DNA from: Synechococcus sp. MU1642
GTDB taxonomy: Bacteria; Cyanobacteriota; Cyanobacteriia; PCC-6307; Cyanobiaceae
Assembly: GCF_020514115.1 (NCBI RefSeq)
Contig: NZ_VTKZ01000001.1
Span: 310,001-374,000, forward strand
Length of the DNA stretch: 64,000 nt
Reading direction: 5' to 3'
The notes beneath the pieces are model-generated. The model searched no databases, was not told the origin of the DNA, and saw only the letters and a list, made by a program, of their open reading frames with translations. How positions within the stretch are numbered: position 1 is the first letter of the stretch; every line of letters starts with the position of its first letter. Below, in pieces: positions 1-64,000 of the stretch. The translations under genes and the position numbers were made by a program.

Positions 1-217
1 CCGGTTCCGACGGTTCTCCCACTTCCTTTCACGAGTCATCTGGAAGAAAGTGGATTGGTCGTCAAACGAGGGACATGGGCCTCTGGAGGTGAGATCACCA
101 GAGGTCTTTTTGTGTTCTCATCTGCCCTGGGTGGGGAATCTCCCGAAGAGGGCTACAGCACAGCCAATCAGGTGGTGGTTCAGCCCGATGTGCTCAGTTT
201 GTTGTACGAAATGATGG

Positions 218-418
218 CTATGCAGCGATGTCCTGATCGGTATAGCCCAGAAAATTAATTACTTTTCTTTCCTTCTTCTCTTGCAAAGCCTCTTTGGCAA
301 GAGTCAGCAGCTGATTCTCTCTTGCTTTGATGGCTGTTCTCCACCTTTTGGATTTGGGATTGGTCACACGGAAGGGCCCTGAGAGAGGAGAAGTCCTGCG
401 AGGCACGAGTCTTTTCAA
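218..418 (-). CDS. Hypothetical basic small protein
   Basis: A 66-residue reading frame with a TTG start. The product is strongly basic (Arg/Lys-rich centre) and ends in a less charged tail. No family is recognised. An ATG a few bases upstream lies in another frame, so the true 5' end may be frameshifted. Composition is only moderately coding-like and I regard this as a possible gene. Confidence 0.3.
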   Translation of the reverse strand: MKRLVPRRTSPLSGPFRVTNPKSKRWRTAIKARENQLLTLAKEALQEKKERKVINFLGYTDQDIAA

Positions 419-1225
419 GTCGCATGACCATACTGGTTACAAGTAAAAACCTCCCAGATGCGTGATAGTTGTTGATGCAGGTTCATGTAGATACCGTTTA
501 TGTGTATCAAACTGAACTCGCAGTTCGGTTGTGTTAAATCAAGAAATAGCTTCAAAAGTGAAAATATTCGCCGATACCCTTTGCAGGGCACCGCATGAAA
601 ACAGGGTTAACTGCAAAGACCTGGGGGTAGGTGTTGACCTTTCCTGAACTCAACGCTTGGGGGGCGTGGGCGCATCAAGTTGAGGAGTGATGCGATGTGC
701 AGTTGTAACGAGGTACGGCTAGAGCCACAACTGGTTAGTCGCAGCAACTCAGATAGATTCCAGAACTGAGCTACGCACGCCAGAAACTTCGAGCTCCGCT
801 CGCGTTGCGGCTGGCCTCATCCTTGGGCTCGGTTGCTTCGCTGCGGTGCTGACCGGTGGGTCTTTGTTGGTCAGTCCATCGGCGAGGCGTTGAGCACGCT
901 CCATATGATCACTTCAGTGGAGGTTTACCCTCTTCGCTGAATGGTTTGAGCAGATCAGGCTTTATCGATAGCCTTATAATCCGCTTTGTGGTGGGCCTCA
1001 ACTGAGGTCGCTTCAGCCTGCTTGCTGCGAGGGCAATGACCAGTGTTGCCGCCGCTAATAACAGCAACCACAGTCATTATACCCACTGTCACGGAGCCAC
1101 CTACAAATGCGACGTTTGGACCTTTTATGCGAGGTGTGTGCCGATAGTTGAAAGAACCTAGTGATGGATTCAGGCCTTTGGTGCGATGTGGGTGGCAAGG
1201 TAATTATTCATCCACGTGATGACGT
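419..1225. other. Gene-poor stretch
   Basis: About 800 bases with no convincing reading frame on either strand and no tRNA or rRNA. The only discrete signal is a perfect 12-bp inverted repeat CCTCAACTGAGG at 996-1007. It resembles the boxes at 8.6 kb and 24.2 kb, but no small gene follows it here. A non-coding RNA cannot be excluded by eye. Confidence 0.4.
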
Positions 1226-1351
1226 CTATTGATCCTTGTTTTCTTTGTATCTCGGCAGGTCAGTCGGCTGAGCCAGCACGTAAACGACGGCAGCAGATAT
1301 GACCACGGTGACCACGATGAGAGCGGTGATGGCTGCTGAATAGTCGGTCAT
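1226..1351 (-). CDS. Small single-pass membrane protein
   Basis: A 41-residue protein. It has a short polar N-terminus, one hydrophobic Ala/Val/Ile-rich segment (residues about 6-27) and a charged C-terminal tail ending in lysines and acidic residues. The ATG is preceded by GGAG at good spacing, which favours this start over the longer 75-residue frame. It resembles the many tiny thylakoid or inner-membrane proteins of picocyanobacteria, but the specific function is unknown. Confidence 0.6.
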   Translation of the reverse strand: MTDYSAAITALIVVTVVISAAVVYVLAQPTDLPRYKENKDQ

Positions 1352-1460
1352 TGAGGTCTCTCCAAAGAGAAAGGTTAGGGCTGACGCTTCGCTTTCTGCG
1401 TCAATTGTATGTAAGCCACTGGCTCGGTAAGAGGCTTTGAGCCTCATAGACAAGCGACGT

Positions 1461-1721
1461 TCAGCTGCTTGGAAGGGCCTGGCTGTGAATCGTTGTCATT
1501 GTGTTGTTTAGATCGCCCACATCCCGAAGACCTTCGGCACTGAACCAGGGTGCGTTCTCCCAGCTGAAGCCTTCGCCATAGGTGTTGTCTGGTGCAGTGA
1601 CGTACCAGTGACAATCCACGTCCGGCGCATCAAGAGAGCACCGGGACCAATCTGGCTCCCACTGAGGCACCTGGACCCACATCACAGCTGCAAACACCAG
1701 GGAGAACAAGGCTTTCAGCAT
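1461..1721 (-). CDS. Secreted small hypothetical protein
   Basis: An 86-residue protein starting at the ATG in front of a hydrophobic signal-like segment (LKALFSLVFAAVMWV). The rest is Trp- and Asp-rich with two cysteines (SRCSLDAPDVDCHW), compatible with an exported disulfide protein. The longer upstream in-frame extension lacks coding character. The family is not recognised; a periplasmic or extracellular location is inferred from the signal peptide only. Confidence 0.55.
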   Translation of the reverse strand: MLKALFSLVFAAVMWVQVPQWEPDWSRCSLDAPDVDCHWYVTAPDNTYGEGFSWENAPWFSAEGLRDVGDLNNTMTTIHSQALPSS

Positions 1722-2199
1722 GGTCCTGGGGCTGCTTACGGAAACTTTACACGAATTAGTCTCAGGATTAGACCCGCGTAGCGATGTGAGCGGCAGGGTG
1801 AGCGTTGCTCTAGTTGATGACGCCGGTTCGACGTCAGTCACCTGAAACAGGATTGAAACCATTGATCGTAGTGACGATCACAATCTGAAGGCTCAAGCGA
1901 GAACGGTCATCGGTTGTAAGTGACTCGATCCGATCCGTTGAGTGGGGAAACAACCGGAGTGCCGTGCTGTGCGTTCAAGGGCACACCGGTGGCGGAATCG
2001 CATCCCCTCATCGCTCGACGCGATGTAAGTCCGTCTTGTGCATCCAAACGTGATGGATATTTCTGACGCAAGAACAACCTTGGAGCGTGACGCCTTCAAT
2101 CTCCCCGTCACCAACTGAAGACGTGATCCCGAAGCTGGCTTGTAGATCGAGGGCAAGACGCCGCTGCCTCATCAGGCTGCGTGTCCTCTGCCTTCAAAA
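1722..2199. other. Intergenic stretch without a supported gene
   Basis: Nearly 480 bases. A minus-strand frame at 1893-2156 is open, but it has an Arg/Ser/Cys-rich composition typical of a chance frame and no ribosome binding site. I see no terminator or repeat here. Confidence 0.4.
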
Positions 2200-2418
2200 A
2201 TGATGTACTGCGTTGAGAGAAGCAATGGTGCAGAACAATGGGTTCAAGAGCAGTGCTTCAAGACTGAATTCAAGGCGTTCGTTAATGCACGCGCCAAATC
2301 GCTTGCTTTTACGAACGTGTATCGCGTCGTTTATCGAAGTTCTGGGCTCTCAGGCGAAGTGGTGAGAGTCTCGAACGGAAAGGCACTTTTGAATTCCGAT
2401 GATCGGCTGGTTGGTTGA
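2200..2418 (+). CDS. Hypothetical protein, 72 aa
   Basis: A soluble 72-residue protein with mixed charged and aromatic composition, a plausible globular core (FKAFVNARAKSLAFTNVYR) and a tandem ATG-ATG start. No domain or signal peptide is seen. It stands alone between gene-poor stretches. The amino-acid balance supports a real gene, but the function is unknown. Confidence 0.45.
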   Translation: MMYCVERSNGAEQWVQEQCFKTEFKAFVNARAKSLAFTNVYRVVYRSSGLSGEVVRVSNGKALLNSDDRLVG

Positions 2419-2465
2419 GTCGTTCAGCTGAGGGTGGATAGGCATGGGAAGGTCCAAAGGTCAGC

Positions 2466-2757
2466 ATGACCTTGTTCGATCCATCCGCTCAGATCAGGAA
2501 TCCTGCGATTGTTCCTCCTGGGGAATGGAACTGGAGTTGAGACTCGATTGGTCGGCCCCTTGGCTCATCTCTTCCGCTATTGCCAATCGCTCTACCAGAC
2601 TGAGGGTGTCGTTGGGAGACAGCTCGCCGTCATCGCCCCACTTGAGACTGGAAAGGTCAAGTGGGCACATATGGAAGCGAGTTACTGCTTGAACGCTATG
2701 AGAACCGAGATGCCTGCTGAGGCAATGCCCCCCGAAGATTCACGGAAGAAATCCTGA
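2466..2757 (+). pseudogene. Small conserved-looking protein split by a 1-base frameshift
   Basis: An ATG at 2466 opens a frame reading MTLFDPSAQIRN..PPGEWNW. It hits TGA after about 24 codons, near 2537. The next frame continues without a gap in sense as VETRLVGPLAHLFRYCQSL and runs to 2757. Removing one base near 2535 gives a continuous 96-residue protein. It has Cys and His in the second half and an acidic-basic tail (PPEDSRKKS). The family is not identified. It may be a decaying gene or an indel error in the sequence. Confidence 0.6.
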
Positions 2758-2885
2758 ATTGAGTAACCACTCGATACTCATTGGTTGGTCACGGATACAT
2801 CGACGCACGATTCTGCTTCATGGCGGCAAGCAATCGGGAAGGGTGGCTTCTCCTCTGCCACGTTCCTCACACCACAAGCTGCTCC

Positions 2886-2918
2886 AAGAAAGAAAACCCT
2901 GGAGTAATGGCTCCAGGG
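2886..2918 (-). terminator. Rho-independent terminator
   Basis: A perfect 8-bp stem (CCCTGGAG / CTCCAGGG) with a 6-base loop, followed on the minus strand by a T-rich run (TTTTCTTTCTT). It lies about 190 bases beyond the stop of the secreted protein gene at 3110-3412 and would end its transcript. The rest of 2758-3109 holds no supported gene. Confidence 0.75.
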
Positions 2919-3109
2919 CTTCCCTCATTCACCTGAAAGAGACAGTTTCAAAGCTCTCTCGGATTCGAGGAGGAAAACCCCAAGATTATGGAGGACCTCG
3001 GGACATTCACTGGTCGATCGCCGACAGACTGCATCCTCTGCAGTGTCTGATCAATCAACTCCCGTGCATAACCTTCTTGATACCCCCATTTGGGGTGTGG
3101 TCGCAACGG

Positions 3110-3412
3110 TCATCGCAGCCAGGGCGCTTGCGTCACCTCCAGGGTGTATTCACCTGTGCGTGTGAAGCGCAGCGGGATGGAGTTGATGCGGATGTAGGCC
3201 TCGCCCTGATCAGCAGCCAGAAAGATGAACTCATGCTCAGCGCTGTTCACCATCACGTTGTCGCCGCGCTGCATGAAGTCACAGCGGAAGGTCTCAACGG
3301 TGGTTTTGGAGCCGTTGTAGCTGAGCAGTCGGCATGTTGAGGCAACGATCTCCGCTCCTGCGGGAGTTGCTGCGGAGATAGCGAGGCTTGCTGCAGCGAG
3401 GCTGGTTCGCAT
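3110..3412 (-). CDS. Secreted hypothetical protein
   Basis: A protein of about 100 residues with a clear N-terminal signal peptide (MRTSLAAASLAISAATPAGA) and two cysteines (TCRLLS, FRCDFM) in a beta-rich body. A second ATG three codons upstream is equally possible. A strong minus-strand terminator lies downstream. The function is unknown; a periplasmic location is inferred from the signal peptide. Confidence 0.65.
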   Translation of the reverse strand: MRTSLAAASLAISAATPAGAEIVASTCRLLSYNGSKTTVETFRCDFMQRGDNVMVNSAEHEFIFLAADQGEAYIRINSIPLRFTRTGEYTLEVTQAPWLR

Positions 3413-3620
3413 GCAATTCATCTGAGCACTCCGCTGTGCGTTGCGTTCGATTCATGAACGCATTTTGCTTGCTCAATCCTTCCCAGGCCGGCCTTGTTGG
3501 TCGACTCGCAAGATTCTCTTAAGAATTTCGAGGCGCGTCTGAAACCGATCTGCGCGATAGTTAAATCACGCGAAAGGGCCGAGAGACCACGACGCGAGAT
3601 CTTAATAAGAGGAAACTCCA

Positions 3621-3785
3621 ATGAGCAGGAGAGGTATTCATCCCCTTTTGATGGGGTTGGACAAGCCAGGCACCAAATTGGATCAGTCGTCGAAGCCAGT
3701 CGATCTTTCTGGGAATGAATCCGCTCAACGCAAGCGCTTCATCCGATCCGAGGAAGAAGAGACAGGCAACCAGCAGGCTGCCTGA
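3621..3785 (+). CDS. Small hydrophilic protein, 54 aa
   Basis: The ATG is preceded by AGAGGA at correct spacing. The product is highly charged, with a basic RKRFIRSEEEE stretch near the C-terminus, and is likely unstructured. It lies just upstream of a canonical terminator, which supports it being a real monocistronic gene. The function is unknown. Confidence 0.55.
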   Translation: MSRRGIHPLLMGLDKPGTKLDQSSKPVDLSGNESAQRKRFIRSEEEETGNQQAA

Positions 3786-3844
3786 TCATCCGCCAAACAA
3801 GTGATCCGACATCGGGTTGGATCATTCATCTTTGTGGCCATTGC

Positions 3845-3875
3845 CCGTTCTTCCTTTCTGAAGAGCGGTTTTTTT
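3845..3875 (+). terminator. Rho-independent terminator
   Basis: A nine-pair stem (CCGTTCTTC / GAAGAGCGG, one G-T pair) with a 6-base loop and a run of seven T. It sits 60 bases after the small gene at 3621-3785. Confidence 0.85.
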
Positions 3876-3951
3876 GTGTAAAGGAATGGGTTAAGTACCT
3901 ATTGATTTTGAAGGGGAGAGGAGTAGAGATAAGTCAGAGACAAGGAGAGAG

Positions 3952-4131
3952 ATGGTTACGATCTGTTCAGGTTTTTTCGATCTATGCATTCCCCTTAATG
4001 CATTTGACAAGACGCAGCCAGAGCAGGCTGATGAACCCAAGCAAGCGATGAAATCTCAGCACGATCTGTACTGGGAGGAACGTTGCGACAAGTCCCCCAC
4101 TGCGCCTGGATGCAAGATCTACGACGACTGA
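3952..4131 (+). CDS. Small Cys-containing conserved-type protein, 59 aa
   Basis: The ATG follows a strong AAGGAGA ribosome binding site. The N-terminal third is hydrophobic with two Cys (MVTICSGFFDLCIP). The C-terminal half is polar and ends in a Cys pair framed by basic residues (EERCDKSPTAPGCKIYDD). Composition and signals strongly suggest a real gene. It stands alone between a terminator and the PIN-PhoH gene. The function is unknown; disulfide or metal binding through the four Cys is only a guess. Confidence 0.65.
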   Translation: MVTICSGFFDLCIPLNAFDKTQPEQADEPKQAMKSQHDLYWEERCDKSPTAPGCKIYDD

Positions 4132-4346
4132 GCACGGCATGTCTCAGCTCGCGCCATCAAGGCAACGCAATCGATTCTCTTTGGTTCAAACAAACAATCC
4201 TGGCTGACCTGCCCGCGTTTATTGTTTACATACAGTGATCTCCCTGTGTCTTGATAATGGGGAAATACGAATCTACTGCGGAATTTTTGCAAATCATGAT
4301 CTTGATGGCTTTTCAACACCAATTGATCAATCAATGGTGAGATTTA

Positions 4347-5735
4347 ATGAAAGACAAAATTGTCGTTCTCGACACGAATGTGCTCCTCCACGACCCTGAG
4401 GCACCGCATCGCTTTGGTGATCTGAGGGTTGTGATCCCCATGCAAGTGGTTGAAGAAATCGATCGCTTCAAGAAAGATCACTCTGAAAAAGGCAGGAATG
4501 CTCGTCGGATTTCAAGGCTCCTGGATTCCTATCGCGCTCGCGGAAGCCTTGCCGAGGGTGTTCAGATTGAGGGCACAAATCACGGAAAGTTGCAGGTGAT
4601 TTTCTGTCAGGCCCAAGCCCTTCAAGACTTACCGGCAGAGCTTCAGGGAGGCGGCGGCGATAACAACATCCTTGCGGTGGCCCTCGAGCAGATGCGATGC
4701 AGTGGGCTCAAACAGGCACCTGAGGTTGTGCTGATTAGCAAAGACATCAACCTGAGAATCAAGGCTGATGCGGTGGGCCTGCAGGCCGAGGACTATGTCA
4801 ACGACAACGTCTCGATCGACGATCTCTACTCAGGGTTCCGTGAGCTCAGCACCGATGCGGAGACGATCAAGACCCTGCATGACGAGGACCAGCTGTCTCT
4901 GGAGGCTCTCACCGATCCCGATGGGCAGCATCTCCAGGCCAATGAAGGCGTTGTGCTCGTGGATCAGCGCAACGACAGCCACACCCTGCTGGCCCGGCAT
5001 CAAGGCAACAGCAACAGCATCAAACCGCTGCACTGGCTGCATCGCGCCCACTTAGGCCGCATCAAATCGAGAAACCGCGAGCAAAGTTTTGCGCTGGATC
5101 TGCTGCTCGATCCTTCCGTCGCTCTGGTAACTCTGGTGGGCAAGGCCGGCACAGGCAAAACATTGCTGGCCATTGCCGCGGGTTTGCACCAGGTGGCCGA
5201 CACCCATCAATACGCACGCCTGTTGGTGACGCGCCCACCGATCTCTCTGGGCAAAGACATTGGCTACTTGCCGGGCACGCTTGAGGAGAAACTCGGTCCC
5301 TGGATGAAGCCGATCATTGACAACATTGATTTCATTACCGGTTCGTCCCCTGGCGAGGACGCTGAGCAAACAAAGAAACAGCGGCACCGCGAACCACGCA
5401 ACGCCTGGGCCGACCTGCAGGGCATGGGCTTGTTGGAGGTTGAGGCGATTAATACCATCCGCGGCCGATCGATTCCCCATCAGTTCCTGGTGGTGGATGA
5501 GGCGCAGAACCTGACCCCCCTGGAAGTGAAGACGATCGTGACGCGGGTTGGTGAAGGAACCAAGGTTGTTTTCACCGGTGACCCGTACCAAATCGACAAT
5601 CCCTATGTGGATGCCGAAAGCAACGGGCTCACCTGGCTGGTGGAAAAGCTCAAAGGCCAGCCCCTGGTGGGACACATGACCCTCACCAAGGGTGAGCGCA
5701 GTGAACTAGCTGAACTGGCGGCCAACATCCTCTGA
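4347..5735 (+). CDS. phoH: PIN domain-PhoH family ATPase
   Basis: A 462-residue fusion of an N-terminal PIN nuclease domain (residues about 4-150; acidic VLDTNVLLHD at the start) with a C-terminal PhoH-type P-loop ATPase. Walker A is GKAGTGKTLLA near residue 265 and Walker B is FLVVDEAQ near residue 380. This is the PhoH2/YlaK architecture, whose characterised members couple RNA unwinding to sequence-biased RNA cleavage. Length and motifs are complete. The start ATG has a weak GGTGAG site. It is followed 47 bases later by the LOG-family gene on the same strand. Role inferred: RNA processing or decay, possibly under stress; the phosphate-starvation link of E. coli PhoH should not be assumed. 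Confidence 0.9.
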   Translation: MKDKIVVLDTNVLLHDPEAPHRFGDLRVVIPMQVVEEIDRFKKDHSEKGRNARRISRLLDSYRARGSLAEGVQIEGTNHGKLQVIFCQAQALQDLPAELQGGGGDNNILAVALEQMRCSGLKQAPEVVLISKDINLRIKADAVGLQAEDYVNDNVSIDDLYSGFRELSTDAETIKTLHDEDQLSLEALTDPDGQHLQANEGVVLVDQRNDSHTLLARHQGNSNSIKPLHWLHRAHLGRIKSRNREQSFALDLLLDPSVALVTLVGKAGTGKTLLAIAAGLHQVADTHQYARLLVTRPPISLGKDIGYLPGTLEEKLGPWMKPIIDNIDFITGSSPGEDAEQTKKQRHREPRNAWADLQGMGLLEVEAINTIRGRSIPHQFLVVDEAQNLTPLEVKTIVTRVGEGTKVVFTGDPYQIDNPYVDAESNGLTWLVEKLKGQPLVGHMTLTKGERSELAELAANIL

Positions 5736-5782
5736 CGCAGGAAGACACAGCCGAAAAGCGGACACCAATCAAGGTTGAATAG

Positions 5783-6667
5783 ATGACTCAATTTTCAGAA
5801 ACCTCAACCCCTGAGCAAGCCAATCTGGATGCGATTATTAGTTCTCCAACTTACAGAATTGCCCATGAAGATCACGACTTGCTGAACAGCAATGACATGC
5901 GTGGTGTGCGCATGCTGCTTGAAATCACGAAGCCGGATCTGCATCTTGAAGCAGCGGGGATCGAATCGACGATCATCGTTTTTGGTGGCGCCAGGATCGT
6001 CGACAAGGACACTGCTTCAGCGAAGCTGGCGCAAGCCGAGCAACGCCTGAGTGAAAATCCCGATTCTTCAAGTTTGAAACGAGCGCTGAAGCACGCGCAA
6101 CATTTGGTGGATCTGTCTCATTTTTATGATGCAGCCAGGGAATTCGCTTGTCTGGCGTCCCAGCACGGCCAGTGCAACAGGGAACAACCTCACGATTGCT
6201 CATCTCACGTGATCGTGACTGGTGGAGGACCAGGAATCATGGAAGCCGCCAACCGAGGTGCCTTTGAGGCCGGCTGCCGTTCCATCGGGCTGAATATCAC
6301 GCTTCCGTTTGAACAACATCCCAATCCCTTCATCACCCCCGACCTTTGCTTCAAGTTCAACTATTTCTCACTGCGTAAATTCCATTTTTTGATGCGCTCC
6401 ATTGGAGCCATCCTTTTCCCGGGCGGTTTTGGCACGCTCGATGAACTGTTTGAGCTGCTCACCCTGCGGCAAGTCGGCACCAAAGGCAGCATGCCCATTG
6501 TTCTGTTCGGAACAGATTTCTGGAGGAGGCTGGTGAACTTTGATTACCTCGCTGATATGGGCTTGATTTCAGATGAAAACCTTGATCTGATTCATTTCTC
6601 GGACTCAGCGGAAGAGGCATGGGACTTCATCCGCAGCCGAACGCGGGCCGAGCCTGAGGCGAGCTGA
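5783..6667 (+). CDS. LOG family protein (cytokinin riboside-monophosphate phosphoribohydrolase-like)
   Basis: A 294-residue Rossmann-fold protein of the LOG/TIGR00730 family. It shows both hallmark motifs: GGGPGIMEAANRGAFEAG (about residue 147) and FPGGFGTLDELFE (about residue 211), which form the nucleotide-binding and catalytic site. Family members remove ribose-5-phosphate from nucleotide monophosphates; in bacteria many have unknown physiological substrates. An extra N-terminal ~100 residues precede the core. The ATG has AAGG upstream. It is probably cotranscribed with the PIN-PhoH gene. I am confident about the family and not about the in vivo substrate. Confidence 0.9.
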   Translation: MTQFSETSTPEQANLDAIISSPTYRIAHEDHDLLNSNDMRGVRMLLEITKPDLHLEAAGIESTIIVFGGARIVDKDTASAKLAQAEQRLSENPDSSSLKRALKHAQHLVDLSHFYDAAREFACLASQHGQCNREQPHDCSSHVIVTGGGPGIMEAANRGAFEAGCRSIGLNITLPFEQHPNPFITPDLCFKFNYFSLRKFHFLMRSIGAILFPGGFGTLDELFELLTLRQVGTKGSMPIVLFGTDFWRRLVNFDYLADMGLISDENLDLIHFSDSAEEAWDFIRSRTRAEPEAS

Positions 6668-6684
6668 ACAGGCAAGCTACCCGA

Positions 6685-6852
6685 TCAAGATGAGGGCTCA
6701 TTGTGCAGGCGCAGTTTCTTGAGCTGATCTTCAATTTGAAAGCGCAGCTGCCTGAGGTTTTCAACATTGATCTGGTGTTCGCCGGAACTCCAGTGCTGCG
6801 GGTTGGCGACACGAATCTCCAGTTCGCGCAGGCGGGAGCGATCAGATTGCAT
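6685..6852 (-). CDS. Small helical hydrophilic protein, 55 aa
   Basis: Starts at ATG 6852 and reads as a charged, probably all-helical protein (SRLRELEIRVANPQHW near the start, LRQLRFQIEDQLKKLRLH near the end). It lies convergent to the LOG gene, with 17 bases between the stops. Heptad-like Leu spacing suggests a short coiled coil. No known family; the function is unknown. Confidence 0.6.
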   Translation of the reverse strand: MQSDRSRLRELEIRVANPQHWSSGEHQINVENLRQLRFQIEDQLKKLRLHNEPSS

Positions 6853-6956
6853 AGGGAACTCCACAGCCGGATCAAGTCTGTTGCCGCTGCTCCTGCCTAA
6901 ACATGAGTTTTTTTACTGGGTAAGGGAAAAGTACTGATTTTCTGCTGAACAAAGGC

Positions 6957-7133
6957 TCAGATGGAACCCGATTCGAGTAAGTGGTCCATTAAGGCTGCAT
7001 AGAGCTGAGTCTTCATGTTCAACAGGCATGCCTGTTCGTTGGCGTCACCGCCGGGCCAGTTGTCGTGAGCTTCTGCCACGACTCGGTGCAGAAGACGCAG
7101 AACATCTCTCTCCAACGTAATGGTGGTGATCAT
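6957..7133 (-). CDS. Small conserved-type protein, 58 aa
   Basis: Starts at the ATG preceded by GGAAGG at ideal spacing; an alternative ATG lies five codons upstream. The product is helical with one Cys (NEQACLLNMKTQLYAALMDHLL) and an N-terminal beta-like ITTITLERDV. It is the middle of three same-strand small genes (6685-6852, this one, 7176-7355). The function is unknown. Confidence 0.6.
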   Translation of the reverse strand: MITTITLERDVLRLLHRVVAEAHDNWPGGDANEQACLLNMKTQLYAALMDHLLESGSI

Positions 7134-7175
7134 TTGGTTGCCTTCCATTGGCGCTAAGAGCGAAAGGAGCTGATT

Positions 7176-7355
7176 TCAGAGGCCCTGTGACTGCTGGCGC
7201 ACGATCCAGGCTGACGCGGCTTGCTGTTGTTTCCATGCCACCAACAGCTCTTTGGCAATGCTGCGTAGGGCTGCAAGGTCATCTGAGTTGTCGATCTCGC
7301 GTGAGAATTTCTCGACTTCAAATTTCTGGCCCAGAGTCAACGCGATCGGTTCCAT
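7176..7355 (-). CDS. NblA/Ycf18-like small protein (tentative)
   Basis: A 59-residue protein starting at MEPIALTL. The layout LTLxQxFxxxxFxxxI followed by a second amphipathic helix resembles the two-helix NblA/Ycf18 family, which binds phycobiliproteins and marks phycobilisomes for degradation. The match is by pattern only; the second helix (LLVAWKQQQAASAWIV) differs from textbook NblA. The phycobilisome-bearing host and the nearby linker gene make a pigment role conceivable. It could equally be an unrelated small helical protein. Confidence 0.55.
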   Translation of the reverse strand: MEPIALTLGQKFEVEKFSREIDNSDDLAALRSIAKELLVAWKQQQAASAWIVRQQSQGL

Positions 7356-7494
7356 TGGCTTGTGGCTTGGTGAGCGGAACGTACCCGAGAACTTTTGCCG
7401 CTGCAAATCAAAAACGTAGTACTTGCAACCGATTTGAGGAAAGAATGCTCATCTCAATGCATTGCTGTCATTACAGAACATTTCTGAATGCCGC

Positions 7495-7747
7495 TGATCA
7501 CTCGGATTGCAAAGGCTTATGGCCTTAGAAAGCATGTATATGCCTGGAGCTGATGCATTTCTCCTGGGAAAAACATCTGGAATTGTCCAGAAATGTAGCT
7601 GTTGCATCAGACAAAAATCAGGGCATAGCACTCGCCCTGATGGGTGTTGCTCTCACCATGATGGCCACAGATCTTCTGGCCCATGAGTTGAAGGCTTCAG
7701 CCTTGCCGTCCTCCAGGGCTTGATTCAGAGAAAGTCCATCTCATCTT
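7495..7747 (+). repeat. Tandem repeat copy 1
   Basis: The first of two adjacent direct repeats about 250 bp long (offset 257 bases), clearly alike along their full length. Shared landmarks are TGATCACTCGGAT at the start, GAGCTGATGCAT in the middle, GTGTTGCTCTCACCATG, and AGTCCATCTCATCTT at the end. This copy carries an intact 56-codon ORF (7553-7723). Confidence 0.85.
7553..7723 (+). CDS. Small membrane-like protein encoded in repeat copy 1
   Basis: A 56-residue ORF. It has a polar N-terminus (SWEKHLELSRN), then a hydrophobic Ala/Leu/Met-rich segment (GIALALMGVALTMMATDLL) and a polar tail. GGAG precedes the ATG closely. The paralogous frame in the adjacent repeat copy is broken by small deletions but keeps recognisable residues such as ADLLAHALKAS, which argues for an ancestral gene. 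It has no known family, and the intact copy may be recent or non-functional. Confidence 0.45.
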   Translation: MHFSWEKHLELSRNVAVASDKNQGIALALMGVALTMMATDLLAHELKASALPSSRA

Positions 7748-7751
7748 GGTT

Positions 7752-8001
7752 TGATCACTCGGATCGCCAGGTCTTGTGGCCTCTAGAAGCATCCATCGGC
7801 TTGGAGCTGATGCATGCTTCTGGGATGAACATCTGAAATTGACCAGAGATGTAGTTGTCGTCTCGACAACAATCAGGGGATGTCAATTGTGCTGAGGGTG
7901 TTGCTCTCACCATGCTGGCGGCGGATCTTCTGGCCCATGCATTGAAGGCCTCAGTCTTGCTGTCCTACAGGACTTGATTCAGAGGAAGTCCATCTCATCT
8001 T
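7752..8001 (+). repeat. Tandem repeat copy 2 with decayed ORF
   Basis: The second direct repeat. Relative to copy 1 the coding part has about three single-base deletions, so the small ORF is interrupted. The conserved C-terminal codons (LAADLLAHALKASVLLS) remain readable. It is followed by about 200 bases with no gene up to the small minus-strand gene at 8207. Confidence 0.8.
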
Positions 8002-8122
8002 CATTGTTGTCGTCTTCCCTGGATTGAATCCATAGGGCTGACAGCGGAAAAATGAAGCAGCTGGCCACAAGGAACTCCATGGACTTTCGAATTTGATGAA
8101 TGAATAATCAGGTGATTTCCAG

Positions 8123-8155
8123 CGACAAGTTGTATCAACCGCTGTCGTTTTTTTT
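8123..8155 (+). terminator. Probable terminator downstream of the repeats
   Basis: The imperfect hairpin CGACA...TGTCG has an inner GTT/AAC pairing and is followed by eight T. It would end a plus-strand transcript from the tandem repeat locus. The core TTGTATCAACCGCT recurs at 32395. Confidence 0.5.
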
Positions 8156-8206
8156 GAATTTGGTTGTCGATCGATCCGTTTACTCGTGTTGAGTATTTGT
8201 GCTTAA

Positions 8207-8278
8207 TCAGCCCAGGTTGATCAAGGTGACACCTGCCACAAACAGCAGAACAGACAGCAAAAGCAAGCCGCTGTTCAT
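8207..8278 (-). CDS. 23-residue membrane microprotein
   Basis: A tiny ORF, almost entirely one hydrophobic helix (SGLLLLSVLLFVAGVTLINL). Its ATG overlaps the TGA of the upstream basic protein gene as ATGA, a typical translational-coupling arrangement. That overlap, plus the clean transmembrane composition, is the evidence. The function is unknown. Confidence 0.45.
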   Translation of the reverse strand: MNSGLLLLSVLLFVAGVTLINLG

Positions 8279-8502
8279 CGATTGCTGGCTCGATTGATCG
8301 ATTTCATTCCCAGACGTGCAGCCCGGCGCCCAAGCCCCACTACTGCCTGGGCGGTGCTTTTGATCACGTCCTTGGCAGTAGTGCGGACCCGGCGGGGACT
8401 GCGTTGCATGGCATCGGGCCATGATCCCTCCGGCCAGCGCGGCACGCGGCGGCCAACGCGGTCACCGAGTTGAATCAGGGATCGACGCAGCCGGCTGACC
8501 AC
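8275..8502 (-). CDS. Small basic protein coupled to a microprotein
   Basis: A 75-residue frame with a GTG start. It is very Arg-rich in the first half and has an amphipathic helix (KDVIKSTAQAVVGLGRRAAR) in the second, suggesting nucleic-acid or membrane-surface binding. An internal ATG at about 8409 is an alternative start. Its stop overlaps the start of the 23-residue membrane ORF. No family is recognised and the start is uncertain. Confidence 0.45.
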   Translation of the reverse strand: MVSRLRRSLIQLGDRVGRRVPRWPEGSWPDAMQRSPRRVRTTAKDVIKSTAQAVVGLGRRAARLGMKSINRASNR

Positions 8503-8597
8503 AGCTTTGAAGCAACTGCATCAATGTGCTGGCCCCACATCAATGCTGTTGTGCCAAATGACACGAAGGTGGCTTGGTGCCTTGGTCATTGCTCTGC

Positions 8598-8648
8598 ATC
8601 CCTCAGTTGAGGGATACAACCACCCACACGGCTCCCTCAACTGAGGGA
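8598..8648 (+). promoter_or_regulatory. Paired palindromic boxes (operator-like)
   Basis: Two inverted repeats, ATCCCTCAGTTGAGGGAT (8598-8615) and TCCCTCAACTGAGGGA (8633-8648). Each has a 2-base centre, and their cores are reverse complements of each other. Centres are 34 bp apart, just over three helical turns, as expected for a dimeric regulator binding twice. They lie 17-67 bases upstream of the small gene at 8665. A similar box precedes a related gene at 24244. Confidence 0.6.
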
Positions 8649-8664
8649 TGCGAAATTCATTGGC

Positions 8665-8862
8665 GTGTCGCTGAATAAGGAAGCCCGCCGCTGGTTTGCA
8701 TGTCTCCTCATTTATGACCTAATTCTTCAGCGCAAGGGCGAGCTACAAGCCGAAACGGTGCAGGTGGCCGATGCTGCCCAGGCCTGGCGGCTGGGGCGTG
8801 AGCGCTATCCCCACTCCATCCGCGGCGTTGTGCGTCGGGATGGCTCTAGATCGATCTCGTGA
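8665..8862 (+). CDS. Small YDLI-type protein, 65 aa
   Basis: A 65-residue protein with a GTG start. The pattern YDLILQRKGELQAETVQVAD then AxxAWRLG resembles the 51-residue product at 24244 (YDLIIERGGLVVVETIEA then AAWRAG), so the two look like paralogues. A conserved Arg-rich end (VVRRDGSR) follows. Paired palindromes stand directly upstream. The function is unknown. Confidence 0.5.
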   Translation: MSLNKEARRWFACLLIYDLILQRKGELQAETVQVADAAQAWRLGRERYPHSIRGVVRRDGSRSIS

Positions 8863-9018
8863 TGGTTCTGCAGCTGAGCCATCCAAACGCCGCTAGAAGA
8901 AAAGCATCCGTAAGTTCTCGGGATGGAGCTGCGGCTCGAATCGCGCGCGTTGTATGCAGCCATTTAGGCAACGGCTAAGTTTTTCAAGATACAGCGGGTG
9001 GTGGCCTGCTGAGGTGAT

Positions 9019-9631
9019 CGCCTCACCCTCGCTTCCCTCTGTCTGACCGAGCCATCCGCCGCGCCGTGTTGGGTGCCGCCACCACTGAAGAGGAGGGCTT
9101 TGAGCTGGTGCTGCGCCTCAAGCCGAGCCTGTTGATCTGCACGTCGGATCTGGAGACCGGCTACGGCATGAACCTGCTGCGTCGGGTGAAGGCGGAGCTG
9201 CCACCTGTCAGCTGCTGATCGTGTTGGTGCGTGAAAGCAAGGCCGTGGTGCAGGAGGCGATGCAGGCCTATGCCGATGCGGTGATCTTCAAATCAAGCCT
9301 CGGCACCGGCAAGCGTGATTTCGTTCAAGCCCTCCATACCCTTTCTGAAGGCGGCGTGTATCTCCCCGAGGAAATACGCCAGCTCGGTGCAGCCCAGGCA
9401 CCGAACCCGAATCTGCCGCCCTTGATTGAAGAGCTCACCGAGCGGGAGCTGGAGGTGGTGGCAGACGTGGCCCGAGGCCTCACCAACCAGGGCATCGGCA
9501 GCAGCCTCGGCATCTCGGTGGAAACAGTGAAGACCCATGTGGTGAACGCCAAAGACAAGTTGGGTGCCGCTGATCGCACCCAATTGGCGGTGATGGCGTT
9601 GCTCTACGGCCTGATCGATCCCCTCGGCTGA
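9019..9631 (+). pseudogene. LuxR/NarL-type response regulator, frameshifted
   Basis: The C-terminal 136 codons encode a receiver remnant plus a complete LuxR-type helix-turn-helix (LTERELEVVADVARGLTNQ, then SVETVKTHVVNAKDKL). The preceding receiver sequence (RAIRRAVLGAATTEEEGFE, LRLKPSLLICTSDLE, LLRRVKAELP) is in a different frame and joins near 9206 to LLIVLVRESKAV. A further shift near 9035 separates it from another plausible segment, RLTLASLCLT. No proper start is left. An isolated HTH fragment could still be translated from TTG 9221. Most likely a decaying regulator, or two sequence errors. Confidence 0.75.
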
Positions 9632-9735
9632 TTCCTGGGGGGCTGTTCGGTGATCGCCTGTTCGGTGATCACGGTCGTGATCTCTCTTCGGTTGCCAACG
9701 CTCGATCCATAGAGCCTCGGCGTCGCTTATTTGTG

Positions 9736-9969
9736 ATGTCCGAAGAAATCACCAACCAGCAGTCCTGTGGCGGCAAGAAGCGGGCGATGCTCGCCTATGG
9801 CCTGGTTCAGATCTCTGCCACCGTGGTGTCGGCTGTGTCGTTGGCGGCCATTGCCGTAGGCCTGTGCGCCGTGAAGCAGGAGAGCCGCCTGTTCAACGGC
9901 TGCGTTGAAACTGTTGTGGCTGAGGGCCTCTCTCAAGCTGAAGCCGTTCGCTACTGCAATGGCGGCTGA
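9736..9969 (+). CDS. Small membrane protein, 77 aa
   Basis: A polar N-terminus (SEEITNQQSCGGKKRAM) leads into one hydrophobic helix (LVQISATVVSAVSLAAIAVGLCAV), followed by a polar Cys-containing tail. ATG 9736 is preferred over the GTG three bases upstream. It is followed by two strong hairpins. Composition and isolation as a single transcription unit support a real gene. The function is unknown. Confidence 0.7.
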   Translation: MSEEITNQQSCGGKKRAMLAYGLVQISATVVSAVSLAAIAVGLCAVKQESRLFNGCVETVVAEGLSQAEAVRYCNGG

Positions 9970-9984
9970 GCTTAATGACCAACT

Positions 9985-10053
9985 CTTCCCAAGGGTTGTG
10001 GCCAACACCCTTGGGAAGAGCCTGTGTTCTGGCCGAGAACAGGCCTTTGTTTT
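9985..10053 (+). terminator. Double hairpin terminator
   Basis: The first hairpin has a 12-bp perfect stem (CTTCCCAAGGGT / ACCCTTGGGAAG, 9985-10018). Directly after it a second stem (GCCTG..TTCT / AGAA.CAGGC, 10020-10045) is followed by TTTGTTTT. The second has the T-rich tract of an intrinsic terminator. Confidence 0.75.
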
Positions 10054-10169
10054 GGCCTGAAGCAATCAACGCCTATTGCTGCTGCAACGCAGCTTTTAAC
10101 TATTACTAAGTTCATCTCCATTGATGAAGCGATCGCCATATCTTTGACCTGATTTCACTGTTTTCTCGG

Positions 10170-11042
10170 ATGCCAGCCCTGAAGTACAAGCGGGATTTCA
10201 CCCACGAACAGCGGGTGTCATTCGCATTTGCGAACTCCGTGGATGCAGCCAAAAGTGCCAGCTCCAACAAGGGCAAGGCGGCATCTACACCTGCTGAGTA
10301 CAAGCAAAACCAGTGCGCCGCTATGGGCATTGGTATGGGCCCCCGGATCCATGAGGAGTGCCCCTTCTCGGCGATCAACCACTCCTATGCCTCAACGGGC
10401 AGCCAGGCTCTGGAAGCTGCCATCACCGCCGGGTACAAGCAGGTGTTTGGCAACATCGGTATCTCCGACAACCAGCGTCTCGTCTCACTTGAGGCCTTCC
10501 TCTGTGACGGCCGCATCAACGTGCAGGGCTTCATGGCAGGCCTGGTGAAATCTGAGCTTTACAAGCAGAAGTTTTTCCACGCTGTGTCTCCCATGCGTGG
10601 CATCGAGCTCACCACCAAGCACCTGCTGGGTCGCCCTCCTATCAATCAGAAGGAAGTGAGTGCTGGCATTCAGCTGATCTCTGCAGAGGGTTTTGACGCT
10701 TTCGTTGACAGCCTCGTTCGCTCGGAGGAGTACCTCGAAACCTTCGGAACCGACACGGTTCCCTATCTGCGTGGCTTCAAGTCGGAAGCACGGGCTTCCT
10801 GCTCCACCTTTGTTGGCATGGCCGAAATCACTCCGGCCAATGCCAGCTCTGAAAACGCCATGTACACCGGCCCTTCCCTGGTGAAACGTTTCAGCATGGA
10901 TCTCAATTCCTTCGCTGCTGCTGCTGTTTATTCAGACGACAGCGATCGTGGTGGCTTCTCTTACACGAACGCCGTCAGCAACCCCCGCAACGCTGCCTAC
11001 CGCCGCATGTATGGCGGCAAGTTCAACTACGGCCGCTTCTGA
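10170..11042 (+). CDS. Phycoerythrin-associated phycobilisome linker (MpeC/D/E type)
   Basis: A 290-residue linker that would sit inside a phycobilisome rod hexamer and connect phycoerythrin discs. The pili-like/PBS linker domain spans about residues 65-200 (ITAGYKQVFGNIGISDNQRL; GFMAGLVKSELYKQKF). A cysteine at position 49 (YKQNQCAAMG) matches the site where gamma-type phycoerythrin-II linkers are known to carry one phycourobilin. The basic Arg/Tyr-rich C-terminus (YRRMYGGKFNYGRF) is typical. It stands alone with its own strong terminator, away from any phycobiliprotein operon. Which mpe letter it is cannot be decided without comparison. It implies a phycoerythrin-II-containing strain. Confidence 0.9.
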   Translation: MPALKYKRDFTHEQRVSFAFANSVDAAKSASSNKGKAASTPAEYKQNQCAAMGIGMGPRIHEECPFSAINHSYASTGSQALEAAITAGYKQVFGNIGISDNQRLVSLEAFLCDGRINVQGFMAGLVKSELYKQKFFHAVSPMRGIELTTKHLLGRPPINQKEVSAGIQLISAEGFDAFVDSLVRSEEYLETFGTDTVPYLRGFKSEARASCSTFVGMAEITPANASSENAMYTGPSLVKRFSMDLNSFAAAAVYSDDSDRGGFSYTNAVSNPRNAAYRRMYGGKFNYGRF

Positions 11043-11079
11043 TTCATTGCTGCTTGGAGCGATGAGTTGAACAGTAAGG

Positions 11080-11107
11080 GCAGGAGGGGCAACCCTCCTG
11101 CTTTTTT
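11080..11107 (+). terminator. Rho-independent terminator of the linker gene
   Basis: A perfect 9-bp GC-rich stem (GCAGGAGGG / CCCTCCTGC) with a 4-base GCAA loop and six T, 38 bases after the linker stop codon. Confidence 0.95.
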
Positions 11108-11205
11108 ATGAGAGCCCCCACGTTTTGGCACGGTATTTGGTGAGTAATTATGCTTATTGCAAATGATTCTCGGTTTTGTAAAGTCTCGTCGCTTTGATTT
11201 AGTCG

Positions 11206-11445
11206 ATGCATTACTTCGGGCTATTGGTGCATGAAAGCGGTCAAGTGACACCTCTCTTTGGTGCTGAAGTCCTCGAAGTTGCTGTCTCCAAATTCTTTGA
11301 AAGCTGTCTGAGAGTGGGATACAAGCCGATTGATGTTCACTTGCGGCTGATTAAATCGGCGTCGCCAAAATTTCCAGCCGAGATCTGTCTGGATAAAAAT
11401 CTGCTGGTGTCGGCTTATAACCTTCAGGTGGAAAACTATCAATAG
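11206..11445 (+). CDS. Hypothetical protein, 79 aa
   Basis: A soluble protein with mixed beta/alpha composition (MHYFGLLVHESGQVTPLFG at the start). One Cys is in a helical stretch and another near the C-terminus. It lies after the linker terminator, so it has its own promoter. Balanced composition supports coding. No family is recognised. Confidence 0.5.
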   Translation: MHYFGLLVHESGQVTPLFGAEVLEVAVSKFFESCLRVGYKPIDVHLRLIKSASPKFPAEICLDKNLLVSAYNLQVENYQ

Positions 11446-11453
11446 CGTGTTCG

Positions 11454-12119
11454 TTGCCTTGGCTGCGTCCTGGCGACGGCAATGACATCTTGGGGTTGAC
11501 CCCCGCTCGATGCTTTGTGGCCATTCCCGCCGACGCCAACCTCAAGCGGGCCCTCGAGCAGCTCAACGAGAACGAGGCGGCCGTGGCCGAGGCGATCAAT
11601 GAAGCCCGCGCCGAGCACGCCCGCTGTGAACCGCCCCTCACCGGGCCCGCCCTGCTGGAACGCATCGATCAGCTGGCCAGTCAGCGCTCCCTCGACAGCC
11701 AGGACGCCGCGATTCTCTGCCACTGGCCCGATGCTGCCTCCATCGGCCAAGCCTGGTTCGAGCTCAAGCACCCCGGCAAGAGCGTGCCCAGCCCGATGCT
11801 GGTGCTTGATGCCTATCTCGTTGGCGCCCCGCCGTTCCTGAGCAAAGCCCAGCGGGATCTGGTGGGTGACTGGTACCGCAACAAGGTGAGTGCCAATTCC
11901 GATTACACCGATGCCGTCACCGGGGCGGCTAAAGCCTTCGTGCTGATCGGCGATCTCAATGCCAGTGCCGCCGGCATGGCCTGGCAGACGATCATTCCCG
12001 ACCTGCTTGAGCAGGGCCATGATCTGGAGTTCAACGTCACCAAGGAACAGGTGACGGCGGCGGCGGCCCGTTGGATTGTTGCGGTGGGCGACACCTTCAC
12101 GCCACCATCGCTGGATTGA
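11454..12119 (+). CDS. Conserved-type hypothetical protein, about 220 aa
   Basis: A long, codon-biased frame with a helical, acidic product. It includes a coiled-coil-like segment (LEQLNENEAAVAEAINEARAE, residues about 32-54) and a C-terminal region with small residues (GDLNASAAGMAW). No signal peptide or membrane segment. The TTG start is only the first available initiator and the true 5' end may lie elsewhere. It is followed at short spacing by two further small genes on the same strand. The function is unknown. Confidence 0.65.
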   Translation: MPWLRPGDGNDILGLTPARCFVAIPADANLKRALEQLNENEAAVAEAINEARAEHARCEPPLTGPALLERIDQLASQRSLDSQDAAILCHWPDAASIGQAWFELKHPGKSVPSPMLVLDAYLVGAPPFLSKAQRDLVGDWYRNKVSANSDYTDAVTGAAKAFVLIGDLNASAAGMAWQTIIPDLLEQGHDLEFNVTKEQVTAAAARWIVAVGDTFTPPSLD

Positions 12120-12131
12120 CGCGAGCGATCG

Positions 12132-12356
12132 ATGGGTCTGCAGCTGGTTTCCGCCGATTACCTTCACGACGACGGCTTCACCTACCGGATCCGCCGCGAC
12201 ACCCTCGACCAGGACTTCACGATTGAGGAGAAGCGTGATGGTGCTTGGGTGGATTGCGGTCTGGATCAGGCGGTGAAGGATGTGAACTTTGCGGAGTTCA
12301 AGCGCCTCGGCCTGTTGATTAAGAAGGTGATGGACGCCGATCAGTGGCTCTCTTGA
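12132..12356 (+). CDS. Hypothetical protein, 74 aa
   Basis: A compact acidic protein with alternating beta-like strands (LQLVSADYLHDDGFTYRI; FTIEEKRDGAWVDCGL) and a C-terminal helix (FKRLGLLIKKVMDAD). It begins 12 bases after the previous gene and probably shares its transcript. No family is recognised. Confidence 0.6.
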   Translation: MGLQLVSADYLHDDGFTYRIRRDTLDQDFTIEEKRDGAWVDCGLDQAVKDVNFAEFKRLGLLIKKVMDADQWLS

Positions 12357-12395
12357 GCGGCATCGATCCACGGCCGCCGGCCCCGCACGCCAGGA

Positions 12396-12413
12396 TGTAA
12401 CGAATTCGTTACA
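12396..12413 (+). promoter_or_regulatory. 18-bp perfect palindrome (operator-like)
   Basis: TGTAACGAATTCGTTACA is a perfect 18-bp inverted repeat ending six bases before the ATG of the gene at 12420. Its size and position suit a dimeric repressor site (TetR-like geometry). No regulator gene is adjacent. Confidence 0.5.
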
Positions 12414-12419
12414 AACCCC

Positions 12420-12674
12420 ATGACCGTCGGAGAAATCTTCCTGGAAAGCCTCTCCACTGGGGTGATCACCGAGCATGAGGTGAGCTGGTTGGCCTCTCAC
12501 CAGACCAACTTCGACCGGCCCGAAGAAGCAGCCGCCATCCGCCTAGGGCGCCTGATGGATCAAGGTGAGATCAATCTGGGTTGCCGCCTGCCGGAGCCGA
12601 TGCTGCGCCACCAGGAAGTCCTGGTGGACTGGATCGAACCCCTGGGCCGCCGCCGTCACCGCGCTGCAGCCTGA
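12420..12674 (+). CDS. Hypothetical protein, 84 aa
   Basis: A helical protein starting MTVGEIFLESLSTGVITEHE, with repeated acidic/amphipathic segments and an Arg/His-rich tail. It overlaps the 3' end of the P450 gene on the other strand by 19 bases. A perfect 18-bp palindrome is immediately upstream and may regulate it. The function is unknown. Confidence 0.6.
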   Translation: MTVGEIFLESLSTGVITEHEVSWLASHQTNFDRPEEAAAIRLGRLMDQGEINLGCRLPEPMLRHQEVLVDWIEPLGRRRHRAAA

Positions 12675-13894
12675 ACTAGCAGGCCGTCTTTAGGAGTGGG
12701 GCTGGGGATCAGCTGCAGCGTCAGGTCTTGATCCGGCTGCAGCTGCAGTTCCACCGCCTCCAGCAGTCCCACTGCCATCAAGCGGATCTCCAGTTCCGCC
12801 AGGGCCTTGCCCAGGCAGACCCGTTCGCCGCCGCCGAAGGGCAGCAGCGTTTGGTTGAACGATCCATCCAGGTGGCGTTGCGGCCTGAACGTCACCAGAT
12901 CGTCGTCATCGTTGTTGTACGTCGGGCTCAGCACCACCTGAATCACGCTGCCTTCGGGAACGGCCACATCCGCCAGGTTGATCGGCGCGAGGTTGCGCCT
13001 GAAGAATCCCCCCACCGGCGGCGTGAGCCGCATCACCTCCAGCACCGTCGCGTCCAAGCGTGGTGATGCCGGATCGTCCGCCAAGCCCTCGCGCAACCAG
13101 CTCTCGACCTCCGGGTTGAGTAGCAGGGCCCGGAACAAGCAGCTCAAGGACGAGGCGGTGGTCTCGTAGCCGGCAAACAGCAACAGCAGCAGCTGTTCGG
13201 CCAGGTCGTCATCGTCCAGGGGGATGCCGGCTTCATCCAAGCCGCCGCTCAGCAGATCCAGGCCTCCTTGGTTGCCCCCCGCTTGAAGCACTCTTTTGAT
13301 GCGGTTCAGCAGCCGTTGGCGTGCCGCCATCGCCTTGGCGAAGGGGGTGCCCGGAATCGCCAGCGGAATCGAGAACAGCGCCCGGGTCCAGATCTCGAAA
13401 TCGGCGAACAGGGCGTCACGGCTGACGCCATCCAACCCCAGCACCGTGGTGGCGATCACCGCAAAGGCGAAACGCCGCATCCGCGCCGCCAGAGGCAGCG
13501 GTGTGTTTGTGCTGATTAACTCCTGGCAGAGCTCGTCCACCAACTGCTGAATGGACGGGGTGTAGCGCGCCAGCGCTGCGCTGGAAAACAGCTGCCCCAC
13601 CACGCGCCGCCGAGCCTTGTGGCCGGGGCCTGTTCGGTTGGCCAGCGATTGGCTGCCTAGCAATTGCCGCACACTCTCAGGCCACCAGCCCTCGAGTGAG
13701 TCGCTTTGCCCCAGTAGATCGCCGATGGCCCGTTCGCCGCGGATGAACACCATCCGCTGGGCCAGCAGCTTGGTTTCGAACACATCGCCGTGGGACTGGA
13801 AGCGCCGTTGGGCGAAATCCGCCTGGGTGAAGAAGGCCAGGGTTTCTCCCAGTCCGCTCACGGCGCCCGTGCTGGGGAGGGGGGTGGTGGCCAT
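12656..13894 (-). CDS. Cytochrome P450
   Basis: A 412-residue heme monooxygenase, normal length for a bacterial P450. The I-helix oxygen-binding motif is AGYETT (about residue 240). The K-helix ExxR lies in VLEVMRLTPP, and the heme-ligand loop is FGGGERVCLGKALAELE with the cysteine near residue 360. No membrane anchor, so probably soluble. It resembles the cyanobacterial CYP120-like group, some members of which act on retinoids or isoprenoids. The substrate here is unknown. No ferredoxin partner is adjacent, though petF lies about 20 kb away. Confidence 0.92.
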   Translation of the reverse strand: MATTPLPSTGAVSGLGETLAFFTQADFAQRRFQSHGDVFETKLLAQRMVFIRGERAIGDLLGQSDSLEGWWPESVRQLLGSQSLANRTGPGHKARRRVVGQLFSSAALARYTPSIQQLVDELCQELISTNTPLPLAARMRRFAFAVIATTVLGLDGVSRDALFADFEIWTRALFSIPLAIPGTPFAKAMAARQRLLNRIKRVLQAGGNQGGLDLLSGGLDEAGIPLDDDDLAEQLLLLLFAGYETTASSLSCLFRALLLNPEVESWLREGLADDPASPRLDATVLEVMRLTPPVGGFFRRNLAPINLADVAVPEGSVIQVVLSPTYNNDDDDLVTFRPQRHLDGSFNQTLLPFGGGERVCLGKALAELEIRLMAVGLLEAVELQLQPDQDLTLQLIPSPTPKDGLLVQAAAR

Positions 13895-13955
13895 CGCAGC
13901 TTGGTGTGAGCTGCCGTTCTAAGGCTGACAGTGCTGCAGGCGCTGGCTATCTCAA

Positions 13956-14234
13956 GTGGTGTGCCGCCCGTTCTCTGTGGAAGTCAAGTCCCTGGTTGTG
14001 GTGCTGGTTGCTCATCTAATCAGCGCAGGCCTCTCGAAAACCGTTGCCGCCCAGAAGGCGCGCAACAGCAACCGCTGGGCTATTGCGGGTTTTCTCTTTG
14101 GTCCGTTGGGTCTGATTGCTGCCGTGGGCATGCCGGATCGTCATCAGATCGTTTACCTCCGCTACCTGGCCGAGCAGCAGGGCTACCAACCCCGCCATGC
14201 CTGTGGTGGCCAGAAGAGCGAGACCGACGCCTGA
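13956..14234 (+). CDS. Small membrane protein, about 90 aa
   Basis: Two hydrophobic segments (SLVVVLVAHLISAGLS and WAIAGFLFGPLGLIAAVG) separated by a basic Lys/Arg/Asn loop, followed by a polar tail with His and Cys. The second segment with FGPLG is typical of small integral proteins in cyanobacteria. GTG start; an internal GTG is possible. It is convergent with the lipocalin-like gene. The function is unknown. Confidence 0.6.
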   Translation: MVCRPFSVEVKSLVVVLVAHLISAGLSKTVAAQKARNSNRWAIAGFLFGPLGLIAAVGMPDRHQIVYLRYLAEQQGYQPRHACGGQKSETDA

Positions 14235-14252
14235 GCGTTCGCCGGAACCAGT

Positions 14253-14708
14253 TCAGCGGCAGCGCTGAAAGCGAACAATGCTGCGGGTCAGGCCTTTGTC
14301 GGGCCAGTTGGGCATCACCCGCCAGGGGGTGTGCACCGTGAGCAGGTCGCCGTCGATCGCGAAAAAGCGGGTTTGTTCCGTGCCCACCCATTCCGGGTTC
14401 CATGCCACATCCACATGGGTGATCCAGCGGTCACCTTCGAGCCGGTAGATACCGGTGTAGGCGATCATGCTGCTGAGAAGGGCAGATCGCTCGTCGGCGT
14501 TGTTGCCTGGTTGGCGATCCTCCGCTGAGAGCATGAAGGAGAGACGACCCTCGGCCGTGAAGATCACATAGCCCGTGGGGTTCTCGCCCATCGGCGCGAA
14601 GGTTTCGCCGTTGGATTGTTCTTCAACCTCGTAGCTCAACAGTTGCCACGCGCCATAAACGGTGGGAGTGGTGATGGCTTGGGCGGGCTGAACTGAACTG
14701 ACTCTCAC
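14253..14708 (-). CDS. Lipocalin-like domain protein
   Basis: About 151 residues from the GTG with AGAGGA/AGG upstream; the longer frame to 14786 lacks coding character. The start of the beta barrel is GAWQLLSYEVEE, followed by PTGYVIFTAEGRLSFML and a late FFAIDGDLLTVHTPW, as in the lipocalin-like family PF13924. Members bind small hydrophobic ligands or have unknown roles. A Trp-rich core is visible. No obvious signal peptide from this start. Confidence 0.75.
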   Translation of the reverse strand: MRVSSVQPAQAITTPTVYGAWQLLSYEVEEQSNGETFAPMGENPTGYVIFTAEGRLSFMLSAEDRQPGNNADERSALLSSMIAYTGIYRLEGDRWITHVDVAWNPEWVGTEQTRFFAIDGDLLTVHTPWRVMPNWPDKGLTRSIVRFQRCR

Positions 14709-15119
14709 AACTGAACCTGTTCCTCTGCGGCAACCTATCGATCGTGATCTGGCTTTAACAGCATGAAGCGAGGCATTCCTAGGCAATTGATGCCATTGAA
14801 TGCCGATCCAGTAGCAACAACAACGAAAGTGATCAGCACACGCTCCAGGTGTCGATGGCGCTCCGACGCAGAACCCGGGGATGGCTGAGGGGTTCTGGCT
14901 TGAAATGCACCACCGGCTTTTGGGTTGTGCTCACCGACCATCCGCGGGTCATCTCAACTCATTATTTGGGGGCCAACTGTTAGATGCTGAGGGCTGTGTC
15001 AAACCATCCACACATGCTGATTTTTTGTTTTCACAGCAAATCAACTGAATTCAGTCTTTTTTCCCCTTGTGACCAGCACAATATTTGTTCTAATAGAGAA
15101 GTCACGACCACAAAGGCCC
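14709..15119. other. Intergenic stretch
   Basis: About 410 bases without a supported gene. Two plus-strand frames of 41-42 codons (from ATG 14762 and near 14854) are open but lack clear ribosome binding sites. The last ~100 bases are AT-rich and probably contain the cyAbrB promoter. Confidence 0.4.
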
Positions 15120-15485
15120 ATGCTTACCGGAGCTGAATTGCTCAACCGCGTCAAAGAACTTGGCGATTGCGCCAAGACAGATTTGGCCAGAGGTTGTGGT
15201 TACGTCGTCCAGAAGAAAGACGGCTCTGAACAGGTGAAATTCACCGCGTTCTACGAGGCTTTGCTTGAGGCCAAGGGCCTCTCGTTCTCCACTGGTGGAT
15301 CCGGTGTGGGCAAAGGAGGTCGCAAGCTTTCTTACAAAGCTGTAGTTCAGGGCAATGGCAATCTCTTGATCGGCAAGGCTTACACCGCCCTGTTAGAACT
15401 GCAGCCCGGTGATGAATATGAGATCAAGCTCGGACGCAAGCAGATCCGCCTGATTCCCGTTGGCGGCTCCGAAGAAGAGGATTGA
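15120..15485 (+). CDS. cyAbrB family transcriptional regulator
   Basis: A 121-residue DNA-binding protein of the cyanobacterial AbrB type. The N-terminal part is MLTGAELLNRVKELGD, with a conserved central block (KFTAFYEALLEAKGL; GRKLSYKAVVQGNGNLLIG). The C-terminal AbrB-like half contains GKAYTALLELQPGDEYEI and KQIRLIPV. cyAbrB proteins repress or tune carbon, nitrogen and hydrogenase genes in model cyanobacteria. Start chosen at ATG 15120 because the family begins there; the upstream extension is not conserved-like. AT-rich promoter region upstream, strong terminator downstream. Confidence 0.9.
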   Translation: MLTGAELLNRVKELGDCAKTDLARGCGYVVQKKDGSEQVKFTAFYEALLEAKGLSFSTGGSGVGKGGRKLSYKAVVQGNGNLLIGKAYTALLELQPGDEYEIKLGRKQIRLIPVGGSEEED

Positions 15486-15509
15486 TCACCCGTTCAGCAG
15501 AAACATCGC

Positions 15510-15549
15510 ATTCCCCGTGGTTCCTTTAGGTTCCACGGGGAATTTTTTT
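15510..15549 (+). terminator. Rho-independent terminator of cyAbrB
   Basis: An 11-bp stem (ATTCCCCGTGG / CCACGGGGAAT) with a 12-base loop and a run of T. The next gene starts right at its 3' flank. Confidence 0.95.
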
Positions 15550-15556
15550 GGCTTCG

Positions 15557-15748
15557 ATGCCCTATCAACCCACCAAAGAGCATCTGGACCATCACATTCC
15601 AGACGCGTTTAAGAGCATCAACGGCCTGATGCGTCAGCTGAAGCAGGACATCGGCATGGATGACCGTTACATCGCCCTGATGCTTGATGCTCTGTCTCGG
15701 GAGTATTCCGCTAAGCAGCCGAGCCGCGATGGTTTCGGCTTTCGCTGA
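15557..15748 (+). CDS. Small protein, 63 aa
   Basis: Reads MPYQPTKEHLDHHIPDAFKS and continues as a helical protein (INGLMRQLKQDIGMDDRYIA). ATG 15557 is preferred over an upstream in-frame TTG that would lie within the terminator T tract. Translation begins only a few bases after the cyAbrB terminator, so expression may depend on read-through. The function is unknown. Confidence 0.6.
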   Translation: MPYQPTKEHLDHHIPDAFKSINGLMRQLKQDIGMDDRYIALMLDALSREYSAKQPSRDGFGFR

Positions 15749-15826
15749 ACGTCAAGCGGCTGGGTGAGCAACCCGATGCCACCAAGTTGTTGCTATCAAC
15801 CTGTGGAATGGTGTCTTCTTCCAACA

Positions 15827-15997
15827 ATGAAACGACTCCTGCTCGTCCACAACCTGGTGCACGGTCAGAGCGTTGTGCATGAACTGGACGACAAAGATTT
15901 CGCCGTTGAGTTGGTGGAGGGTGATCCGGAGGAGACAGATGAGCAGGGCGAGATGGATGTTGACAGTCGCTTTTTCATCCGCGTCGACAACGAATGA
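15827..15997 (+). CDS. Small acidic protein, 56 aa
   Basis: Starts MKRLLLVHNLVHGQSVVHEL with a beta-rich N-terminus, then a very acidic middle (EGDPEETDEQGEMDVDSR) and a final strand. ATG 15827 is chosen because the upstream in-frame part is Cys/Pro-rich and not coding-like. One of a run of plus-strand small genes. The function is unknown. Confidence 0.6.
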   Translation: MKRLLLVHNLVHGQSVVHELDDKDFAVELVEGDPEETDEQGEMDVDSRFFIRVDNE

Positions 15998-16078
15998 CCT
16001 CCTGTTCGCAGCTCAGCACAGAGACGATTGGTAGGGCTGAATCAGCGCTATCGCGGAGGAATCCGTTGGTGGATGTTT

Positions 16079-16261
16079 ATGGCAACGCGTTACGTGCTTC
16101 GGACGGGGGAGATCATCCACTCCAACCGCAACCCTGACGAGCTCGACGTCTACTGCTACCGAACGGGCGCCAATGACTACACCTGTCTGTTGCTTTCCGA
16201 TCAATCCGAAGCTGATTTTCTGCTCCGCTACGGATCAGACGAGTTGAATTTGGCCTATTGA
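16079..16261 (+). CDS. Small protein, 60 aa
   Basis: Reads MATRYVLRTGEIIHSNRNPD and continues with a Tyr/Cys-containing core (VYCYRTGANDYTCLLLSD) and an acidic end. ATG 16073 is an alternative start. Balanced composition and codon use support a gene. The function is unknown. Confidence 0.55.
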   Translation: MATRYVLRTGEIIHSNRNPDELDVYCYRTGANDYTCLLLSDQSEADFLLRYGSDELNLAY

Positions 16262-16307
16262 CGCCGCTCAGATCGTGGCCTGAATGGGTGGGCATCAAGG
16301 CAACTCC

Positions 16308-16457
16308 ATGGACGACGTCAGGCTGCAACAGTTGCTTCAGGAGGCAGAAGAGCACCTCCGTGCCCGAAGCTGCCGCCAGCGCTATGAGCGCGCCGTTGTT
16401 CGCCTGCCCGATAGCCGCCGGGGGATTTGGTTTGGTGATGACAAGCGTGCGGCCTAG
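16308..16457 (+). CDS. Small charged protein, 49 aa
   Basis: A highly charged helical product (RLQQLLQEAEEHLRARSCR) ending RRGIWFGDDKRAA. Its TAG stop shares the bases CTAG with the stop of the convergent TerB-like gene. No family is recognised. Confidence 0.5.
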   Translation: MDDVRLQQLLQEAEEHLRARSCRQRYERAVVRLPDSRRGIWFGDDKRAA

Positions 16458-16882
16458 GTCGCGCCGTTGACGAGAACGGCTGGCTCCAGAGGGGCGTGCA
16501 GCAACTCAAAGACAGAATCGATGCGCTCAGCCTCCACTTGCGAAATCGAGAGCATCAAGGCCAGCACGTCGAGCCGTCGCCGCTCCTCGGCGGAATAGGG
16601 CCCATCGGAGCGCATCAGTTCTGAGGCCATGGCGTAGGCCGTGAGCGCTTGATCGGCCGTGAGCACCTTGGCGGCCTCGAGCATCAGCGCCTTGGTCCCA
16701 CGCTCAAGCCGCATGGCAAGCACCGCATCCATCAGCAGCACCACCTCGTTCTCACTCATTCGGCAGTAGGGCTCGCGATAGCCGAGGGCATGCCGGAACG
16801 CCCTGGCCTCAGCTCGGCTGAGGGTGTCGTCCCATGACACCGCGGTAAGGCCAACGGCTGCAAAAGCAGTGACGACATTCAT
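16454..16882 (-). CDS. TerB-like (tellurite resistance) domain protein
   Basis: A 142-residue protein. It has a short hydrophobic N-terminus, then an all-helical TerB-like region (MLEAAKVLTADQALTAYAMA; SDGPYSAEERRRLDVLALML) with the acidic loop typical of the family. TerB-like domains bind metal or act as scaffolds in stress responses; the exact role is unknown. A signal peptide is possible (MNVVTAFAAVGLTAVS) and would make it exported. Convergent CTAG overlap with the gene at 16308. Confidence 0.7.
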   Translation of the reverse strand: MNVVTAFAAVGLTAVSWDDTLSRAEARAFRHALGYREPYCRMSENEVVLLMDAVLAMRLERGTKALMLEAAKVLTADQALTAYAMASELMRSDGPYSAEERRRLDVLALMLSISQVEAERIDSVFELLHAPLEPAVLVNGAT

Positions 16883-16991
16883 TGGGAATGGCGCAATCGT
16901 TGCCCAACAGTTGATGAATGGCCTGGGTCGCCGTTGTTAAAAGCGCAACAGCCCGTTGCAGATGAGTTGTTTGACCTAGTCGCCTTTGGAG

Positions 16992-17153
16992 TTATTCCGG
17001 CAGTCGCTCCACGGCCACATGCATAAACCGCTTCACCATGGAGATTGGCCAGCCTTCCCGCTGCAGGCTTTCAGCGATTTGATCGATCTGAATACTGATC
17101 TCTTCGGCAACCAGCTCTTCAAGCAGGTGGTTTGAATGTTGCGTGGTGGTCAT
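16992..17153 (-). CDS. Small acidic helical protein, 53 aa
   Basis: Starts MTTTQHSNHLLEELVAEE and is predicted to be all helical (IQIDQIAESLQREGWP; MVKRFMHVAVERLPE). ATG 17153 is preferred; the longer frame runs into the antisense of the next gene. The function is unknown. Confidence 0.55.
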   Translation of the reverse strand: MTTTQHSNHLLEELVAEEISIQIDQIAESLQREGWPISMVKRFMHVAVERLPE

Positions 17154-17259
17154 GGGTCGACAGCACTGCACCGGGCCTAACCCACCCAGGCTGTGTTTTG
17201 CCACATTGATTTCGTCGCCTTCGGTTGCAGGCTTGCGGCGTTGTTGCCAGCTTGAGGGG

Positions 17260-17412
17260 ATGAAACAGGCTTCCCTGCTCCGGCGCATCGGCACTTACCT
17301 GCTCGGTTTGGTGGATGAGTACTGGGCCATGCGTCGTCCCTGGCAGTACGGCGCCAAGCAACCCCAATGCGGGCTGCAGTGTGATGGCGACCATTGCGAG
17401 CGCGTCGACTGA
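17260..17412 (+). CDS. Small Cys-containing protein, 50 aa
   Basis: The ATG is preceded by GAGGGG. The N-terminal amphipathic helix (LLRRIGTYLLGLVDEYW) is followed by a Cys-rich tail (QCGLQCDGDHCERVD). The spacing of the three cysteines suggests metal binding or disulfides. No known family. Confidence 0.55.
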   Translation: MKQASLLRRIGTYLLGLVDEYWAMRRPWQYGAKQPQCGLQCDGDHCERVD

Positions 17413-17495
17413 GTGAGTCCAGCGCAAAATGCGCGTTTACACCGGTTGCCGTTGCTCCATGTCCCCACAACAGTGAGGTCAGCTCTGGAGATGAG

Positions 17496-17657
17496 ATGGA
17501 GTTCAAAAGCCGCATTTTTGCCACTTCGCGCGGGTCCACCATCGACGCCATCGGCGAAGGCAAATATCTGGTCTGCAATCAGGCCTATTGCTTCATGGTG
17601 CATGGCCTCCGCCAGGCCCATGAGGCCGTGCAACGTCAGGAAAAGCCCGGGCTCTGA
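17496..17657 (+). CDS. Small protein, 53 aa
   Basis: Reads MEFKSRIFATSRGSTIDAIG then GKYLVCNQAYCFMVHGLRQA. ATG 17496 has GGAG upstream (TCTGGAGATGAG). Two Cys separated by four residues may form a redox or metal pair. It is followed after three bases by the zinc-ribbon gene and is probably cotranscribed with it. Confidence 0.6.
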   Translation: MEFKSRIFATSRGSTIDAIGEGKYLVCNQAYCFMVHGLRQAHEAVQRQEKPGL

Positions 17658-17660
17658 GCC

Positions 17661-17837
17661 ATGGCGGAGTTCCGGATTCACTGCAAGCACTGCGGCTACG
17701 AGGGGCAGGCCAACTCCCGTTGGATCCCCTTTGTGCAGGTGGAGAAGCGGGGGCAGGATTGCCCCCATTGCGGCCGCCCCACCCTGCTTGAGCCCTGGTG
17801 CACGCTGCGGGCTGAGGCGTCAATGCCCGACTACTAG
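17661..17837 (+). CDS. Small zinc-ribbon protein, 58 aa
   Basis: Two CxxC knuckles are evident: CKHCGYEG near residue 8 and CPHCGRP near residue 34, the spacing of a rubredoxin-like zinc ribbon. The linker is basic (QVEKRGQD) and a further Cys is near the end (EPWCTL). Probably binds one Zn2+ and may act in protein or nucleic-acid contacts. It starts three bases after the preceding small gene, suggesting an operon. Confidence 0.6.
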   Translation: MAEFRIHCKHCGYEGQANSRWIPFVQVEKRGQDCPHCGRPTLLEPWCTLRAEASMPDY

Positions 17838-17854
17838 CCCGGCTATTAGGCCGT

Positions 17855-18004
17855 CTACTGAAAGGTCTGCCAGCTGCTGGTGAGCCACTGGGGAGCCACG
17901 CTCCACCAGATGGCGGTTGCCACAAAAATCGCGGTGAGGCCGATCAGGCTGGTGATCAGCTCCTCCTGCCGGTTATCGGAGCGAAGTTTCTTGGCTTTGC
18001 CCAC
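17855..18004 (-). CDS. Small membrane protein, 49 aa
   Basis: GTG start; the basic N-terminus (GKAKKLRSDNRQEEL) is followed by a Trp-rich hydrophobic helix (LIGLTAIFVATAIWWSVAP) and a short tail. Positive-inside charge suggests the N-terminus is cytoplasmic. Typical of picocyanobacterial small membrane proteins. The function is unknown. Confidence 0.6.
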   Translation of the reverse strand: MGKAKKLRSDNRQEELITSLIGLTAIFVATAIWWSVAPQWLTSSWQTFQ

Positions 18005-18112
18005 GGTTCCTCTTGGATGCTTCCCTCGGTGTAGGGCCTCTGTTCACCATTGGCCATCGGTCAAAACACCCGGCCGCAGCTCTGGCGATGATGGGCTCAG
18101 CGTCAAGGCCCG

Positions 18113-19786
18113 ATGAGCACCGCCACGTTTGCTGAGTTCGCCGAACGGGCCGACTATTCCCTGTTGGAAGCCCTCACGCCTGATCCCGAGGCGACAGCCG
18201 ATGGGGAGGACCACCGTCCGCGCCAGGTTCTCTCCGGTCACTACGTGCCGGTGACGCCCACCCCACTCCCTGAGCCCAAATACCTGGCGCACAGCCGCAG
18301 CTTGTTCAGCGAGCTGGGCCTCAGCGACGACCTGGCCCAGGATGATCAGTTCCGCCGAATGTTCTCCGGTGATCTCGGTGTGGCCACGGGTCCGATGCGG
18401 CCCTGGGGCTGGGCCACGGGCTATGCCCTCTCGATCTACGGCACCGAATACACCCAGCAGTGCCCCTTTGGAAATGGCAACGGCTACGGCGATGGCCGCG
18501 CCATGTCGGTGTTTGAGGGTTTGTTTGAAGGGCGCCGCTGGGAGATGCAGCTCAAAGGCGGTGGTCCAACGCCCTACTGCCGTGGTGCCGATGGCCGTGC
18601 GGTGCTCCGCTCCAGCGTTCGTGAATTTTTGGCCCAGGAGTTCATGCATGCCCTTGGTGTGCCCACCTCCCGTTCGTTGACGCTCTACGTCTCCCATGCA
18701 GAGACGGTGCGTCGCCCCTGGTATTCCGAGAACTCACGCTCGATGGACCCGGACGTGATGGTCGACAACCCGGCGGCCATCAGCACGCGGGTGGCGCCAT
18801 CGTTTCTGCGGGTGGGTCAGCTTGAGTTGTTCGCCCGCCGTGCCCGCAGTGAGGCCCATCCCCGGGCGCACCAAGAGCTGCACGTGATCGTGGCGCACTT
18901 GATCGAACGCAATTACCGCCAGGAGATCGATCCCGGCCTGCCCTTCAGCGACCAGGTTGTGCTGTTGGCGCGCTTGTTCCGTGATCGCCTCACGGCCCTA
19001 GTGGCCAACTGGATCCGGGTTGGCTACTGCCAGGGCAATTTCAACAGCGACAACTGCGCCGCTGGCGGCTTCACCCTCGACTACGGCCCGTTTGGGTTCT
19101 GCGAGCTGTTCGATCTGCGCTTTCAGCCCTGGACGGGTGGCGGCGCCCACTTCTGCTTCTTCAACCAGCCGGTGGCCGCGGAGGCCAACTACCGCATGTT
19201 CTGGAAATCACTGCGAACACTCATGGAGGGCCAGGCGGAGGCCCAGGCCCAACTGGACCAGTTGCTGGAGGACTTCCCTGCGGCCATGCAGGAGGCCATG
19301 CAACGGATGTGGAGCAGCAAACTCGGCGTGTCCAGTGCCGACGACGCCCTGGTGCGCGAGCTGTTGCAGCTCTTGGTGGATTCCAGCGCTGATTATTCGA
19401 TGTTGTTCCGCCGCTTGTCGGATCTGCCCGAGCAGATTGATCCGCTGTGGGACTGTTTCTATCTGCCCCTTTCAGCGTCCCTCGAATCCCAGTGGCAGGA
19501 CTGGTTGCGGCGCTGGCGCGCCCAGTGGCCCAGTGGCGTTGATCCGGCCCAGATCTCCGCTGGTATGCGGCGGGTCAATCCGGCAATCACCTGGCGTGAG
19601 TGGTTGATCGCTCCGGCCTACCAGCAGGCAGCCGAAGGCGACACCTCTTTGATGGCTGAACTGCAGCAGTTGTTCAGCACGCCCTACGACACTCCTGCCC
19701 CTGAATTGGCGGCCCGCTACGACCGCTTGAAACCGCGGGAGTACTTCAGCGCTGGTGGCGTGTCCTACTACAGCTGTTCGTCTTGA
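18113..19786 (+). CDS. selO: SelO (YdiU) protein adenylyltransferase
   Basis: A 557-residue pseudokinase-fold enzyme that transfers AMP from ATP to Ser/Thr/Tyr side chains of target proteins in redox homeostasis. Family signatures include MFSGDLGVATGP, LKGGGPTPYCRGADGRAVLR and a central QGNFNSDNCAAGGFTLDYGP. The extreme C-terminus is YYSCSS: the residue that is selenocysteine in eukaryotic SelO is Cys here, as usual in bacteria. Length is about normal for bacterial members. Its TGA overlaps the TTG start of the DUF924 gene, implying translational coupling. Confidence 0.92.
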   Translation: MSTATFAEFAERADYSLLEALTPDPEATADGEDHRPRQVLSGHYVPVTPTPLPEPKYLAHSRSLFSELGLSDDLAQDDQFRRMFSGDLGVATGPMRPWGWATGYALSIYGTEYTQQCPFGNGNGYGDGRAMSVFEGLFEGRRWEMQLKGGGPTPYCRGADGRAVLRSSVREFLAQEFMHALGVPTSRSLTLYVSHAETVRRPWYSENSRSMDPDVMVDNPAAISTRVAPSFLRVGQLELFARRARSEAHPRAHQELHVIVAHLIERNYRQEIDPGLPFSDQVVLLARLFRDRLTALVANWIRVGYCQGNFNSDNCAAGGFTLDYGPFGFCELFDLRFQPWTGGGAHFCFFNQPVAAEANYRMFWKSLRTLMEGQAEAQAQLDQLLEDFPAAMQEAMQRMWSSKLGVSSADDALVRELLQLLVDSSADYSMLFRRLSDLPEQIDPLWDCFYLPLSASLESQWQDWLRRWRAQWPSGVDPAQISAGMRRVNPAITWREWLIAPAYQQAAEGDTSLMAELQQLFSTPYDTPAPELAARYDRLKPREYFSAGGVSYYSCSS

Positions 19787-20319
19787 CAGCAGACGACGTT
19801 CTGGAGTTCTGGTTTCAGCAGTGCCGTCCCTGGCAGTGGTTTCGCCGCAGCAGCAGCTTCGATGCGCTGGTGCGCGATCGTTTTGCTGCTCTTGTGGAGA
19901 GGGCACTGGCCGGCGAGCTTGAGGCCTGGGCTGATACGCCATCGGGCGGCCTCGCCCTTGTGTTGCTTTTGGATCAATTCAGCCGTCAGATCTGGCGCGG
20001 TGAGGCAAAGGCCTTCGCCGGCGACCAGCAGGCCAAGGCCCTCAGCCAGAAGGCCTTGCAACAGGGTTGGATTCAACAGGAAAAGGAGCGAGCCAAACGT
20101 CAGTTCTGGCTGATGCCTCTCTTGCACAGCGAAGAGCACGAGGTGTTGGTCCAGGCCATCCCTCTGCTGGAGCAATTCGCCGACGTCGCCACCGCTGATG
20201 TCGCCCGCCGCCATCTCATCCAGCTGCAGAGCTTTGGTCGTTATCTTCATCGCGATGCTGCTCTTGGAAGGTTGAGCTCACCGGAGGAAGCATTGTTTGT
20301 GCAGCAAGCACAACGTTGA
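19783..20319 (+). CDS. DUF924 family protein
   Basis: A 178-residue protein with the DUF924 (PF06041) layout: start TADDVLEFWF, then LLLDQFSRQIWRG, later WLMPLLHSEEHEVL and HRDAALGRLSSPEE. The TTG start overlaps the selO stop (TTGA). The family is widespread with no settled function, possibly TPR-like. Coupling to selO is notable. Confidence 0.88.
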   Translation: MTADDVLEFWFQQCRPWQWFRRSSSFDALVRDRFAALVERALAGELEAWADTPSGGLALVLLLDQFSRQIWRGEAKAFAGDQQAKALSQKALQQGWIQQEKERAKRQFWLMPLLHSEEHEVLVQAIPLLEQFADVATADVARRHLIQLQSFGRYLHRDAALGRLSSPEEALFVQQAQR

Positions 20320-20514
20320 TGGTTGATTAATCTCTCTGCTGATGTTGATTTTTTGGAATATTTTGGAATGGTTGTTGCAGTCGTGAGTTGATAAATTCTT
20401 TTCGTTCGATCACAACTAAGAGTTGAAGCTTGGATTGAGGGCGTGTTGATCTAAGGCCAGAAATGAGATCACTGCTAGCTTCTTGAGGTCAGTCCCGCAG
20501 CGATTACGCATTTC

Positions 20515-21323
20515 TTGCGTTCACGGGTGCTCGATGAGGCTGGATTGCCCAGTGACGTTTCGGCTAGGACCTATGGCAACAAGCGCTACTTCGGCATGGT
20601 GATTGCTGATCAGTCTTTAAAGCCAGGCAAGCGTCTGCAACGATGCAAGCATGTTCATGCAATGCCTCAACGATTCGTTGAGGGTCTTGACTGGCATCAA
20701 ACCAAGTATTCAGTGCTGTTTTAGAAAAAATACAAGCAGTTTATGAAGGAAAGAGCTATAGAAAAGGAGTTTTTAAGGCGTTTCTATCGGAAAAATTAGA
20801 GTGGTACGACGCGATTTATCAAGATATCGAGCGAAACGGGTATCGGCGGTCCGACTCGATTGAGAACAACGTGGAAGTTGCCTTGGCCGCGAAAGGCGAT
20901 CTTCTGCTCATCGATGGACGCCATCGTTTGATTTTGGCGCAGCTGCTGGGTTTGAAAAAGATTCCTGTAGTCGTGAACTTGGTGGCTGAAAGTGTCGCAA
21001 GATCCCTGCTCGATTGTTCGGATCATTCGACGGCTCGTCCCTACGAAGAAAGCAAAAGAACCACTGCAGCACAGTGGATGTCTCGTCATCACCTTCCTTT
21101 TGCTGTGGCGAAATTGCTGGGTCTCAAGAAAAACGCTGGCCCCCTCGATCATCTCAATGGGGTTGGGGCAACGTTGTCGATAGCTGATGCTGAAAGTTTA
21201 AAGCAGCAATTGCTTCATCAAACGGTTGATCAACGTTTCAATGCCTTGATCACCGTTGCAGGTGGTCGAAATGGAAAAGGGGGGCTGGTGAATTCGCACC
21301 AGCGCAATCATTTTTCGTCTTAA
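20515..21323 (+). pseudogene. ParB-like/DGRHR-domain protein remnant
   Basis: Two frames must be joined. The 5' frame (20515-20724) ends FVEGLDWHQTKYSVL before a stop. The next frame, open from about 20693, continues EKIQAVYEGKSYRKGVF, EWYDAIYQDIERNGYRR and DLLLIDGRHRLILAQLLG, the hallmark of ParB-like domains often found with sugar or methyl transferases in glycan clusters. No proper start precedes the 5' part (an in-frame TAG is close by), and the last ~50 codons look degraded. The local sequence is more AT-rich than the surroundings. Interpreted as a transferred and decaying gene. Confidence 0.7.
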
Positions 21324-21353
21324 CGGCGAGTTATCAACGATTGTTCTTGTTGT

Positions 21354-21524
21354 TCAGCTCTGTTCGCCTTCATCCTTCATCAGGCGCAGCGCCGCATTCA
21401 TCACAGCAGCTTTCACCTCCCGGCGCTCGAGTCCCTGGCGTTCGAAATGACGGACGATGCGCGATAAATCCCACCAGACGGCCACTTCCACTTCATCCAT
21501 CTCGTTGGCGATGTGGAGAGTCAT
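21354..21524 (-). CDS. Small charged protein, 56 aa
   Basis: Reads MTLHIANEMDEVEVAVWWDL and is helical and charged thereafter (VRHFERQGLERREVKAAVM). It is placed between the ParB-like remnant and the DUF3303-type gene. Coding bias is good. No family is recognised. Confidence 0.6.
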   Translation of the reverse strand: MTLHIANEMDEVEVAVWWDLSRIVRHFERQGLERREVKAAVMNAALRLMKDEGEQS

Positions 21525-21662
21525 GGCTGTGCTGGGTCCTATTTCAGCTGTAGCCCGTTGTCAGCTGCGCCTGAGGCTCCTGCGGAATGACTGCTGAATT
21601 CAGTTGCGATTCCGCCTAGATGCTCGTTCGTGGCTACGAAGCAAGTGGTTGCCCCCTTCACC

Positions 21663-21980
21663 ATGCAGCACTACTTGATCGTTTGGACCTTCCCGACCGT
21701 TGAGGGGGCCTGGGAGTCGTGCCCTGGCTTTGCTGACTACATCAATGCGGGAGCACCTGGTGATGCGTTCGACGGCTTTGCTCTCAAATACCGCGTCTGT
21801 GAACCGATCAGCGGTAGTGGTGTTGCTATTGCCGTTGCCAGTGACATCGGCAAGGTGTGGGCGCATCTCGGCCCCTGGATCAAAGACTTCGGCATTCAGT
21901 TCGACGTCACTGCCGTGGTTTCGGATGCCGAATTTGCTGCGATGTGGCCGATGGTGGAAGCTGCATCATCCGTCGACTGA
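21663..21980 (+). CDS. DUF3303-like small protein
   Basis: A 105-residue protein beginning MQHYLIVWTFPTVEGAW, with the dimeric alpha/beta-barrel pattern of DUF3303-type proteins (HYLIVWTF ... VWAHLGPWIKDFGIQFDVT). Frame 21630 offers an earlier GTG; the internal ATG is preferred because the domain starts there. Role unknown; small ferredoxin-like folds of this type often bind small molecules. Confidence 0.65.
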   Translation: MQHYLIVWTFPTVEGAWESCPGFADYINAGAPGDAFDGFALKYRVCEPISGSGVAIAVASDIGKVWAHLGPWIKDFGIQFDVTAVVSDAEFAAMWPMVEAASSVD

Positions 21981-22010
21981 GACGGCTAATCCGTAAACCT
22001 TTGCCCGGCC

Positions 22011-23204
22011 TTGACGCTTGCCTTGCTTGAGCCTCTGCTGTTTCTTGCTGCGGCTGGATCGGCTTCAGCGGGATTGTTGATCCTGCAATTGGGTCTGCAA
22101 CGCGTGTTTGCTGTTGCACCGCGCTTGAAGCCGGCTCAGTCGGACGCTGCTCCGGACACCTCGCTGACTGTGGTGATCCCTGCATTCAACGAAGCACACA
22201 ACATCGCAGCCTGTGTTGGCTGCGTGCTGGCCAGTGAGCCTCCTTGCCGGGATTGGTCGGTGCTGGTGGTGGATGACGATTCCACCGATGCAACGGTGGA
22301 GAACGCCAGTCGCGCTGGCTCTGAAGCGTCCCACTTCCGCCTGATTCAGGCCGGCCCCAGGCCCGTCAATGAACGCTGGGTGGGCAAGAATTGGGCCTGC
22401 AGCAAGGCCGTTGAACAGGTCTCCAGCGATTGGCTGTTGTTCATCGATGCCGATGTTCGGCTCAAGCCCGATGCGCTGCAACGGGCCCTTGCACAGGCCC
22501 TTGATGAGGATGCTGATCTGCTCAGCCTGGCGCCGCGGTTGAGCTGCGGATGCCTGGCGGAATGGATGGTGCAGCCCATCATGGCCAGCCTGCTGGGCCT
22601 CGGTTTCCCCATTCTTGAAACCAACGACCCTGCATCGCCGGTGGCGTTTGCGGCGGGACCTTTCATGTTGTTCAAGGCGTCCATCTATGCGCAGATCGGT
22701 GGCCACCGTGCCCTGGCTGGCGAGGTGGTGGAAGATCTGGCCCTCGCCCGTGCCATCAAGGGCGGCGGCCATCGGCTTCGTTATCTCCTGGGGCTTGATG
22801 CGGTCGATCTGCGGATGTACAGCGACCTGGCGGCTCTTTGGGAGGGCTGGACCAAGAACTGGTTTCTGGGTTTGGATCGGGATCCCGTCAAAGCCCTCGG
22901 AGCAGCCTTGGTGGTGCTGTTGATGTTCACAGTGCCCTGGCTGTTACTGCCGGCATCGCTCGTGCTGCTCTGGCTCCAGCCCCTGTTGGCGAATCTTTGG
23001 TGGTGGTTGATGGCCTTGGCGAGCTTGGCCATCTTTCAACAGCTGCTGCTGCGGCTGTGGACGCGCAGAAACTTTGACGTGCCCCTCAGCTATTGGTGGC
23101 TGATGGGTGCCGGTGGGTTGCTGGTGGGCGCGATTGGCCCTGTCTCGATTTGGCGCACCCGTTCGGGACGCGGCTGGACCTGGAAAGGCCGGCCCCTCAA
23201 TTAG
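22011..23204 (+). CDS. Family 2 glycosyltransferase, membrane-bound
   Basis: A 397-residue GT2 enzyme. The N-terminal membrane segment is followed by the catalytic domain (SLTVVIPAFNEAHNIAACV; VVDDDSTDATV; FIDADVRLKPDAL; GEVVEDLALARAIKGGG). Several C-terminal transmembrane helices follow (from about residue 295). It resembles the HpnB/CruG group, involved in hopanoid- or carotenoid-linked sugar transfer; the actual acceptor is unknown. TTG start. It overlaps the 3' end of the small gene on the other strand by four bases. Confidence 0.85.
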   Translation: MTLALLEPLLFLAAAGSASAGLLILQLGLQRVFAVAPRLKPAQSDAAPDTSLTVVIPAFNEAHNIAACVGCVLASEPPCRDWSVLVVDDDSTDATVENASRAGSEASHFRLIQAGPRPVNERWVGKNWACSKAVEQVSSDWLLFIDADVRLKPDALQRALAQALDEDADLLSLAPRLSCGCLAEWMVQPIMASLLGLGFPILETNDPASPVAFAAGPFMLFKASIYAQIGGHRALAGEVVEDLALARAIKGGGHRLRYLLGLDAVDLRMYSDLAALWEGWTKNWFLGLDRDPVKALGAALVVLLMFTVPWLLLPASLVLLWLQPLLANLWWWLMALASLAIFQQLLLRLWTRRNFDVPLSYWWLMGAGGLLVGAIGPVSIWRTRSGRGWTWKGRPLN

Positions 23205-23374
23205 GCCTGGTGCCCTGTTTTGCGGGCATCTTCAGCCCGCCGCCGGATCGCGGCATGCCGGAATGCTTTTTCCAGCTTCGTCAATTTGGGCTGCTGGTAC
23301 TGCAGGGCAGCCTCGCCGCGGGCTTTGGCTGCGTTGATGAAATCGTCTGTCTTGGTGCCGCTGAGTCCACTCAT
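23201..23374 (-). CDS. Small basic helical protein, 57 aa
   Basis: Reads MSGLSGTKTDDFINAAKARG and continues as an amphipathic, Lys/Arg-rich helix (KLEKAFRHAAIRRRAEDARK). It ends within the stop region of the glycosyltransferase gene. Possibly nucleic-acid associated. No family is recognised. Confidence 0.6.
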   Translation of the reverse strand: MSGLSGTKTDDFINAAKARGEAALQYQQPKLTKLEKAFRHAAIRRRAEDARKTGHQA

Positions 23375-23566
23375 CTCAATGCCTCAACTAGCTCAAGCCT
23401 GGTTCTCTTGAAGCTCAATTGGGCTCGAAGTAAAGACCTTCTATGGAATTCACCCTTGAGGGGAATGGTTGTTCAGCCTCGATCTGACCGATAAGCCATT
23501 CCCTCTGAAGCCTCTCGCATGGGCCGCTTGTGTGCGAAGGTAAGAAGTCTTGATCAATTTCTTTTT

Positions 23567-23812
23567 TTGACGATCTTCATTGGAAATCTCTCCTGGGACG
23601 CTGAGCGGGAGGATCTCACTCATCTGTTCAGTCAGTACGGCGAGGTGAGCAAATGCTCCTTGCCCCTCGACCGGGAGACGGGCCGCAAGCGTGGTTTCGC
23701 TTTTGTGGATCTCAGCAACGAAGCCGATGAGCAGTCGGCGATCGACGACCTGCAGAACGTTGAGTGGATGGGCCGTGCCATCTCCGTTCGTAAGGCCGAA
23801 CCCCGCCGCTGA
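23567..23812 (+). CDS. RNA-binding protein (RRM)
   Basis: An 81-residue single RRM domain. RNP2 is TIFIGNLSW at the N-terminus and RNP1 is KRGFAFVDL near residue 45. The C-terminal strand (GRAISVRKAEPRR) is basic. The TTG start gives the standard RRM N-terminus; an in-frame ATG at 23519 would add an unconserved leader. Cyanobacterial Rbp proteins bind mRNA and are often cold- or light-responsive. Confidence 0.9.
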   Translation: MTIFIGNLSWDAEREDLTHLFSQYGEVSKCSLPLDRETGRKRGFAFVDLSNEADEQSAIDDLQNVEWMGRAISVRKAEPRR

Positions 23813-23879
23813 GCTTCAAAACAAGCCCAAGGGGGATGGGCCGGTGATCGTTCACTGGCACCCGAACCCCTGACTCACC

Positions 23880-24131
23880 TCACTGTCCAAAACCTCGGTC
23901 GGTTGTGGATGGTGAGCTTGTCTCATGCTTTGCGTTGGCCGGTTGCTGTTGTGAGGCCTGGTTGAACCGACTGTCGAGCCAACGCGAAAGAACATAGATC
24001 CCAATGAACATCGGGATATAAATCTGATAGGCACTCTGCTGTTCAATTTCGAGCTGATTGACGACTGTGACGGCTGCCGTGCTGAGCACGAGGTAGATCC
24101 CGACACGCCGAAACAGGGGTGATTTGAACAA
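23880..24131 (-). CDS. Small two-helix membrane protein, 83 aa
   Basis: Two hydrophobic segments (VGIYLVLSTAAVTVVNQL and YQIYIPMFIGIYVLSRWL) and a polar Gln/Ser-rich tail. No motif links it to a known family. It is divergent from the gene at 24244. Confidence 0.6.
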   Translation of the reverse strand: MFKSPLFRRVGIYLVLSTAAVTVVNQLEIEQQSAYQIYIPMFIGIYVLSRWLDSRFNQASQQQPANAKHETSSPSTTDRGFGQ

Positions 24132-24177
24132 CGGTTTGAGAGTCCGAACCTTTCATCATGTTCTCCTGCTGAGGACC

Positions 24178-24193
24178 TCCCTCAATTGGGGGA
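24178..24193 (+). promoter_or_regulatory. Palindromic box related to the 8.6-kb pair
   Basis: TCCCTCAATTGGGGGA is an 8+8 inverted repeat with one wobble pair, matching the CCCTCARYTGAGGG-type boxes at 8598-8648. It lies about 50 bases upstream of the paralogous small gene at 24244. Confidence 0.5.
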
Positions 24194-24243
24194 TGTGCCA
24201 GACGCGGTTTGCCTACTGAACGAGGAGGCGCTGCAACGCTCTG

Positions 24244-24399
24244 ATGCCACCCGCCTATGACCTGATCATTGAGCGTGGGGGCTTGGTTGTGGTGGAGACC
24301 ATCGAGGCCTGTGACGAGGACGCTGCCTGGCGCGCTGGTTTGATGTTGCACATTGATGCACTGATGGCCGTGGTCTGCACGGACGAACACGACCCTTAA
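24244..24399 (+). CDS. Small YDLI-type protein, 51 aa
   Basis: Reads MPPAYDLIIERGGLVVVETI then DEDAAWRAGLMLHIDAL. The YDLI(I/L)xRxG...VE...AW pattern is shared with the 65-residue product at 8665, and both genes have the same type of palindrome upstream. No known domain. Confidence 0.6.
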   Translation: MPPAYDLIIERGGLVVVETIEACDEDAAWRAGLMLHIDALMAVVCTDEHDP

Positions 24400-24441
24400 T
24401 TGATGCGGGCTTAGGCTTCTCTTAAGAGTTGGAGCGGTGCC

Positions 24442-24609
24442 GTGATCGGATTGATCGCCTCAGGTTTGTTCCTGGTGTTTCCCTCGATTCCTGGAGCGGA
24501 TCTTTCCCTGTTCAGGCAGTTGAACAGGGAGCTCGGTGCCCTTTGTCAGGAGCCTCCCGCACAGGCCATCAGGGTCTGTCACCTCCACGCCAGGCTGGTG
24601 AACGGCTGA
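24442..24609 (+). CDS. Small secreted protein, 55 aa
   Basis: A GTG start with GGAG upstream. The N-terminal hydrophobic stretch (IGLIASGLFLVFPSIPGA) looks like a signal peptide, leaving about 37 residues with two Cys (LGALCQEPP; IRVCHLH). It is convergent with sodC, with one base between the stops. The function is unknown. Confidence 0.55.
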   Translation: MIGLIASGLFLVFPSIPGADLSLFRQLNRELGALCQEPPAQAIRVCHLHARLVNG

Positions 24610-24610
24610 G

Positions 24611-25147
24611 TCAGCGCTCGTCAGGCACCACACCACAAGCAACCCGCGCTCCACCTCCACCAAGGGGGGGCTCGTCCTTGTAGGTGTCGCCTCCAGCGTG
24701 AACAATCAGAGCTTTGCCCCTCAGATCAGCTGTGCTGAGCCGTGGCGCCACCACGCTGGTGTTGGTCTTGCCATCGTCATCCACCACCAGCCTGCTTAGA
24801 TCGCCCCGGTGACCGTTTCCAAAGGGGCCGAGGTGCTGGCCAGTTTCGTCAGGGTCCCAGTGCCCACCTGCAGCAAGGCCGGCAACTGGGGTGCTCTCGG
24901 GGGTTTCGCCCACTTCACAGCTTCCCGTGCTGTGGAGATGGAAGCCGTGTTCCCCAGGGCTCAGCCCCGCCAGATCGGGATAAATCACCAGGCCTTGGTC
25001 GGTATCTTGCGCTGTGATGCTGCCGATCGACTCGCCAATGCCATTGGCATCAATGCGTTGCAGGGTTACCTCCAAGGCTTCGCACAAGCCCGGAGTGAGC
25101 GTGAGCAGGCCGATGAGCAGAACGAGCTGGGCGAGCAGATGACGCAT
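24611..25147 (-). CDS. sodC: Cu/Zn superoxide dismutase
   Basis: A 178-residue exported enzyme that dismutates superoxide in the periplasm. A signal peptide (about 23 residues) is followed by the conserved fold: GEHGFHLHSTGSC carries the first copper histidines and a disulfide Cys, GGHWDP and HRGDLSRLVVDDD supply Cu/Zn and Zn ligands, and LIVHAGGDTYKDEP and GGGARVACGV close the active site. The longer upstream frame is not conserved; the ATG at the signal peptide is chosen. Cu/Zn SOD occurs in only part of the marine picocyanobacteria. Confidence 0.92.
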   Translation of the reverse strand: MRHLLAQLVLLIGLLTLTPGLCEALEVTLQRIDANGIGESIGSITAQDTDQGLVIYPDLAGLSPGEHGFHLHSTGSCEVGETPESTPVAGLAAGGHWDPDETGQHLGPFGNGHRGDLSRLVVDDDGKTNTSVVAPRLSTADLRGKALIVHAGGDTYKDEPPLGGGGARVACGVVPDER

Positions 25148-25232
25148 CACAGAACCGCGTGTTCTTGAATTGTCGCTTCCGGTTGGTGCCGTCTGCGGTG
25201 AAGATGGTGCGTCGTTCGGCTGATGCTTGGTG

Positions 25233-25469
25233 ATGAGGTGGGAATACACCCAGTTGCGCTTCGTGCCCCGGGGGAAGTCGTGGACCGGTGAAATCGAGGA
25301 GCTCTGGCTGGATGATCGCCAGCTGATCTCCAGAAGCCATCCACAGCGGGACGTCAGTCTGGTGGGGTTAATGAATGAATTGGGTGAGCAGGGCTGGGAA
25401 TTGGTCACCTACGCCCAACCCTTTACCGGCTACCACGGTGGTTGCTACACCTTCAAACGTCAGAAGTGA
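25233..25469 (+). CDS. DUF4177-like small protein
   Basis: A 78-residue protein reading MRWEYTQLRFVPRGKSW ... LMNELGEQGWELVTYAQP. The E-Y-T/V start and the LNxLGxxGWELV motif match the DUF4177 pattern of small two-layer proteins. It is divergent from sodC. The role is unknown. Confidence 0.75.
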   Translation: MRWEYTQLRFVPRGKSWTGEIEELWLDDRQLISRSHPQRDVSLVGLMNELGEQGWELVTYAQPFTGYHGGCYTFKRQK

Positions 25470-25478
25470 ACAGGTGTC

Positions 25479-25601
25479 TTAGAGCGGGCTGGCGTTGATG
25501 TGCTGGGCCATGCCCATAAAACCGATCACGAGAAGAGCAACAGCAACCGTTGAGGCCAGGGATGCCAAGCTCATTTGTGTTTGATGACTCAAGCTTTTCA
25601 T
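25479..25601 (-). CDS. Small membrane protein, 40 aa
   Basis: A short polar start and one hydrophobic helix (LASTVAVALLVIGFMGMA). Its ATG overlaps the TGA of the upstream Cys-rich protein gene (ATGA), so the two are translationally coupled. The function is unknown. Confidence 0.55.
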   Translation of the reverse strand: MKSLSHQTQMSLASLASTVAVALLVIGFMGMAQHINASPL

Positions 25602-25759
25602 GCATCAACCTCGTTTTTCAGATGCACGAGAATGCATTGCTCGTAACAGACTCCGTCATCGAGATTGCAGAGTGTTAGACACTCAAAATAAGCATTTACT
25701 TGTGTTTCAGTGACGCAGGCCTGGGCTGCATTTGGTGATTCTAGGTCTTTATTCAGCAT
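25598..25759 (-). CDS. Small twin-CX3C protein, 53 aa
   Basis: Contains FECLTLCNLDDGVCYEQC: two CX3C motifs separated by six residues, a pattern that forms two parallel disulfides in small helical-hairpin proteins. ATG 25759 is preferred; an upstream TTG would add 17 residues. The stop overlaps the start of the 40-residue membrane protein. No signal peptide is seen. The function is unknown. Confidence 0.6.
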   Translation of the reverse strand: MLNKDLESPNAAQACVTETQVNAYFECLTLCNLDDGVCYEQCILVHLKNEVDA

Positions 25760-25959
25760 GTCATTCTCAATTCGCAGAGCGACACTATGCTGATTTTCTT
25801 TTTTGGGCAATGAAATTATTGCGGAGGGTAAATACCTAGAAAGGATTACCTATTCGATTGCAATTATGGTTTTTAGGATTCTTTCCGAGCTTCTGAACGC
25901 AAGAGCATGCGCTCGAAAGCTTGATTTGATCGCAGATCCGGGCTCCTTAAGCTCAATTG

Positions 25960-26313
25960 ATGAGCAAGGGCAACCCCACTGAACGGCTCGAGGACGATCT
26001 CGACCGTGCTAAAGCTCGTGGCCGTTGGCTCAGTGACGATGAGCAGGCTGAGCTTGATCGTGAAGCCGATGCCGTGGCCATTCAGGTTGAGGCCAAGCAA
26101 AAGCGTGATCGCAAGCTGATGATCCTCACCGGGGTCTGCCTGTTAATTCCGCCGTTGTGGCCTGTGGCCCTTGGCCTGACACTGTTTCTTCTCTACCCAC
26201 ACAGCATGGCCAGGATCGGGCTTGCTGCTGCGATCACCTTCTTAGTTGGCGGATTGCTGTTGGCCGGCCTGCTCGGTTTGGTGATGGTCTGGCTGATTCA
26301 GCTGCTGTTCTGA
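25960..26313 (+). CDS. Membrane protein with charged N-terminus, 117 aa
   Basis: A charged helical first half (RLEDDLDRAKARGRWLSDDE) is followed by three hydrophobic segments (MILTGVCLLIPPLWPVALG; LFLLY; ITFLVGGLLLAGLLGLVMV). Looks like an integral inner-membrane protein with a cytoplasmic helical domain. No family is recognised. Confidence 0.65.
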   Translation: MSKGNPTERLEDDLDRAKARGRWLSDDEQAELDREADAVAIQVEAKQKRDRKLMILTGVCLLIPPLWPVALGLTLFLLYPHSMARIGLAAAITFLVGGLLLAGLLGLVMVWLIQLLF

Positions 26314-26328
26314 TCACTTCTGCTCAGA

Positions 26329-26732
26329 TCAGTTTCTTGATTTCACCACCGTCATGCCGACAAGGGCCAGGGCAATCAAAGCCAGCTTGATGTGCTGAAT
26401 GCCAAAGGGAATGCAGACGATCGTGACAAAACAGGCCAGGGCGCTGCTGAGGTGGCCCAGGGCAAGCCACCAGCCGGCCAAAAGGAACCAGATCACATTG
26501 CCGAGTGCACCCAGGGACCCGTCCTCAGATCGCCTCTTTCCCTGAGTTGACGACGTCTCACGGCTTCGGAACCGAAAGGCCAGAGCGAGAAATACCCGAT
26601 CATCCAGCATGACCGCGCCCATGGCAGTCCAATGATGGTGATGGCGCAGATCAGTGCGGCCAGTCACCAGGCCAGAGCCATGGGCAGTCCGCCGAGAACA
26701 ACTCAGAGGAGGTTTAGGACTATCGAGAACAT
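26329..26732 (-). pseudogene. yccF: YccF family membrane protein, decayed
   Basis: The C-terminal frame carries a typical YccF unit (GNVIWFLLAGWWLALGHL ... VTIVCIPFGIQH). The N-terminal unit is in another frame (VVLGGLPMALAW, LAALICAITIIGLPW, MIGYFSLWPFG). Two in-frame TGA codons sit where the family has Trp (LNLL-TGA-VVLGG and MALAW-TGA-LAAL). A frameshift near 26520 separates the halves. YccF proteins are small inner-membrane proteins of unknown role. At least three lesions make this a genuine pseudogene. Confidence 0.85.
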
Positions 26733-26797
26733 GTCTCCATTGTCACGGCAAGCCCAATGCTCGTTCGTTAAATTCTGTAAAAGATGTTTGACCGGTT

Positions 26798-27658
26798 ATG
26801 TCGGGCAGTTACGGGATTATTGGTTGTGGATATGTCGGATCTGCTGTTGCAGCTCATCTCAGGCGTCAAGGCCACGAGGTTGTTGGCACCACCACAAGCC
26901 CTGAACGGCTGGCTGAACTCTGCGATCTGGTCGACCATCCCCGCCTCTACAACGCGGGCGACTCCATGGCCGATACCAGCTTCCTGGATCGGCTCGATGG
27001 CGTTCTGATTGCGATAGCTCCCACTACAACCACCTTTGAAGAGGATCAATATGAGAAGGTCTACGGCCAGGCGGTGCCGTCCCTTGTTGATGCGCTGCGT
27101 CAACGCCAGGGGCGCCGGCCTCTGCATGTGACCTACCTGAGCAGTGCTGGGGTGTACGGAGATCAGTCCGGTGCGATCTGCAATGAGCTGACGCCTCCTG
27201 ATTGTTCCAACAATGCCAACGCTCTTCTGGCCAGCGCCGAGACGTCTGTTCTTTCATTGAACGACGCCTCAACCCAGGCTTGTGTGTTGCGGCTGGGTGG
27301 TATTTACGGTCCTGGTAAGGACATCCCGTCGTACATCCGTAGTGCTGCTGGTCAGTCGGTTCGCAAGAACGGCAATCACATCAACGCCTGGGTTCATTTG
27401 CTCGACATCGTCCGTGGCGTTGACTTTGCTTTCGGCCGGAGTCTCCAAGGCATCTACAACCTTGTGGATGATCTTCAGTTCACTCGGCGTCAGCTCTCTA
27501 ATGCCCTGTGTGATGACTTCGGATTGCCTCCTGTGATCTGGGACAACCACGATCGCCCCGGAGGCCGCATCTTCAATGCCCGTGTCAGCAACGCCCGGCT
27601 GCGTGAAATTGGATTTCAGCCCAGTATCAGCTCCATGCTCGAACCTGTGGCGGCCTGA
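26798..27658 (+). CDS. NAD(P)-dependent epimerase/dehydratase (SDR)
   Basis: A 286-residue extended short-chain dehydrogenase. The dinucleotide-binding N-terminus is GIIGCGYVGSAVAAHL and the active-site region is THVTYLSSAGVYGDQSG-like (YLSSAGVYG). A C-terminal segment WVHLLDIVRGVDFAF is typical of sugar-nucleotide epimerase-like SDRs of the YeeZ group. The substrate is unknown. It stands alone. Confidence 0.88.
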   Translation: MSGSYGIIGCGYVGSAVAAHLRRQGHEVVGTTTSPERLAELCDLVDHPRLYNAGDSMADTSFLDRLDGVLIAIAPTTTTFEEDQYEKVYGQAVPSLVDALRQRQGRRPLHVTYLSSAGVYGDQSGAICNELTPPDCSNNANALLASAETSVLSLNDASTQACVLRLGGIYGPGKDIPSYIRSAAGQSVRKNGNHINAWVHLLDIVRGVDFAFGRSLQGIYNLVDDLQFTRRQLSNALCDDFGLPPVIWDNHDRPGGRIFNARVSNARLREIGFQPSISSMLEPVAA

Positions 27659-27830
27659 GCCTCGCAGCATTGGTTAGCGGATCCGTACAACGTCTGCGGC
27701 TGATTTGATTTTTCGATACACATTGAGCGAATTTCTCTCATTTTTTTGATGTTCATGTAAAGCAGGATTGCGGGATCCACGGTCAACTTGCTGCGTTGAT
27801 TAGACCCTCTGCATTCAACGCGGTGGCGCT

Positions 27831-27977
27831 GTGAAAGACGAATCGTTTTGCACTGAATTTGCGTCCTACTTGGCACTGATGTTGTTGGAGCTCAATGCAG
27901 AACTGCTTGAGCTTGCAGACGAAGCCTCTAATGTGAAAACAGATGCTTCTGTAGTTGAACTTGAGCGTGCTTGCTAA
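27831..27977 (+). CDS. Small acidic protein, 48 aa
   Basis: GTG start; reads MKDESFCTEFASYLALMLLE and continues as a Leu/Glu-rich helix. Its TAA overlaps the ATG of the next gene (TAATG), indicating coupled translation. The function is unknown. Confidence 0.55.
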   Translation: MKDESFCTEFASYLALMLLELNAELLELADEASNVKTDASVVELERAC

Positions 27978-28270
27978 TGCTGGCTAGCATTCGTGCCGTC
28001 TTTGCTGACGCTCAAACAGAAGCTTTGGATCAGCTATATGACGTCATCAATGCCGCGCGTGATCTTGCATCGGATTCAGATTTTCAAGCCTGTTACGACC
28101 TCGTAATGGCCTCCGGTGGCCCTGAAGTTGAGACCTGGATCAACTTCACTGTGACGACTGCTACCCGCTTTAATCTTGATGATCAACTGGAGCCGAAACA
28201 GTTTCTTTCAGTTCTCAAGGAATGTTGTGATGCCCGTCGGGAGCATCAGAGGGCTCAGCCCTCGGAATAG
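27977..28270 (+). CDS. Hypothetical helical protein, 97 aa
   Basis: Starts MLASIRAVFADAQTEALDQL; all-helical and acidic, with cysteines (DFQACYDLV; LKECCDARRE). Translationally coupled to the small acidic protein upstream. It overlaps the 3' end of the gene on the opposite strand by 16 bases. No family is recognised. Confidence 0.6.
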   Translation: MLASIRAVFADAQTEALDQLYDVINAARDLASDSDFQACYDLVMASGGPEVETWINFTVTTATRFNLDDQLEPKQFLSVLKECCDARREHQRAQPSE

Positions 28271-28491
28271 CGCAGTGCTTTGAGACCCATCACCAGATGG
28301 GTGCGAAAACTTCCCAGCGCCATTACCTGTTTGGGCGACCGGGTGTCGCTCACTGCATCACCCTGCCCTTCAATCCAACGCAGCAACTCCTGGGTTTGGT
28401 CGGCCCACGCACTCAGTGCTGCGCGCAGCAGTTCGTCATCGCTGAGTTGACCTTCAGGAACGGCGGATGTGTCCATCGCCGCTTTCAGCAA
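28255..28491 (-). CDS. Hypothetical helical protein
   Basis: At least 78 residues, helical (DELLRAALSAWADQTQELLR). The 5' end is uncertain: the frame continues upstream through SIDLDPFVPDALSHQQLN with good coding character but no ATG, GTG or TTG start, so a TTG at 28491 is used provisionally. Convergent overlap with the gene at 27977. Confidence 0.5.
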   Translation of the reverse strand: MLKAAMDTSAVPEGQLSDDELLRAALSAWADQTQELLRWIEGQGDAVSDTRSPKQVMALGSFRTHLVMGLKALRYSEG

Positions 28492-28624
28492 GGCGTTGAG
28501 TTGCTGGTGACTCAGCGCGTCAGGAACAAAGGGATCGAGATCGATGCTTAAGAGAATCTTTAGGTATGTCTCGACGCTAGTTCAGGGGTATCGGTTAAGA
28601 CCACCCGTGTTTTGGCTCATTGCG

Positions 28625-29011
28625 TCAGCGTGATGGAGCTTGATCCGGGTCAACGCTTAGGCCGCGCGTGGCGAGTGCCAGGCGTCGGGCTGCCAACAGA
28701 GCGGGATAGGCGAGTGCTGAACGTTGGTTATCACCGAACAGCTTGGCCAGCAGCCCTAATAGGGGATCGCTGGGTTTCATGCGCCGGCTGAGTTCTGCGA
28801 TGGCTTCACTGCCATGCCACCGACGCTCTCCTTCGATCAAAATGGCTCCATTGCGAAGAGGCAGTCCGAGGGCATTGAGCTCGCGACGGATGTTGTGATC
28901 GGCGCGCCCGTCAACAATGCGCAAGTTTGGAACACCCGCCTGGAGCTCACTGCGCAGGGCAAACTCCCGACAGAATGGACATCCGCCGTCGTAGATGAGG
29001 GTTAACAGCAT
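28625..29011 (-). CDS. Thiol-disulfide oxidoreductase, DCC family (DUF393)
   Basis: A 128-residue protein with the DCC signature near the N-terminus (YDGGCPFCREFALR) and the downstream ILIEGERRWHGSEAI block. DCC proteins have a thioredoxin-like fold and are predicted thiol oxidoreductases. Start ATG 29011 sits on top of the divergent gene's TTG start. Confidence 0.88.
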   Translation of the reverse strand: MLLTLIYDGGCPFCREFALRSELQAGVPNLRIVDGRADHNIRRELNALGLPLRNGAILIEGERRWHGSEAIAELSRRMKPSDPLLGLLAKLFGDNQRSALAYPALLAARRLALATRGLSVDPDQAPSR

Positions 29012-29376
29012 TGCTGAATTCTGTCGCGAAGGGCTTGGGCCTGGCGTTGTTGCTCTGCTGGTTGTTGGTGGCGCCCCAGCCGTTATGGGCCGATTGGATC
29101 TGCGATGGCGATCAGCTCAGTGTTGTGATCACGCGAGGAGCCGTCGATCTCACCGGTCTGCCGGAGGGCATTCCCAACTCGTTGGAGGGAACCCTGCCTG
29201 GAGATGGCATTTTGCTTCGTTGGCGTGATGTGGAGTTGCAACTTCCGCGCACCAACAATGCAGGTGAGCCCAGTTACACCGATGGCCGTTGGTGGTGGCG
29301 TGTTGTTGACGCTTCAGCGCCGGAATTCTGGGAACGCCGAGGCTCGGTGGTTCGCCACCAATGCGAACTGATCTGA
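29011..29376 (+). CDS. Secreted hypothetical protein, 121 aa
   Basis: The N-terminal signal peptide (GLGLALLLCWLLVAPQPLWA) is followed by a beta-rich body with two Cys (ADWICDGDQ; RHQCELI at the very end), probably one disulfide. TTG start with GAGG upstream, located inside the divergent DCC gene. The function is unknown. Confidence 0.65.
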   Translation: MLNSVAKGLGLALLLCWLLVAPQPLWADWICDGDQLSVVITRGAVDLTGLPEGIPNSLEGTLPGDGILLRWRDVELQLPRTNNAGEPSYTDGRWWWRVVDASAPEFWERRGSVVRHQCELI

Positions 29377-29382
29377 GTCCTT

Positions 29383-29736
29383 TTACTGCAGTTTTCGCTT
29401 TCGGCGGTTGGCCTTGCGGGTTCCTCCATAGCGATAACCAGCTTGTTCTTGAAAGTTCGGCCAGCAGGTTTTGCACACCAGTATCCAGTCCGCGAGTCCT
29501 TCCGTACTGACTCGGAAATGCACGCTCCCCGGCTGTCTGCAGTGATCACAACAAAAGCTTTTGTTTTTCCACAGTTTTTTACCTGACTCCTGTCGCACAT
29601 CGGGCTGCTGAGACTCCCGCTGAGGATTCTTTGCTTGGTTCACAGCAGAAAGCGCTTCGTTTGGACTTGATGCGTTCTCAGGATCACTGATGCGTTGGTT
29701 CCTTGAAAACAACTGCCAGAACAGCATTCTTGTCAA
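29383..29736 (-). CDS. Zinc-ribbon protein, about 117 aa
   Basis: A low-complexity polar N-terminus (likely overlong) precedes a conserved-looking zinc ribbon: FCCDHCRQPG followed 20-odd residues later by LVCKTCWPNF, then a basic end (YRYGGTRKANRRKRK). Two CxxC knuckles bind Zn; the basic tail suggests nucleic-acid contact. The true start may be internal. Confidence 0.7.
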   Translation of the reverse strand: MTRMLFWQLFSRNQRISDPENASSPNEALSAVNQAKNPQRESQQPDVRQESGKKLWKNKSFCCDHCRQPGSVHFRVSTEGLADWILVCKTCWPNFQEQAGYRYGGTRKANRRKRKLQ

Positions 29737-29858
29737 CGAACTGGAGGATTCGCTTGGTACTGGTGAGCGTCTGAGGCTTGTTTTCCACGCCGACTGCCGA
29801 AACCGCTGTGTTCGCCAGGATCACAGGCTTGAGTCCTGTGGAAAAGCTGTGTATAAAA

Positions 29859-30110
29859 CTACGAATCACTTGGAGCATGGGCGTTGATAGAGGCTTTTAG
29901 GGCGGCCATCTCATGGGCAGTGAGGTGAGCTTCGACGGCCTCAGGAGTGTTGTTCAGATAGTGGATCCATTCTTCGTAGCACTGCTGTTGCTTTGCCATG
30001 GGGTTCTGGCCTTCAACATCCCTTGCGCTGACCAGAAGCTCTTCGATCCTGGCTAGCCGCGTTTCGATCCGGCTCAGGCGGCTGGCGATGGCGTCGTCCT
30101 GTTGCGTCAT
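29859..30110 (-). CDS. Small coiled-coil protein, 83 aa
   Basis: The N-terminal heptad region (ASRLSRIETRLARIEELL) is a probable coiled coil. A second helical part contains QCYEEWIHYL and EAHLTAHEMAAL. It is divergent from the small gene at 30208. The function is unknown. Confidence 0.65.
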   Translation of the reverse strand: MTQQDDAIASRLSRIETRLARIEELLVSARDVEGQNPMAKQQQCYEEWIHYLNNTPEAVEAHLTAHEMAALKASINAHAPSDS

Positions 30111-30207
30111 ATGCGGAGGGGCGGGAGGGCCTCTGATTGCTGAAGGGAGAGACAGGGTTGACGGTGTAGTACATGCGCACTAAAACAGATGTACTGCTCT
30201 AAAGCTC

Positions 30208-30399
30208 ATGTCTGCGAGTTCCCCTTATGCCCCCTTCTGCGCTGACGAGTGGATGCGTCATTCTTTCATCCGTCCGCGCAAGGCGTTCCCGGCGAAAGCC
30301 TCAGCCTTGGCTAAGTCTCGTGCCAAGCCGCCCGCTGCAGCTCGAGCTTGTGATGCCGTGCAGGGAGAGCTCTTCCTCTTTCCAGTTGTGATCTGCTGA
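30208..30399 (+). CDS. Small basic protein, 63 aa (doubtful)
   Basis: Ala/Lys/Arg-rich middle (AKASALAKSRAKPPAAARAC) and a hydrophobic end. The ATG follows a divergent promoter region that contains a degenerate SOS-like sequence near 30168. Composition is borderline. Confidence 0.35.
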   Translation: MSASSPYAPFCADEWMRHSFIRPRKAFPAKASALAKSRAKPPAAARACDAVQGELFLFPVVIC

Positions 30400-30485
30400 G
30401 CCTTGGTCTCTGCGACAAACGTTTGCAGAAGTAGCTGTTTGCCCCCTGCTCTGCCAGGGTTAACAGTGGTTTTTGTTGCCAGACC

Positions 30486-30611
30486 ATGCTGTTGTTCGCC
30501 TCTCAGACAGCTCAAGGAGGTCCGACTGTGATTCTTCCGGCCCTGCTCATCACCGGTCTTCTGGTCGCAGCATCCCAGGCTTTTGTTCCCAAGGGCGGCG
30601 ACAACGACTGA
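30486..30611 (+). CDS. Small membrane protein, 41 aa
   Basis: Reads MLLFASQTAQGGPTVILPAL and continues with one hydrophobic helix (LLITGLLVAASQAFV) and a charged end KGGDND. An internal GGAGG-preceded GTG could start a 27-residue version. Composition resembles tiny thylakoid proteins. The function is unknown. Confidence 0.55.
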   Translation: MLLFASQTAQGGPTVILPALLITGLLVAASQAFVPKGGDND

Positions 30612-30626
30612 GTTGTGCCGCCCGCT

Positions 30627-32036
30627 TTATCGAAGGGCTGAGAGAACATCAGCCCCGAAAGCATTGGCATCAAAAGCTGGCTTTTTGGGTGTCTGTCCCA
30701 CACGCACAATCACCGCGCCCTGGGAAGGAGCCACAAGCAGCAGTTGTCCCTAGATAGCCCTCCGCTGAAAAGCTGTCTGTGGGAAGTTAAGGCCTTGACA
30801 TGCTGCGGCTTAGCCACCATTGCGCTCCGTAGGCCTGCTTGGATCCCCGTGACGCCGTTCGAGCCTGCTGAACCAAGTTCGAGGGCAAAAGTTGCTTGCC
30901 GTTCCAGCTGCCCTGATCCAGGTAAAGCTGGCCAAAGCGGGCCCAATCGCGTCCGCTTGCCCAAGCCAGGGATGAGCGCACCAAAGTTCCACTGTTGTCG
31001 CTTTCCAGAACAGCAGTAGTCATCCCGAGAGGCCCGAACAACGCCTGTAAGGGGGAAGTTTCAGTAGCGCTGATCGTCATCGATGGCGTGACTCAGGATC
31101 CGGCTGAGGATGTTGGTGGTTCTGGATGAATAGTTTTCCCTGGTTTTTTCATGAGCAATTTGCTTGCGGCGAACCCTGCTATGTCGGCTTCCTGGGTCAG
31201 CATCCGTACCAGATCCGAGTTCAGTACTCCCGTCGATTCCTCGAAAGCCAGCCCTCTGTTCATTCGCAGCAGCTGATCCAGGTTGATCTTTTTGCGTGGA
31301 TCCAGCGCAATACTCCATTCGGGCACCCTTGGCGGCTTGTCTGGATCCAGAAGCTCTTCGTGGATGGCTCGTCCGATCAGGGCATTGTTGATGCTTTTGC
31401 TCATCGACCAGCCAATCAGTGGCATGTCGGGCTGAATGCCCTTGTCGTAGCGCTCGGCATTCACCCAGCCGTTCTGCACCACAACCACAGCCTGGGTTCG
31501 TTTTGGTAGGAGCGGCTCGTTCTCCTGAAAGGCGAGATCGAAAGGCGTGTTCAGCGCTTGGCGATCGATTTCAGGTGGCTCTGGCTGAGCTGTGGCGATT
31601 AGGAGCCTGGGGTCTCCAATGGGCTTGGAATTCCCTGAGCCAGGTTTGTTTTGGCTGAGTGCTCGGGGCGTTGGTTGGCCGTTGATGCTCGAAGTGCAGC
31701 CCCTTTCACCGTTATCAATTGCTTCAGCACGAATCAGCCCGAACTGGGAGCTCGCTTTAACTCGACCAATTTGGGTGTGGATCATCCCCTGGCCGTCGCC
31801 AGGTCTTCTTTCAACATTTGGTTTGGATCCATCCCAGCCATAAGCGCGCCGCTGCAGAGCTGCTTGGCGATGAAACTCGTCCCCGCCTTGGCGAAGTTGA
31901 CCAGCTTTGGCAGGGGAGTTCCCAGGCCTGCTGTGATGCTGAAGGCCACTGCCGCAGTTGAGATCACCACAATGCGCCACTGCTGCTTTGCCACCTTCAA
32001 CGGCCATGAAAAAAGCGGGGGATGTCCCCGCTTCAA
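30627..32036 (-). pseudogene. Serine hydrolase, beta-lactamase class C-like, heavily frameshifted
   Basis: Fragments in all three minus frames line up as one ~470-codon protein. They are an N-terminal anchor (WRIVVISTAAVAFSITAG), a middle with the catalytic SxxK (GWSMSKSINNALIG), then YSSRTTNILSRILSHAIDDD in a second frame, SPLQALFGPLGMTTAVLES and YGAQWWL in a third, and finally LLLVAPSQGAVIVRVG, ending at TAA 30627-30629. At least four frameshifts and one internal stop occur. Intact family members are periplasmic serine hydrolases of varied substrate. This copy is dead or very badly sequenced. Confidence 0.85.
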
Positions 32037-32056
32037 TCATGAGTGGAGATTTGGCC

Positions 32057-32299
32057 TTAGTACACGTCGTAGCTCACCCCGCGGTAACGCAGTTCCCGTC
32101 CGCCGCTTGGGTGCTGTTGTGGGTCGATCGCTTCGTAGACAACGCCGCGATAGCGCAGCACCTTGGTTTTGGTTCCCACCGGGGTGTGCACCTGGTCGGT
32201 GTGGCCTTGGTGGCGGTATGCCCGTGCCATTTGTGTTCTGGCCGTCTCAATGGCCTGATTGCGCACAGTCCGTGCCTTGATCAGTTGAAGGGTGTTCAT
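32057..32299 (-). CDS. DUF4278 domain protein
   Basis: An 80-residue protein with two copies of the DUF4278 motif (LRYRGVVYE and LRYRGVSYDVY). The N-terminal basic helix reads NTLQLIKARTVRNQAIETAR. ATG 32299 is chosen because the longer frame has no coding character. Small cyanobacterial family of unknown role. Confidence 0.75.
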   Translation of the reverse strand: MNTLQLIKARTVRNQAIETARTQMARAYRHQGHTDQVHTPVGTKTKVLRYRGVVYEAIDPQQHPSGGRELRYRGVSYDVY

Positions 32300-32458
32300 C
32301 TTTCTCTTGCGCGGTGCCCACGCCCCCGTTGCTTGGCGTGGATCTGACTGCTGCCTGCTGAAGAGGCTCAACGTGACCACACCCTAGCCCTAGTTTGTAT
32401 CAACCGCTACTGTTTTTCTGCTTCGTTGTGGGGGGCTTGGCAGCATGGGTCTTGATGA

Positions 32459-33058
32459 ATGCGGCGATTGTCTGAGGCAGTTCCTCTGGTGTGCATCTGC
32501 GGGCCCTCTGCAGCTGGCAAGACAACCTTTGCGGCTCATCTCGCCGAGCAGCTGCGTGGTAGGGGACGGCGTCCACTTCTGATCGCTTGCGACGACTACT
32601 ACCGCAGTGGTTGGTTCCCCAGCTCTCGCTATGGATTCGACACGGTGGATGCCATTGACGCGGATCAGCTGCGGATGCAGCTCAGCGCTGTTCGCTACCG
32701 GCAGCTGGGCTCCCTGCGCAGCTACGACATGCGCAGCCGCAAGGTTGGCTCACGGCCATTGAATCAGCCCTATGACCTGGTTCTGGTTGAAGGCTCCTAT
32801 GGGCCCCAACATTTGCTGGAGGCGGTGCCGATCTCGCTTGTGGTGTACATCGAAACCCCTCTTCTGCAGAGGCTGGTCAGGCGTCTCTGGCGTGATGTAC
32901 GCGAAAGGCAGCGGTCGGCTTTGTATGTGATTCGTCAGATGCTGGGTGAAATGTTGCCCGGTGAAAGAAACTTCATTCACCCTTTGAAGCAGCGCGCTGA
33001 TGTGATCGTTCGTGGTTACGACTGGAATCTGGACCCTGTTCTCAGCAGGATTGAATAA
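32459..33058 (+). CDS. Uridine kinase-like P-loop protein
   Basis: A 199-residue P-loop kinase of the uridine kinase/phosphoribulokinase type. Walker A is CGPSAAGKTTFA at residue 14; the acidic DDYYRSGW block is the substrate-binding region of uridine kinases; VLVEGSYGPQHLL follows, then a basic LID-like RRLWRDVRER. Probably phosphorylates a nucleoside or pentose; the substrate is not provable from sequence. Confidence 0.85.
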   Translation: MRRLSEAVPLVCICGPSAAGKTTFAAHLAEQLRGRGRRPLLIACDDYYRSGWFPSSRYGFDTVDAIDADQLRMQLSAVRYRQLGSLRSYDMRSRKVGSRPLNQPYDLVLVEGSYGPQHLLEAVPISLVVYIETPLLQRLVRRLWRDVRERQRSALYVIRQMLGEMLPGERNFIHPLKQRADVIVRGYDWNLDPVLSRIE

Positions 33059-33157
33059 TCGCGGTTAATGGAGGCAGCCGTAAGCCTCCCCTCCTCTGAG
33101 GCAAGACAGGACTCTGGTGAATGTCATTCCCAGAGGTGTGATGACCAGGCTCAGCTG

Positions 33158-33421
33158 TCAGGCCTTGTTTCCTTTGTCGTCCCAGTACTCGATCCTTCTC
33201 ACTTCAAGGGCGTCTTGTTTCAATTTGGTGGCGATCTCCTTGGCTCTCGCTCTCAGGTACAACTCATCCGCCACCAGGCTTTGGTAAACGATCTCCTCCA
33301 GTGTTTCTGCTGGAGCTTCTGAGACGATCTGCTTTACGTCATCCTTGCTCAGCTTCACGTCAGTTCGGATGCTGACGGTCTGCTCGAAGTCGAACTCGAT
33401 TTCGTTGATTACCGTTTCCAT
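33158..33421 (-). CDS. Hypothetical protein, 87 aa
   Basis: Starts METVINEIEFDFEQTVSIRT; acidic, beta N-terminal part and a long C-terminal helix (DELYLRARAKEIATKLKQD). GGAAGG precedes the ATG. A strong intrinsic terminator sits only about 15 bases upstream of the start, so expression probably depends on attenuation or an unseen promoter. No family is recognised. Confidence 0.65.
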   Translation of the reverse strand: METVINEIEFDFEQTVSIRTDVKLSKDDVKQIVSEAPAETLEEIVYQSLVADELYLRARAKEIATKLKQDALEVRRIEYWDDKGNKA

Positions 33422-33435
33422 GGGATTCCTTCCAG

Positions 33436-33467
33436 GCAAAAAGAAACCCCCGCCAAAGGCAGGGGTT
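33436..33467 (-). terminator. Intrinsic terminator/attenuator before the 33158 gene
   Basis: On the minus strand AACCCCTGCC-TTT-GGCGGGGGTT forms a 10-bp stem (one G-T) followed by TCTTTTT. It ends about 15 bases before the start codon of the downstream gene. It may terminate the DUF1651 transcript or act as an attenuator. Confidence 0.75.
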
Positions 33468-33599
33468 CCAAAACGACTCGCAGGAGTGTGTCCTTGTTTC
33501 CACCCTGCGAGGCACTTTTCCTCACACATCAAAGATGGCAACACGAGGCTCGCGGTGGGATTGCTGATGGACAGCCTCGCGGTTGGCACCAGGCCCGTC

Positions 33600-33848
33600 T
33601 CAAAGTTCAGCCGCATCGCCCCAGGCCGGAGACGCAAGGCGCTTCCAGCCTTGGGTCTGCAATGACGCCCAGAGTTGTTCTGCTTCGGCCTTTCTGAGAT
33701 GTCGCCGCTCCTTCAGTAGGGGAGGGCCATCAGGCAGGCGTCGGCCTCTGTCGATGAAAACCTTCGGCTCGTTGATCCATCCCTTCTGATCGCGATGGAA
33801 TCGCCAGATCCAACGGCCATCACTGTCAATTAGCCAGCCTTCTCCCAT
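33600..33848 (-). CDS. DUF1651 protein, SOS-box linked
   Basis: An 82-residue protein typical of the picocyanobacterial DUF1651 family: GEGWLIDSDGRWIWRFHRD, KVFIDRGRRLP, PPLLKERRHLRKAEAEQL. Small, Trp-rich, probably soluble. A consensus LexA box lies 12 bases upstream of the start, suggesting induction by DNA damage. The function of DUF1651 is unknown. Confidence 0.82.
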   Translation of the reverse strand: MGEGWLIDSDGRWIWRFHRDQKGWINEPKVFIDRGRRLPDGPPLLKERRHLRKAEAEQLWASLQTQGWKRLASPAWGDAAEL

Positions 33849-34244
33849 GACATTGCTATGAGTACACCAGTACTAGCAATGACGAGCGTGGGCGGTCAAG
33901 TGAGCTCCTGTCTCAAGTTCAAGCCAAAACAAGGAGCAATTAGTCCAACCCCTCGGAGACGCATGGAAAGAATTGGTGCTTTCGTGTTGCACTGCCCATA
34001 GCGCTGGAGCTTTCGCGGGGATCGATCTGCACGTTTTTAGGCATTACTGCTTAAAAAGAGCTGTTCTCACTCGAGTGATGATTCGGTCGGCGGGAGAATC
34101 ACTGCCAACGCTTCGGGCAGTTGAAAGAGCGCAGGTTCCCTCGCCTGCGCCTCCCCCACGCATTCAAGGGAAGACGTCGCCGGTCCAGCTGCCTTGGCAC
34201 CGATGGGCTGATCCAGCTAACAACCCTTCAGGATCTACCGCATC
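33849..34244. other. Intergenic region with SOS box and petF promoter
   Basis: About 395 bases without a supported gene. It holds the SOS box at its left edge and must contain the petF promoter on the right. A frame at 33973-34473 is open but runs antisense-like through petF and has no coding bias. Confidence 0.5.
33861..33874 (-). promoter_or_regulatory. LexA-type SOS box
   Basis: AGTACACCAGTACT fits the cyanobacterial LexA consensus RGTAC-NNN-DGTWCB at every position and is nearly palindromic. It ends 12 bases before the DUF1651 start codon, where it would block the promoter or leader. Confidence 0.7.
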
Positions 34245-34529
34245 ATGGCCTCTTTCAACATCAGCATCGAGGGTGGAGCCAGCTTTGCGTGCCCTGATGA
34301 CACGTACATCCTCGATGCGGCTGACGAGGCCGGAGTTGATCTGCCCTATTCCTGTCGGGCCGGAGCCTGTTCCACCTGTGCCGGCCGTCTGGTTAGTGGC
34401 TCGGTGGATCAGACGGATCAGAGTTTTCTCGATGATGATCAGATCGGGCAGGGGTTTGCCCTTCTTTGTGTGAGCTACCCCACCGCTGATTGCGTGATCA
34501 AGGCCAACGCTGAAGAGCACTTGTCTTGA
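34245..34529 (+). CDS. petF: 2Fe-2S ferredoxin, plant type
   Basis: A 94-residue electron carrier with the cluster ligands in [13 protein letters not shown] (C-x4-C-x2-C) and the fourth Cys in LLCVSYP about 30 residues later. Acidic surface typical of photosynthetic ferredoxins that pass electrons from photosystem I to FNR and other acceptors. The stop abuts the stop of nth, convergent with no spacing. Confidence 0.93.
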
Positions 34530-35183
34530 TCAGGGCTTGCGGGTGATTACAGGACGGCGCCGTTTCGGATAGAGCTCACGGCACATGGGGCAGACGGTTC
34601 CATTGCAGCCCCGTGCCGTGCATAACTCGCGGCCCCAAAAGATGATCTGCAGGTGCAGCCGGTTCCAGTGCTCCCTGGGGAAGAGGCGCTTGAGGTCCTG
34701 TTCCGTACGCACCACACTGCTGCCGTCGCTCAATCCCCAGCGCTGAGCCAGCCGGTGGATGTGGGTGTCGACGGGGAAGGCGGGCACGCCGAAGGCCTGG
34801 GCCATCACCACGCTGGCTGTCTTGTGCCCCACGCCGGGTAACGCTTCAAGCTCCTCAAAGCTCTGGGGAACGCCGCCGTCGTAGGCCGTCACCAGAATCT
34901 GGGCAAGGCGGCGCACGTTTTTTGCCTTGGTTTTCGCCAGCCCGAGCTGCCGGATGAAGGCGAGGATCTGCTCCTCCTCGAGTGCTGCCATGGCGGCGGG
35001 TGTTGGCCCCGCGGCAAACAGCGCCGGCGTCACCTCATTCACCTTCTTGTCGGTGCATTGGGCACTCAACAGAACAGCGATCAGCAGGGTGAACGGATCA
35101 CTGTGATCCAGGGGAATCGGTGTTTCCGGGTACTTTTCGTGGAGGCGCTGCAGGATCACCTCCACCCGCTCTGACCTGCGCAC
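34530..35183 (-). CDS. nth: Endonuclease III
   Basis: A 217-residue DNA glycosylase/AP lyase for oxidised pyrimidines. The helix-hairpin-helix contains the catalytic lysine (LPGVGHKTASVV) and the catalytic Asp lies in VDTHIHRL. The C-terminal 4Fe-4S region reads CTARGCNGTVCPMC. Its Cys spacing (x4, x4, x2) differs from the E. coli x6-x2-x5 pattern but keeps four cysteines. Confidence 0.93.
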   Translation of the reverse strand: MRRSERVEVILQRLHEKYPETPIPLDHSDPFTLLIAVLLSAQCTDKKVNEVTPALFAAGPTPAAMAALEEEQILAFIRQLGLAKTKAKNVRRLAQILVTAYDGGVPQSFEELEALPGVGHKTASVVMAQAFGVPAFPVDTHIHRLAQRWGLSDGSSVVRTEQDLKRLFPREHWNRLHLQIIFWGRELCTARGCNGTVCPMCRELYPKRRRPVITRKP

Positions 35184-35281
35184 GGGAGTTCAGTGGGTGC
35201 AGTGATCTTGGCGCTTCGGTGATTGCATCGCTTCCTTGCAGCGATTCCCTGCCGTTGCCGCTGTTGTTTTAGGACCGACTG

Positions 35282-36250
35282 ATGCCATCCTCGATTACGT
35301 CAGGTCAGTTCTCTTTACCCCTGTTGAACTGGAAATGTTCGGCGGCTGCGCTGCTGGTTGTGATGGGTGTGCTGCTGGCCTCCTGCCGCAGCCGAGACCA
35401 GGACGTCACCGCGGATTCACGCCCACAGGTGCTCACCACCTTCACGGTTTTGGCCGATCTGGCCCGGAATGTGGCCGGTGATCGGTTGCAAGTGGCTTCG
35501 ATCGTCAAGCCCGGTGCAGAAATCCACGGCTACCAACCCACCCCCAGTGACATCGAGCGCGCCAGCAAGGCGGATCTGATTGTTGAGAACGGGTTGGGGC
35601 TGGAGTTGTGGGCCCAGCGTTTCACGGCTGCAGCGGGGGATGTGCCCACCATCACACTTTCGGAGGGGATAGACCCTCTGCTGATCACGGAGGACGCCTA
35701 TTCCGGCAAGCCCAACCCTCATGCCTGGATGTCCCCCCAGCGCACGATGGGCTATGTGGACCATCTGGAGCGGGCCTTCAGCCAACTCGATCCTGCCGGG
35801 GCCGAGGTCTTTGCCGCTAACGCCTCGGCTTACAAAGCAAAGCTCCAGGCCCTTGATGAGGAGCTGCGGACGGCGATGGCTGCGCTGCCTGAACAACAGC
35901 GGTTGCTAGTGAGTTGCGAAGGAGCCTTCACCTATCTTGCGGCGGACTATGGGCTTGAGGAGGCCTATCTCTGGCCGGTGAATGCCGAAAGTGAGATCAC
36001 ACCCAAACGCATGGCACGGTTGATCGACACCGTTAGAGAGCGCCAGGTGCCCACAATTTTTTGTGAAAGCACCGTGAGCGACAAAGCCCAACGGGAGGTG
36101 GCGGCGGCGGCAGGCGCTCGATTCGGGGGCACCTTTTACGTGGATTCCCTTTCGTCCCTGGATGGGCCTGCCCCCACCCTGTTGGAACTGCAGCGGCACA
36201 ATGTGGGTCTGATCCGCAAGGGCCTAGACCTGTCCGAGAGCAACCGCTGA
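35282..36250 (+). CDS. mntC: Manganese/zinc ABC transporter substrate-binding lipoprotein
   Basis: A 322-residue cluster A-I solute-binding protein. The lipoprotein signal ends in LLASC. Metal ligands are visible in GAEIHGYQP (His), NPHAWMSP (His), NAESEITP (Glu) and FYVDSLS (Asp). It lacks the His-rich loop of zinc-specific ZnuA, so it fits the manganese MntC type. Delivers metal to the permease; Mn is needed for photosystem II. TGATG overlap with the ATPase gene downstream. Confidence 0.88.
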   Translation: MPSSITSGQFSLPLLNWKCSAAALLVVMGVLLASCRSRDQDVTADSRPQVLTTFTVLADLARNVAGDRLQVASIVKPGAEIHGYQPTPSDIERASKADLIVENGLGLELWAQRFTAAAGDVPTITLSEGIDPLLITEDAYSGKPNPHAWMSPQRTMGYVDHLERAFSQLDPAGAEVFAANASAYKAKLQALDEELRTAMAALPEQQRLLVSCEGAFTYLAADYGLEEAYLWPVNAESEITPKRMARLIDTVRERQVPTIFCESTVSDKAQREVAAAAGARFGGTFYVDSLSSLDGPAPTLLELQRHNVGLIRKGLDLSESNR

Positions 36251-37005
36251 TGCGCATTCAGGCCGACCAGCTCTGTGTGGATTACAACGGCACCGTTGCC
36301 TTGTACGACGCCAGCCTGCACCTGCCAGCAGGATGCATCTGCGGTTTGGTGGGTATGAACGGTGCCGGTAAATCGACGTTTTTCAAGGCCCTCACTGGGT
36401 TTGTTCGTCCCTCACGCGGCAGAATCCGGATCAACGGCAGCAGCGTTGCCGAAGCCCAGCGTCATCAGGCGGTGGCCTACGTGCCCCAGAGCGAAGGGGT
36501 GGATGCCCAGTTCCCTGTTTCTGTGAGGGATGTGGTGATGATGGGTCGGTACGGCGCGATGAATCCACTGCGGATTCCCCGAAGCTCGGATCATGTGGCT
36601 GTGCGGGACGCCTTGATGCGGGTCGATCTGCTGGAGCTGGCAGATCGTCCCCTTGGCACCCTCTCGGGTGGTCAGCGCAAGCGCACGTTCCTGGCCCGGG
36701 CGATCGCCCAGCGTGCTGATGTGCTGCTGCTGGATGAACCCTTCAACGGGGTCGATGTGCGCACTGAGCAGCTGATGGCCCAGCTGTTTCTTCAGTTTCG
36801 CGACGAGGGACGCACGATCCTGATCTCCACCCACGACCTGGGTCACGTCCGTGATTTTTGTGATCTGGTGGTTCTGATCAACAAGACCGTGCTCGCCTAT
36901 GGGGAAACCTCGGAAGTCTTCACCCCCGAGAACCTGGCCATGACCTTCGGCGGCGTGCCGCCCGATCTGCTAACTGGCAACAGCTCCCCGGAAGAGAAGT
37001 TCTGA
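36250..37005 (+). CDS. mntA: Manganese ABC transporter ATP-binding protein
   Basis: A 251-residue ABC ATPase. Walker A is GMNGAGKSTFFKAL, the signature is LSGGQRKRTFLARA and Walker B is VLLLDEPFNGVD, followed by the H-loop STHD. Its start overlaps the stop of mntC. Symbols follow the Synechocystis mntCAB convention. Confidence 0.9.
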   Translation: MRIQADQLCVDYNGTVALYDASLHLPAGCICGLVGMNGAGKSTFFKALTGFVRPSRGRIRINGSSVAEAQRHQAVAYVPQSEGVDAQFPVSVRDVVMMGRYGAMNPLRIPRSSDHVAVRDALMRVDLLELADRPLGTLSGGQRKRTFLARAIAQRADVLLLDEPFNGVDVRTEQLMAQLFLQFRDEGRTILISTHDLGHVRDFCDLVVLINKTVLAYGETSEVFTPENLAMTFGGVPPDLLTGNSSPEEKF

Positions 37006-38370
37006 TTAAGACCTTCTAGCTTCAGTCGTTGATGTTCGAGAAGCGTCAGGCATCAGGGCAGCGAGAGCCTGATCCAGGTCTTGCATGAACAGATGCATCG
37101 TCTCGCGTCGGTTACGGCGGTACTGGTTCAGTCGAGTCCGCACGGGCAAAGCACGTCCAAGACGCAGTTCCACCCGTTGTGGTCCGAGGCTGGGCTGACC
37201 CTTCCAGGGCTTGTCTTCAATCCAGCCGATCGCCTCCTCCACCAGCAGCAACATCTCAGCAAAACGATCAAAGTCGGGCCGATCGCTTATGTAGTGACCA
37301 CTCACGCTGGTGAAATGCTCCACCAGTCGCATCCGGGTGAGTTGGAGATCGGCTTCCCGTGCCTCCCAGTCCGCAAGGCTCCGCTCCAGGGGTGAGAGCT
37401 GATCAACACCTTCCCTGTAAATCCGATCCCAGGCGGCCTGCTCGATCCGACGGCAACGCTCTTGCAGATTGCCGACGGCACGCAAGGCGAAATGGCCCTC
37501 GGCTTTGGCAAGACCATGCAGGCGATAGGCACCAATCCGTTCGCCGAAGGTCTGATCTGGATCGGGCTTCAGCCGTTCGAGCTGCTCAAGCGCTTTGAGC
37601 AGATTCATGCCGATCTGGATCAGCCGGTCGCGCCTGCTTCCCTCGGGATTTTCTGGGTCGGCGTCGGCGCCGGAAATGCCGAGATGGCTTTCCAGGGCTG
37701 TCAACCGCGCATCGATGGCATCCCAGTTGTGTTGTCTCCAGCTGTAGTCAATGCCAATTGGCAGCACCTCCAGTGGCCGCACGTCGTTAGCTTTCTCCAG
37801 ATCTTCAGCGGCCCAGAACGCCAATTGGGCCACTCCCGGTTCCAACGGCGCCATCTCGCCGGAGAGGTTGTTGGTGGCTCCTTCCGGTGCCACCACCAGC
37901 GGGTAGTGCCCCTGGGTCAGAGCCGCACGGGCCTGGGCAAGGGCCGGGCGGTCCAACCGACCGCGATGGATCGCAATGCCACCGCTGCGTTGCAGCAGCC
38001 AACCAATCACCTGGCCAGCCCAGATCGGAATGCCACGGTCGTAGAGAAACCGCAACTGGATGGGACGTGGCAACGGCAGCTTGAGCCGCCTTGCCGCCTG
38101 GGGAACACGGTTCCAGAACAGATCCGCCAGCACCACCGGATCGCGGGTGCTGGGGTGGCGAAAGGCGATCAGCAGATTGCAGCCGCCCGACTGCTGCTCT
38201 GCAAAGGCCCGCGCCAAGCCTTCTGCCGCATTTCTATAGCGGATCTCGAGCCCCTGACTGCGGAAAAGCAGTGGAAGCAGTCGGCTGACAACGGCCTGAA
38301 CCATCCGGCTGGGGCGTGTGGGTAGCCGGCGCAGCGCGGGACGAGCGGTATGGGTGGAGGCGCGGGGCAT
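37006..38370 (-). CDS. 1-acyl-glycerol-3-phosphate acyltransferase-like protein
   Basis: A 454-residue protein with a PlsC-type domain: catalytic HPSTRDP (HX4D) near residue 70 and the second motif VVAPEGATNN near residue 165. A long C-terminal extension of about 250 residues is helical and unlike simple PlsC. Probable role in phospholipid or lipid-A-like acyl transfer. It lies antisense between mntA and mntB, an unusual break in the transporter operon. Confidence 0.82.
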   Translation of the reverse strand: MPRASTHTARPALRRLPTRPSRMVQAVVSRLLPLLFRSQGLEIRYRNAAEGLARAFAEQQSGGCNLLIAFRHPSTRDPVVLADLFWNRVPQAARRLKLPLPRPIQLRFLYDRGIPIWAGQVIGWLLQRSGGIAIHRGRLDRPALAQARAALTQGHYPLVVAPEGATNNLSGEMAPLEPGVAQLAFWAAEDLEKANDVRPLEVLPIGIDYSWRQHNWDAIDARLTALESHLGISGADADPENPEGSRRDRLIQIGMNLLKALEQLERLKPDPDQTFGERIGAYRLHGLAKAEGHFALRAVGNLQERCRRIEQAAWDRIYREGVDQLSPLERSLADWEAREADLQLTRMRLVEHFTSVSGHYISDRPDFDRFAEMLLLVEEAIGWIEDKPWKGQPSLGPQRVELRLGRALPVRTRLNQYRRNRRETMHLFMQDLDQALAALMPDASRTSTTEARRS

Positions 38371-38402
38371 CGAACCGGCTGCAGCGCGCCCATACTGAAC
38401 CG

Positions 38403-39227
38403 ATGGAGCTCTTGCTGGAACCCCTCAGTCATGCCTTCATGGTCAAGGCGTTGTTGATCAGTGCCCTCGTCGGCGGTGTTTGTGGGCTGTTGTCCTGCTT
38501 CATGACGCTGAAGGGATGGGCGTTGATGGGTGACGCCGTTTCCCATGCCGTTCTCCCTGGCGTGGTGGTCGCTTATGCGCTGGGACTCCCCTTCTCCTTG
38601 GGGGCGTTCGTCTTCGGTGTCGGCTCCGTTGCGGCCATCGGATTTGTGAAGCAGAAGTCGAGGGTGAAGGAAGACACCGTAATTGGGCTTGTCTTCACCG
38701 GCTTCTTCGCCCTTGGTCTGGTGCTTGTCTCGAAGACGCGCAGCAACATCGATCTCACCCACATCCTGTTCGGCAATGTTCTGGGGATCTCAACAGGGGA
38801 CGTGCAACAGACCCTGGTGATTTCCGTACTGGTGCTGGTGCTGCTGCTGCTGTTCCGGCGGGACTTGATGCTTTTTTGCTTTGACCCCACCCACGCCCGA
38901 TCTATCGGGATCAACACCGGGCTCCTGCACTACATGCTGTTGGGGCTCCTCTCCCTGGCCGCCGTGGCCGGTCTGCAGACCGTAGGAATCATTTTGGTCG
39001 TTTCTATGCTCGTCACTCCCGGTGCCACGGCCTATCTGCTTACCGATCGGTTCGATCGGATGACGCTGCTGGCCGTCACCAGCAGCGTGCTCTCAAGTGT
39101 TCTGGGGGTGTTCATCAGCTATTGGTCCGACAGCTCCACCGCTGGTTGCATCGTGCTGGCGCAAACCGCGCAATTCGTGCTCGCCTTCCTTTTGGCCCCT
39201 GGTCAGGGGGTGCTGCGGCGTCTCTGA
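38403..39227 (+). CDS. mntB: Manganese ABC transporter permease
   Basis: A 274-residue permease with about eight transmembrane helices. Conserved ABC-3 segments include LKGWALMGDAVSHAVLPGV, LFGNVLGISTGD and GLQTVGIILVVSMLVTPGA. ATG 38403 gives the usual N-terminus. Belongs with mntC-mntA although separated from them by the acyltransferase gene on the other strand. Confidence 0.9.
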   Translation: MELLLEPLSHAFMVKALLISALVGGVCGLLSCFMTLKGWALMGDAVSHAVLPGVVVAYALGLPFSLGAFVFGVGSVAAIGFVKQKSRVKEDTVIGLVFTGFFALGLVLVSKTRSNIDLTHILFGNVLGISTGDVQQTLVISVLVLVLLLLFRRDLMLFCFDPTHARSIGINTGLLHYMLLGLLSLAAVAGLQTVGIILVVSMLVTPGATAYLLTDRFDRMTLLAVTSSVLSSVLGVFISYWSDSSTAGCIVLAQTAQFVLAFLLAPGQGVLRRL

Positions 39228-39235
39228 TCGATTGA

Positions 39236-39424
39236 TCAGCGCGCGTCGTCGTCCCAGTCGTAGATGTCGTTGAAGCGTTGAACGCCGGCTTCCCGGAAGT
39301 GAAATTCCCTGGCGGAATAATCCTGATTAGATGCCTTCTGTTTGGAACCTGCCTGGTCCCACGGCTCGCGGTAATCAAGATCGTCCCGCATGTCTTGGAG
39401 TGGCTCAGGAGGCTTCGCTGTCAT
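39236..39424 (-). CDS. Small acidic protein, 62 aa
   Basis: Reads MTAKPPEPLQDMRDDLDYRE then KQKASNQDYSAREFHFREAG and ends with acidic residues. Its start lies inside the 3' end of the upstream gene (20-base overlap, different frame), suggesting coupled translation. The function is unknown. Confidence 0.6.
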   Translation of the reverse strand: MTAKPPEPLQDMRDDLDYREPWDQAGSKQKASNQDYSAREFHFREAGVQRFNDIYDWDDDAR

Positions 39425-39605
39425 CCCACTTGGCTTTGCCATCGAGCAGTTCGATCAGCTCCTGGAGCCTGCCCATGGTGACGCGAACATCGGCACCGTC
39501 GGGCAGAACACCATCGGCCACCACGTTGTAGTGGTCGCGGCACTGGTTTCGCAGCTCCTGTAAGCGCTTTTTGGTGATGGTCTTTTTCTGTTCTGCCGTT
39601 GCCAT
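39405..39605 (-). CDS. Small helical protein, 66 aa
   Basis: A basic helical N-terminal part (QKKTITKKRLQELRNQCRDH) and an acidic C-terminal helix (MGRLQELIELLDGKAKWDD). First of two overlapping small genes. Good coding composition. No family is recognised. Confidence 0.65.
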   Translation of the reverse strand: MATAEQKKTITKKRLQELRNQCRDHYNVVADGVLPDGADVRVTMGRLQELIELLDGKAKWDDSEAS

Positions 39606-39660
39606 GGCGATTGCAAAGTCTGGCCCTCATCCCTAGCAGAGCAGGGTGCTGCGTTTGGAT

Positions 39661-40449
39661 TTATCCCGGGAGAACCTGGCGAAAGCCATGGGCTTCGACC
39701 ACGTTGAGCGGGGTCTTGAATAGCTCACTCAGCTCGGCTGGCCGCAGCATCTCCAGCGGACTCCCATCCCCAACAAGGCGTCCCTGCGCCAGAAATAGCA
39801 CCCGTTCCATCTCCGGCAGGATCGTGTCCACGCGGTGGGTCACCTGCACCACGGTTGTCCCCGCTTGGATCAGGCCTCGGAGGATGTTCAACAACTGATG
39901 GCAGGCCTGGAGATCAAGGGCTCGGCTCGGCTCATCCAGCACCAGCACCTCAGGGTCGTGCACCAGGGCGCGAGCTATCAACAGGCGGCGCCGCTGTCCG
40001 TCCGACAGTTCTCCATAGCAGCGCCCACGAATGCTTTGGAGTTGCAGCTGATCGAGTAGATCTTGCGATTGCTCCCATTGCTCACCGCTTGGTTTCTGAT
40101 CCCGGCCCAGCCGGGTGGCACCAAAAAAACTGCTCACCACCACTTCATCAACCGCTGTTTTGGGATGAACCCGCTGTTCCAACTCGCTGGATACAACCCC
40201 CAGGCGGCTGCGCAGCGCCCAGAGGTTCACCGTCTCGCTGCCAAAAAGCCGCAGGTGCGCGTCGGCCCGAACAATGGGATAAACGCTGCGGTCGATCAGT
40301 TTCACAAGGCTGCTTTTACCTGCGCCGTTGGGCCCCAACACCGTTGTGGACTGCCGCAGCTTCAATTGCAGGTTGAGGTTGTGCAGCACCGGGCGATCGC
40401 CCAACCATGCCTCCACATTGCAGAGATCGAGCCAGGTTTCAGCAGTCAT
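39661..40449 (-). CDS. ABC transporter ATP-binding protein
   Basis: A 262-residue ABC ATPase. Walker A is LGPNGAGKSSLVKLI, the signature is LSDGQRRRLLIARAL (D in place of the usual G) and Walker B is VLVLDEPSRALD. Related to ModF/YbbA-like stand-alone ATPases. No permease is adjacent. Overlaps the end of the NUDIX gene by 11 bases and forms a unit with it and the gene at 40867. Confidence 0.88.
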   Translation of the reverse strand: MTAETWLDLCNVEAWLGDRPVLHNLNLQLKLRQSTTVLGPNGAGKSSLVKLIDRSVYPIVRADAHLRLFGSETVNLWALRSRLGVVSSELEQRVHPKTAVDEVVVSSFFGATRLGRDQKPSGEQWEQSQDLLDQLQLQSIRGRCYGELSDGQRRRLLIARALVHDPEVLVLDEPSRALDLQACHQLLNILRGLIQAGTTVVQVTHRVDTILPEMERVLFLAQGRLVGDGSPLEMLRPAELSELFKTPLNVVEAHGFRQVLPG

Positions 40450-40870
40450 GGCCTTCCTGCAGCAGCCGTTCGATCACGATCGACAGGCGGGGCGCGACGG
40501 GCCGTAGCTCCTGCTGCCGCTCGCTCCAAATCGACTCACGCACAAGTTCGCTGAGGGAGACCAACTTCATCTCCTGGCCCTCCTTCAACTGCAGCTTGCT
40601 CAAGGGCACGCTGAGGGCTCCACGGAACACATGGGCCACCCGGTTGCCGCTGTCGTCGCTGAACCAATGCTGGAGCGGCACGCTGGGTGACCAATCGATC
40701 TCCTCCTGCAGTTCGCGGTGCACGGCTTCGCTGGCTGTTTCTCCCGGGTCGAGATGGCCGCCAAATAGCCCCCAATGGCCTGGATAAATGATCGAGTCGA
40801 CATCGTCTCGCAGCTGGAGCAGCCATTGCCCCTCCCGCTGGAGCATGGCCAGGGCAACGGCGTGCTTCAT
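40439..40870 (-). CDS. NUDIX hydrolase
   Basis: A 143-residue protein with a full NUDIX box (GGHLDPGETASEAVHRELQE then EID). Hydrolyses a nucleoside diphosphate derivative; the substrate is unknown. Start ATG overlaps the TGA of the gene at 40867 (ATGA), and its end overlaps the ABC ATPase start. Confidence 0.9.
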   Translation of the reverse strand: MKHAVALAMLQREGQWLLQLRDDVDSIIYPGHWGLFGGHLDPGETASEAVHRELQEEIDWSPSVPLQHWFSDDSGNRVAHVFRGALSVPLSKLQLKEGQEMKLVSLSELVRESIWSERQQELRPVAPRLSIVIERLLQEGHDC

Positions 40871-41364
40871 GGCACCTCCGGTTTGAGCCGCGACCACTGA
40901 GCGAGTCCACCGCCCCGGCCCCGCGCCGTCAGAGTTCTCTGCTGCTCGTTCAGCTCGATCAGGGCAAAAAAAGGAAGCCGTTGGGGCTGTGGTGAAGGCA
41001 GGCTTCGCTGAAGCAGCAGCTGACTCGACCAGGACAGCTCCATTGACGTGAAGCTGAACATCAGCAGCGGTCTTGAACCCTTGAGCTGGGCATGACCACT
41101 GAACCTCAATCGGAACCCGGCCAGGGATACCTGATTGGTGATGTCCAGGCCCTGGTCACAAGGGCTCAAAATCAGGCTGGCTTGCAGCCAACGCAGCAGT
41201 GTTGATGTGCCGGGCGCCGGCACATCACCGTTGCGATTCCAGGTTTGCTGCAAGATCCAGCAGCCCGGCAACTGCTCGATCTGAATGCCGCTCCCATTTC
41301 GGCGGCTCTGACGTTCACGAGCCAGAAGGGCAGCGGCAGGCGGACCAGATACGACTGAGATCAT
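40867..41364 (-). CDS. Hypothetical protein, 165 aa
   Basis: Starts MISVVSGPPAAALLARERQS; beta-rich with several Trp and Leu-rich strands, no signal peptide. ATG 41364 is preferred because it fits codon bias. Translationally coupled to the NUDIX gene. No family is recognised. Confidence 0.6.
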   Translation of the reverse strand: MISVVSGPPAAALLARERQSRRNGSGIQIEQLPGCWILQQTWNRNGDVPAPGTSTLLRWLQASLILSPCDQGLDITNQVSLAGFRLRFSGHAQLKGSRPLLMFSFTSMELSWSSQLLLQRSLPSPQPQRLPFFALIELNEQQRTLTARGRGGGLAQWSRLKPEVP

Positions 41365-41402
41365 GGGGCTCTGCAACCTCCCTATTTTTTCGGAGTCGGC
41401 CC

Positions 41403-41594
41403 ATGAAGCGCGACAAGCGCCGGATACCTCCCCTAACGGACCTGCTTCTACGGGGTCTGCGCATTGGGGCGAGCACCCTCGCCCTGGTTGAACTGCTGCG
41501 CAGCGATTGGAGTGGAGGCTGTCTAGCAAGCCTAGCCTGGCTTGTCTTCGTTCAGGTGGAGCGTCGGCGAGCGCCGCTCAAGCCTCCGTTCTGA
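41403..41594 (+). CDS. Small membrane-associated protein, 63 aa
   Basis: A basic start (MKRDKRRIPPLTDLLLRGLR), a hydrophobic middle (ASTLALVEL) and a second hydrophobic stretch (CLASLAWLVFVQV) ending in basic residues. ATG 41403 is chosen; upstream frame is antisense to the neighbouring gene. It overlaps the convergent gene by 17 bases. The function is unknown. Confidence 0.6.
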   Translation: MKRDKRRIPPLTDLLLRGLRIGASTLALVELLRSDWSGGCLASLAWLVFVQVERRRAPLKPPF

Positions 41595-41787
41595 GAATCG
41601 AATCGATGCAATTTGGGTGCTGACGGATGTATTCGTTGAACTCCATGGCCAGCAGACGCGCTTCAAAGGCATCCGTGGCGTAAAAACAGGATTCCAACTT
41701 TTCTCCGTTTGATGTCTTGTGGCGGACGGTGTAAGCAGCCCGTCCCTGAGTAATGCTGGCCATGGGCTGATGAATCAGTCGTTTCAA
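41578..41787 (-). CDS. Small protein, 69 aa
   Basis: Reads MKRLIHQPMASITQGRAAYT then SCFYATDAFEARLLAMEFNE and a final PNCIDSIL. The mixed alpha/beta pattern resembles small DUF proteins with conserved FYA..A.EA. Convergent overlap with the previous gene. Confidence 0.65.
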   Translation of the reverse strand: MKRLIHQPMASITQGRAAYTVRHKTSNGEKLESCFYATDAFEARLLAMEFNEYIRQHPNCIDSILRTEA

Positions 41788-41909
41788 GCTGGCACTCCTG
41801 CCAGGTGGAATTCCATAACCATTCGTTCATGTTTGCGTTTCAACGCTTCGTGAAGCTGTTTGAAGTAACTGACAGTCCCCCTGAACGCTCTGCCCGCATC
41901 CTCCTGCCG

Positions 41910-42323
41910 ATGGCCTTTTGTTCTCTGTCGTTCAACGTTGCTGTGGCCTCACTCTTGTCTCTGAGTGCATTGCCTGGTCTGGCGGAATGGCAGCCGATGC
42001 AGGAGCCGGGGGTTTGGCAATCGCGTCGCGGCGAGTTGCTGCCCGGCGATGGCTGGATCTTCATGGAGGCCCTCGACACCCCCGCGCTCAAGGCGGCTGA
42101 ATACATCCGGTACCCAAAAACTGTGGAAGGTGGCGTTGAGGTCGAGGCAGGCCTGTTAATCCAGCGCGCTGGCCAGGATCAGTGGAGCCAACGGGTTCTG
42201 CCGATGCGCGCCAACTGCGCCAACGGTCAGCTGGAGCAACGCCGGGCCGATGGTTCCTGGACCAATTACCCCGGACGGGATGGAACCGTGGTTAAGGTCC
42301 GCTGGATCTGCGCATTGCGATGA
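41910..42323 (+). CDS. Secreted hypothetical protein, 137 aa
   Basis: A signal peptide (SLSFNVAVASLLSLSALPGLA) is followed by a beta-rich body (EPGVWQSRRGELLPGDGWIF) and a Cys pair (MRANCANGQ; RWICALR). ATG 41910 is preferred over upstream starts. The stop overlaps the HLIP gene start (ATGA), linking the two translationally. Confidence 0.7.
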   Translation: MAFCSLSFNVAVASLLSLSALPGLAEWQPMQEPGVWQSRRGELLPGDGWIFMEALDTPALKAAEYIRYPKTVEGGVEVEAGLLIQRAGQDQWSQRVLPMRANCANGQLEQRRADGSWTNYPGRDGTVVKVRWICALR

Positions 42324-42541
42324 GTCGGCCTGCTTTTCGCTACGAAGAACCGGAACGCTTCGGCGAGTCGCTCACCACGGCACGTCCCTGGAACCGGTCT
42401 GCTCTGACCGATGTGGAGCGTCTCAATGGCCGGGTAGCCATGCTCGGTTTCGCGGCTGCAGTGGTGTTTGAAAAGACCACAGGCTTGGGAATTGCGGGTC
42501 AGCTTGGTGCAGCTCTGCGCTGGTACCTGCAGTTGGGTTGA
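42320..42541 (+). CDS. hli: High-light-inducible protein (HLIP)
   Basis: A 73-residue single-helix chlorophyll-binding protein. The chlorophyll-binding motif is ERLNGRVAMLGFAAAVVFEK, preceded by a polar N-terminus and a W-containing segment. HLIPs protect photosystem assembly intermediates and quench excess excitation. Coupled by ATGA overlap to the secreted protein upstream and followed three bases later by the methyltransferase-like gene. Confidence 0.92.
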   Translation: MSRPAFRYEEPERFGESLTTARPWNRSALTDVERLNGRVAMLGFAAAVVFEKTTGLGIAGQLGAALRWYLQLG

Positions 42542-42544
42542 TCG

Positions 42545-43201
42545 ATGACGGTTGTTCCTGTTCTGAAGGACTCCCAACGCTTCAAGTTGGATGCCACTGA
42601 TGACGCGATCTTCTACAGCGAGCCTCGTTTTGTTCACCACCTGGATGCAGGTTTTAGGACTCGGCTGACCGCCCTCTATCGCGAGCGCATTCCGCCCTGT
42701 GCCCAGGTGCTGGATCTCATGAGCAGTTGGGTCAGCCACCTGCCGGAAGACATCAGTTATGACAAGGTGATCGGTCATGGCCTCAATGGAGATGAGCTCA
42801 GCGCCAACCCGCGATTGGATCAGCATTGGGTTCAGAACCTCAACCGTGACCAAACCCTTCCGGTTGAGGACGCTTCGATCGATGCCACCCTCATCGTGGC
42901 TGGTTGGCAATACCTACAACAGCCCGAGCTGATCGCCGCTGAGCTGTTGCGGATCACCCGTCCCCGGGGCCAGGTGATCGTGGCGTTTTCAAATCGAATG
43001 TTCTTCACCAAGGCTCCGCAGGTCTGGACCGATGGTGATGACGGCGATCACCTCCGTTATGTCGCTGAGGTGTTGATGGCCCAGGGCTGGCCACAGCCGG
43101 AAATCGTTGCCGAAGACACCCGCGCCGAAGGTGTGATGGGTTTGTTCGGTGGCAAGGGAGATCCTTTCTTTGCCGTTGTGGCGGAGAAACCTCTCCAGTA
43201 A
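42545..43201 (+). CDS. SAM-dependent methyltransferase-like protein
   Basis: A 218-residue protein of the class I methyltransferase fold. The usual GxGxG motif is replaced by VLDLMSSWVSHLP. Later motifs (VAGWQYLQQPE; LRITRPRGQVIVAFSNRMF) are typical of type-11 methyltransferases. This DLMSSW-type subgroup occurs in cyanobacteria and plastids; whether it still transfers methyl groups is unclear. Same operon as the HLIP gene. Confidence 0.82.
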   Translation: MTVVPVLKDSQRFKLDATDDAIFYSEPRFVHHLDAGFRTRLTALYRERIPPCAQVLDLMSSWVSHLPEDISYDKVIGHGLNGDELSANPRLDQHWVQNLNRDQTLPVEDASIDATLIVAGWQYLQQPELIAAELLRITRPRGQVIVAFSNRMFFTKAPQVWTDGDDGDHLRYVAEVLMAQGWPQPEIVAEDTRAEGVMGLFGGKGDPFFAVVAEKPLQ

Positions 43202-43279
43202 TTCCTCGTCTTTCCTTTGAATTCAAGGGATGGACGCTGACCTCAAGTGCGGCAGCGTGAGGCGAGAACCAGGATCTCC

Positions 43280-43462
43280 ATGAGTTTTACCCTTCCGGGT
43301 CTTCTCCCCTGGCGCTTCAGGATCGTTTTGATCGGTCAGCAGGTTGTTCTCGAGGCTTCCTCCGAGGATCAACAGCTGAGCACGGTTCTTGAGCCTGGTG
43401 GAAGTCGCATTCGGCGTGGCTACGACCTGATCAAGGCCCCGCAATGTGCGCTGATCAGGTGA
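43280..43462 (+). CDS. Small protein, 60 aa
   Basis: Reads MSFTLPGLLPWRFRIVLIGQ then VVLEASSEDQQLSTVLEPGG and a basic end. It overlaps the lipase-like gene by 19 bases. Possibly a short membrane-surface protein. No family is recognised. Confidence 0.55.
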   Translation: MSFTLPGLLPWRFRIVLIGQQVVLEASSEDQQLSTVLEPGGSRIRRGYDLIKAPQCALIR

Positions 43463-44166
43463 TCAGCACAGCTCGTCTCACCCAGCCCGTCGTCATTTTC
43501 GGTGGCTTTCTGATCACGGAAGAGGCCTATCGCCCCCTCGCTGATTGGATTCATCAGGCCAGCGGTGTTGCAGTGCGGATCGTGCCTGCGTCCAAATTGG
43601 ATTGGCTGGCCACCAGCTGGGGCTTCGGTTGGTGTCGCCTGCTAGATCGCGTTGATACCGCTGTGCGCGAGCTTCAAAGCCAGTCGCCCACCGGTCGAGT
43701 CACCCTGATTGGTCACAGTTCCGGTGGGGTGATGTTGCGTCCTTATCTGGCCGATAAGACCTTTCTGGGACGTCGATTCAACGGTGCAGCCCGATGCAAT
43801 CGCTTGATCACTCTCGGCAGTCCCCATCAGGCTCTGCGTGCCACACCGCTGCGCGCTCGGGTGGATCGTGAGTTTCCGGGTTGTCCTGAAGCCGATCGGG
43901 TGGATTACGTCGCAGTTGCGGGTCGGCTGGATCCTCTGCGAGCGAATGCATCCAGCTTTTCGAGGCGCAGCTCTGCCCGCAGCTATCGCCAGATCATGGG
44001 CGACCCGGATCTGGAGGGGGATGGTCTGGTGCCGATTTCATCAGCTCTGTTGCGGGATGCCCGTTGGATTGAGCTCGCTGATACGGCTCACGGGGGATTG
44101 TTCGGCCAAAGCTGGTACGGCTCCACCGATCGCATCGAACGCTGGTGGTCGCTGTTGGGTGACTGA
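43444..44166 (+). CDS. Alpha/beta hydrolase, lipase-like
   Basis: A 240-residue hydrolase. The nucleophile elbow is GHSSGGVML (serine near residue 95), preceded by VVIFGGFLITEEAY. The later GDGLVPISSA supplies an Asp and AHGGLFG a His, completing a plausible catalytic triad. Resembles PGAP1/triacylglycerol lipase-type esterases. The substrate is unknown. Confidence 0.85.
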   Translation: MCADQVISTARLTQPVVIFGGFLITEEAYRPLADWIHQASGVAVRIVPASKLDWLATSWGFGWCRLLDRVDTAVRELQSQSPTGRVTLIGHSSGGVMLRPYLADKTFLGRRFNGAARCNRLITLGSPHQALRATPLRARVDREFPGCPEADRVDYVAVAGRLDPLRANASSFSRRSSARSYRQIMGDPDLEGDGLVPISSALLRDARWIELADTAHGGLFGQSWYGSTDRIERWWSLLGD

Positions 44167-44184
44167 GCCAGGCGATCAGTCATT

Positions 44185-44529
44185 GTGGCTTGCTTCGGCG
44201 ATCAGCTTGTGCAGGAATCGAAAGGGTTTGGGGGTGAGGCCACCTCGGCCAAACGCAAAACCAGCAAGAAGCGCAAGCCAGGCACGTCAAACCATCGCCG
44301 CGATCAATGTCCGATGGGGCGCGATCCTGGTCTTGAGGCGATTCAGGCCAGGCAGTGCCTTGGATTGCCGCTGACCGGGCGGTTGACCTTTGCCCAGGTG
44401 AAGCGGGCCCACAAACTTCTAGCTGTTCAACATCACCCGGACAAAGGGGGAGACCCTGACGTAATGACGCGGTTCAACACAGCCCGCGATGTGCTGCTTG
44501 AGCCTGAGATGGAGATGCTTGCTGCCTGA
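44185..44529 (+). CDS. J-domain (DnaJ-like) protein
   Basis: A 114-residue protein. A basic Lys/Ser-rich N-terminal half leads to a C-terminal J domain with the HPD tripeptide (VQHHPDKGGDPDVM) and helix III (FNTARDVLLEPE). It would stimulate a DnaK ATPase. The GTG start is provisional. The J domain is at the C-terminus, unlike classic DnaJ. Confidence 0.82.
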   Translation: MACFGDQLVQESKGFGGEATSAKRKTSKKRKPGTSNHRRDQCPMGRDPGLEAIQARQCLGLPLTGRLTFAQVKRAHKLLAVQHHPDKGGDPDVMTRFNTARDVLLEPEMEMLAA

Positions 44530-44545
44530 CGCCCTTTGAGGCCGA

Positions 44546-44668
44546 TCAGCTACCGCTGCTGCGACCCAGCACCAACCAGGTGATAAGCATCAGACCACTG
44601 AGGCTGACCACGGTGTAAATCCAATCGGCGTATGGCGTCCAGAACAGTCCCGCAACGGGGGCTGTCAT
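44546..44668 (-). CDS. Small membrane protein, 40 aa
   Basis: Reads MTAPVAGLFWTPYADWIYTV and continues with one hydrophobic helix (SLSGLMLITWLVLG). The ATG overlaps the TGA of the next upstream small membrane gene (ATGA). The function is unknown; the pair may form one complex. Confidence 0.55.
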   Translation of the reverse strand: MTAPVAGLFWTPYADWIYTVVSLSGLMLITWLVLGRSSGS

Positions 44669-44805
44669 CGGTCCCAGACCAGCAGGAGCACCACAAACAA
44701 CGCTCCGAACACGAGGAAGGGGGTGAGCAGCGTCAGCAGAGACTGTGTTTCGATCGTTCTGATTGCAGCAGGCGGATCATCCGGCGGTCTGTTTTGATCT
44801 GTCAA
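44665..44805 (-). CDS. Small membrane protein, 46 aa
   Basis: A Pro/Asp-rich N-terminus (TDQNRPPDDPPAAIR) and one strong hydrophobic helix (LLTPFLVFGALFVVLLLVW). TTG start with GGAG close by. Coupled to the 40-residue membrane protein downstream. Confidence 0.55.
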   Translation of the reverse strand: MTDQNRPPDDPPAAIRTIETQSLLTLLTPFLVFGALFVVLLLVWDR

Positions 44806-44876
44806 ATCTCCGTTATTGACTGAGATTGGGGCCAGAGCTCACGGCCAATCCACCTTCACCGGGATCGAGCAGTGGG

Positions 44877-45113
44877 ATGAACAACCGTCAGCGTGAAATT
44901 CTTGTTGCTTTTTCGGCCTCGATGGGGCTTGGGTTGCTTGGCGGGTTGGCGTTCAACGTCACGTCTCAACTGATCCGGCCGGGCCTGGGCCCGGCATACC
45001 CAGCAGGGCCTGTACTTCAAGGTCCGGCGTTGCCTGAGCGTTCACTCGATCCTGGCTGTTTCGTTCCTCCTGGAGGCGGCCCGCCTGTCAAGAAGAACTT
45101 CCAGCCCTGTTAA
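44877..45113 (+). CDS. Small membrane-anchored Pro/Gly-rich protein, 78 aa
   Basis: The N-terminal hydrophobic helix (ILVAFSASMGLGLLGGLAF) is followed by a Pro/Gly-rich exported-looking tail with two Cys (PGCFVPPGGGPP; NFQPC at the end). ATG 44877 is chosen. The function is unknown. Confidence 0.6.
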   Translation: MNNRQREILVAFSASMGLGLLGGLAFNVTSQLIRPGLGPAYPAGPVLQGPALPERSLDPGCFVPPGGGPPVKKNFQPC

Positions 45114-45264
45114 TTGCATTGTCAGGAAAGGTTTTTGGGTAAAACTTTCAAAAGAAAAAATTAAAAAGTTGATCAACTATACCTAAAATTGTGTCAATTG
45201 TTTGCTCCGATACCGAAACTCAAGACTCCCCGAGGTGATTGTTTGGACCTCTTCCAGTCAACGC

Positions 45265-45414
45265 ATGAACAGCGATCAGCGTCTCAGCTATCTGCACTTA
45301 ATGAACAAAGCTGCTGAATCTGAAGACAGGCAGAGCTATTTCTATTACCTCAAGCTGGCTGAACAAACACTGCAACGCCAGGATCCTGACGTGCTCTGGA
45401 AGCCTGCAGATTGA
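45265..45414 (+). CDS. Small helical protein, 49 aa
   Basis: Reads MNSDQRLSYLHLMNKAAESE, then QSYFYYLKLAEQTL and a short acidic end. The pattern resembles a single TPR-like helix pair. ATG 45265 is preferred to the upstream TTG. The function is unknown. Confidence 0.55.
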   Translation: MNSDQRLSYLHLMNKAAESEDRQSYFYYLKLAEQTLQRQDPDVLWKPAD

Positions 45415-45415
45415 T

Positions 45416-45670
45416 TCAGCGAATCATGTTGGCCTTGAAAAAACCGAATCCAAGGCCAAAGGATGAGGATTGATCACGGTGCAGCGTGACTGAAACATCG
45501 AAATCGAGAAGATCTGACTGTTCGATGTCCTCACGCTTCAAGTTGTAAGCGTTGTCAGCTTCAAAGCGATCGAGGATTGCAACGCGATGGGTCTCTAGAT
45601 AATCCACCACCTGCTTCAGCACATGGTCGCGCCACGCTTCGCTTGCGTCTTTGCCGACTCGATCAGACAT
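45416..45670 (-). CDS. Hypothetical protein, 84 aa
   Basis: Acidic helical N-terminal half (ASEAWRDHVLKQVVDYLETH) followed by beta segments (DLLDFDVSVTLHRD). Convergent with the previous gene, one base apart. No family is recognised. Confidence 0.6.
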   Translation of the reverse strand: MSDRVGKDASEAWRDHVLKQVVDYLETHRVAILDRFEADNAYNLKREDIEQSDLLDFDVSVTLHRDQSSSFGLGFGFFKANMIR

Positions 45671-45871
45671 GGTGGATTGACCTGTGTTTACAGATTGAAC
45701 CCGAAACCGCCAATGCCCCGCTTGCCGTGGTGATACAGGTGAACTGGAACCATCCAGGGCGCCGATAAACTCATAGGGCCATACACCGGGGAATAGCTGC
45801 GGTAGATCGGACGGACGAGGCGGCGACAGGGGTTGTCGATCGCATTTTTGTAGCCCCTCCTGTAGCCCTTG

Positions 45872-46010
45872 CTAGGCCTTTTTCTTCTTGTGGGAGTGTT
45901 GTCGATTGTGGTGGGAGTGACCGCGATGGGCTTCAGCTGCAGGACTCAGGACGATTCCGGCTTCCCCCCACGAAAAGCATGGCGATGCAAAGACGTTGGA
46001 CAAGTGTCAT
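45872..46010 (-). pseudogene. Secreted His-rich microprotein with homopolymer frameshift
   Basis: From ATG 46010 the frame reads MTLVQRLCIAMLFVG and then shifts at a run of six G. With five G it would continue as EAGIVLSPAAEA and HRGHSHHNRQHSHKKKKA, a 45-residue protein with a signal peptide and a His/Lys-rich mature part that could bind metal. As sequenced it ends early. The rest of the 340-base region between genes shows nothing else. Confidence 0.55.
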
Positions 46011-46110
46011 GGTGGGTCGATTGACTAAAAAAATGTATTGCGGCTCGACCTGCAAACCATGTCAGCTTTCCGGTCAAGTTTGACTGGATGCTGCTTTGGG
46101 CCGTGAATGC

Positions 46111-46203
46111 CTATTCAGTGTCTGTGCGCTGTTCGAGCACGAATCGCAACGCCCATAGTCCGGCATAGGAGCCCGTCAGAACGAGGAGGATCAGGATCAG
46201 CAC
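46111..46203 (-). CDS. Small membrane protein, 30 aa
   Basis: GTG start with GAGG at 7-base spacing. Almost all of the first 20 residues are hydrophobic (LILILLVLTGSYAGLWALRF), then an acidic-basic tail. Typical tiny single-pass protein. The function is unknown. Confidence 0.5.
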   Translation of the reverse strand: MLILILLVLTGSYAGLWALRFVLEQRTDTE

Positions 46204-46256
46204 GACACATCCTCAAAGTGGGGGTGTGTTGTAGCTGACCTGTGTTTGTTCTGTGG

Positions 46257-46802
46257 TCAGATCGTCCAGTAGCCGTACCAATCGGGATGGGCTGGAATTT
46301 CATTGACTTGGGGATCCGCGATCAGTTTTAAATGCCATTGGCCATTGCCGTGAATCGGCAGCAGATCATCGAGCGCACTGTCCATTTCGACAGAGTGAAG
46401 GTCATCCTTATGAACTTGCTCCTGTCCTCGCAGCCAACGCTGGCGTGCCCGCGCTTTTGCAGAGGCTGAAGAACAGGCCACGATCACCCCAAAGGCGTGC
46501 TGTTCGGCCATTGAAGTGGGGTCATAGGCGCCAAGGTTGACGAACCACAGCTGCTGACTATCAGCACTGGATCGATCCTGCGCTTGCTCAATAACCTCAA
46601 CGCGATGGCCATCGACATGGTCGATGCAGCGATAGCTGTCGATGTGCAAGCCACGGCGAAGGCCGATCCATTCCTGCCGAAGGGCCGGCAACGTGGCCTC
46701 AATGGTCTCACCCACCACCCAGCGCACATCGTGCTGCTCGACATGGCAGCCCTTACAACGGCCCCCCAGCACTACCAGGAACAACTTCTTTGCGCTGCTC
46801 AT
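46257..46802 (-). CDS. DUF1543 domain protein
   Basis: A 181-residue protein. The DUF1543 block is evident: LVVLGGRCKGCHVEQHDVRW followed by VGETIEATLPALRQEW and LHIDSYRCIDHVDGHRVEV. A second similar half (LWFVNLGAYDP; DDLHSVEMDSALDD) is present. Function unknown. Its start overlaps the stop of the gene at 46799 (ATGA). Confidence 0.85.
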   Translation of the reverse strand: MSSAKKLFLVVLGGRCKGCHVEQHDVRWVVGETIEATLPALRQEWIGLRRGLHIDSYRCIDHVDGHRVEVIEQAQDRSSADSQQLWFVNLGAYDPTSMAEQHAFGVIVACSSASAKARARQRWLRGQEQVHKDDLHSVEMDSALDDLLPIHGNGQWHLKLIADPQVNEIPAHPDWYGYWTI

Positions 46803-47197
46803 CGCTGGGCTGTTGATGGGTCGTCGGTATGGGCAACGATGGCTCGGCAGTGGGCGATGAACTCCTCGGCGTTTCTCTCACCTTTGGCTTCTTTCGTCTG
46901 CAGGCTGAGAATCTCAAAGGTCGCGGCGCTGCTGCTGCTCACCGGGGAGACCGTCGGACTGCGGCTTCCATCATGAAGTTGGCTGTCCAACGGCAGTCCG
47001 TCGAAGGGATCCGTGCCGTCGCAACGCTGAAAGGCTGAGTGAATGGCATCGATGGCCTCCCTCACCTGGTAGGTGGCTCCTCGCTTTCTGGCGCGCTTGG
47101 TGATCGTTACCGCAGTGTGGTTCAGCAGCCGTTTGTAGCTGTTGGCATCGATGTCCAGCCAGCTGGGGGGCCTGACCGACAACGGATTGCGTCCCAT
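46799..47197 (-). CDS. Hypothetical protein, 132 aa
   Basis: A basic N-terminal part (ITKRARKRGATYQVREA) and Ser-rich middle, then an acidic C-terminus. No motif is recognised. Translationally coupled to the DUF1543 gene downstream, which supports it being real. Confidence 0.6.
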   Translation of the reverse strand: MGRNPLSVRPPSWLDIDANSYKRLLNHTAVTITKRARKRGATYQVREAIDAIHSAFQRCDGTDPFDGLPLDSQLHDGSRSPTVSPVSSSSAATFEILSLQTKEAKGERNAEEFIAHCRAIVAHTDDPSTAQR

Positions 47198-47221
47198 GCA
47201 CCCCTCGGTGGCTCAAGATTT

Positions 47222-47422
47222 TCAGATTTTTTCGAGCCAGGCCAGGAACAACAGGCGGATTTCCTCTTCGTTCGTTATGCGCTCGCTCAGGGATGCCGTC
47301 ACGGCACCGGGGTGTTCGCGCCGCACGATTAGCTCAGCCTCGTAGGCATCCGATGCCTCAACAGGTATGAAGCCGGCGTCAACGGACGCTGGAGAGCAAT
47401 AGAAGACGGGGTAACGGCTCAT
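47222..47422 (-). CDS. Small protein, 66 aa
   Basis: Reads MSRYPVFYCSPASVDAGFIP then SDAYEAELIVRREHPGAVTA and an acidic helical end. It has a distant similarity in layout to the small protein at 41578. ATG 47422 is preferred. The function is unknown. Confidence 0.6.
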   Translation of the reverse strand: MSRYPVFYCSPASVDAGFIPVEASDAYEAELIVRREHPGAVTASLSERITNEEEIRLLFLAWLEKI

Positions 47423-47579
47423 CGAGGCGCTGCAACCTCCAACCGATAGCAACGAACAAGTGATCGAGGGAATGGTTGCCGGGGCTCTCGCCCTCATCTG
47501 TTGGGTTCAGGGATTTTCCTTAAGTCCTGAGCCTTAACGGCCGCCGATTCATACCTTTGGTTGTACTTGCTAAGGCACC

Positions 47580-47738
47580 TTGGCGTTTGATTCTGGAGAT
47601 AAGACAGACCGATTCATTGCCGCAGCCAAGTCACGGGCGGAAGCTGCACTGAATGAGCCGACACCAAAATTGACGGCCTTGGAAAGGGGCATGTTGGAGT
47701 CGCTGCGACAAGGCGGAAGGCCGGTACGTCACGGTTGA
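47580..47738 (+). CDS. Small charged protein, 52 aa
   Basis: TTG start; reads MAFDSGDKTDRFIAAAKSRA and continues helical and charged, ending RQGGRPVRHG. It has the same kind of composition as the small basic helical protein at 23201. No clear ribosome binding site. Confidence 0.5.
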   Translation: MAFDSGDKTDRFIAAAKSRAEAALNEPTPKLTALERGMLESLRQGGRPVRHG

Positions 47739-47740
47739 TC

Positions 47741-47842
47741 TCAGCGCATCAGTAGCCAAACAGCCAAGGCACCACAACCAAACCCCTTGATGAACTGGGC
47801 CCAGGTGAGGCCGTAGGTATCGAGCGAAAGCGTTCTCATCAT
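47741..47842 (-). CDS. Small membrane protein, 33 aa
   Basis: The ATG pair gives RTLSLDTYGLTWAQ and one hydrophobic helix (FIKGFGCGALAVWLLM). An upstream in-frame TTG at 47941 would give 66 residues, but the internal ATG better fits a microprotein. Convergent with the gene at 47580. Confidence 0.4.
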   Translation of the reverse strand: MMRTLSLDTYGLTWAQFIKGFGCGALAVWLLMR

Positions 47843-47996
47843 CAGATTCAGAATCTCCTTGTGTTTCCGAATCAACGGCGAGCTGTTGGCCGTGTTCAGT
47901 TGTGGAATCTGTTTGAGTTTGATCTCCCCGAGCTTGGTCAACGTTGCTAATTCTTTCCGCTGCTGAACCTTAAGGGCACTTCAGTGGACAGCGATC

Positions 47997-50486
47997 TCAA
48001 CCCTCTCTGCGGATGGCTTCATCCTTCATCCGCTGAACCCGCTCCAAAACGGATTCATTGCTCATCCTGTTATTGAGCCGTTCTACCAACAGTGGAAAGG
48101 CCAATGGGCTGGGCCGCAGGGTTTCAACGTGCAGCCATTCCTGGCTTGCAGCGCGTTCCAAGGCTGCCTCCAGTCGTGAGATCTCCAACTGGTCGTCGAG
48201 CACCTCCTGCTGTGCCTGCAGCAGCAAGCGGTTATTCGGTTCGTGACGGCTGAAGACATCAAACAGCAGCGAGGCGCTGATCTGAAGCTGACCGGTGCTT
48301 TTGCTGGATCCAGGGAATCCCCGGTTCATCAGTCCAGCGATCTGGGCGATGGCGCGAAAACGTCTCCGTTGCAGCTCGGAAAGATTCAGTGCGTTTTTCA
48401 GATCCTGCTCCAGTTTTTGACGATCGAGCAGGAGATCGATGTGATCCTCCAGCAATTCCGCCATGGGGTAGTTCTTTGGAGCCAACAGCTCAAAGCCGTA
48501 GTCGTTCACCGAAACCGTGATCGTGCCCCGCTCCAGACTGGTGAGCCGCGACGCCCAGAGGAAGCCGATGCCCTCATGTACGAACCGCCCTTCAAAGGGG
48601 TAAGCAAACAGGTGCGTGCCTTCCCGGGTGTGACAGGTCTCAATCAACAGCTGCCCAACCGTCGGCAACACCGAGATGTCCTGTTGCCGATCAAACAGGG
48701 GCTTTAGAGCCTGCAGTTCGGCGTTGTCGAGATCACCCCGGCTGGCTCGGTCCACTTCGAGACGCAGGTGATGGGTCAGCAGATCGGAGAGAGCCATCTG
48801 CCCCCCAGCCCAGGCAGGCACCGTGCGCGTTTTTTTTGTGCTCACCTTCACGTAAGCGGTCATGTCGCGCAGCCGCACGAATTCCAGCTGACGGCCGGAG
48901 AAGAAGAACACATCCTTCGGCTTCAGCTGGCTGATGAAGTTCTCCTCCACATGGCCGAGCACTGCACCACGCACAAAGCGCACGGTGATTGCCGGTGCGG
49001 CCGTGATCGTCCCAACGTTGAGACGGTGCAGCCGGGCGATGGCCTTCTCGCCAACCCGGTAGCGCTGGCTTGTCTCCTCCCACTCGAGCTTGCGGTAGCG
49101 GGGATAGGCCCCGAGGCACTCCCCGCCTTGCTCGAGAAACAGCATGCACCAGTCCCAATCCTCCTGGCTCAGCTCGGTGTAGGCCGCGCAGCTCCGCACG
49201 GTCTGCAAGGTCTGCTCGGGATTGAAACCAGGGCCGCATGCCAACCCCGTGAGGTGCTGCAGCAGCACATCCAGAGGGGCTTTCGGTGGCTTGCGTTGTT
49301 CCACCAGGCCCTCCGCCAGTCCCCGACGCACAGCACTGAGTTCGAGCAGTTCGAGCGCATTGGTGGGCATGAACAGCACCTTGGATGTTCCGCCGGGCAA
49401 GTGCGCTGACCGCCCCGCCCGCTGCAGCAGCCGCGCCAGATTCTTTGGGCTGCCGATCTGCACCACTTGTTCCACGGGTTGGAAGTCCACCCCGAGGTCC
49501 AGGGAGCTGGTGCACACCACCCAACGAATGCCGCCGGCCTTCACGGAGGCTTCGATCGCTTCACGCTCGCTGCGATCAATTGCGCTGTGGTGCAGAGCCA
49601 ATCCCTCCTCCATTTCCGGGCAGGCGAAGCGCAGACACTGGTGCCAACGCTCCGACTGATTGCGGGTGTTGGTGAACAGCAAGGTGCTGATCCCGGGATT
49701 GAGGCGGGCCACCAGCTCCTCATACATCCGCAACCCGAGGTGTCCGGCCCAGGGGAAGCCATCGATCGTCTCCGGAAGGATGCTCTGAATATCCATGCTG
49801 CGGGCAGGGGCGCCCCCGATCAGCTGTGGCTCCCCTGCCGTCCCCAGGGCATGGCGCGCTGCCTGGTCGATGTTGCCAATGGTGGCACTGATGGCCCAGG
49901 TCTGGAGCTGGGGACACAGCTGGCGCAACCAGCTCAGGCACAGCTCCGTCTGGCTGCCCCGTTTGCTACCCATCAACTCGTGCCATTCATCGAGGATCAC
50001 CGTCTGCAGCTGGCCAAACAGCTCTTCGGCCTTGGCATTGCTCAGCAGGAGAGCGAGGGATTCGGGAGTGGTGACCAGGATTTGTGGTGGTGCCTTGAGC
50101 TGTTTTGTGCGTTCGCTGCTGCTGCTGTCGCCATTGCGGATGCCCAACCGTATCGGCCAATCCATCGCCTCGATCGGTTCGCGGATCGCTAGTGATAAGT
50201 CGCGGCTGAGGGCGCGCAATGGCGTGATGTAGAGCAGACGTATTCCTTTTAACGGCTGTTCCTCAGCCAACATCCGCGCAATCGGTCCCATTACAGCGGC
50301 GAAGGTTTTGCCGGACCCTGTGGGCACTTGGATCAACCCGTTCCGCCCCGCCAGATAGGCGATCCAGGTCTCCTGTTGGAACGGGAGCGGTGCCCAGTTT
50401 TTCTGCGCAAACCAGGCATGAATCGGGTTCAATCGAGGGTCGCTGCTTTTTGGCTTGACCTTGGCCTTCGCTTTTGAAGCTGCCAT
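47997..50486 (-). CDS. Ligase-associated DEXH-box DNA helicase (Lhr-like)
   Basis: An 829-residue superfamily 2 helicase: Walker A VPTGSGKTFAAVMG, DEXH-type VILDEWHEL, SATIGN, VVCTSSLDLGVDF and QRAGRSAH. It fits the ligase-associated DEXH helicase family (Lhr core), which unwinds DNA in a repair pathway with a dedicated ligase and exonuclease. Its ATG overlaps the stop of the ligase gene (TGATG). Minus strand, last gene of the cassette. Confidence 0.93.
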   Translation of the reverse strand: MAASKAKAKVKPKSSDPRLNPIHAWFAQKNWAPLPFQQETWIAYLAGRNGLIQVPTGSGKTFAAVMGPIARMLAEEQPLKGIRLLYITPLRALSRDLSLAIREPIEAMDWPIRLGIRNGDSSSSERTKQLKAPPQILVTTPESLALLLSNAKAEELFGQLQTVILDEWHELMGSKRGSQTELCLSWLRQLCPQLQTWAISATIGNIDQAARHALGTAGEPQLIGGAPARSMDIQSILPETIDGFPWAGHLGLRMYEELVARLNPGISTLLFTNTRNQSERWHQCLRFACPEMEEGLALHHSAIDRSEREAIEASVKAGGIRWVVCTSSLDLGVDFQPVEQVVQIGSPKNLARLLQRAGRSAHLPGGTSKVLFMPTNALELLELSAVRRGLAEGLVEQRKPPKAPLDVLLQHLTGLACGPGFNPEQTLQTVRSCAAYTELSQEDWDWCMLFLEQGGECLGAYPRYRKLEWEETSQRYRVGEKAIARLHRLNVGTITAAPAITVRFVRGAVLGHVEENFISQLKPKDVFFFSGRQLEFVRLRDMTAYVKVSTKKTRTVPAWAGGQMALSDLLTHHLRLEVDRASRGDLDNAELQALKPLFDRQQDISVLPTVGQLLIETCHTREGTHLFAYPFEGRFVHEGIGFLWASRLTSLERGTITVSVNDYGFELLAPKNYPMAELLEDHIDLLLDRQKLEQDLKNALNLSELQRRRFRAIAQIAGLMNRGFPGSSKSTGQLQISASLLFDVFSRHEPNNRLLLQAQQEVLDDQLEISRLEAALERAASQEWLHVETLRPSPLAFPLLVERLNNRMSNESVLERVQRMKDEAIRREG

Positions 50487-52141
50487 CAGCGGTTCTGGAT
50501 CAACCCCATCGCTGTTTGGAGTGAATCCGCTTCATCGGCGGGTTTGTCGCGTCGCCAGCGAAGGATGCGCGGGAAACGCACGGAAATGCCGGATTTGTGG
50601 CGTTTTGAGGGGTGGATGCCCTCAAAGCCGATTTCAAACACCAGCTCGGTTTTCAGGGATCGTGCCGGCCCGAAGCGCTGGAGGGTGTTGCGTCGGATCC
50701 AGCGGTCAAGCTCGAGGATTTCGGCGTCGTTGAGGCCGGAATAGGCCTTGGCGAAGGTCACCAACTGGGGCTCTTCAGCATTGGTCCAGAGGCCGAAGGT
50801 GTAATCGGTGAACAGGTTGGCGCGTCGCCCACTGCCGGCCTGGGCATAAAGGAGCACTGCGTCGAGGGTCATAGGCTCCAGCTTGTGTTTCCACCAGTTG
50901 CCGCGCTTGCGTCCGCTCAGATAAGGCGATTCCGCGTGTTTGAGCATCAGGCCTTCGGAGTTGTGTTGACGGGCCATGTTGCGTTGTGTCTCCAGCTCCT
51001 CCCAGGTGTTGATCGACCAGGACGGGCTCTGCTGCAGCCGCCACGACTCTGGATGCTTGATGTTTCCCAGCAGCGCAGCCAGTTGCTGCTGACGCTGTCG
51101 TAATCCCTGCTGGCGGATGTCGACGCCCTGATGTTCCAGCAGGTCATAGGCGATGAATTGCATCGGGCAGTCCCGTTTCAACGTTGCTCCAACGGTTTTG
51201 CGGCCGAGCCGTCGTTGCAGCTGATCAAAGCCAAGCGGTGTGGCCGCGTTTTGTTGCCAGCAGATCAGCTCGCCGTCGAGAACGCTGCCGGATGGCAAAG
51301 CCTGAGCCAAATCCACAAGCTCAGGGAAGCTCTCGTTGACCAGTTCTTCTCCACGGCTCCAGAGGTAGACGCCGGAACCGCGGTGAATCAGCTGACCGCG
51401 GATCCCATCCCATTTCCACTCCAGTTGCCAATCTTTTACGGATGTCTTCTTCAGTCGTTCGGGTTCCAGGGGGCTGGCGAGATAAAAGGGGTACGGCGTG
51501 CCACTGGAGCGGTGCTCATCCGGCGTCGCAGGGGCGGTGAGTTGATCGAATCGCTCGGCGGAGGGCTCAAAGCCCCCCATCAGCCGTTGCACCACCAAAC
51601 TTTCCTCGAGATCAAAAGCCTTGGCGATGGCGCGGCTGATCAGTCCCGTCGACACGCCTACACGGAACCCCCCAGTGAGCAACTTATTGACGATGAAGTG
51701 TTGATCGCGCGGGGTTCGGTGCCAGAGCCAGATCACCGCATTGGCCTGACCGTCCTCGCTTCTGGTGCTGATGGCCGGCAGCAGGGTGTCCATCCACCAG
51801 CGCAGGGGCATTTCTCCCTCTGTGCTGGGCAGACCGGGATCGGTTGCTTCAACCCGCTCTTGCACGGCGGGCCAGAGCAGGCTGATGGTTTCGGCTGAGT
51901 CGCCCACCTGGCCGTAGCAGTCGTCGATCAGCCAATCCGGTAGACCACCTCGGTCCCGGAGGATGTCGCGCAGTCGGCGACCGGTGATCAAGCGACGGCG
52001 TCGTTTGCCCAACAGCAGCGTCAACGTCCAAGCCGCTTCCCCTGGCTCGACCCCTTGAAAGTGATCCACCAGCGCCTGCACCTTGGCCTTGGTGCCAGTG
52101 ACCTGATCCAGCTGATTGAACAGGTCCTGAAAGGCCCGCAT
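50486..52141 (-). CDS. ATP-dependent DNA ligase
   Basis: A 551-residue ligase. The nucleotidyl-lysine motif is LEWKWDGIRGQ and motif III includes SGSVLDGELICW. Later motifs include EGLMLKHAESPY and KRGNWWKHKLE. The N-terminal DNA-binding domain starts at MRAFQDLFNQLDQV; ATG 52141 is chosen because the upstream extension is not conserved-like. Middle gene of the ligase-associated repair cassette. Confidence 0.92.
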   Translation of the reverse strand: MRAFQDLFNQLDQVTGTKAKVQALVDHFQGVEPGEAAWTLTLLLGKRRRRLITGRRLRDILRDRGGLPDWLIDDCYGQVGDSAETISLLWPAVQERVEATDPGLPSTEGEMPLRWWMDTLLPAISTRSEDGQANAVIWLWHRTPRDQHFIVNKLLTGGFRVGVSTGLISRAIAKAFDLEESLVVQRLMGGFEPSAERFDQLTAPATPDEHRSSGTPYPFYLASPLEPERLKKTSVKDWQLEWKWDGIRGQLIHRGSGVYLWSRGEELVNESFPELVDLAQALPSGSVLDGELICWQQNAATPLGFDQLQRRLGRKTVGATLKRDCPMQFIAYDLLEHQGVDIRQQGLRQRQQQLAALLGNIKHPESWRLQQSPSWSINTWEELETQRNMARQHNSEGLMLKHAESPYLSGRKRGNWWKHKLEPMTLDAVLLYAQAGSGRRANLFTDYTFGLWTNAEEPQLVTFAKAYSGLNDAEILELDRWIRRNTLQRFGPARSLKTELVFEIGFEGIHPSKRHKSGISVRFPRILRWRRDKPADEADSLQTAMGLIQNR

Positions 52142-52259
52142 GCGCGCTTGAACGGGATGGATGAATGCACCGCCATCCTGACAAGACATTTTGTGAGCAG
52201 TGCTGGAAATCCGGCGCAGACCTGTGTTGATCTGAGCGACAGCTTTCTGAATCAGCCGG

Positions 52260-52520
52260 ATGGCACTTCTCTGGGACAACCTGGCGCAACAACTGGACAC
52301 TATCCGCGCCACTGAGTCAGCAACTGCCGTGGTGACTCCTGTGGCTATTTCGGAAAATGCGGAGGATCCTTCCGACCGTCAACGTCGGCTGCAGAAGGCA
52401 CTTGAAGCCGTTAAAGACAGCGGCAACACCATGATGATCGAGTCGCTCAATGCCGCGATTGAAGGCCGTCAAGCGAATCTCAACCTCCCCGAGCTGCCTG
52501 ACGGCATCGCCAAGTTCTAG
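52260..52520 (+). CDS. Hypothetical protein, 86 aa
   Basis: An acidic helical protein (SDRQRRLQKALEAVKDSGNT; MIESLNAAIEGRQ) encoded on the opposite strand between the ligase and exonuclease genes. It shares its stop-codon bases CTAG with the exonuclease gene. The 5' end overlaps the long upstream extension of the ligase frame, another reason to start the ligase downstream. Confidence 0.6.
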   Translation: MALLWDNLAQQLDTIRATESATAVVTPVAISENAEDPSDRQRRLQKALEAVKDSGNTMMIESLNAAIEGRQANLNLPELPDGIAKF

Positions 52521-53503
52521 TCAGATTCCCCTTCAAATAAGGTCTCCAGCGGCTCCGCATCCACACCCTCCACCTCCCGCAGGTATCGGGCCAGAACGTC
52601 GCTCTGTCCATGGGTGACGTACACCTTGCGGGCGCCGCTGTCTCGAACGGTCTGGATCAGTCCAGGCCAGTCGGCGTGATCACTGAGCACGAACCCCCGC
52701 TCATAGCCCCGGCGTCGTCTGGCTCCGCGCACGGCCATCCAGCCGGAGGCAAAGGCGGTTTGAGGTGATTTGAAGCGGCGCATCCAGCTGGAGCGATGGG
52801 CCGATGGCGGCGCCAGGATCAATCGCCCATGGAGAGGATCCTTTCGGGGCAGTTCGCTGACGGGACGGCTGGGGGTCATGGGAACCCCCGCATCCCGGTA
52901 GTGACGGGTCACGGTCTCCACGGCACCGTGCAACAGCACTTCCTCTTCCACGCCGATGGCCTTGAGCTCAGCCAGCAAGCGTTGGGCTTTGCCGAAGGCG
53001 TAGCAGAACAGCAGTGACGGCCTGCTGCGATCACCGCTCCACCAGGCATGGATGTCCTGGGCTACCTGCGCCCCGCTCTGCCAGCGATAGATCGGCATCC
53101 CGAATGTGGCTTCGGTGATCAGCACATCGCAGCGAACCGGTTCAAAGGGTTCGCAACTGGGGTCATCATCCCGTTTGTAATCACCGCTGACCACCCACAC
53201 CTCACCCTCCGATTCCAGGCGGATCTGCGCTGAACCGAGCACGTGTCCGGCGCTGTGAAACGACACCTTGCATTGCCCCAGCCAGTGTTCTTCGCCGTAG
53301 GCCACCGGGTGAAGCGTGATGTTCTGACCGAGCCTCTGGCGCAGAACCCCTTCACTGGAGGCCACGGCCCAGTACTCCCCGCATCCGGGTCGGGCGTGGT
53401 CGGCATGAGCGTGGGTGATCAGAGCCCGAGGGACTGGACGCCAAGGGTCGACCCAGGCCTTTGCAGCTTGGCAATACAACCCTTCTGGCGTGTGTTCGAT
53501 CAA
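52517..53503 (-). CDS. Ligase-associated DNA exonuclease (MBL fold)
   Basis: A 328-residue metallo-beta-lactamase/beta-CASP-like nuclease. The metal-binding motif is ITHAHADHARPG, followed by HSAGHVLGSAQIRL, WVVSGDYKRDDDP and LSDHADW. It matches the ligase-associated 3' exonuclease family that processes DNA ends before ligation. Same strand as the ligase and helicase; the three form the cassette, interrupted only by the small opposite-strand gene. Confidence 0.92.
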   Translation of the reverse strand: MIEHTPEGLYCQAAKAWVDPWRPVPRALITHAHADHARPGCGEYWAVASSEGVLRQRLGQNITLHPVAYGEEHWLGQCKVSFHSAGHVLGSAQIRLESEGEVWVVSGDYKRDDDPSCEPFEPVRCDVLITEATFGMPIYRWQSGAQVAQDIHAWWSGDRSRPSLLFCYAFGKAQRLLAELKAIGVEEEVLLHGAVETVTRHYRDAGVPMTPSRPVSELPRKDPLHGRLILAPPSAHRSSWMRRFKSPQTAFASGWMAVRGARRRRGYERGFVLSDHADWPGLIQTVRDSGARKVYVTHGQSDVLARYLREVEGVDAEPLETLFEGESD

Positions 53504-53570
53504 GCTCCGCTGCTGATCGCTGAAGACAGTCTGAAAGCCCCGTGACTTGAACGCGTTTGTCCCGCTGGCG

Positions 53571-53803
53571 ATGAAGCTTCTTACTGCTGCTCTGTTTTTT
53601 TCAGCCCTGGCTGTGCCCAGTTCCGCTCTGGCTTAGAAAAAGATCCCAAGGCACAAGGCCATAACCAATACTCCCTGGGTTACGTCAACACCCTGGGCAC
53701 CACCTGTACCTCACATATCTATTACGAGACGATGACCACCAATAGTGAAGCCTGCCCCTACGGATGGATAAATGTTGGTGCTGGTTATGGCCGCAAGAAG
53801 TAA
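53571..53803 (+). pseudogene. Small secreted protein split by a frameshift
   Basis: ATG 53571 gives a clean signal peptide (MKLLTAALFFSALAVPSSALA) and then TAG. Adding one T at GCTTAG restores a continuous frame reading LEKDPKAQGHNQYSLGY, with Cys residues (NTLGTTCTSH; SEACPYGW) and a basic end. The total would be 77 residues. Could be a recent pseudogene or a one-base sequence error. No family is recognised. Confidence 0.65.
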
Positions 53804-54235
53804 TCAGTTCTTTGATTCAGGCCTCAGACCACTCCAGCGCTCGAGGGTGTTGATCGATTGAACGCCCTCCAGCCGCGTTGATCCGGGCCGTGTCCATGTG
53901 GGGATGGATCGAATGTTTTCATCCCTGCATTGGCTGAGCTGGTTGGGATATTTGTCGGGCAGACCGCATTCCACGTAGTTCAGGTTGCGTCCGGCCTGTT
54001 TGCCGAAGAGTTGCATCTGCTCTTTGCAGGCGGGGCACCAATGGGCCCCAAAAAACTTGGCGTCAACAGTGTTGAGTTGGTCGGCCAACTTGATCGTTTG
54101 TGCTGTGGATTCCGTTACGGGTTCAGGGATGGGTTGGTTCCAGGGTTGTGCAGCTGCTGCGGTGCACGTTGTTCCCGTCATCGCTGCCATCAAGATCAGA
54201 AGCCTGATGCCCTCGGGCTGGGTTACAGGTGCCAT
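53804..54235 (-). CDS. Thioredoxin-like exported protein
   Basis: A 143-residue protein. The N-terminal signal-like segment (LILMAAMTGTTCTAAAA) is followed by the redox motif FFGAHWCPACKEQ and by SIPTWTRPG, matching the thioredoxin domain fused to VKOR in cyanobacteria. Two more Cys (YVECGLPDKYP; SQCRDEN) fit that subgroup. Predicted role: disulfide exchange in the periplasm or lumen. Confidence 0.85.
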   Translation of the reverse strand: MAPVTQPEGIRLLILMAAMTGTTCTAAAAQPWNQPIPEPVTESTAQTIKLADQLNTVDAKFFGAHWCPACKEQMQLFGKQAGRNLNYVECGLPDKYPNQLSQCRDENIRSIPTWTRPGSTRLEGVQSINTLERWSGLRPESKN

Positions 54236-54301
54236 GCATTGCGCGGTGGATTCTTGAAAATTTATTCGTATCAGATTGTCTTTCCCTGATCCGTTGGCGC
54301 G

Positions 54302-55234
54302 TCAACGGCTCATCTCGAGCATGCGCTGCATGGGTTTCAGGGCCTTCAGGCGCATCGATTCATTCATCTCGATCGCAGGCGTGAGGGTCTCCAGGCATGC
54401 CTTCAGTTTCTCCAGGGTGTTGAGCCGCATGTAGGGGCATGCGTTGCAGCTGCATCCATCGATGCCTGGCACGTCAAGCAGAGTTTTCTCAGGGACCCGT
54501 TGCTGCATCTGGTGCAGGATCCCTGGTTCCGTCAGAACGATTAGGCTGTTGCAGGAGCTCTGTTCGGCGTATTTCAACAGCTTGCTGGTGGATCCAATGA
54601 AATCCGCCAGGTCCAGCAGGTTCTGCTGGCATTCGGGGTGGGCGATGACTTCGGCTGAGGGATGTTCGTGCTTGAGGGCCAGCACGGCTTCTTCGCTGAA
54701 GGTCTCATGAACGATGCAGCGTCCCGGCCAGAGGGTCAGCTCGCGACCGCTCTGTTGTTGAACCCAGCGCCCCAGGTTCTGATCGGGGGCGAACAGAACG
54801 GGCTGATCGGCAGGCAGCTGGTTCACCAGATCAACTGCATTGCTGCTGGTGCAGATCAGATCGCTTTGCGCCTTCACCGCTGCTGTGCAGTTGATGTAAC
54901 TCACCACGAAGTGGTCGGGGTGTTCTGCACGAAAGCGGGCGAACTCATCGGCGGGACAGTCGTCCGCCAGGGAGCACCCAGCCTCCAAGTCCGGCAGCAC
55001 CACCGTCTTTTCTGGGCTGAGAATCTTGGCGGTCTCCGCCATGAAGTGCACGCCGCAGAACACGATCACTTCTGCATTGGTGCTGGCGGCCTGGCGCGAC
55101 AACTCCAGGGAGTCACCAACAAAATCGGCAATGTCCTGTATCTCCGGTTCCTGGTAGTAGTGCGCCAGGATCACGGCATTGCGGTCCTGGCGAAGCTGGT
55201 TGATCGCCGCAACAAGGGCGGTGTCAGCGCTCAT
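54302..55234 (-). CDS. nadA: Quinolinate synthase
   Basis: A 310-residue 4Fe-4S enzyme that condenses iminoaspartate with dihydroxyacetone phosphate to quinolinate for NAD synthesis. Characteristic segments: [17 protein letters not shown]-like N-terminus, [27 protein letters not shown], and [18 protein letters not shown] with cluster cysteines. Typical length. Confidence 0.93.
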
Positions 55235-55277
55235 CAGGACCGATTCGGGCAGGATGGCTACAGACTAGGCATCCACT

Positions 55278-56135
55278 CTGAAGCACCTGCGTCTAGCCAT
55301 TGCCGGTGATCTGCACGGCGCCTGGGGCGACGCTGATGAACAGCTGCTGCACAATCTCAATCCTGATGCTGTTCTCTTCGTTGGTGATCTCGCTGATGGG
55401 GATCTGCGGCTGACGCGCAGGATCACGCGGCTTCCCTTTCCCGTAGCCGTGATCCTGGGAAACCACGACCGCGGACGGGATCGCAGTGGCGGCATCCTTG
55501 AGCAGCAACTTGCTCTGCTCGGCGATCTGCACTGCGCCTGGCGCTCGATCCAATGGCCCGAGCTCCCATTGACGGTTGTGGGTGCGCGACCCTGCAGTGC
55601 AGGTGGAGGTTTTCATCTGTCGAAAGCAGTGGAGGCGGTGTACGGCCCGGTGTCGCTTGATGCCTCAGCCGATCGGATCGTTCAGGCCGCAGCAGTTGTT
55701 CCCGACGATCAGCCCTTGATCGTGATGGCCCACTGCGGTCCCTCGGGGTTGGGATCCGATGCTGCAAGTCCCTGCGGGCGCGATTGGAAGACACCGGCGG
55801 TCGACTGGGGAGATCAGGATCTGGCCCTTGCTTTGGATCGAATGGCCAAGGGCCGACCTGCCGATCTGGTGATCTTTGGCCACATGCACCATGCCCTCAA
55901 GCGCGGCTCCGGTTTCCGCCAGAACCTGTTGCGTCATCGCCATGGGACCGCGCTGATCAACGCCGCCTGTGTGCCGCGTTCAGGGGTTGATGGGCAAGGG
56001 CGGACCCTATTGCACCTTTCCTGGGCTGAATTCCAGGGCTCCCGTCTCGCTTTGCTTGCCCATCGCTGGTACACCCCCGATGCTGAGTTGATCCATCAGG
56101 AGTCGTTGCCGATGGATGCTCCGCTGCCGTGCTGA
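55278..56135 (+). CDS. Metallophosphoesterase, cyanobacterial type, atypical 5' end
   Basis: A calcineurin-like phosphoesterase with all metal motifs: AGDLHGAW, FVGDLADGD, LGNHDRGRDR, MAHCGPSGLG and FGHMHHAL. It resembles the TIGR04168 cyanobacterial family. No ATG, GTG or TTG precedes the first motif in frame. Upstream ATG 55254 is in frame but followed by TAG four codons later, so CTG 55278 or ATT 55299 would be needed, or the 5' end is mutated or misread. The only standard start (GTG 55449) would remove two metal motifs. It overlaps the glycosyltransferase gene at its end. Confidence 0.75.
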   Translation: MKHLRLAIAGDLHGAWGDADEQLLHNLNPDAVLFVGDLADGDLRLTRRITRLPFPVAVILGNHDRGRDRSGGILEQQLALLGDLHCAWRSIQWPELPLTVVGARPCSAGGGFHLSKAVEAVYGPVSLDASADRIVQAAAVVPDDQPLIVMAHCGPSGLGSDAASPCGRDWKTPAVDWGDQDLALALDRMAKGRPADLVIFGHMHHALKRGSGFRQNLLRHRHGTALINAACVPRSGVDGQGRTLLHLSWAEFQGSRLALLAHRWYTPDAELIHQESLPMDAPLPC

Positions 56136-57214
56136 TCTATCTCTGCAGCAGCAGTCATGGCTATGGCCATGCCGCCCGCGATGCTGCAGTGATGCAGCGG
56201 CTGCGCTGCCTGCGTCCTGAGTGGACCTTGGTGATGAGCTCAGGTCTGTCCTCTCCTGTACTAACGCTGCTGTTGGGGGATACATCAATTCAGCAACGGT
56301 CCTGTCAATGGGATGTGGGCATGGTTCAGGCCGACGCGCTCGGTGTGGATTGCGCCGCCACCCTCAGTGCCCTGAATCAGTTGGAGCAACGGCTGCCGGC
56401 CCTGATCGAGGCTGAGGCCGTCTGGCTCGCGTCGCAGGGGCAGCCGGTTCTGATCGTTGGGGACATTCCTCCGGCCGCGGCCGCCTTGGCCCAGCGCCTC
56501 GATGCCCCCTTGGTTTGGATGAGCAATTTCGGATGGGATGACATTTATGGCCCCTTGGGGGCTGCCTTCCAACGCTGGGCTGACGCTGCCACTGAGTCCT
56601 ACTGCTGCGGTGATCTGCTGCTGCGCTGTCCATTTGATCTGGCGATGAATTGGGGGTTGCCTGAAAGGAGGCTCGGTTTGGTCTGCGCCAGCCCGCGGTC
56701 CATCCCGGCGGATCTTGAGGCTTCCCTGGATGCCCAGGACGCTCCCCTGGTGTTGGTGGGTTTTGGAGGCCTGGGTTTGTCCCTTTCGCGGGATCTGTTT
56801 CAGCTCTGGCCCAACCACCATTTCCTGCTTCCGGATTCAGCAGATGCCGCGCAAGCGCTTGAGTTGGCGGCGCTCCCCAACCTCACGCCTCTGCCGGTTG
56901 GGCTGCGTCCCGTTGATGTGCTCGGCCGTTGCTCCCGTTTCCTGGGCAAGCCCGGTTTCAGCAGCTTCTGTGAGGCGATGGCCCAAGGGGTTGGGATGCA
57001 CGTGGTGGAGCGCAGCGGATTTTCTGAAGCTTCGGCGTTGATGGCTGGTCTGCGTCGCCACGGTCAGCACCGTTGCCTCAGCCGTCAGGAGCTAGACACC
57101 GGGGCATGGCAGCTGGACCAGCCGTTGCTGGCGCCAAGCGACGCCCCTCTTTCTGCATCAGGGGCCTCAGAAGCCGCTCAAACACTGGTGAACTGGGTGG
57201 AAGATCACTTGTAA
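56129..57214 (+). CDS. Glycosyltransferase-like protein (GT-B)
   Basis: A 361-residue protein beginning MLIYLCSSSHGYGHAARDAA, the HGYGHA-type N-terminus of UDP-sugar transferases and arabinokinase-like N domains. A C-terminal half has LVLVGFGGLGLSLS and FLGKPGFSSFCEAM, typical of the donor-binding region. The acceptor is unknown. GTG start overlaps the stop of the phosphoesterase gene by seven bases. Confidence 0.8.
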   Translation: MLIYLCSSSHGYGHAARDAAVMQRLRCLRPEWTLVMSSGLSSPVLTLLLGDTSIQQRSCQWDVGMVQADALGVDCAATLSALNQLEQRLPALIEAEAVWLASQGQPVLIVGDIPPAAAALAQRLDAPLVWMSNFGWDDIYGPLGAAFQRWADAATESYCCGDLLLRCPFDLAMNWGLPERRLGLVCASPRSIPADLEASLDAQDAPLVLVGFGGLGLSLSRDLFQLWPNHHFLLPDSADAAQALELAALPNLTPLPVGLRPVDVLGRCSRFLGKPGFSSFCEAMAQGVGMHVVERSGFSEASALMAGLRRHGQHRCLSRQELDTGAWQLDQPLLAPSDAPLSASGASEAAQTLVNWVEDHL

Positions 57215-57417
57215 TTTCTGGTATTTATCAACACCTTTTTGAGCTCATTTGCTTCCACGTTGATGTCTTGGCCGATTGTTTCACTGGCATATATACCTAT
57301 TGCTTTGAACCCTTGGTTCGAGAAGGTGCATCCGGTGGATTTGTTTCAGCCTGAGCATTTCATCCGCTTCTGAACTGCTCTTCGCCCTCTCGAGGGCATG
57401 TTGTTTGAACGCTCTCT

Positions 57418-58137
57418 ATGGCTATCTCTGCATTCATCGGTCGTCAGACGCTCTCAGCGGCCGTGATCGTCGGAGTTTTGCCTGTTCTCAGTTCCCCACT
57501 GCCCGCCCAGGCGAGCCTGTTGCCCCCCGCTTCGCGGGCACAGTTAATTCATGCCTCTGATATCCAGCCCAGTCGGTCAATTCCCTATGTGATCACGCCC
57601 GAACGTCGGGCGATGCTCAACACGATCCGCTTCGCTGAAGGCACCTGGAAAGGTGGCCTGGATGTGGGCTATCGGGTGATGTTTGGAGGTGGCTTGATGC
57701 CTTCCCTTGCCCGTCATCCCAACCGGGTGATCTATAGCTCCCGCTACGCCAGTGCAGCTGCCGGGGCCTACCAGTTCATGCCCTTCACCTGGAACCTGGT
57801 TCAGCGCAGCATTGGAGTGCGTGGTTTCGGGCCTGAGGCTCAGGACCAGGGTGCTTTGTTCCTGATTCAGCGGCGGAAAGCCCTGTCTCTGACCGATACC
57901 GGTGTTCTCAGCCCAGTTCTCGCCGCCATGCTGGCTCCCGAGTGGGCCTCATTCCCCACCCTTGCCGGTCGCAGCTACTACGGTCAGCCCGTCAAGAAAT
58001 ACGCGCGCCTTCGCTCCTTTTACGATGTGAATCTTGCTGAGTTACGTCGACTGCGTGACGTCAAGCGACATGCCCTGCTGGCGCCTCCGCCGGCGCTGTG
58101 TACCGGGTCGCGCATCGAGTGCGCCACCAGGCTCTGA
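57418..58137 (+). CDS. Secreted muramidase-like protein (GH104/lysozyme type)
   Basis: A 239-residue protein. A signal peptide (about 30 residues) is followed by a lambda-R/GH104-like catalytic region: NTIRFAEGTWKGGLDVGYR (catalytic Glu) and SSRYASAAAGAYQFMPFTW. Basic Pro-rich C-terminus with a Cys pair. Likely cleaves or remodels peptidoglycan; a phage origin is possible but no phage genes are nearby. Confidence 0.85.
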   Translation: MAISAFIGRQTLSAAVIVGVLPVLSSPLPAQASLLPPASRAQLIHASDIQPSRSIPYVITPERRAMLNTIRFAEGTWKGGLDVGYRVMFGGGLMPSLARHPNRVIYSSRYASAAAGAYQFMPFTWNLVQRSIGVRGFGPEAQDQGALFLIQRRKALSLTDTGVLSPVLAAMLAPEWASFPTLAGRSYYGQPVKKYARLRSFYDVNLAELRRLRDVKRHALLAPPPALCTGSRIECATRL

Positions 58138-58162
58138 AAAGCCTCGAGAACTTTTAGGTCCC

Positions 58163-58972
58163 TCAGCCTTCGGCGTCGTTCTGAAGCTTTTGCCCGACGG
58201 TGGCCTGGGCAACCAGATATGCAGCAATGCCCCCGGCCAGGAAGCCAACCCCATTTCGCAGCAGGGGCATCACCTCTGAGGTGCGCGTCACCACGGGAGC
58301 GACGCCAAAGACGCCGAACAGCATCACCCACAGCGGTGAAAGCAGCAGCAACCAGGCCCAGGCGATGGTTTCGCCCTCCTTCCGGGGGTAGGCGGCAAAG
58401 CCAGCAATCAAGCCGCCAAAGATCGAGGTGGTCAGAGTCCACAGCCACTGTTCCTGGGGAAGACCAGGCACGACCTGACAGCCACCCCGGTCCAGACAGA
58501 TCTCCACAGCATTGAGGGCATCCAGGACGGCTCCGTCTTCGCCGTGGTCCCTCACGTAGTACTGGTTGCCGTAGCGGGTCTGCAGCTCCACCCAGTAGGT
58601 GCGCGGCATCATCGCGAAGTAGGCATCGCCAACGTTGAAGTTCAGCAGGTTCCCGCCACGGGGGTCGGCCACCAGCAGCAGGCTGCTTTCATCCAGCCCC
58701 CAGTACTCGCGTATGGCCAGGCCTGGTGTGCGCTCGTACTGGGTTAAAACCCGCATTTTCCAGCCGGTGCGTTCCTCCACATCCCCCAGAGATGCCTCCA
58801 GCTGAGCCCTCTGGGTGTCGCTAAACACCTTGGCGAGGTCTATCACAGGTGTGGGGTGATCCGGCAGCAGCTCCGGGTTGTCGTAGGCCTCAGCCGGCGT
58901 CACCAGAACACACAGGCTGACCAGAGCTACGACGACGAGGCTCCACAGATGTCGGATGTGATGTGTTCCCAT
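58163..58972 (-). CDS. TPM domain protein (Psb32-like)
   Basis: A 269-residue protein. A signal peptide is followed by a TPM domain (VIDLAKVFSDTQRAQLEASL; DESSLLLVADPRGG; NVGDAYFAMM) and then two C-terminal membrane segments. This matches the cyanobacterial Psb32/TLP18.3 group that supports photosystem II repair. Starts within CATG shared with the divergent methyltransferase gene. Confidence 0.82.
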   Translation of the reverse strand: MGTHHIRHLWSLVVVALVSLCVLVTPAEAYDNPELLPDHPTPVIDLAKVFSDTQRAQLEASLGDVEERTGWKMRVLTQYERTPGLAIREYWGLDESSLLLVADPRGGNLLNFNVGDAYFAMMPRTYWVELQTRYGNQYYVRDHGEDGAVLDALNAVEICLDRGGCQVVPGLPQEQWLWTLTTSIFGGLIAGFAAYPRKEGETIAWAWLLLLSPLWVMLFGVFGVAPVVTRTSEVMPLLRNGVGFLAGGIAAYLVAQATVGQKLQNDAEG

Positions 58973-60185
58973 GGAACTGCTGCAGCGACCGGCATTCTCT
59001 CCAATGAAACCGATAGCTGCGTCCTGTCCTGACTGGTTGGCAACGCATCTGCATCAGGCAGGGGGTTCCGTTCCGTTTTCCCGGTTCATGGATCTGGCTC
59101 TGAATGAGCCGGAGCATGGTTATTACGGCTCAGGTCGCGCACGCATCGGCGCCCAGGGGGATTTCGTCACATCTCCCTCTCTGGGCAGCGACTTTGCAGC
59201 CCTTCTGGCGCCCCAACTTCTGGCCTGGCTGGCTGCGGTTCCCCGGACGGATCCTGCACAACGCCTGTCGATCGTGGAAATCGGTCCTGGTGAAGGTCAT
59301 CTGGCCCGGGATCTCGCTGCTGCATTGTGTGTTGCGGCTCCAGAGCTGCTGGGCCAGATCGAGTTGGTATTGGTGGAGGCCAATCCCGGCATGCGGCGGC
59401 GGCAACAGGCCCTGTTGCAAGAGGTGGATGATCTTCCAATGCGTTGGTGTTCCTTGGGCGAGTTGCGCCGCGATCCGGTTCATGGGGTCGTGATCGCCCA
59501 TGAGTTGCTGGATGCCCTCCCGGTGGAGCGATTGATCTGGCGGGAGGGAGTCCTCCAGCAGCAGTGGGTGGAGCTTGATCCAAACGGTGGCCTCCGCTCG
59601 ACGCATCGGCCTTTTCCGGATGGGTTGCACAAAGAGATCAAGCGTGTGTGCAGCCAAACCGGCATTCAGTTGCCGCCCCCCGATGCCGAAGAGGGGTGGA
59701 CCACGGAGTGGAGTAGCGCACTGCCCGACTGGTTCTCTGCGGCGGCCGCCGCCGTGGATGCGGGCGTGCTGCTGGTGATTGATTACGCCCTGGAGGCCCA
59801 GCGTTATTACGCGGCTCGCCGCTCCGATGGGACCTTGATGGCTGTTTGTGCTCAGCAGGCGGGGCTGTCGCCCTTTGATCAGCCCGGCGAGCAGGACCTC
59901 ACGGCACACCTCTGCATCGAGGTCGTGGATGAAGCGGCCCAGCGCAATGGCTGGCTGGTGGGTGATCAGGCCAAGCAGGGCGAAGCACTTCTCGCCTTGG
60001 GGCTTGCGCAGCGTCTGTATGGGCTGCAGCAGCTGCCGGGCCAACGCTTGGCGGAGGCCTTGCAACGCCGCGAAGCTCTGCTTCGGCTGGTGGATCCTGC
60101 GGGTTTGGGTGCGTTCCGCTGGCTCACCTATCGGCGCGGATTGCCTGAAGGCGGCTTCAGCCTTTCAGGCGCTCCAGGCAGCTAA
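58971..60185 (+). CDS. MidA family SAM-dependent methyltransferase
   Basis: A 404-residue protein of the MidA/NDUFAF7 family (PF02636). [16 protein letters not shown] is the SAM-binding motif, preceded by [14 protein letters not shown] and [16 protein letters not shown]; later [16 protein letters not shown]. The mitochondrial homologue methylates an arginine in complex I. An internal ATG at 59004 is an alternative start. It overlaps the 3' end of aroB by 29 bases. Confidence 0.9.
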
Positions 60186-61272
60186 GAATTTCGTCGCGAC
60201 TGACGTCATCGCGAATTTCAACAGAACCGATACCAGTGGGCATCACAAAGCGCAGGCGACCGTCGCGCACCTTTTTATCGCCCTGCAAGCTGTCGAGAAC
60301 CGCATCGGCGCAGAGATCGGGCCAGGCGGTGGGGAGTCCGGCGCTTTCGACCAGCAGGCGTTGCCGCTCAGCGTTGTCGCGACTCCAGCTTCCTCGCAGC
60401 ACGGCGAGTTCGCCAACCGCCACCATGCCAATGGCGACAGCCTCACCATGCAGCCAGGTGCCATAGCCGCAGAGGGTCTCCACCACATGGCCGAAGGTAT
60501 GGCCGTAGTTAAGGATCGCCCTTAAGCCACCTTCCTTTTCATCAGCGGCCACCACCCGGGCCTTGGCCGCGGCCGATCGCTGCAGGATCGAGCTCAGGCG
60601 TTCCTCTCCAAGTCCAGCGGGGGTGCTTGGGTCGGCGCAGGCCTCCAGTTCTTCGAACAGCGAAGTGTCGCCGAGGATTCCGTATTTGATCACTTCCGCC
60701 ATGCCGGCCCGGAACTCGCGTTCGGGCAGGGTGTTGAGGGTGGAGGGATCGATTAGTACCAGGCGCGGCTGGTGAAAGGCGCCGATCAGGTTTTTGCCGC
60801 GGGGATGGTTGACTCCGGTCTTGCCACCGATGGACGCATCCACCATGGCCAGAAGGGTTGTGGGCACCTGCACCACCTGGATGCCGCGCAGCCAGGTGGC
60901 TGCTGCAAAACCCGTCATGTCACCCACTACGCCGCCGCCGAGGGCCACCATCAAGGAGCTGCGTTCGAGCTTGGCGTTGTAGGCCGCATCGTGGATCAAA
61001 GCCACCGTGGCGGGGGTCTTCTGGTGTTCGCCGGCGTCAACTACCAAAAGGTCAACGCTGAAACCTGCCTCCTTGAGGCTTTTCAGACAGGCATCGCCAT
61101 AGGGGCTGGCGACATCCGGATTGCTGACCACCAGGACACGCCGACCAGTCTGCACACCGGCGTCCAGCATCTGCTGACCGAGCCTGACAAGGCCGCCGGC
61201 TCCAATCACCACCTCGTAAGGATTGCGCTCCAGCGCAACGCTGATGTGATGCAACGGGGTGACTGTGGTCAT
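60157..61272 (-). CDS. aroB: 3-dehydroquinate synthase
   Basis: A 371-residue enzyme of the shikimate pathway, converting DAHP to 3-dehydroquinate using NAD and a divalent metal. Key motifs: [47 protein letters not shown] and [16 protein letters not shown] 61272 is used; a TTG six codons upstream lies inside the divergent permease gene. Confidence 0.95.
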
Positions 61273-62206
61273 GAAACCGCTGGAATCCACCTACTCTCTC
61301 AAAAGTGTTGCTGGTCCTGTGCGCGAGAGATCAGTACGCAACTCCCTTTCGGCTTGGGCGTTCCTGTTCCCGGCGGTGGTACTGATCAGTTTGTCGGTGC
61401 TGGTGCCGGCTTTGATGGCCCTGGTGATGAGCTTCACCGCCACCGGGCTGGACGTCAGTGAACCCCTGCGTTTTGTTGGTTTGGCCAACCTGGAGCTCTT
61501 GCTGTCCGATCCGATGGCGCGGCAGGTGTTGGTCACCACCTTCCTCTATCTGATTGGTGTGGTGCCGCCCATCGTTTTCGGGGCGCTGGCGCTGGCGGTG
61601 TTGGTCAATCAGGGTTTGCCCGGACGTTCCCTGCTGCGGGGCGCTTTCTACACCCCCGTATTGGTGTCGATCGTTGTCGCAGCGATCGCCTTTCGCTGGC
61701 TGTATGCCGAGAACGGACTGATCAATGGGTGGTTGAGCGCTCTGCTCGGCGATGCCTTCAGCCCTATTGGTTTTCTCACCACGCCGCAGCTGGCCCTGCC
61801 CGCAGTGATGTTGGTGACCCTCTGGAAGGGGCTTGGTTATTACATGGTGATTTTTCTGGCAGGTCTGCAGGGCATTCCTCAAGAGCTCTATGAGGCAGCG
61901 GAGCTGGATGGCAGCGAGGGCTGGAGAAAGCACCTAGACATCACTCTGCCCTTGATGAGTCCCTACGTGACCCTGGTCGCCGTGGTGTCGTCGATCGCGG
62001 CCACGAAGGTGTTCGAGGAGGTATTCATGATGACCCAGGGAGGTCCTGCTGATGCCACGAGAACTATCGTTTACTACGTGTACGACCAGGCCTTTGCTGA
62101 GTTGGAGATCAGCTACGCCTGCACCCTGGGCCTGGCGCTGTTCCTCTTGGTGTTGCTGTTCACCATGATTCGGTTGGCCTTTGCCGGCGATCGGCCGCTG
62201 ATCTGA
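61271..62206 (+). CDS. Sugar ABC transporter permease (MalF type)
   Basis: A 311-residue inner-membrane permease with about six helices. The EAA loop reads [21 protein letters not shown] carbohydrate permease of the kind that imports osmolytes or trehalose in marine cyanobacteria (GgtC-like). The second permease and ATPase are not in the window. GTG 61259 is an alternative start. Its ATG shares CATG with the aroB start. Confidence 0.88.
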
Positions 62207-62258
62207 CGCTGTCATCGACCCTGCAAAGTGGCAAGCTGCGGAAATCAGCTCGGACACG

Positions 62259-63419
62259 ATGATCGGTGTTGTGGGAGGTGGTCAGCTGGCACGGATGCTT
62301 GTGCAGGCCGCCGCGCAACGCGGGGTTCCGATCGCGGTTCAAACGTCCAATGCAGCGGATCCCGCCGCTGGCTTGGCCTCGCGTCTCATTGCAGCGGATC
62401 CGAGGGATGTGGCTGGAACCCGGGACCTGGTGGTGGGCTGTGATGGCATCACCTTCGAGAACGAGTGGGTAAACATCGATGCCCTTCTGCCGCTGGAGCA
62501 GCAGGGTGTTCGTTTCCGGCCGTCTTTGGCCGCGCTCTCGCCCCTGGTCGACAAACTCTCTCAACGTCAACTTTTGGATGACCTCGCGATTCCCAGCCCG
62601 CCTTGGTGTCCGCTGAGCCTGATTTCGCCCGCTCAACCGGCACTTCCACAGGGCTGGAACTTCCCCGTGATGGCCAAAGCCTCCCGCGGGGGGTACGACG
62701 GCAAGGGCACGGTGGTGTTGCGCGAAATCGATGCCCTGGCGCAGTTGTTGCGCGCCGTCCGGGCCGACGATTGGTTGCTGGAATCCTGGGTGGACTACGA
62801 GCTGGAGTTGGCTCTGGTGGTCAGCCGTGATCAGCGCGGCCGGATCCGCCATTTCCCCTTAGTGCAGACCCACCAGCACCAGCAGGTTTGTGACTGGGTT
62901 CTGGCGCCTGCACCTGTAGAACCCTCGGTGGCGGCCTTGGCTTACAACGTTGCGGCATCGCTGATGACGAAGCTTGGCTACGTGGGGGTGTTGGCTTTGG
63001 AGTTTTTCTACGGGCCAGCCGGCCTGCAGGTGAATGAGATTGCCCCACGCACGCACAACTCCGGGCATTTCTCGATCGAGGCCTGCACCAGCAGTCAGTT
63101 TGATCAGCAGCTCTGCATCGCAGCCGGGCTGCCTGTGCCTGATCCCGAGCTCAACAGCCGCGGTGCCTTGATGGTCAACCTGCTTGGTCTGGATCCGGAG
63201 CGCCATGCTCCTTTGGATCAGCGACTTCAGGCTCTTGAGGCCATGCCGGGGCTTCACCTGCACTGGTATGGAAAGTCCCCGGAAACACCGGGGCGCAAGT
63301 TGGGACACGTGACGCTGCTGCTCGACGGCGACACGGTCTCGAAGCGGCGCGATGAGGCAGAGTCAGCGCTTGCCTCCATTCGCCGGATCTGGCCGCTCGA
63401 AAGCGAGAGTCAGGACTAG
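62259..63419 (+). CDS. purK: N5-carboxyaminoimidazole ribonucleotide synthase
   Basis: A 386-residue ATP-grasp enzyme of purine biosynthesis. The N-terminus is IGVVGGGQLARMLVQAA; the ATP-grasp glycine loop is MAKASRGGYDGKGTVVL; later EFFYGPAGLQVNEIAPRTHN binds Mg-ATP. Length as expected. Stop shares CTAG with the convergent small gene. Confidence 0.95.
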   Translation: MIGVVGGGQLARMLVQAAAQRGVPIAVQTSNAADPAAGLASRLIAADPRDVAGTRDLVVGCDGITFENEWVNIDALLPLEQQGVRFRPSLAALSPLVDKLSQRQLLDDLAIPSPPWCPLSLISPAQPALPQGWNFPVMAKASRGGYDGKGTVVLREIDALAQLLRAVRADDWLLESWVDYELELALVVSRDQRGRIRHFPLVQTHQHQQVCDWVLAPAPVEPSVAALAYNVAASLMTKLGYVGVLALEFFYGPAGLQVNEIAPRTHNSGHFSIEACTSSQFDQQLCIAAGLPVPDPELNSRGALMVNLLGLDPERHAPLDQRLQALEAMPGLHLHWYGKSPETPGRKLGHVTLLLDGDTVSKRRDEAESALASIRRIWPLESESQD

Positions 63420-63655
63420 GCTTGCAAACGAACTGCTGTGTTGGTGACGGCCTTTTCTAGTGCTCTGATCTGACTCTCTTTCGACTTGGGGAGACTGTCG
63501 TGACGGTGACGTAGACCGGCCATGCAGCCGGAAACGAAACCCCACTTTGTCGCCCCTTCTGGTTCTTCCAGGTCGACCACTGGGGCTCGCACGGCATGGT
63601 GGTTCACCCTCTTCAATTCATTGCTTGGTCGTTGCCTGGATCTGACCCAAGCCAT
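63416..63655 (-). CDS. Hypothetical basic protein, 79 aa
   Basis: A mixed basic N-terminus followed by DLEEPEGATKWGFVSGCMAG and a Lys/Glu-rich helical end (KSKESQIRALEKAVTN). The short hydrophobic KWGFVSGCMAGL segment gives a faint HLIP-like look but lacks the ExxN/HxxR chlorophyll motif. Convergent with purK through CTAG. Confidence 0.5.
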   Translation of the reverse strand: MAWVRSRQRPSNELKRVNHHAVRAPVVDLEEPEGATKWGFVSGCMAGLRHRHDSLPKSKESQIRALEKAVTNTAVRLQA

Positions 63656-63766
63656 CAGCGAATAAATTGTTTAAGTTTTTCTCTGGATACGTCTAAAGTT
63701 TAAACTTTACAGGTTCAGTTTTTTAAATTCTTTTTCGGTTAATATCTGGAAGAAATTTAACCTGGA

Positions 63767-63859
63767 TTAGTGAGCCAAGCCCCTCATCAACCAAGACTCA
63801 ATCACAAAAAATATAATGAAGAATGAACCGATACCGATCACCAGAATCTTGCCGTTCAT
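63767..63859 (-). CDS. Small membrane protein, 30 aa
   Basis: Reads MNGKILVIGIGSFFIIFFVI and ends in a short polar tail (ESWLMRGLAH). A single strong hydrophobic helix. In an AT-rich intergenic region near the window end. The function is unknown. Confidence 0.5.
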   Translation of the reverse strand: MNGKILVIGIGSFFIIFFVIESWLMRGLAH

Positions 63860-63928
63860 TCTGAAAAGCTCGCTTTGCTGAACTTTAGATTCGTTTTGTC
63901 CGGATTGGTGTAGATCGGCTTTTTAGGG

Positions 63929-64000
63929 CTAGTTCTCGGAGTGGTTGAACTCCTGTAGAGCGTATTGGGCGAGGCATTTGTTTTTGTCAGTGTCGCTCAG
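63929..64000 (-). CDS. C-terminal part of a hypothetical protein (runs off the window)
   Basis: The last 72 bases read in one frame on the minus strand as LSDTDKNKCLAQYALQEFN plus a short end and TAG. Composition is coding-like. The start lies beyond the window. Confidence 0.45.
   Translation of the reverse strand: MSDTDKNKCLAQYALQEFNHSEN

Follow-up and report, generated by a model that had tools for sequence, protein, structure and literature searches.

A conserved LexA-type box before FHRD-type DUF1651 genes of Synechococcus suggests an SOS link for a small-protein subfamily

Introduction

The closest described counterpart of the locus considered here is the LexA regulon of marine picocyanobacteria, for which Kolowrat et al. 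reported the motif TAGTACA-N2-TGTACTA before recA, umuC, umuD and lexA of Prochlorococcus (PMC2921402), and Tetu et al. found recA, lexA and umuC to be raised by mitomycin C in two marine Synechococcus (PMC3744912). A rise under mitomycin C was seen for SYNW1405/sync_1474 as well (PMC3744912). Because only part of the genes with predicted LexA boxes rose under this treatment, 15 of 27 in CC9311 and 10 of 46 in WH8102 (PMC3744912), induction is to be measured gene by gene. The LexA of Synechocystis is reportedly uncoupled from the SOS response (PMC3744912). DUF1651, a multi-copy picocyanobacterial family without a known role, has been described in connection with phage infection: five DUF1651 genes apart from SYNW1658, spread over three marine strains, rise in infected cells, and phage yield fell when SYNW1659 was knocked out, a disruption expected to silence the DUF1651 gene SYNW1658 as well (PMC5490813). 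Here, a DUF1651 gene of Synechococcus sp. MU1642 is compared with these systems by way of a LexA-type box that lies close to its start.

Results

The window, that is, the whole 64,000-nucleotide stretch analysed, carries at 33600-33848 on the minus strand a gene for an 82-aa protein whose assignment to DUF1651 in the initial annotation is borne out by its match to PF07864 (E 8e-23; 81.1 bits against a Pfam cut-off of 22), and which falls into the FHRD subfamily in the tree described below. The ATG is at 33848, and the 12 bases 33860-33849 separate it, at the distance first proposed, from a LexA-type box with the palindromic arms AGTAC/GTACT, AGTACTGGTGTACT, at 33861-33874 on the minus strand. 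The full consensus match claimed for this box also holds, as RGTACNNNDGTWCB is satisfied at every position and on both strands, and the box is the only consensus site in the 64-kb window. A chance match without function would be compatible with such a finding, since a single ten-base palindrome in 64 kb is by itself no great rarity; 100 shuffles of the window gave a mean of 0.16 strand-matches, and two of them reached two. In the 2.1-Mb genome as a whole, the consensus has six sites (four forward and three reverse strand-matches) against 25 and 26 matches of the reversed control pattern, so that there is no enrichment and counts of the loose consensus say little. GTAC is present in both arms at three of these six sites, namely the window site, a site before a umuD gene (C20:176610) and a site 112 bases before the recA match (C5:93868). 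Judged by sequence, the lone site in the window would be weak evidence, and it is conservation before the relatives of the gene that decides.

This conservation is extensive. The ten best matches in the genus, which come from ten genomes, include the window gene and have at least 85% identity, each carry a box at a fixed distance, perfect in nine and with 9 of 10 arm bases in the tenth (G028). In all ten loci (L017-L026) the gene is followed by a Cyano-1 RNA, and of the nine other than the window locus (L018-L026), eight have window neighbours such as ferredoxin and uridine kinase, seven of these also nth; the ninth, L022, has no neighbour in common with the window within 3.2 kb. For a broader sample, at least 96 DUF1651 matches in 18 near-complete genomes were reduced to 80 domains by leaving out 15 with an uncovered domain start and one other, and the 90 bases upstream of each domain were searched for the site scoring best against AGTACNNNNGTACT. 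Among the matches listed, two types of DUF1651 gene can be told apart, 32 of the FHRD type in 17 of the 18 genomes (30 by pattern, with L163, which has an internal stop and is 89% identical, and the truncated L216 added by hand) and 48 of the other type. In this sample, 26 of the 32 FHRD-type genes have at least eight of the ten arm bases 18-24 bases before the domain (ten in 16, nine in 8 and eight in 2), whereas this holds for 0 of the 48 other-type genes, none of which exceeds seven. A chance match, which is most improbable on these figures, is ruled out by this conservation, as eight arm bases are reached in four of 320 control windows taken from further upstream, and nine or more in none. 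The expectation that the box would stand before orthologues has thus come out as conservation in 10 of 10 of the closest genes (9-10 arm bases) and, among the matches listed, in the 26 subfamily members just given.

A tree of 87 DUF1651 proteins, drawn from the matches listed and from other genera, splits the two types at 100/100 support, and the box follows the split, being present in 35 of 42 on one side and 0 of 45 on the other; sequences too short for the tree (4 of the 32 FHRD-type and 3 of the 48 other-type genus genes) and 7 of 21 other-genera loci were left out. A LexA-box link for the whole DUF1651 family is therefore ruled out in the genus by the other-type genes among the matches listed. 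In 13 box-bearing relatives, which were chosen as such and show which columns vary and not how often the box is retained, the first arm is invariant and the second differs at one position in a single gene, while variation is seen in each of the four spacer columns and throughout the flanks, the T before the box excepted; fixed arms with variable spacer and flanks are the pattern that a protein-binding site would leave. Six of the 32 FHRD-type genes among the matches listed are without a box of their own. In three cases (L146, L150 and L161, of which L161 belongs to the genome of the window), the DUF1651 gene comes second, immediately after a Cys-rich gene whose stop codon touches or overlaps the DUF1651 start, and all three of these Cys-rich genes are themselves preceded by AGAACnnnnGAACT (8 of 10), at a distance of 18 bases from the ATG. 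The remaining three (L176, L207 and L216) are split, degraded or truncated in appearance.

The box also keeps company with other genes. AGTACNNNNGTACT occurs 76 times in 25 genomes (G000-G024, 25 of 34 genomes, with G010 and G018 having none), compared with 24 times for its reversed control, and 70 of these perfect boxes fall before genes of five kinds: DUF1651 (17), DUF3104 (16), Cys-rich (15), umuD (15) and dprA (7), with six before others. The gap from box to start codon is about 1 to 24 bases in the site groups examined. In these groups, examples were named by Pfam and NCBIfam and the remainder joined by BLAST clustering; the Pfam examples were 3 of 16 for DUF3104, 3 of 15 for Cys-rich, 2 of 15 (full length) for umuD and 1 of 7 (full length) for dprA. 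NCBIfam gave no match for the DUF1651, Cys-rich, DUF3104 or 70-residue DprA queries, and Pfam gave no model above its cut-off for the three Cys-rich examples. One of the 17 DUF1651 cases, in G012, is a remnant of 23 residues, and in the Cys-rich group L084 has a decayed appearance. DUF1651 is one of three small-protein families, with DUF3104 and Cys-rich, that have the box in common.

The Cys-rich family consists of proteins of about 75 aa with conserved cysteines (CMTCQHF...C...C...) and stands behind 15 of the 76 perfect boxes, for example at L078, L082, L103, L110, L129 and L161. It is sometimes found in one operon with DUF1651 or DUF3104; at L110 the Cys-rich site is followed by a DUF3104 gene, so that the Cys-rich and DUF3104 families also share operons. 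The seven dprA-like genes have their perfect boxes 2-13 bases upstream (L099, L104, L119, L124, L127, L128 and L132; box near position 1500 of each), which suggests that the competence and recombination gene dprA may be under SOS control in these cyanobacteria.

Beyond the genus, 201 genomes of the family were searched, and a relative at E 1e-10 was found in 73 genomes and 31 of 59 genera. Among 21 loci from other genera, 15 have at least eight arm bases (eight in 9, nine in 2 and ten in 4) and six are without a box; of 240 control windows for these loci, five have eight arm bases and none has more. In a low-GC genus (26 genomes), TAGTACnnnnGTATT, which has 9 of the 10 arm bases, is present in 8 of 29 loci (of 30, L293 being left out), always 69-71 bases upstream of the domain (L270-L273, L280, L291, L292 and L294), and 240 controls include six with eight arm bases and none with nine or more. 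All eight belong to another DUF1651 subfamily (GWL-N...VYTHL), and the box thus precedes a different DUF1651 subfamily in this second lineage.

The genome of the window encodes one LexA above the family cut-off, which can be aligned with LexA proteins of solved structure and in which the Ala-Gly, Ser and Lys positions needed for cleavage (PMC2921402) are present. Its recA has a related box, GGTACGCTTGTACT, as has its lexA, GGTACAAATGTATT, the latter being the string listed by Li et al. for lexA of two marine Synechococcus (PMC3091678). It could be proposed that the box is a real operator read by another regulator of the same taste, or by a LexA that answers to oxidative stress, phage infection or a similar signal, for which the report on Synechocystis LexA (PMC3744912) and the rise of DUF1651 genes during phage infection (PMC5490813) could be cited. 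However, this alternative is unlikely, as umuD and dprA have this very box upstream, recA and lexA have related ones, and the LexA of the genome has the cleavage residues; moreover, phage infection may itself trigger SOS. LexA as the regulator, with DNA damage as the signal, is the preferred reading.

The sequence upstream of the box, read by eye, offers a possible -35 element, TTGACC, at 33894-33899 on the minus strand, 18 bases before TAGTAC (33875-33870). No promoter was found by a consensus scan of 33400-34050; an alignment of 69 box promoters shows weak enrichment of a TTG-C-like element (0.35-0.54 bits a column), located 21-25 bases upstream of the box. If TTGACC, the 18 bases and TAGTAC form a promoter, the box would lie on the -10 region, and such an overlap is what we infer here. 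The -10 region is the usual site for a repressor. Downstream, the Cyano-1 (Yfr2-type) small RNA already mentioned is encoded on the same strand at 33467-33531 (RF01701; 53.8 bits against a gathering threshold of 41), 68 bases behind the DUF1651 stop codon; this RNA is absent behind ten other DUF1651 loci scanned (0 of 10). An intrinsic terminator of 12 pairs followed by a T-run, at 33443-33469 on the minus strand, is the only one found on that strand in 33400-34050 and comes after the Cyano-1 RNA; the same scan found none between the gene and the RNA, and read-through from DUF1651 into Cyano-1 is possible. The window further contains a Glutamine-II riboswitch aptamer (32317-32376, minus strand) and a 6S RNA (63427-63609, plus strand).

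An AlphaFold2 model of the DUF1651 protein (pLDDT 79, from five sequences) is a small sheet of four strands with one helix. Re-aligned against PDB chains, it is best matched by the WGR domain of PARP2 on DNA (Z 6.1, rmsd 2.8, 70 aligned), with further PARP1, PARP2 and PARP3 WGR entries among the top structural rows, and Foldseek returned a phage "WGR domain containing protein" at TM 0.62, albeit with E 0.31. These matches would agree with a WGR-like domain that binds damaged DNA. However, Z below 8 is a range in which common arrangements are usual, triphosphate tunnel enzymes reach 6.0 against the same predicted model, and Foldseek has no match at E 0.001 or better. Profile comparison points the same way: the FHRD profile scores 7.7-10.2 against 20 cyanobacterial WGR sequences, below the 11.2-12.4 that the FHRD set reaches with the unrelated families DUF3104, Cys-rich and UmuD, and with hhalign no similarity to the WGR profile (PF05406) was found, the probability of 0.1-0.2% from shallow alignments being no better than for unrelated families. 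A damaged-DNA-binding role of this kind is unlikely, and WGR kinship is kept as a fold lead that the profiles do not support.

Candidate relatives on the phage side were also considered. A tblastn search of the window protein in 50,697 phage records found no homologue, none was confirmed in viral contigs, and PHROG has none for it; the coliphage ECBP5, named as having a DUF1651 (PMC5490813), lay beyond the reach of these phage-homologue queries. The idea that SYNW1659-SYNW1658 is a Cys-rich plus DUF1651 operon gained no support: in the loci compared, all matches to the four published primers had 4 or more mismatches.

Discussion

Taken as a whole, the comparisons indicate that the box is very probably a LexA operator near the DUF1651 start, through which DNA damage would switch the gene on. 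In the undamaged cell, a LexA dimer on the box would hold the DUF1651 gene off. RecA, activated on single-stranded DNA, would then bring about LexA self-cleavage, upon which the 82-aa protein would be made along with RecA, UmuD, DprA, DUF3104 and the Cys-rich family. Repression by LexA and induction by damage are what we infer for DUF1651 on this account. The link to DNA damage put forward in the initial annotation is well supported by comparison, since the box is conserved before relatives of the gene and before umuD and dprA, and related boxes stand at recA and lexA; however, within the genus it applies to the FHRD subfamily and to 0 of the 48 other-type genes among the matches listed.

In our opinion, the most likely role of the DUF1651 protein is that of an accessory effector, acting in damage tolerance or in the arrested state. 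A wider proposal, offered tentatively as a less probable elaboration, is that the SOS response of marine picocyanobacteria has lineage-specific small proteins (FHRD-type DUF1651, DUF3104 and Cys-rich) as its most frequent targets, that DUF1651 serves as a DNA-facing effector induced by damage, its rise in phage infection being an SOS read-out, and that Cyano-1 is raised by read-through; with no terminator found between the gene and Cyano-1, SOS induction would on this proposal also raise Cyano-1 RNA. In the literature searched, DUF1651 occurs in the phage-infection report (PMC5490813), in which LexA does not figure, and DUF3104 in one paper; no closer account of LexA- or SOS-controlled small proteins was seen among the matches listed, supplements, most subscription papers and preprints lying outside the search, and the tables of Li et al. 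may contain genes of this kind under the label hypothetical. DUF1651 is accordingly filed as a candidate new member of the LexA regulon, with three orphan families appearing together. For one subfamily, the box supplies a likely signal (DNA damage), a likely regulator (LexA) and companions (UmuD, DprA, DUF3104 and the Cys-rich family), and an orphan thereby becomes a testable part of the DNA-damage response in very abundant photosynthetic cells of the ocean. The SOS box is also one candidate explanation for the rise of DUF1651 genes in phage infection.

Compared with known systems, three likenesses stand out, each with its difference. The WGR domain (PF05406) of PARP1, PARP2 and PARP3 has a strand and helix arrangement like that of the predicted DUF1651 model, but differs by the absence of profile similarity. 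The DUF1651 host-response genes described in Synechococcus and Prochlorococcus under phage attack belong to the same Pfam family as the window gene, but were reported for phage infection, in a paper from which the word LexA is absent (PMC5490813). The LexA (SOS) regulon of marine picocyanobacteria (recA, lexA, umuCD) has the same 14-base type of box at a short distance from the gene, and the genome of the window likewise encodes a LexA that looks cleavable; unlike the known genes of that regulon, DUF1651 codes for a lineage-specific small protein, and is a member predicted by sequence.
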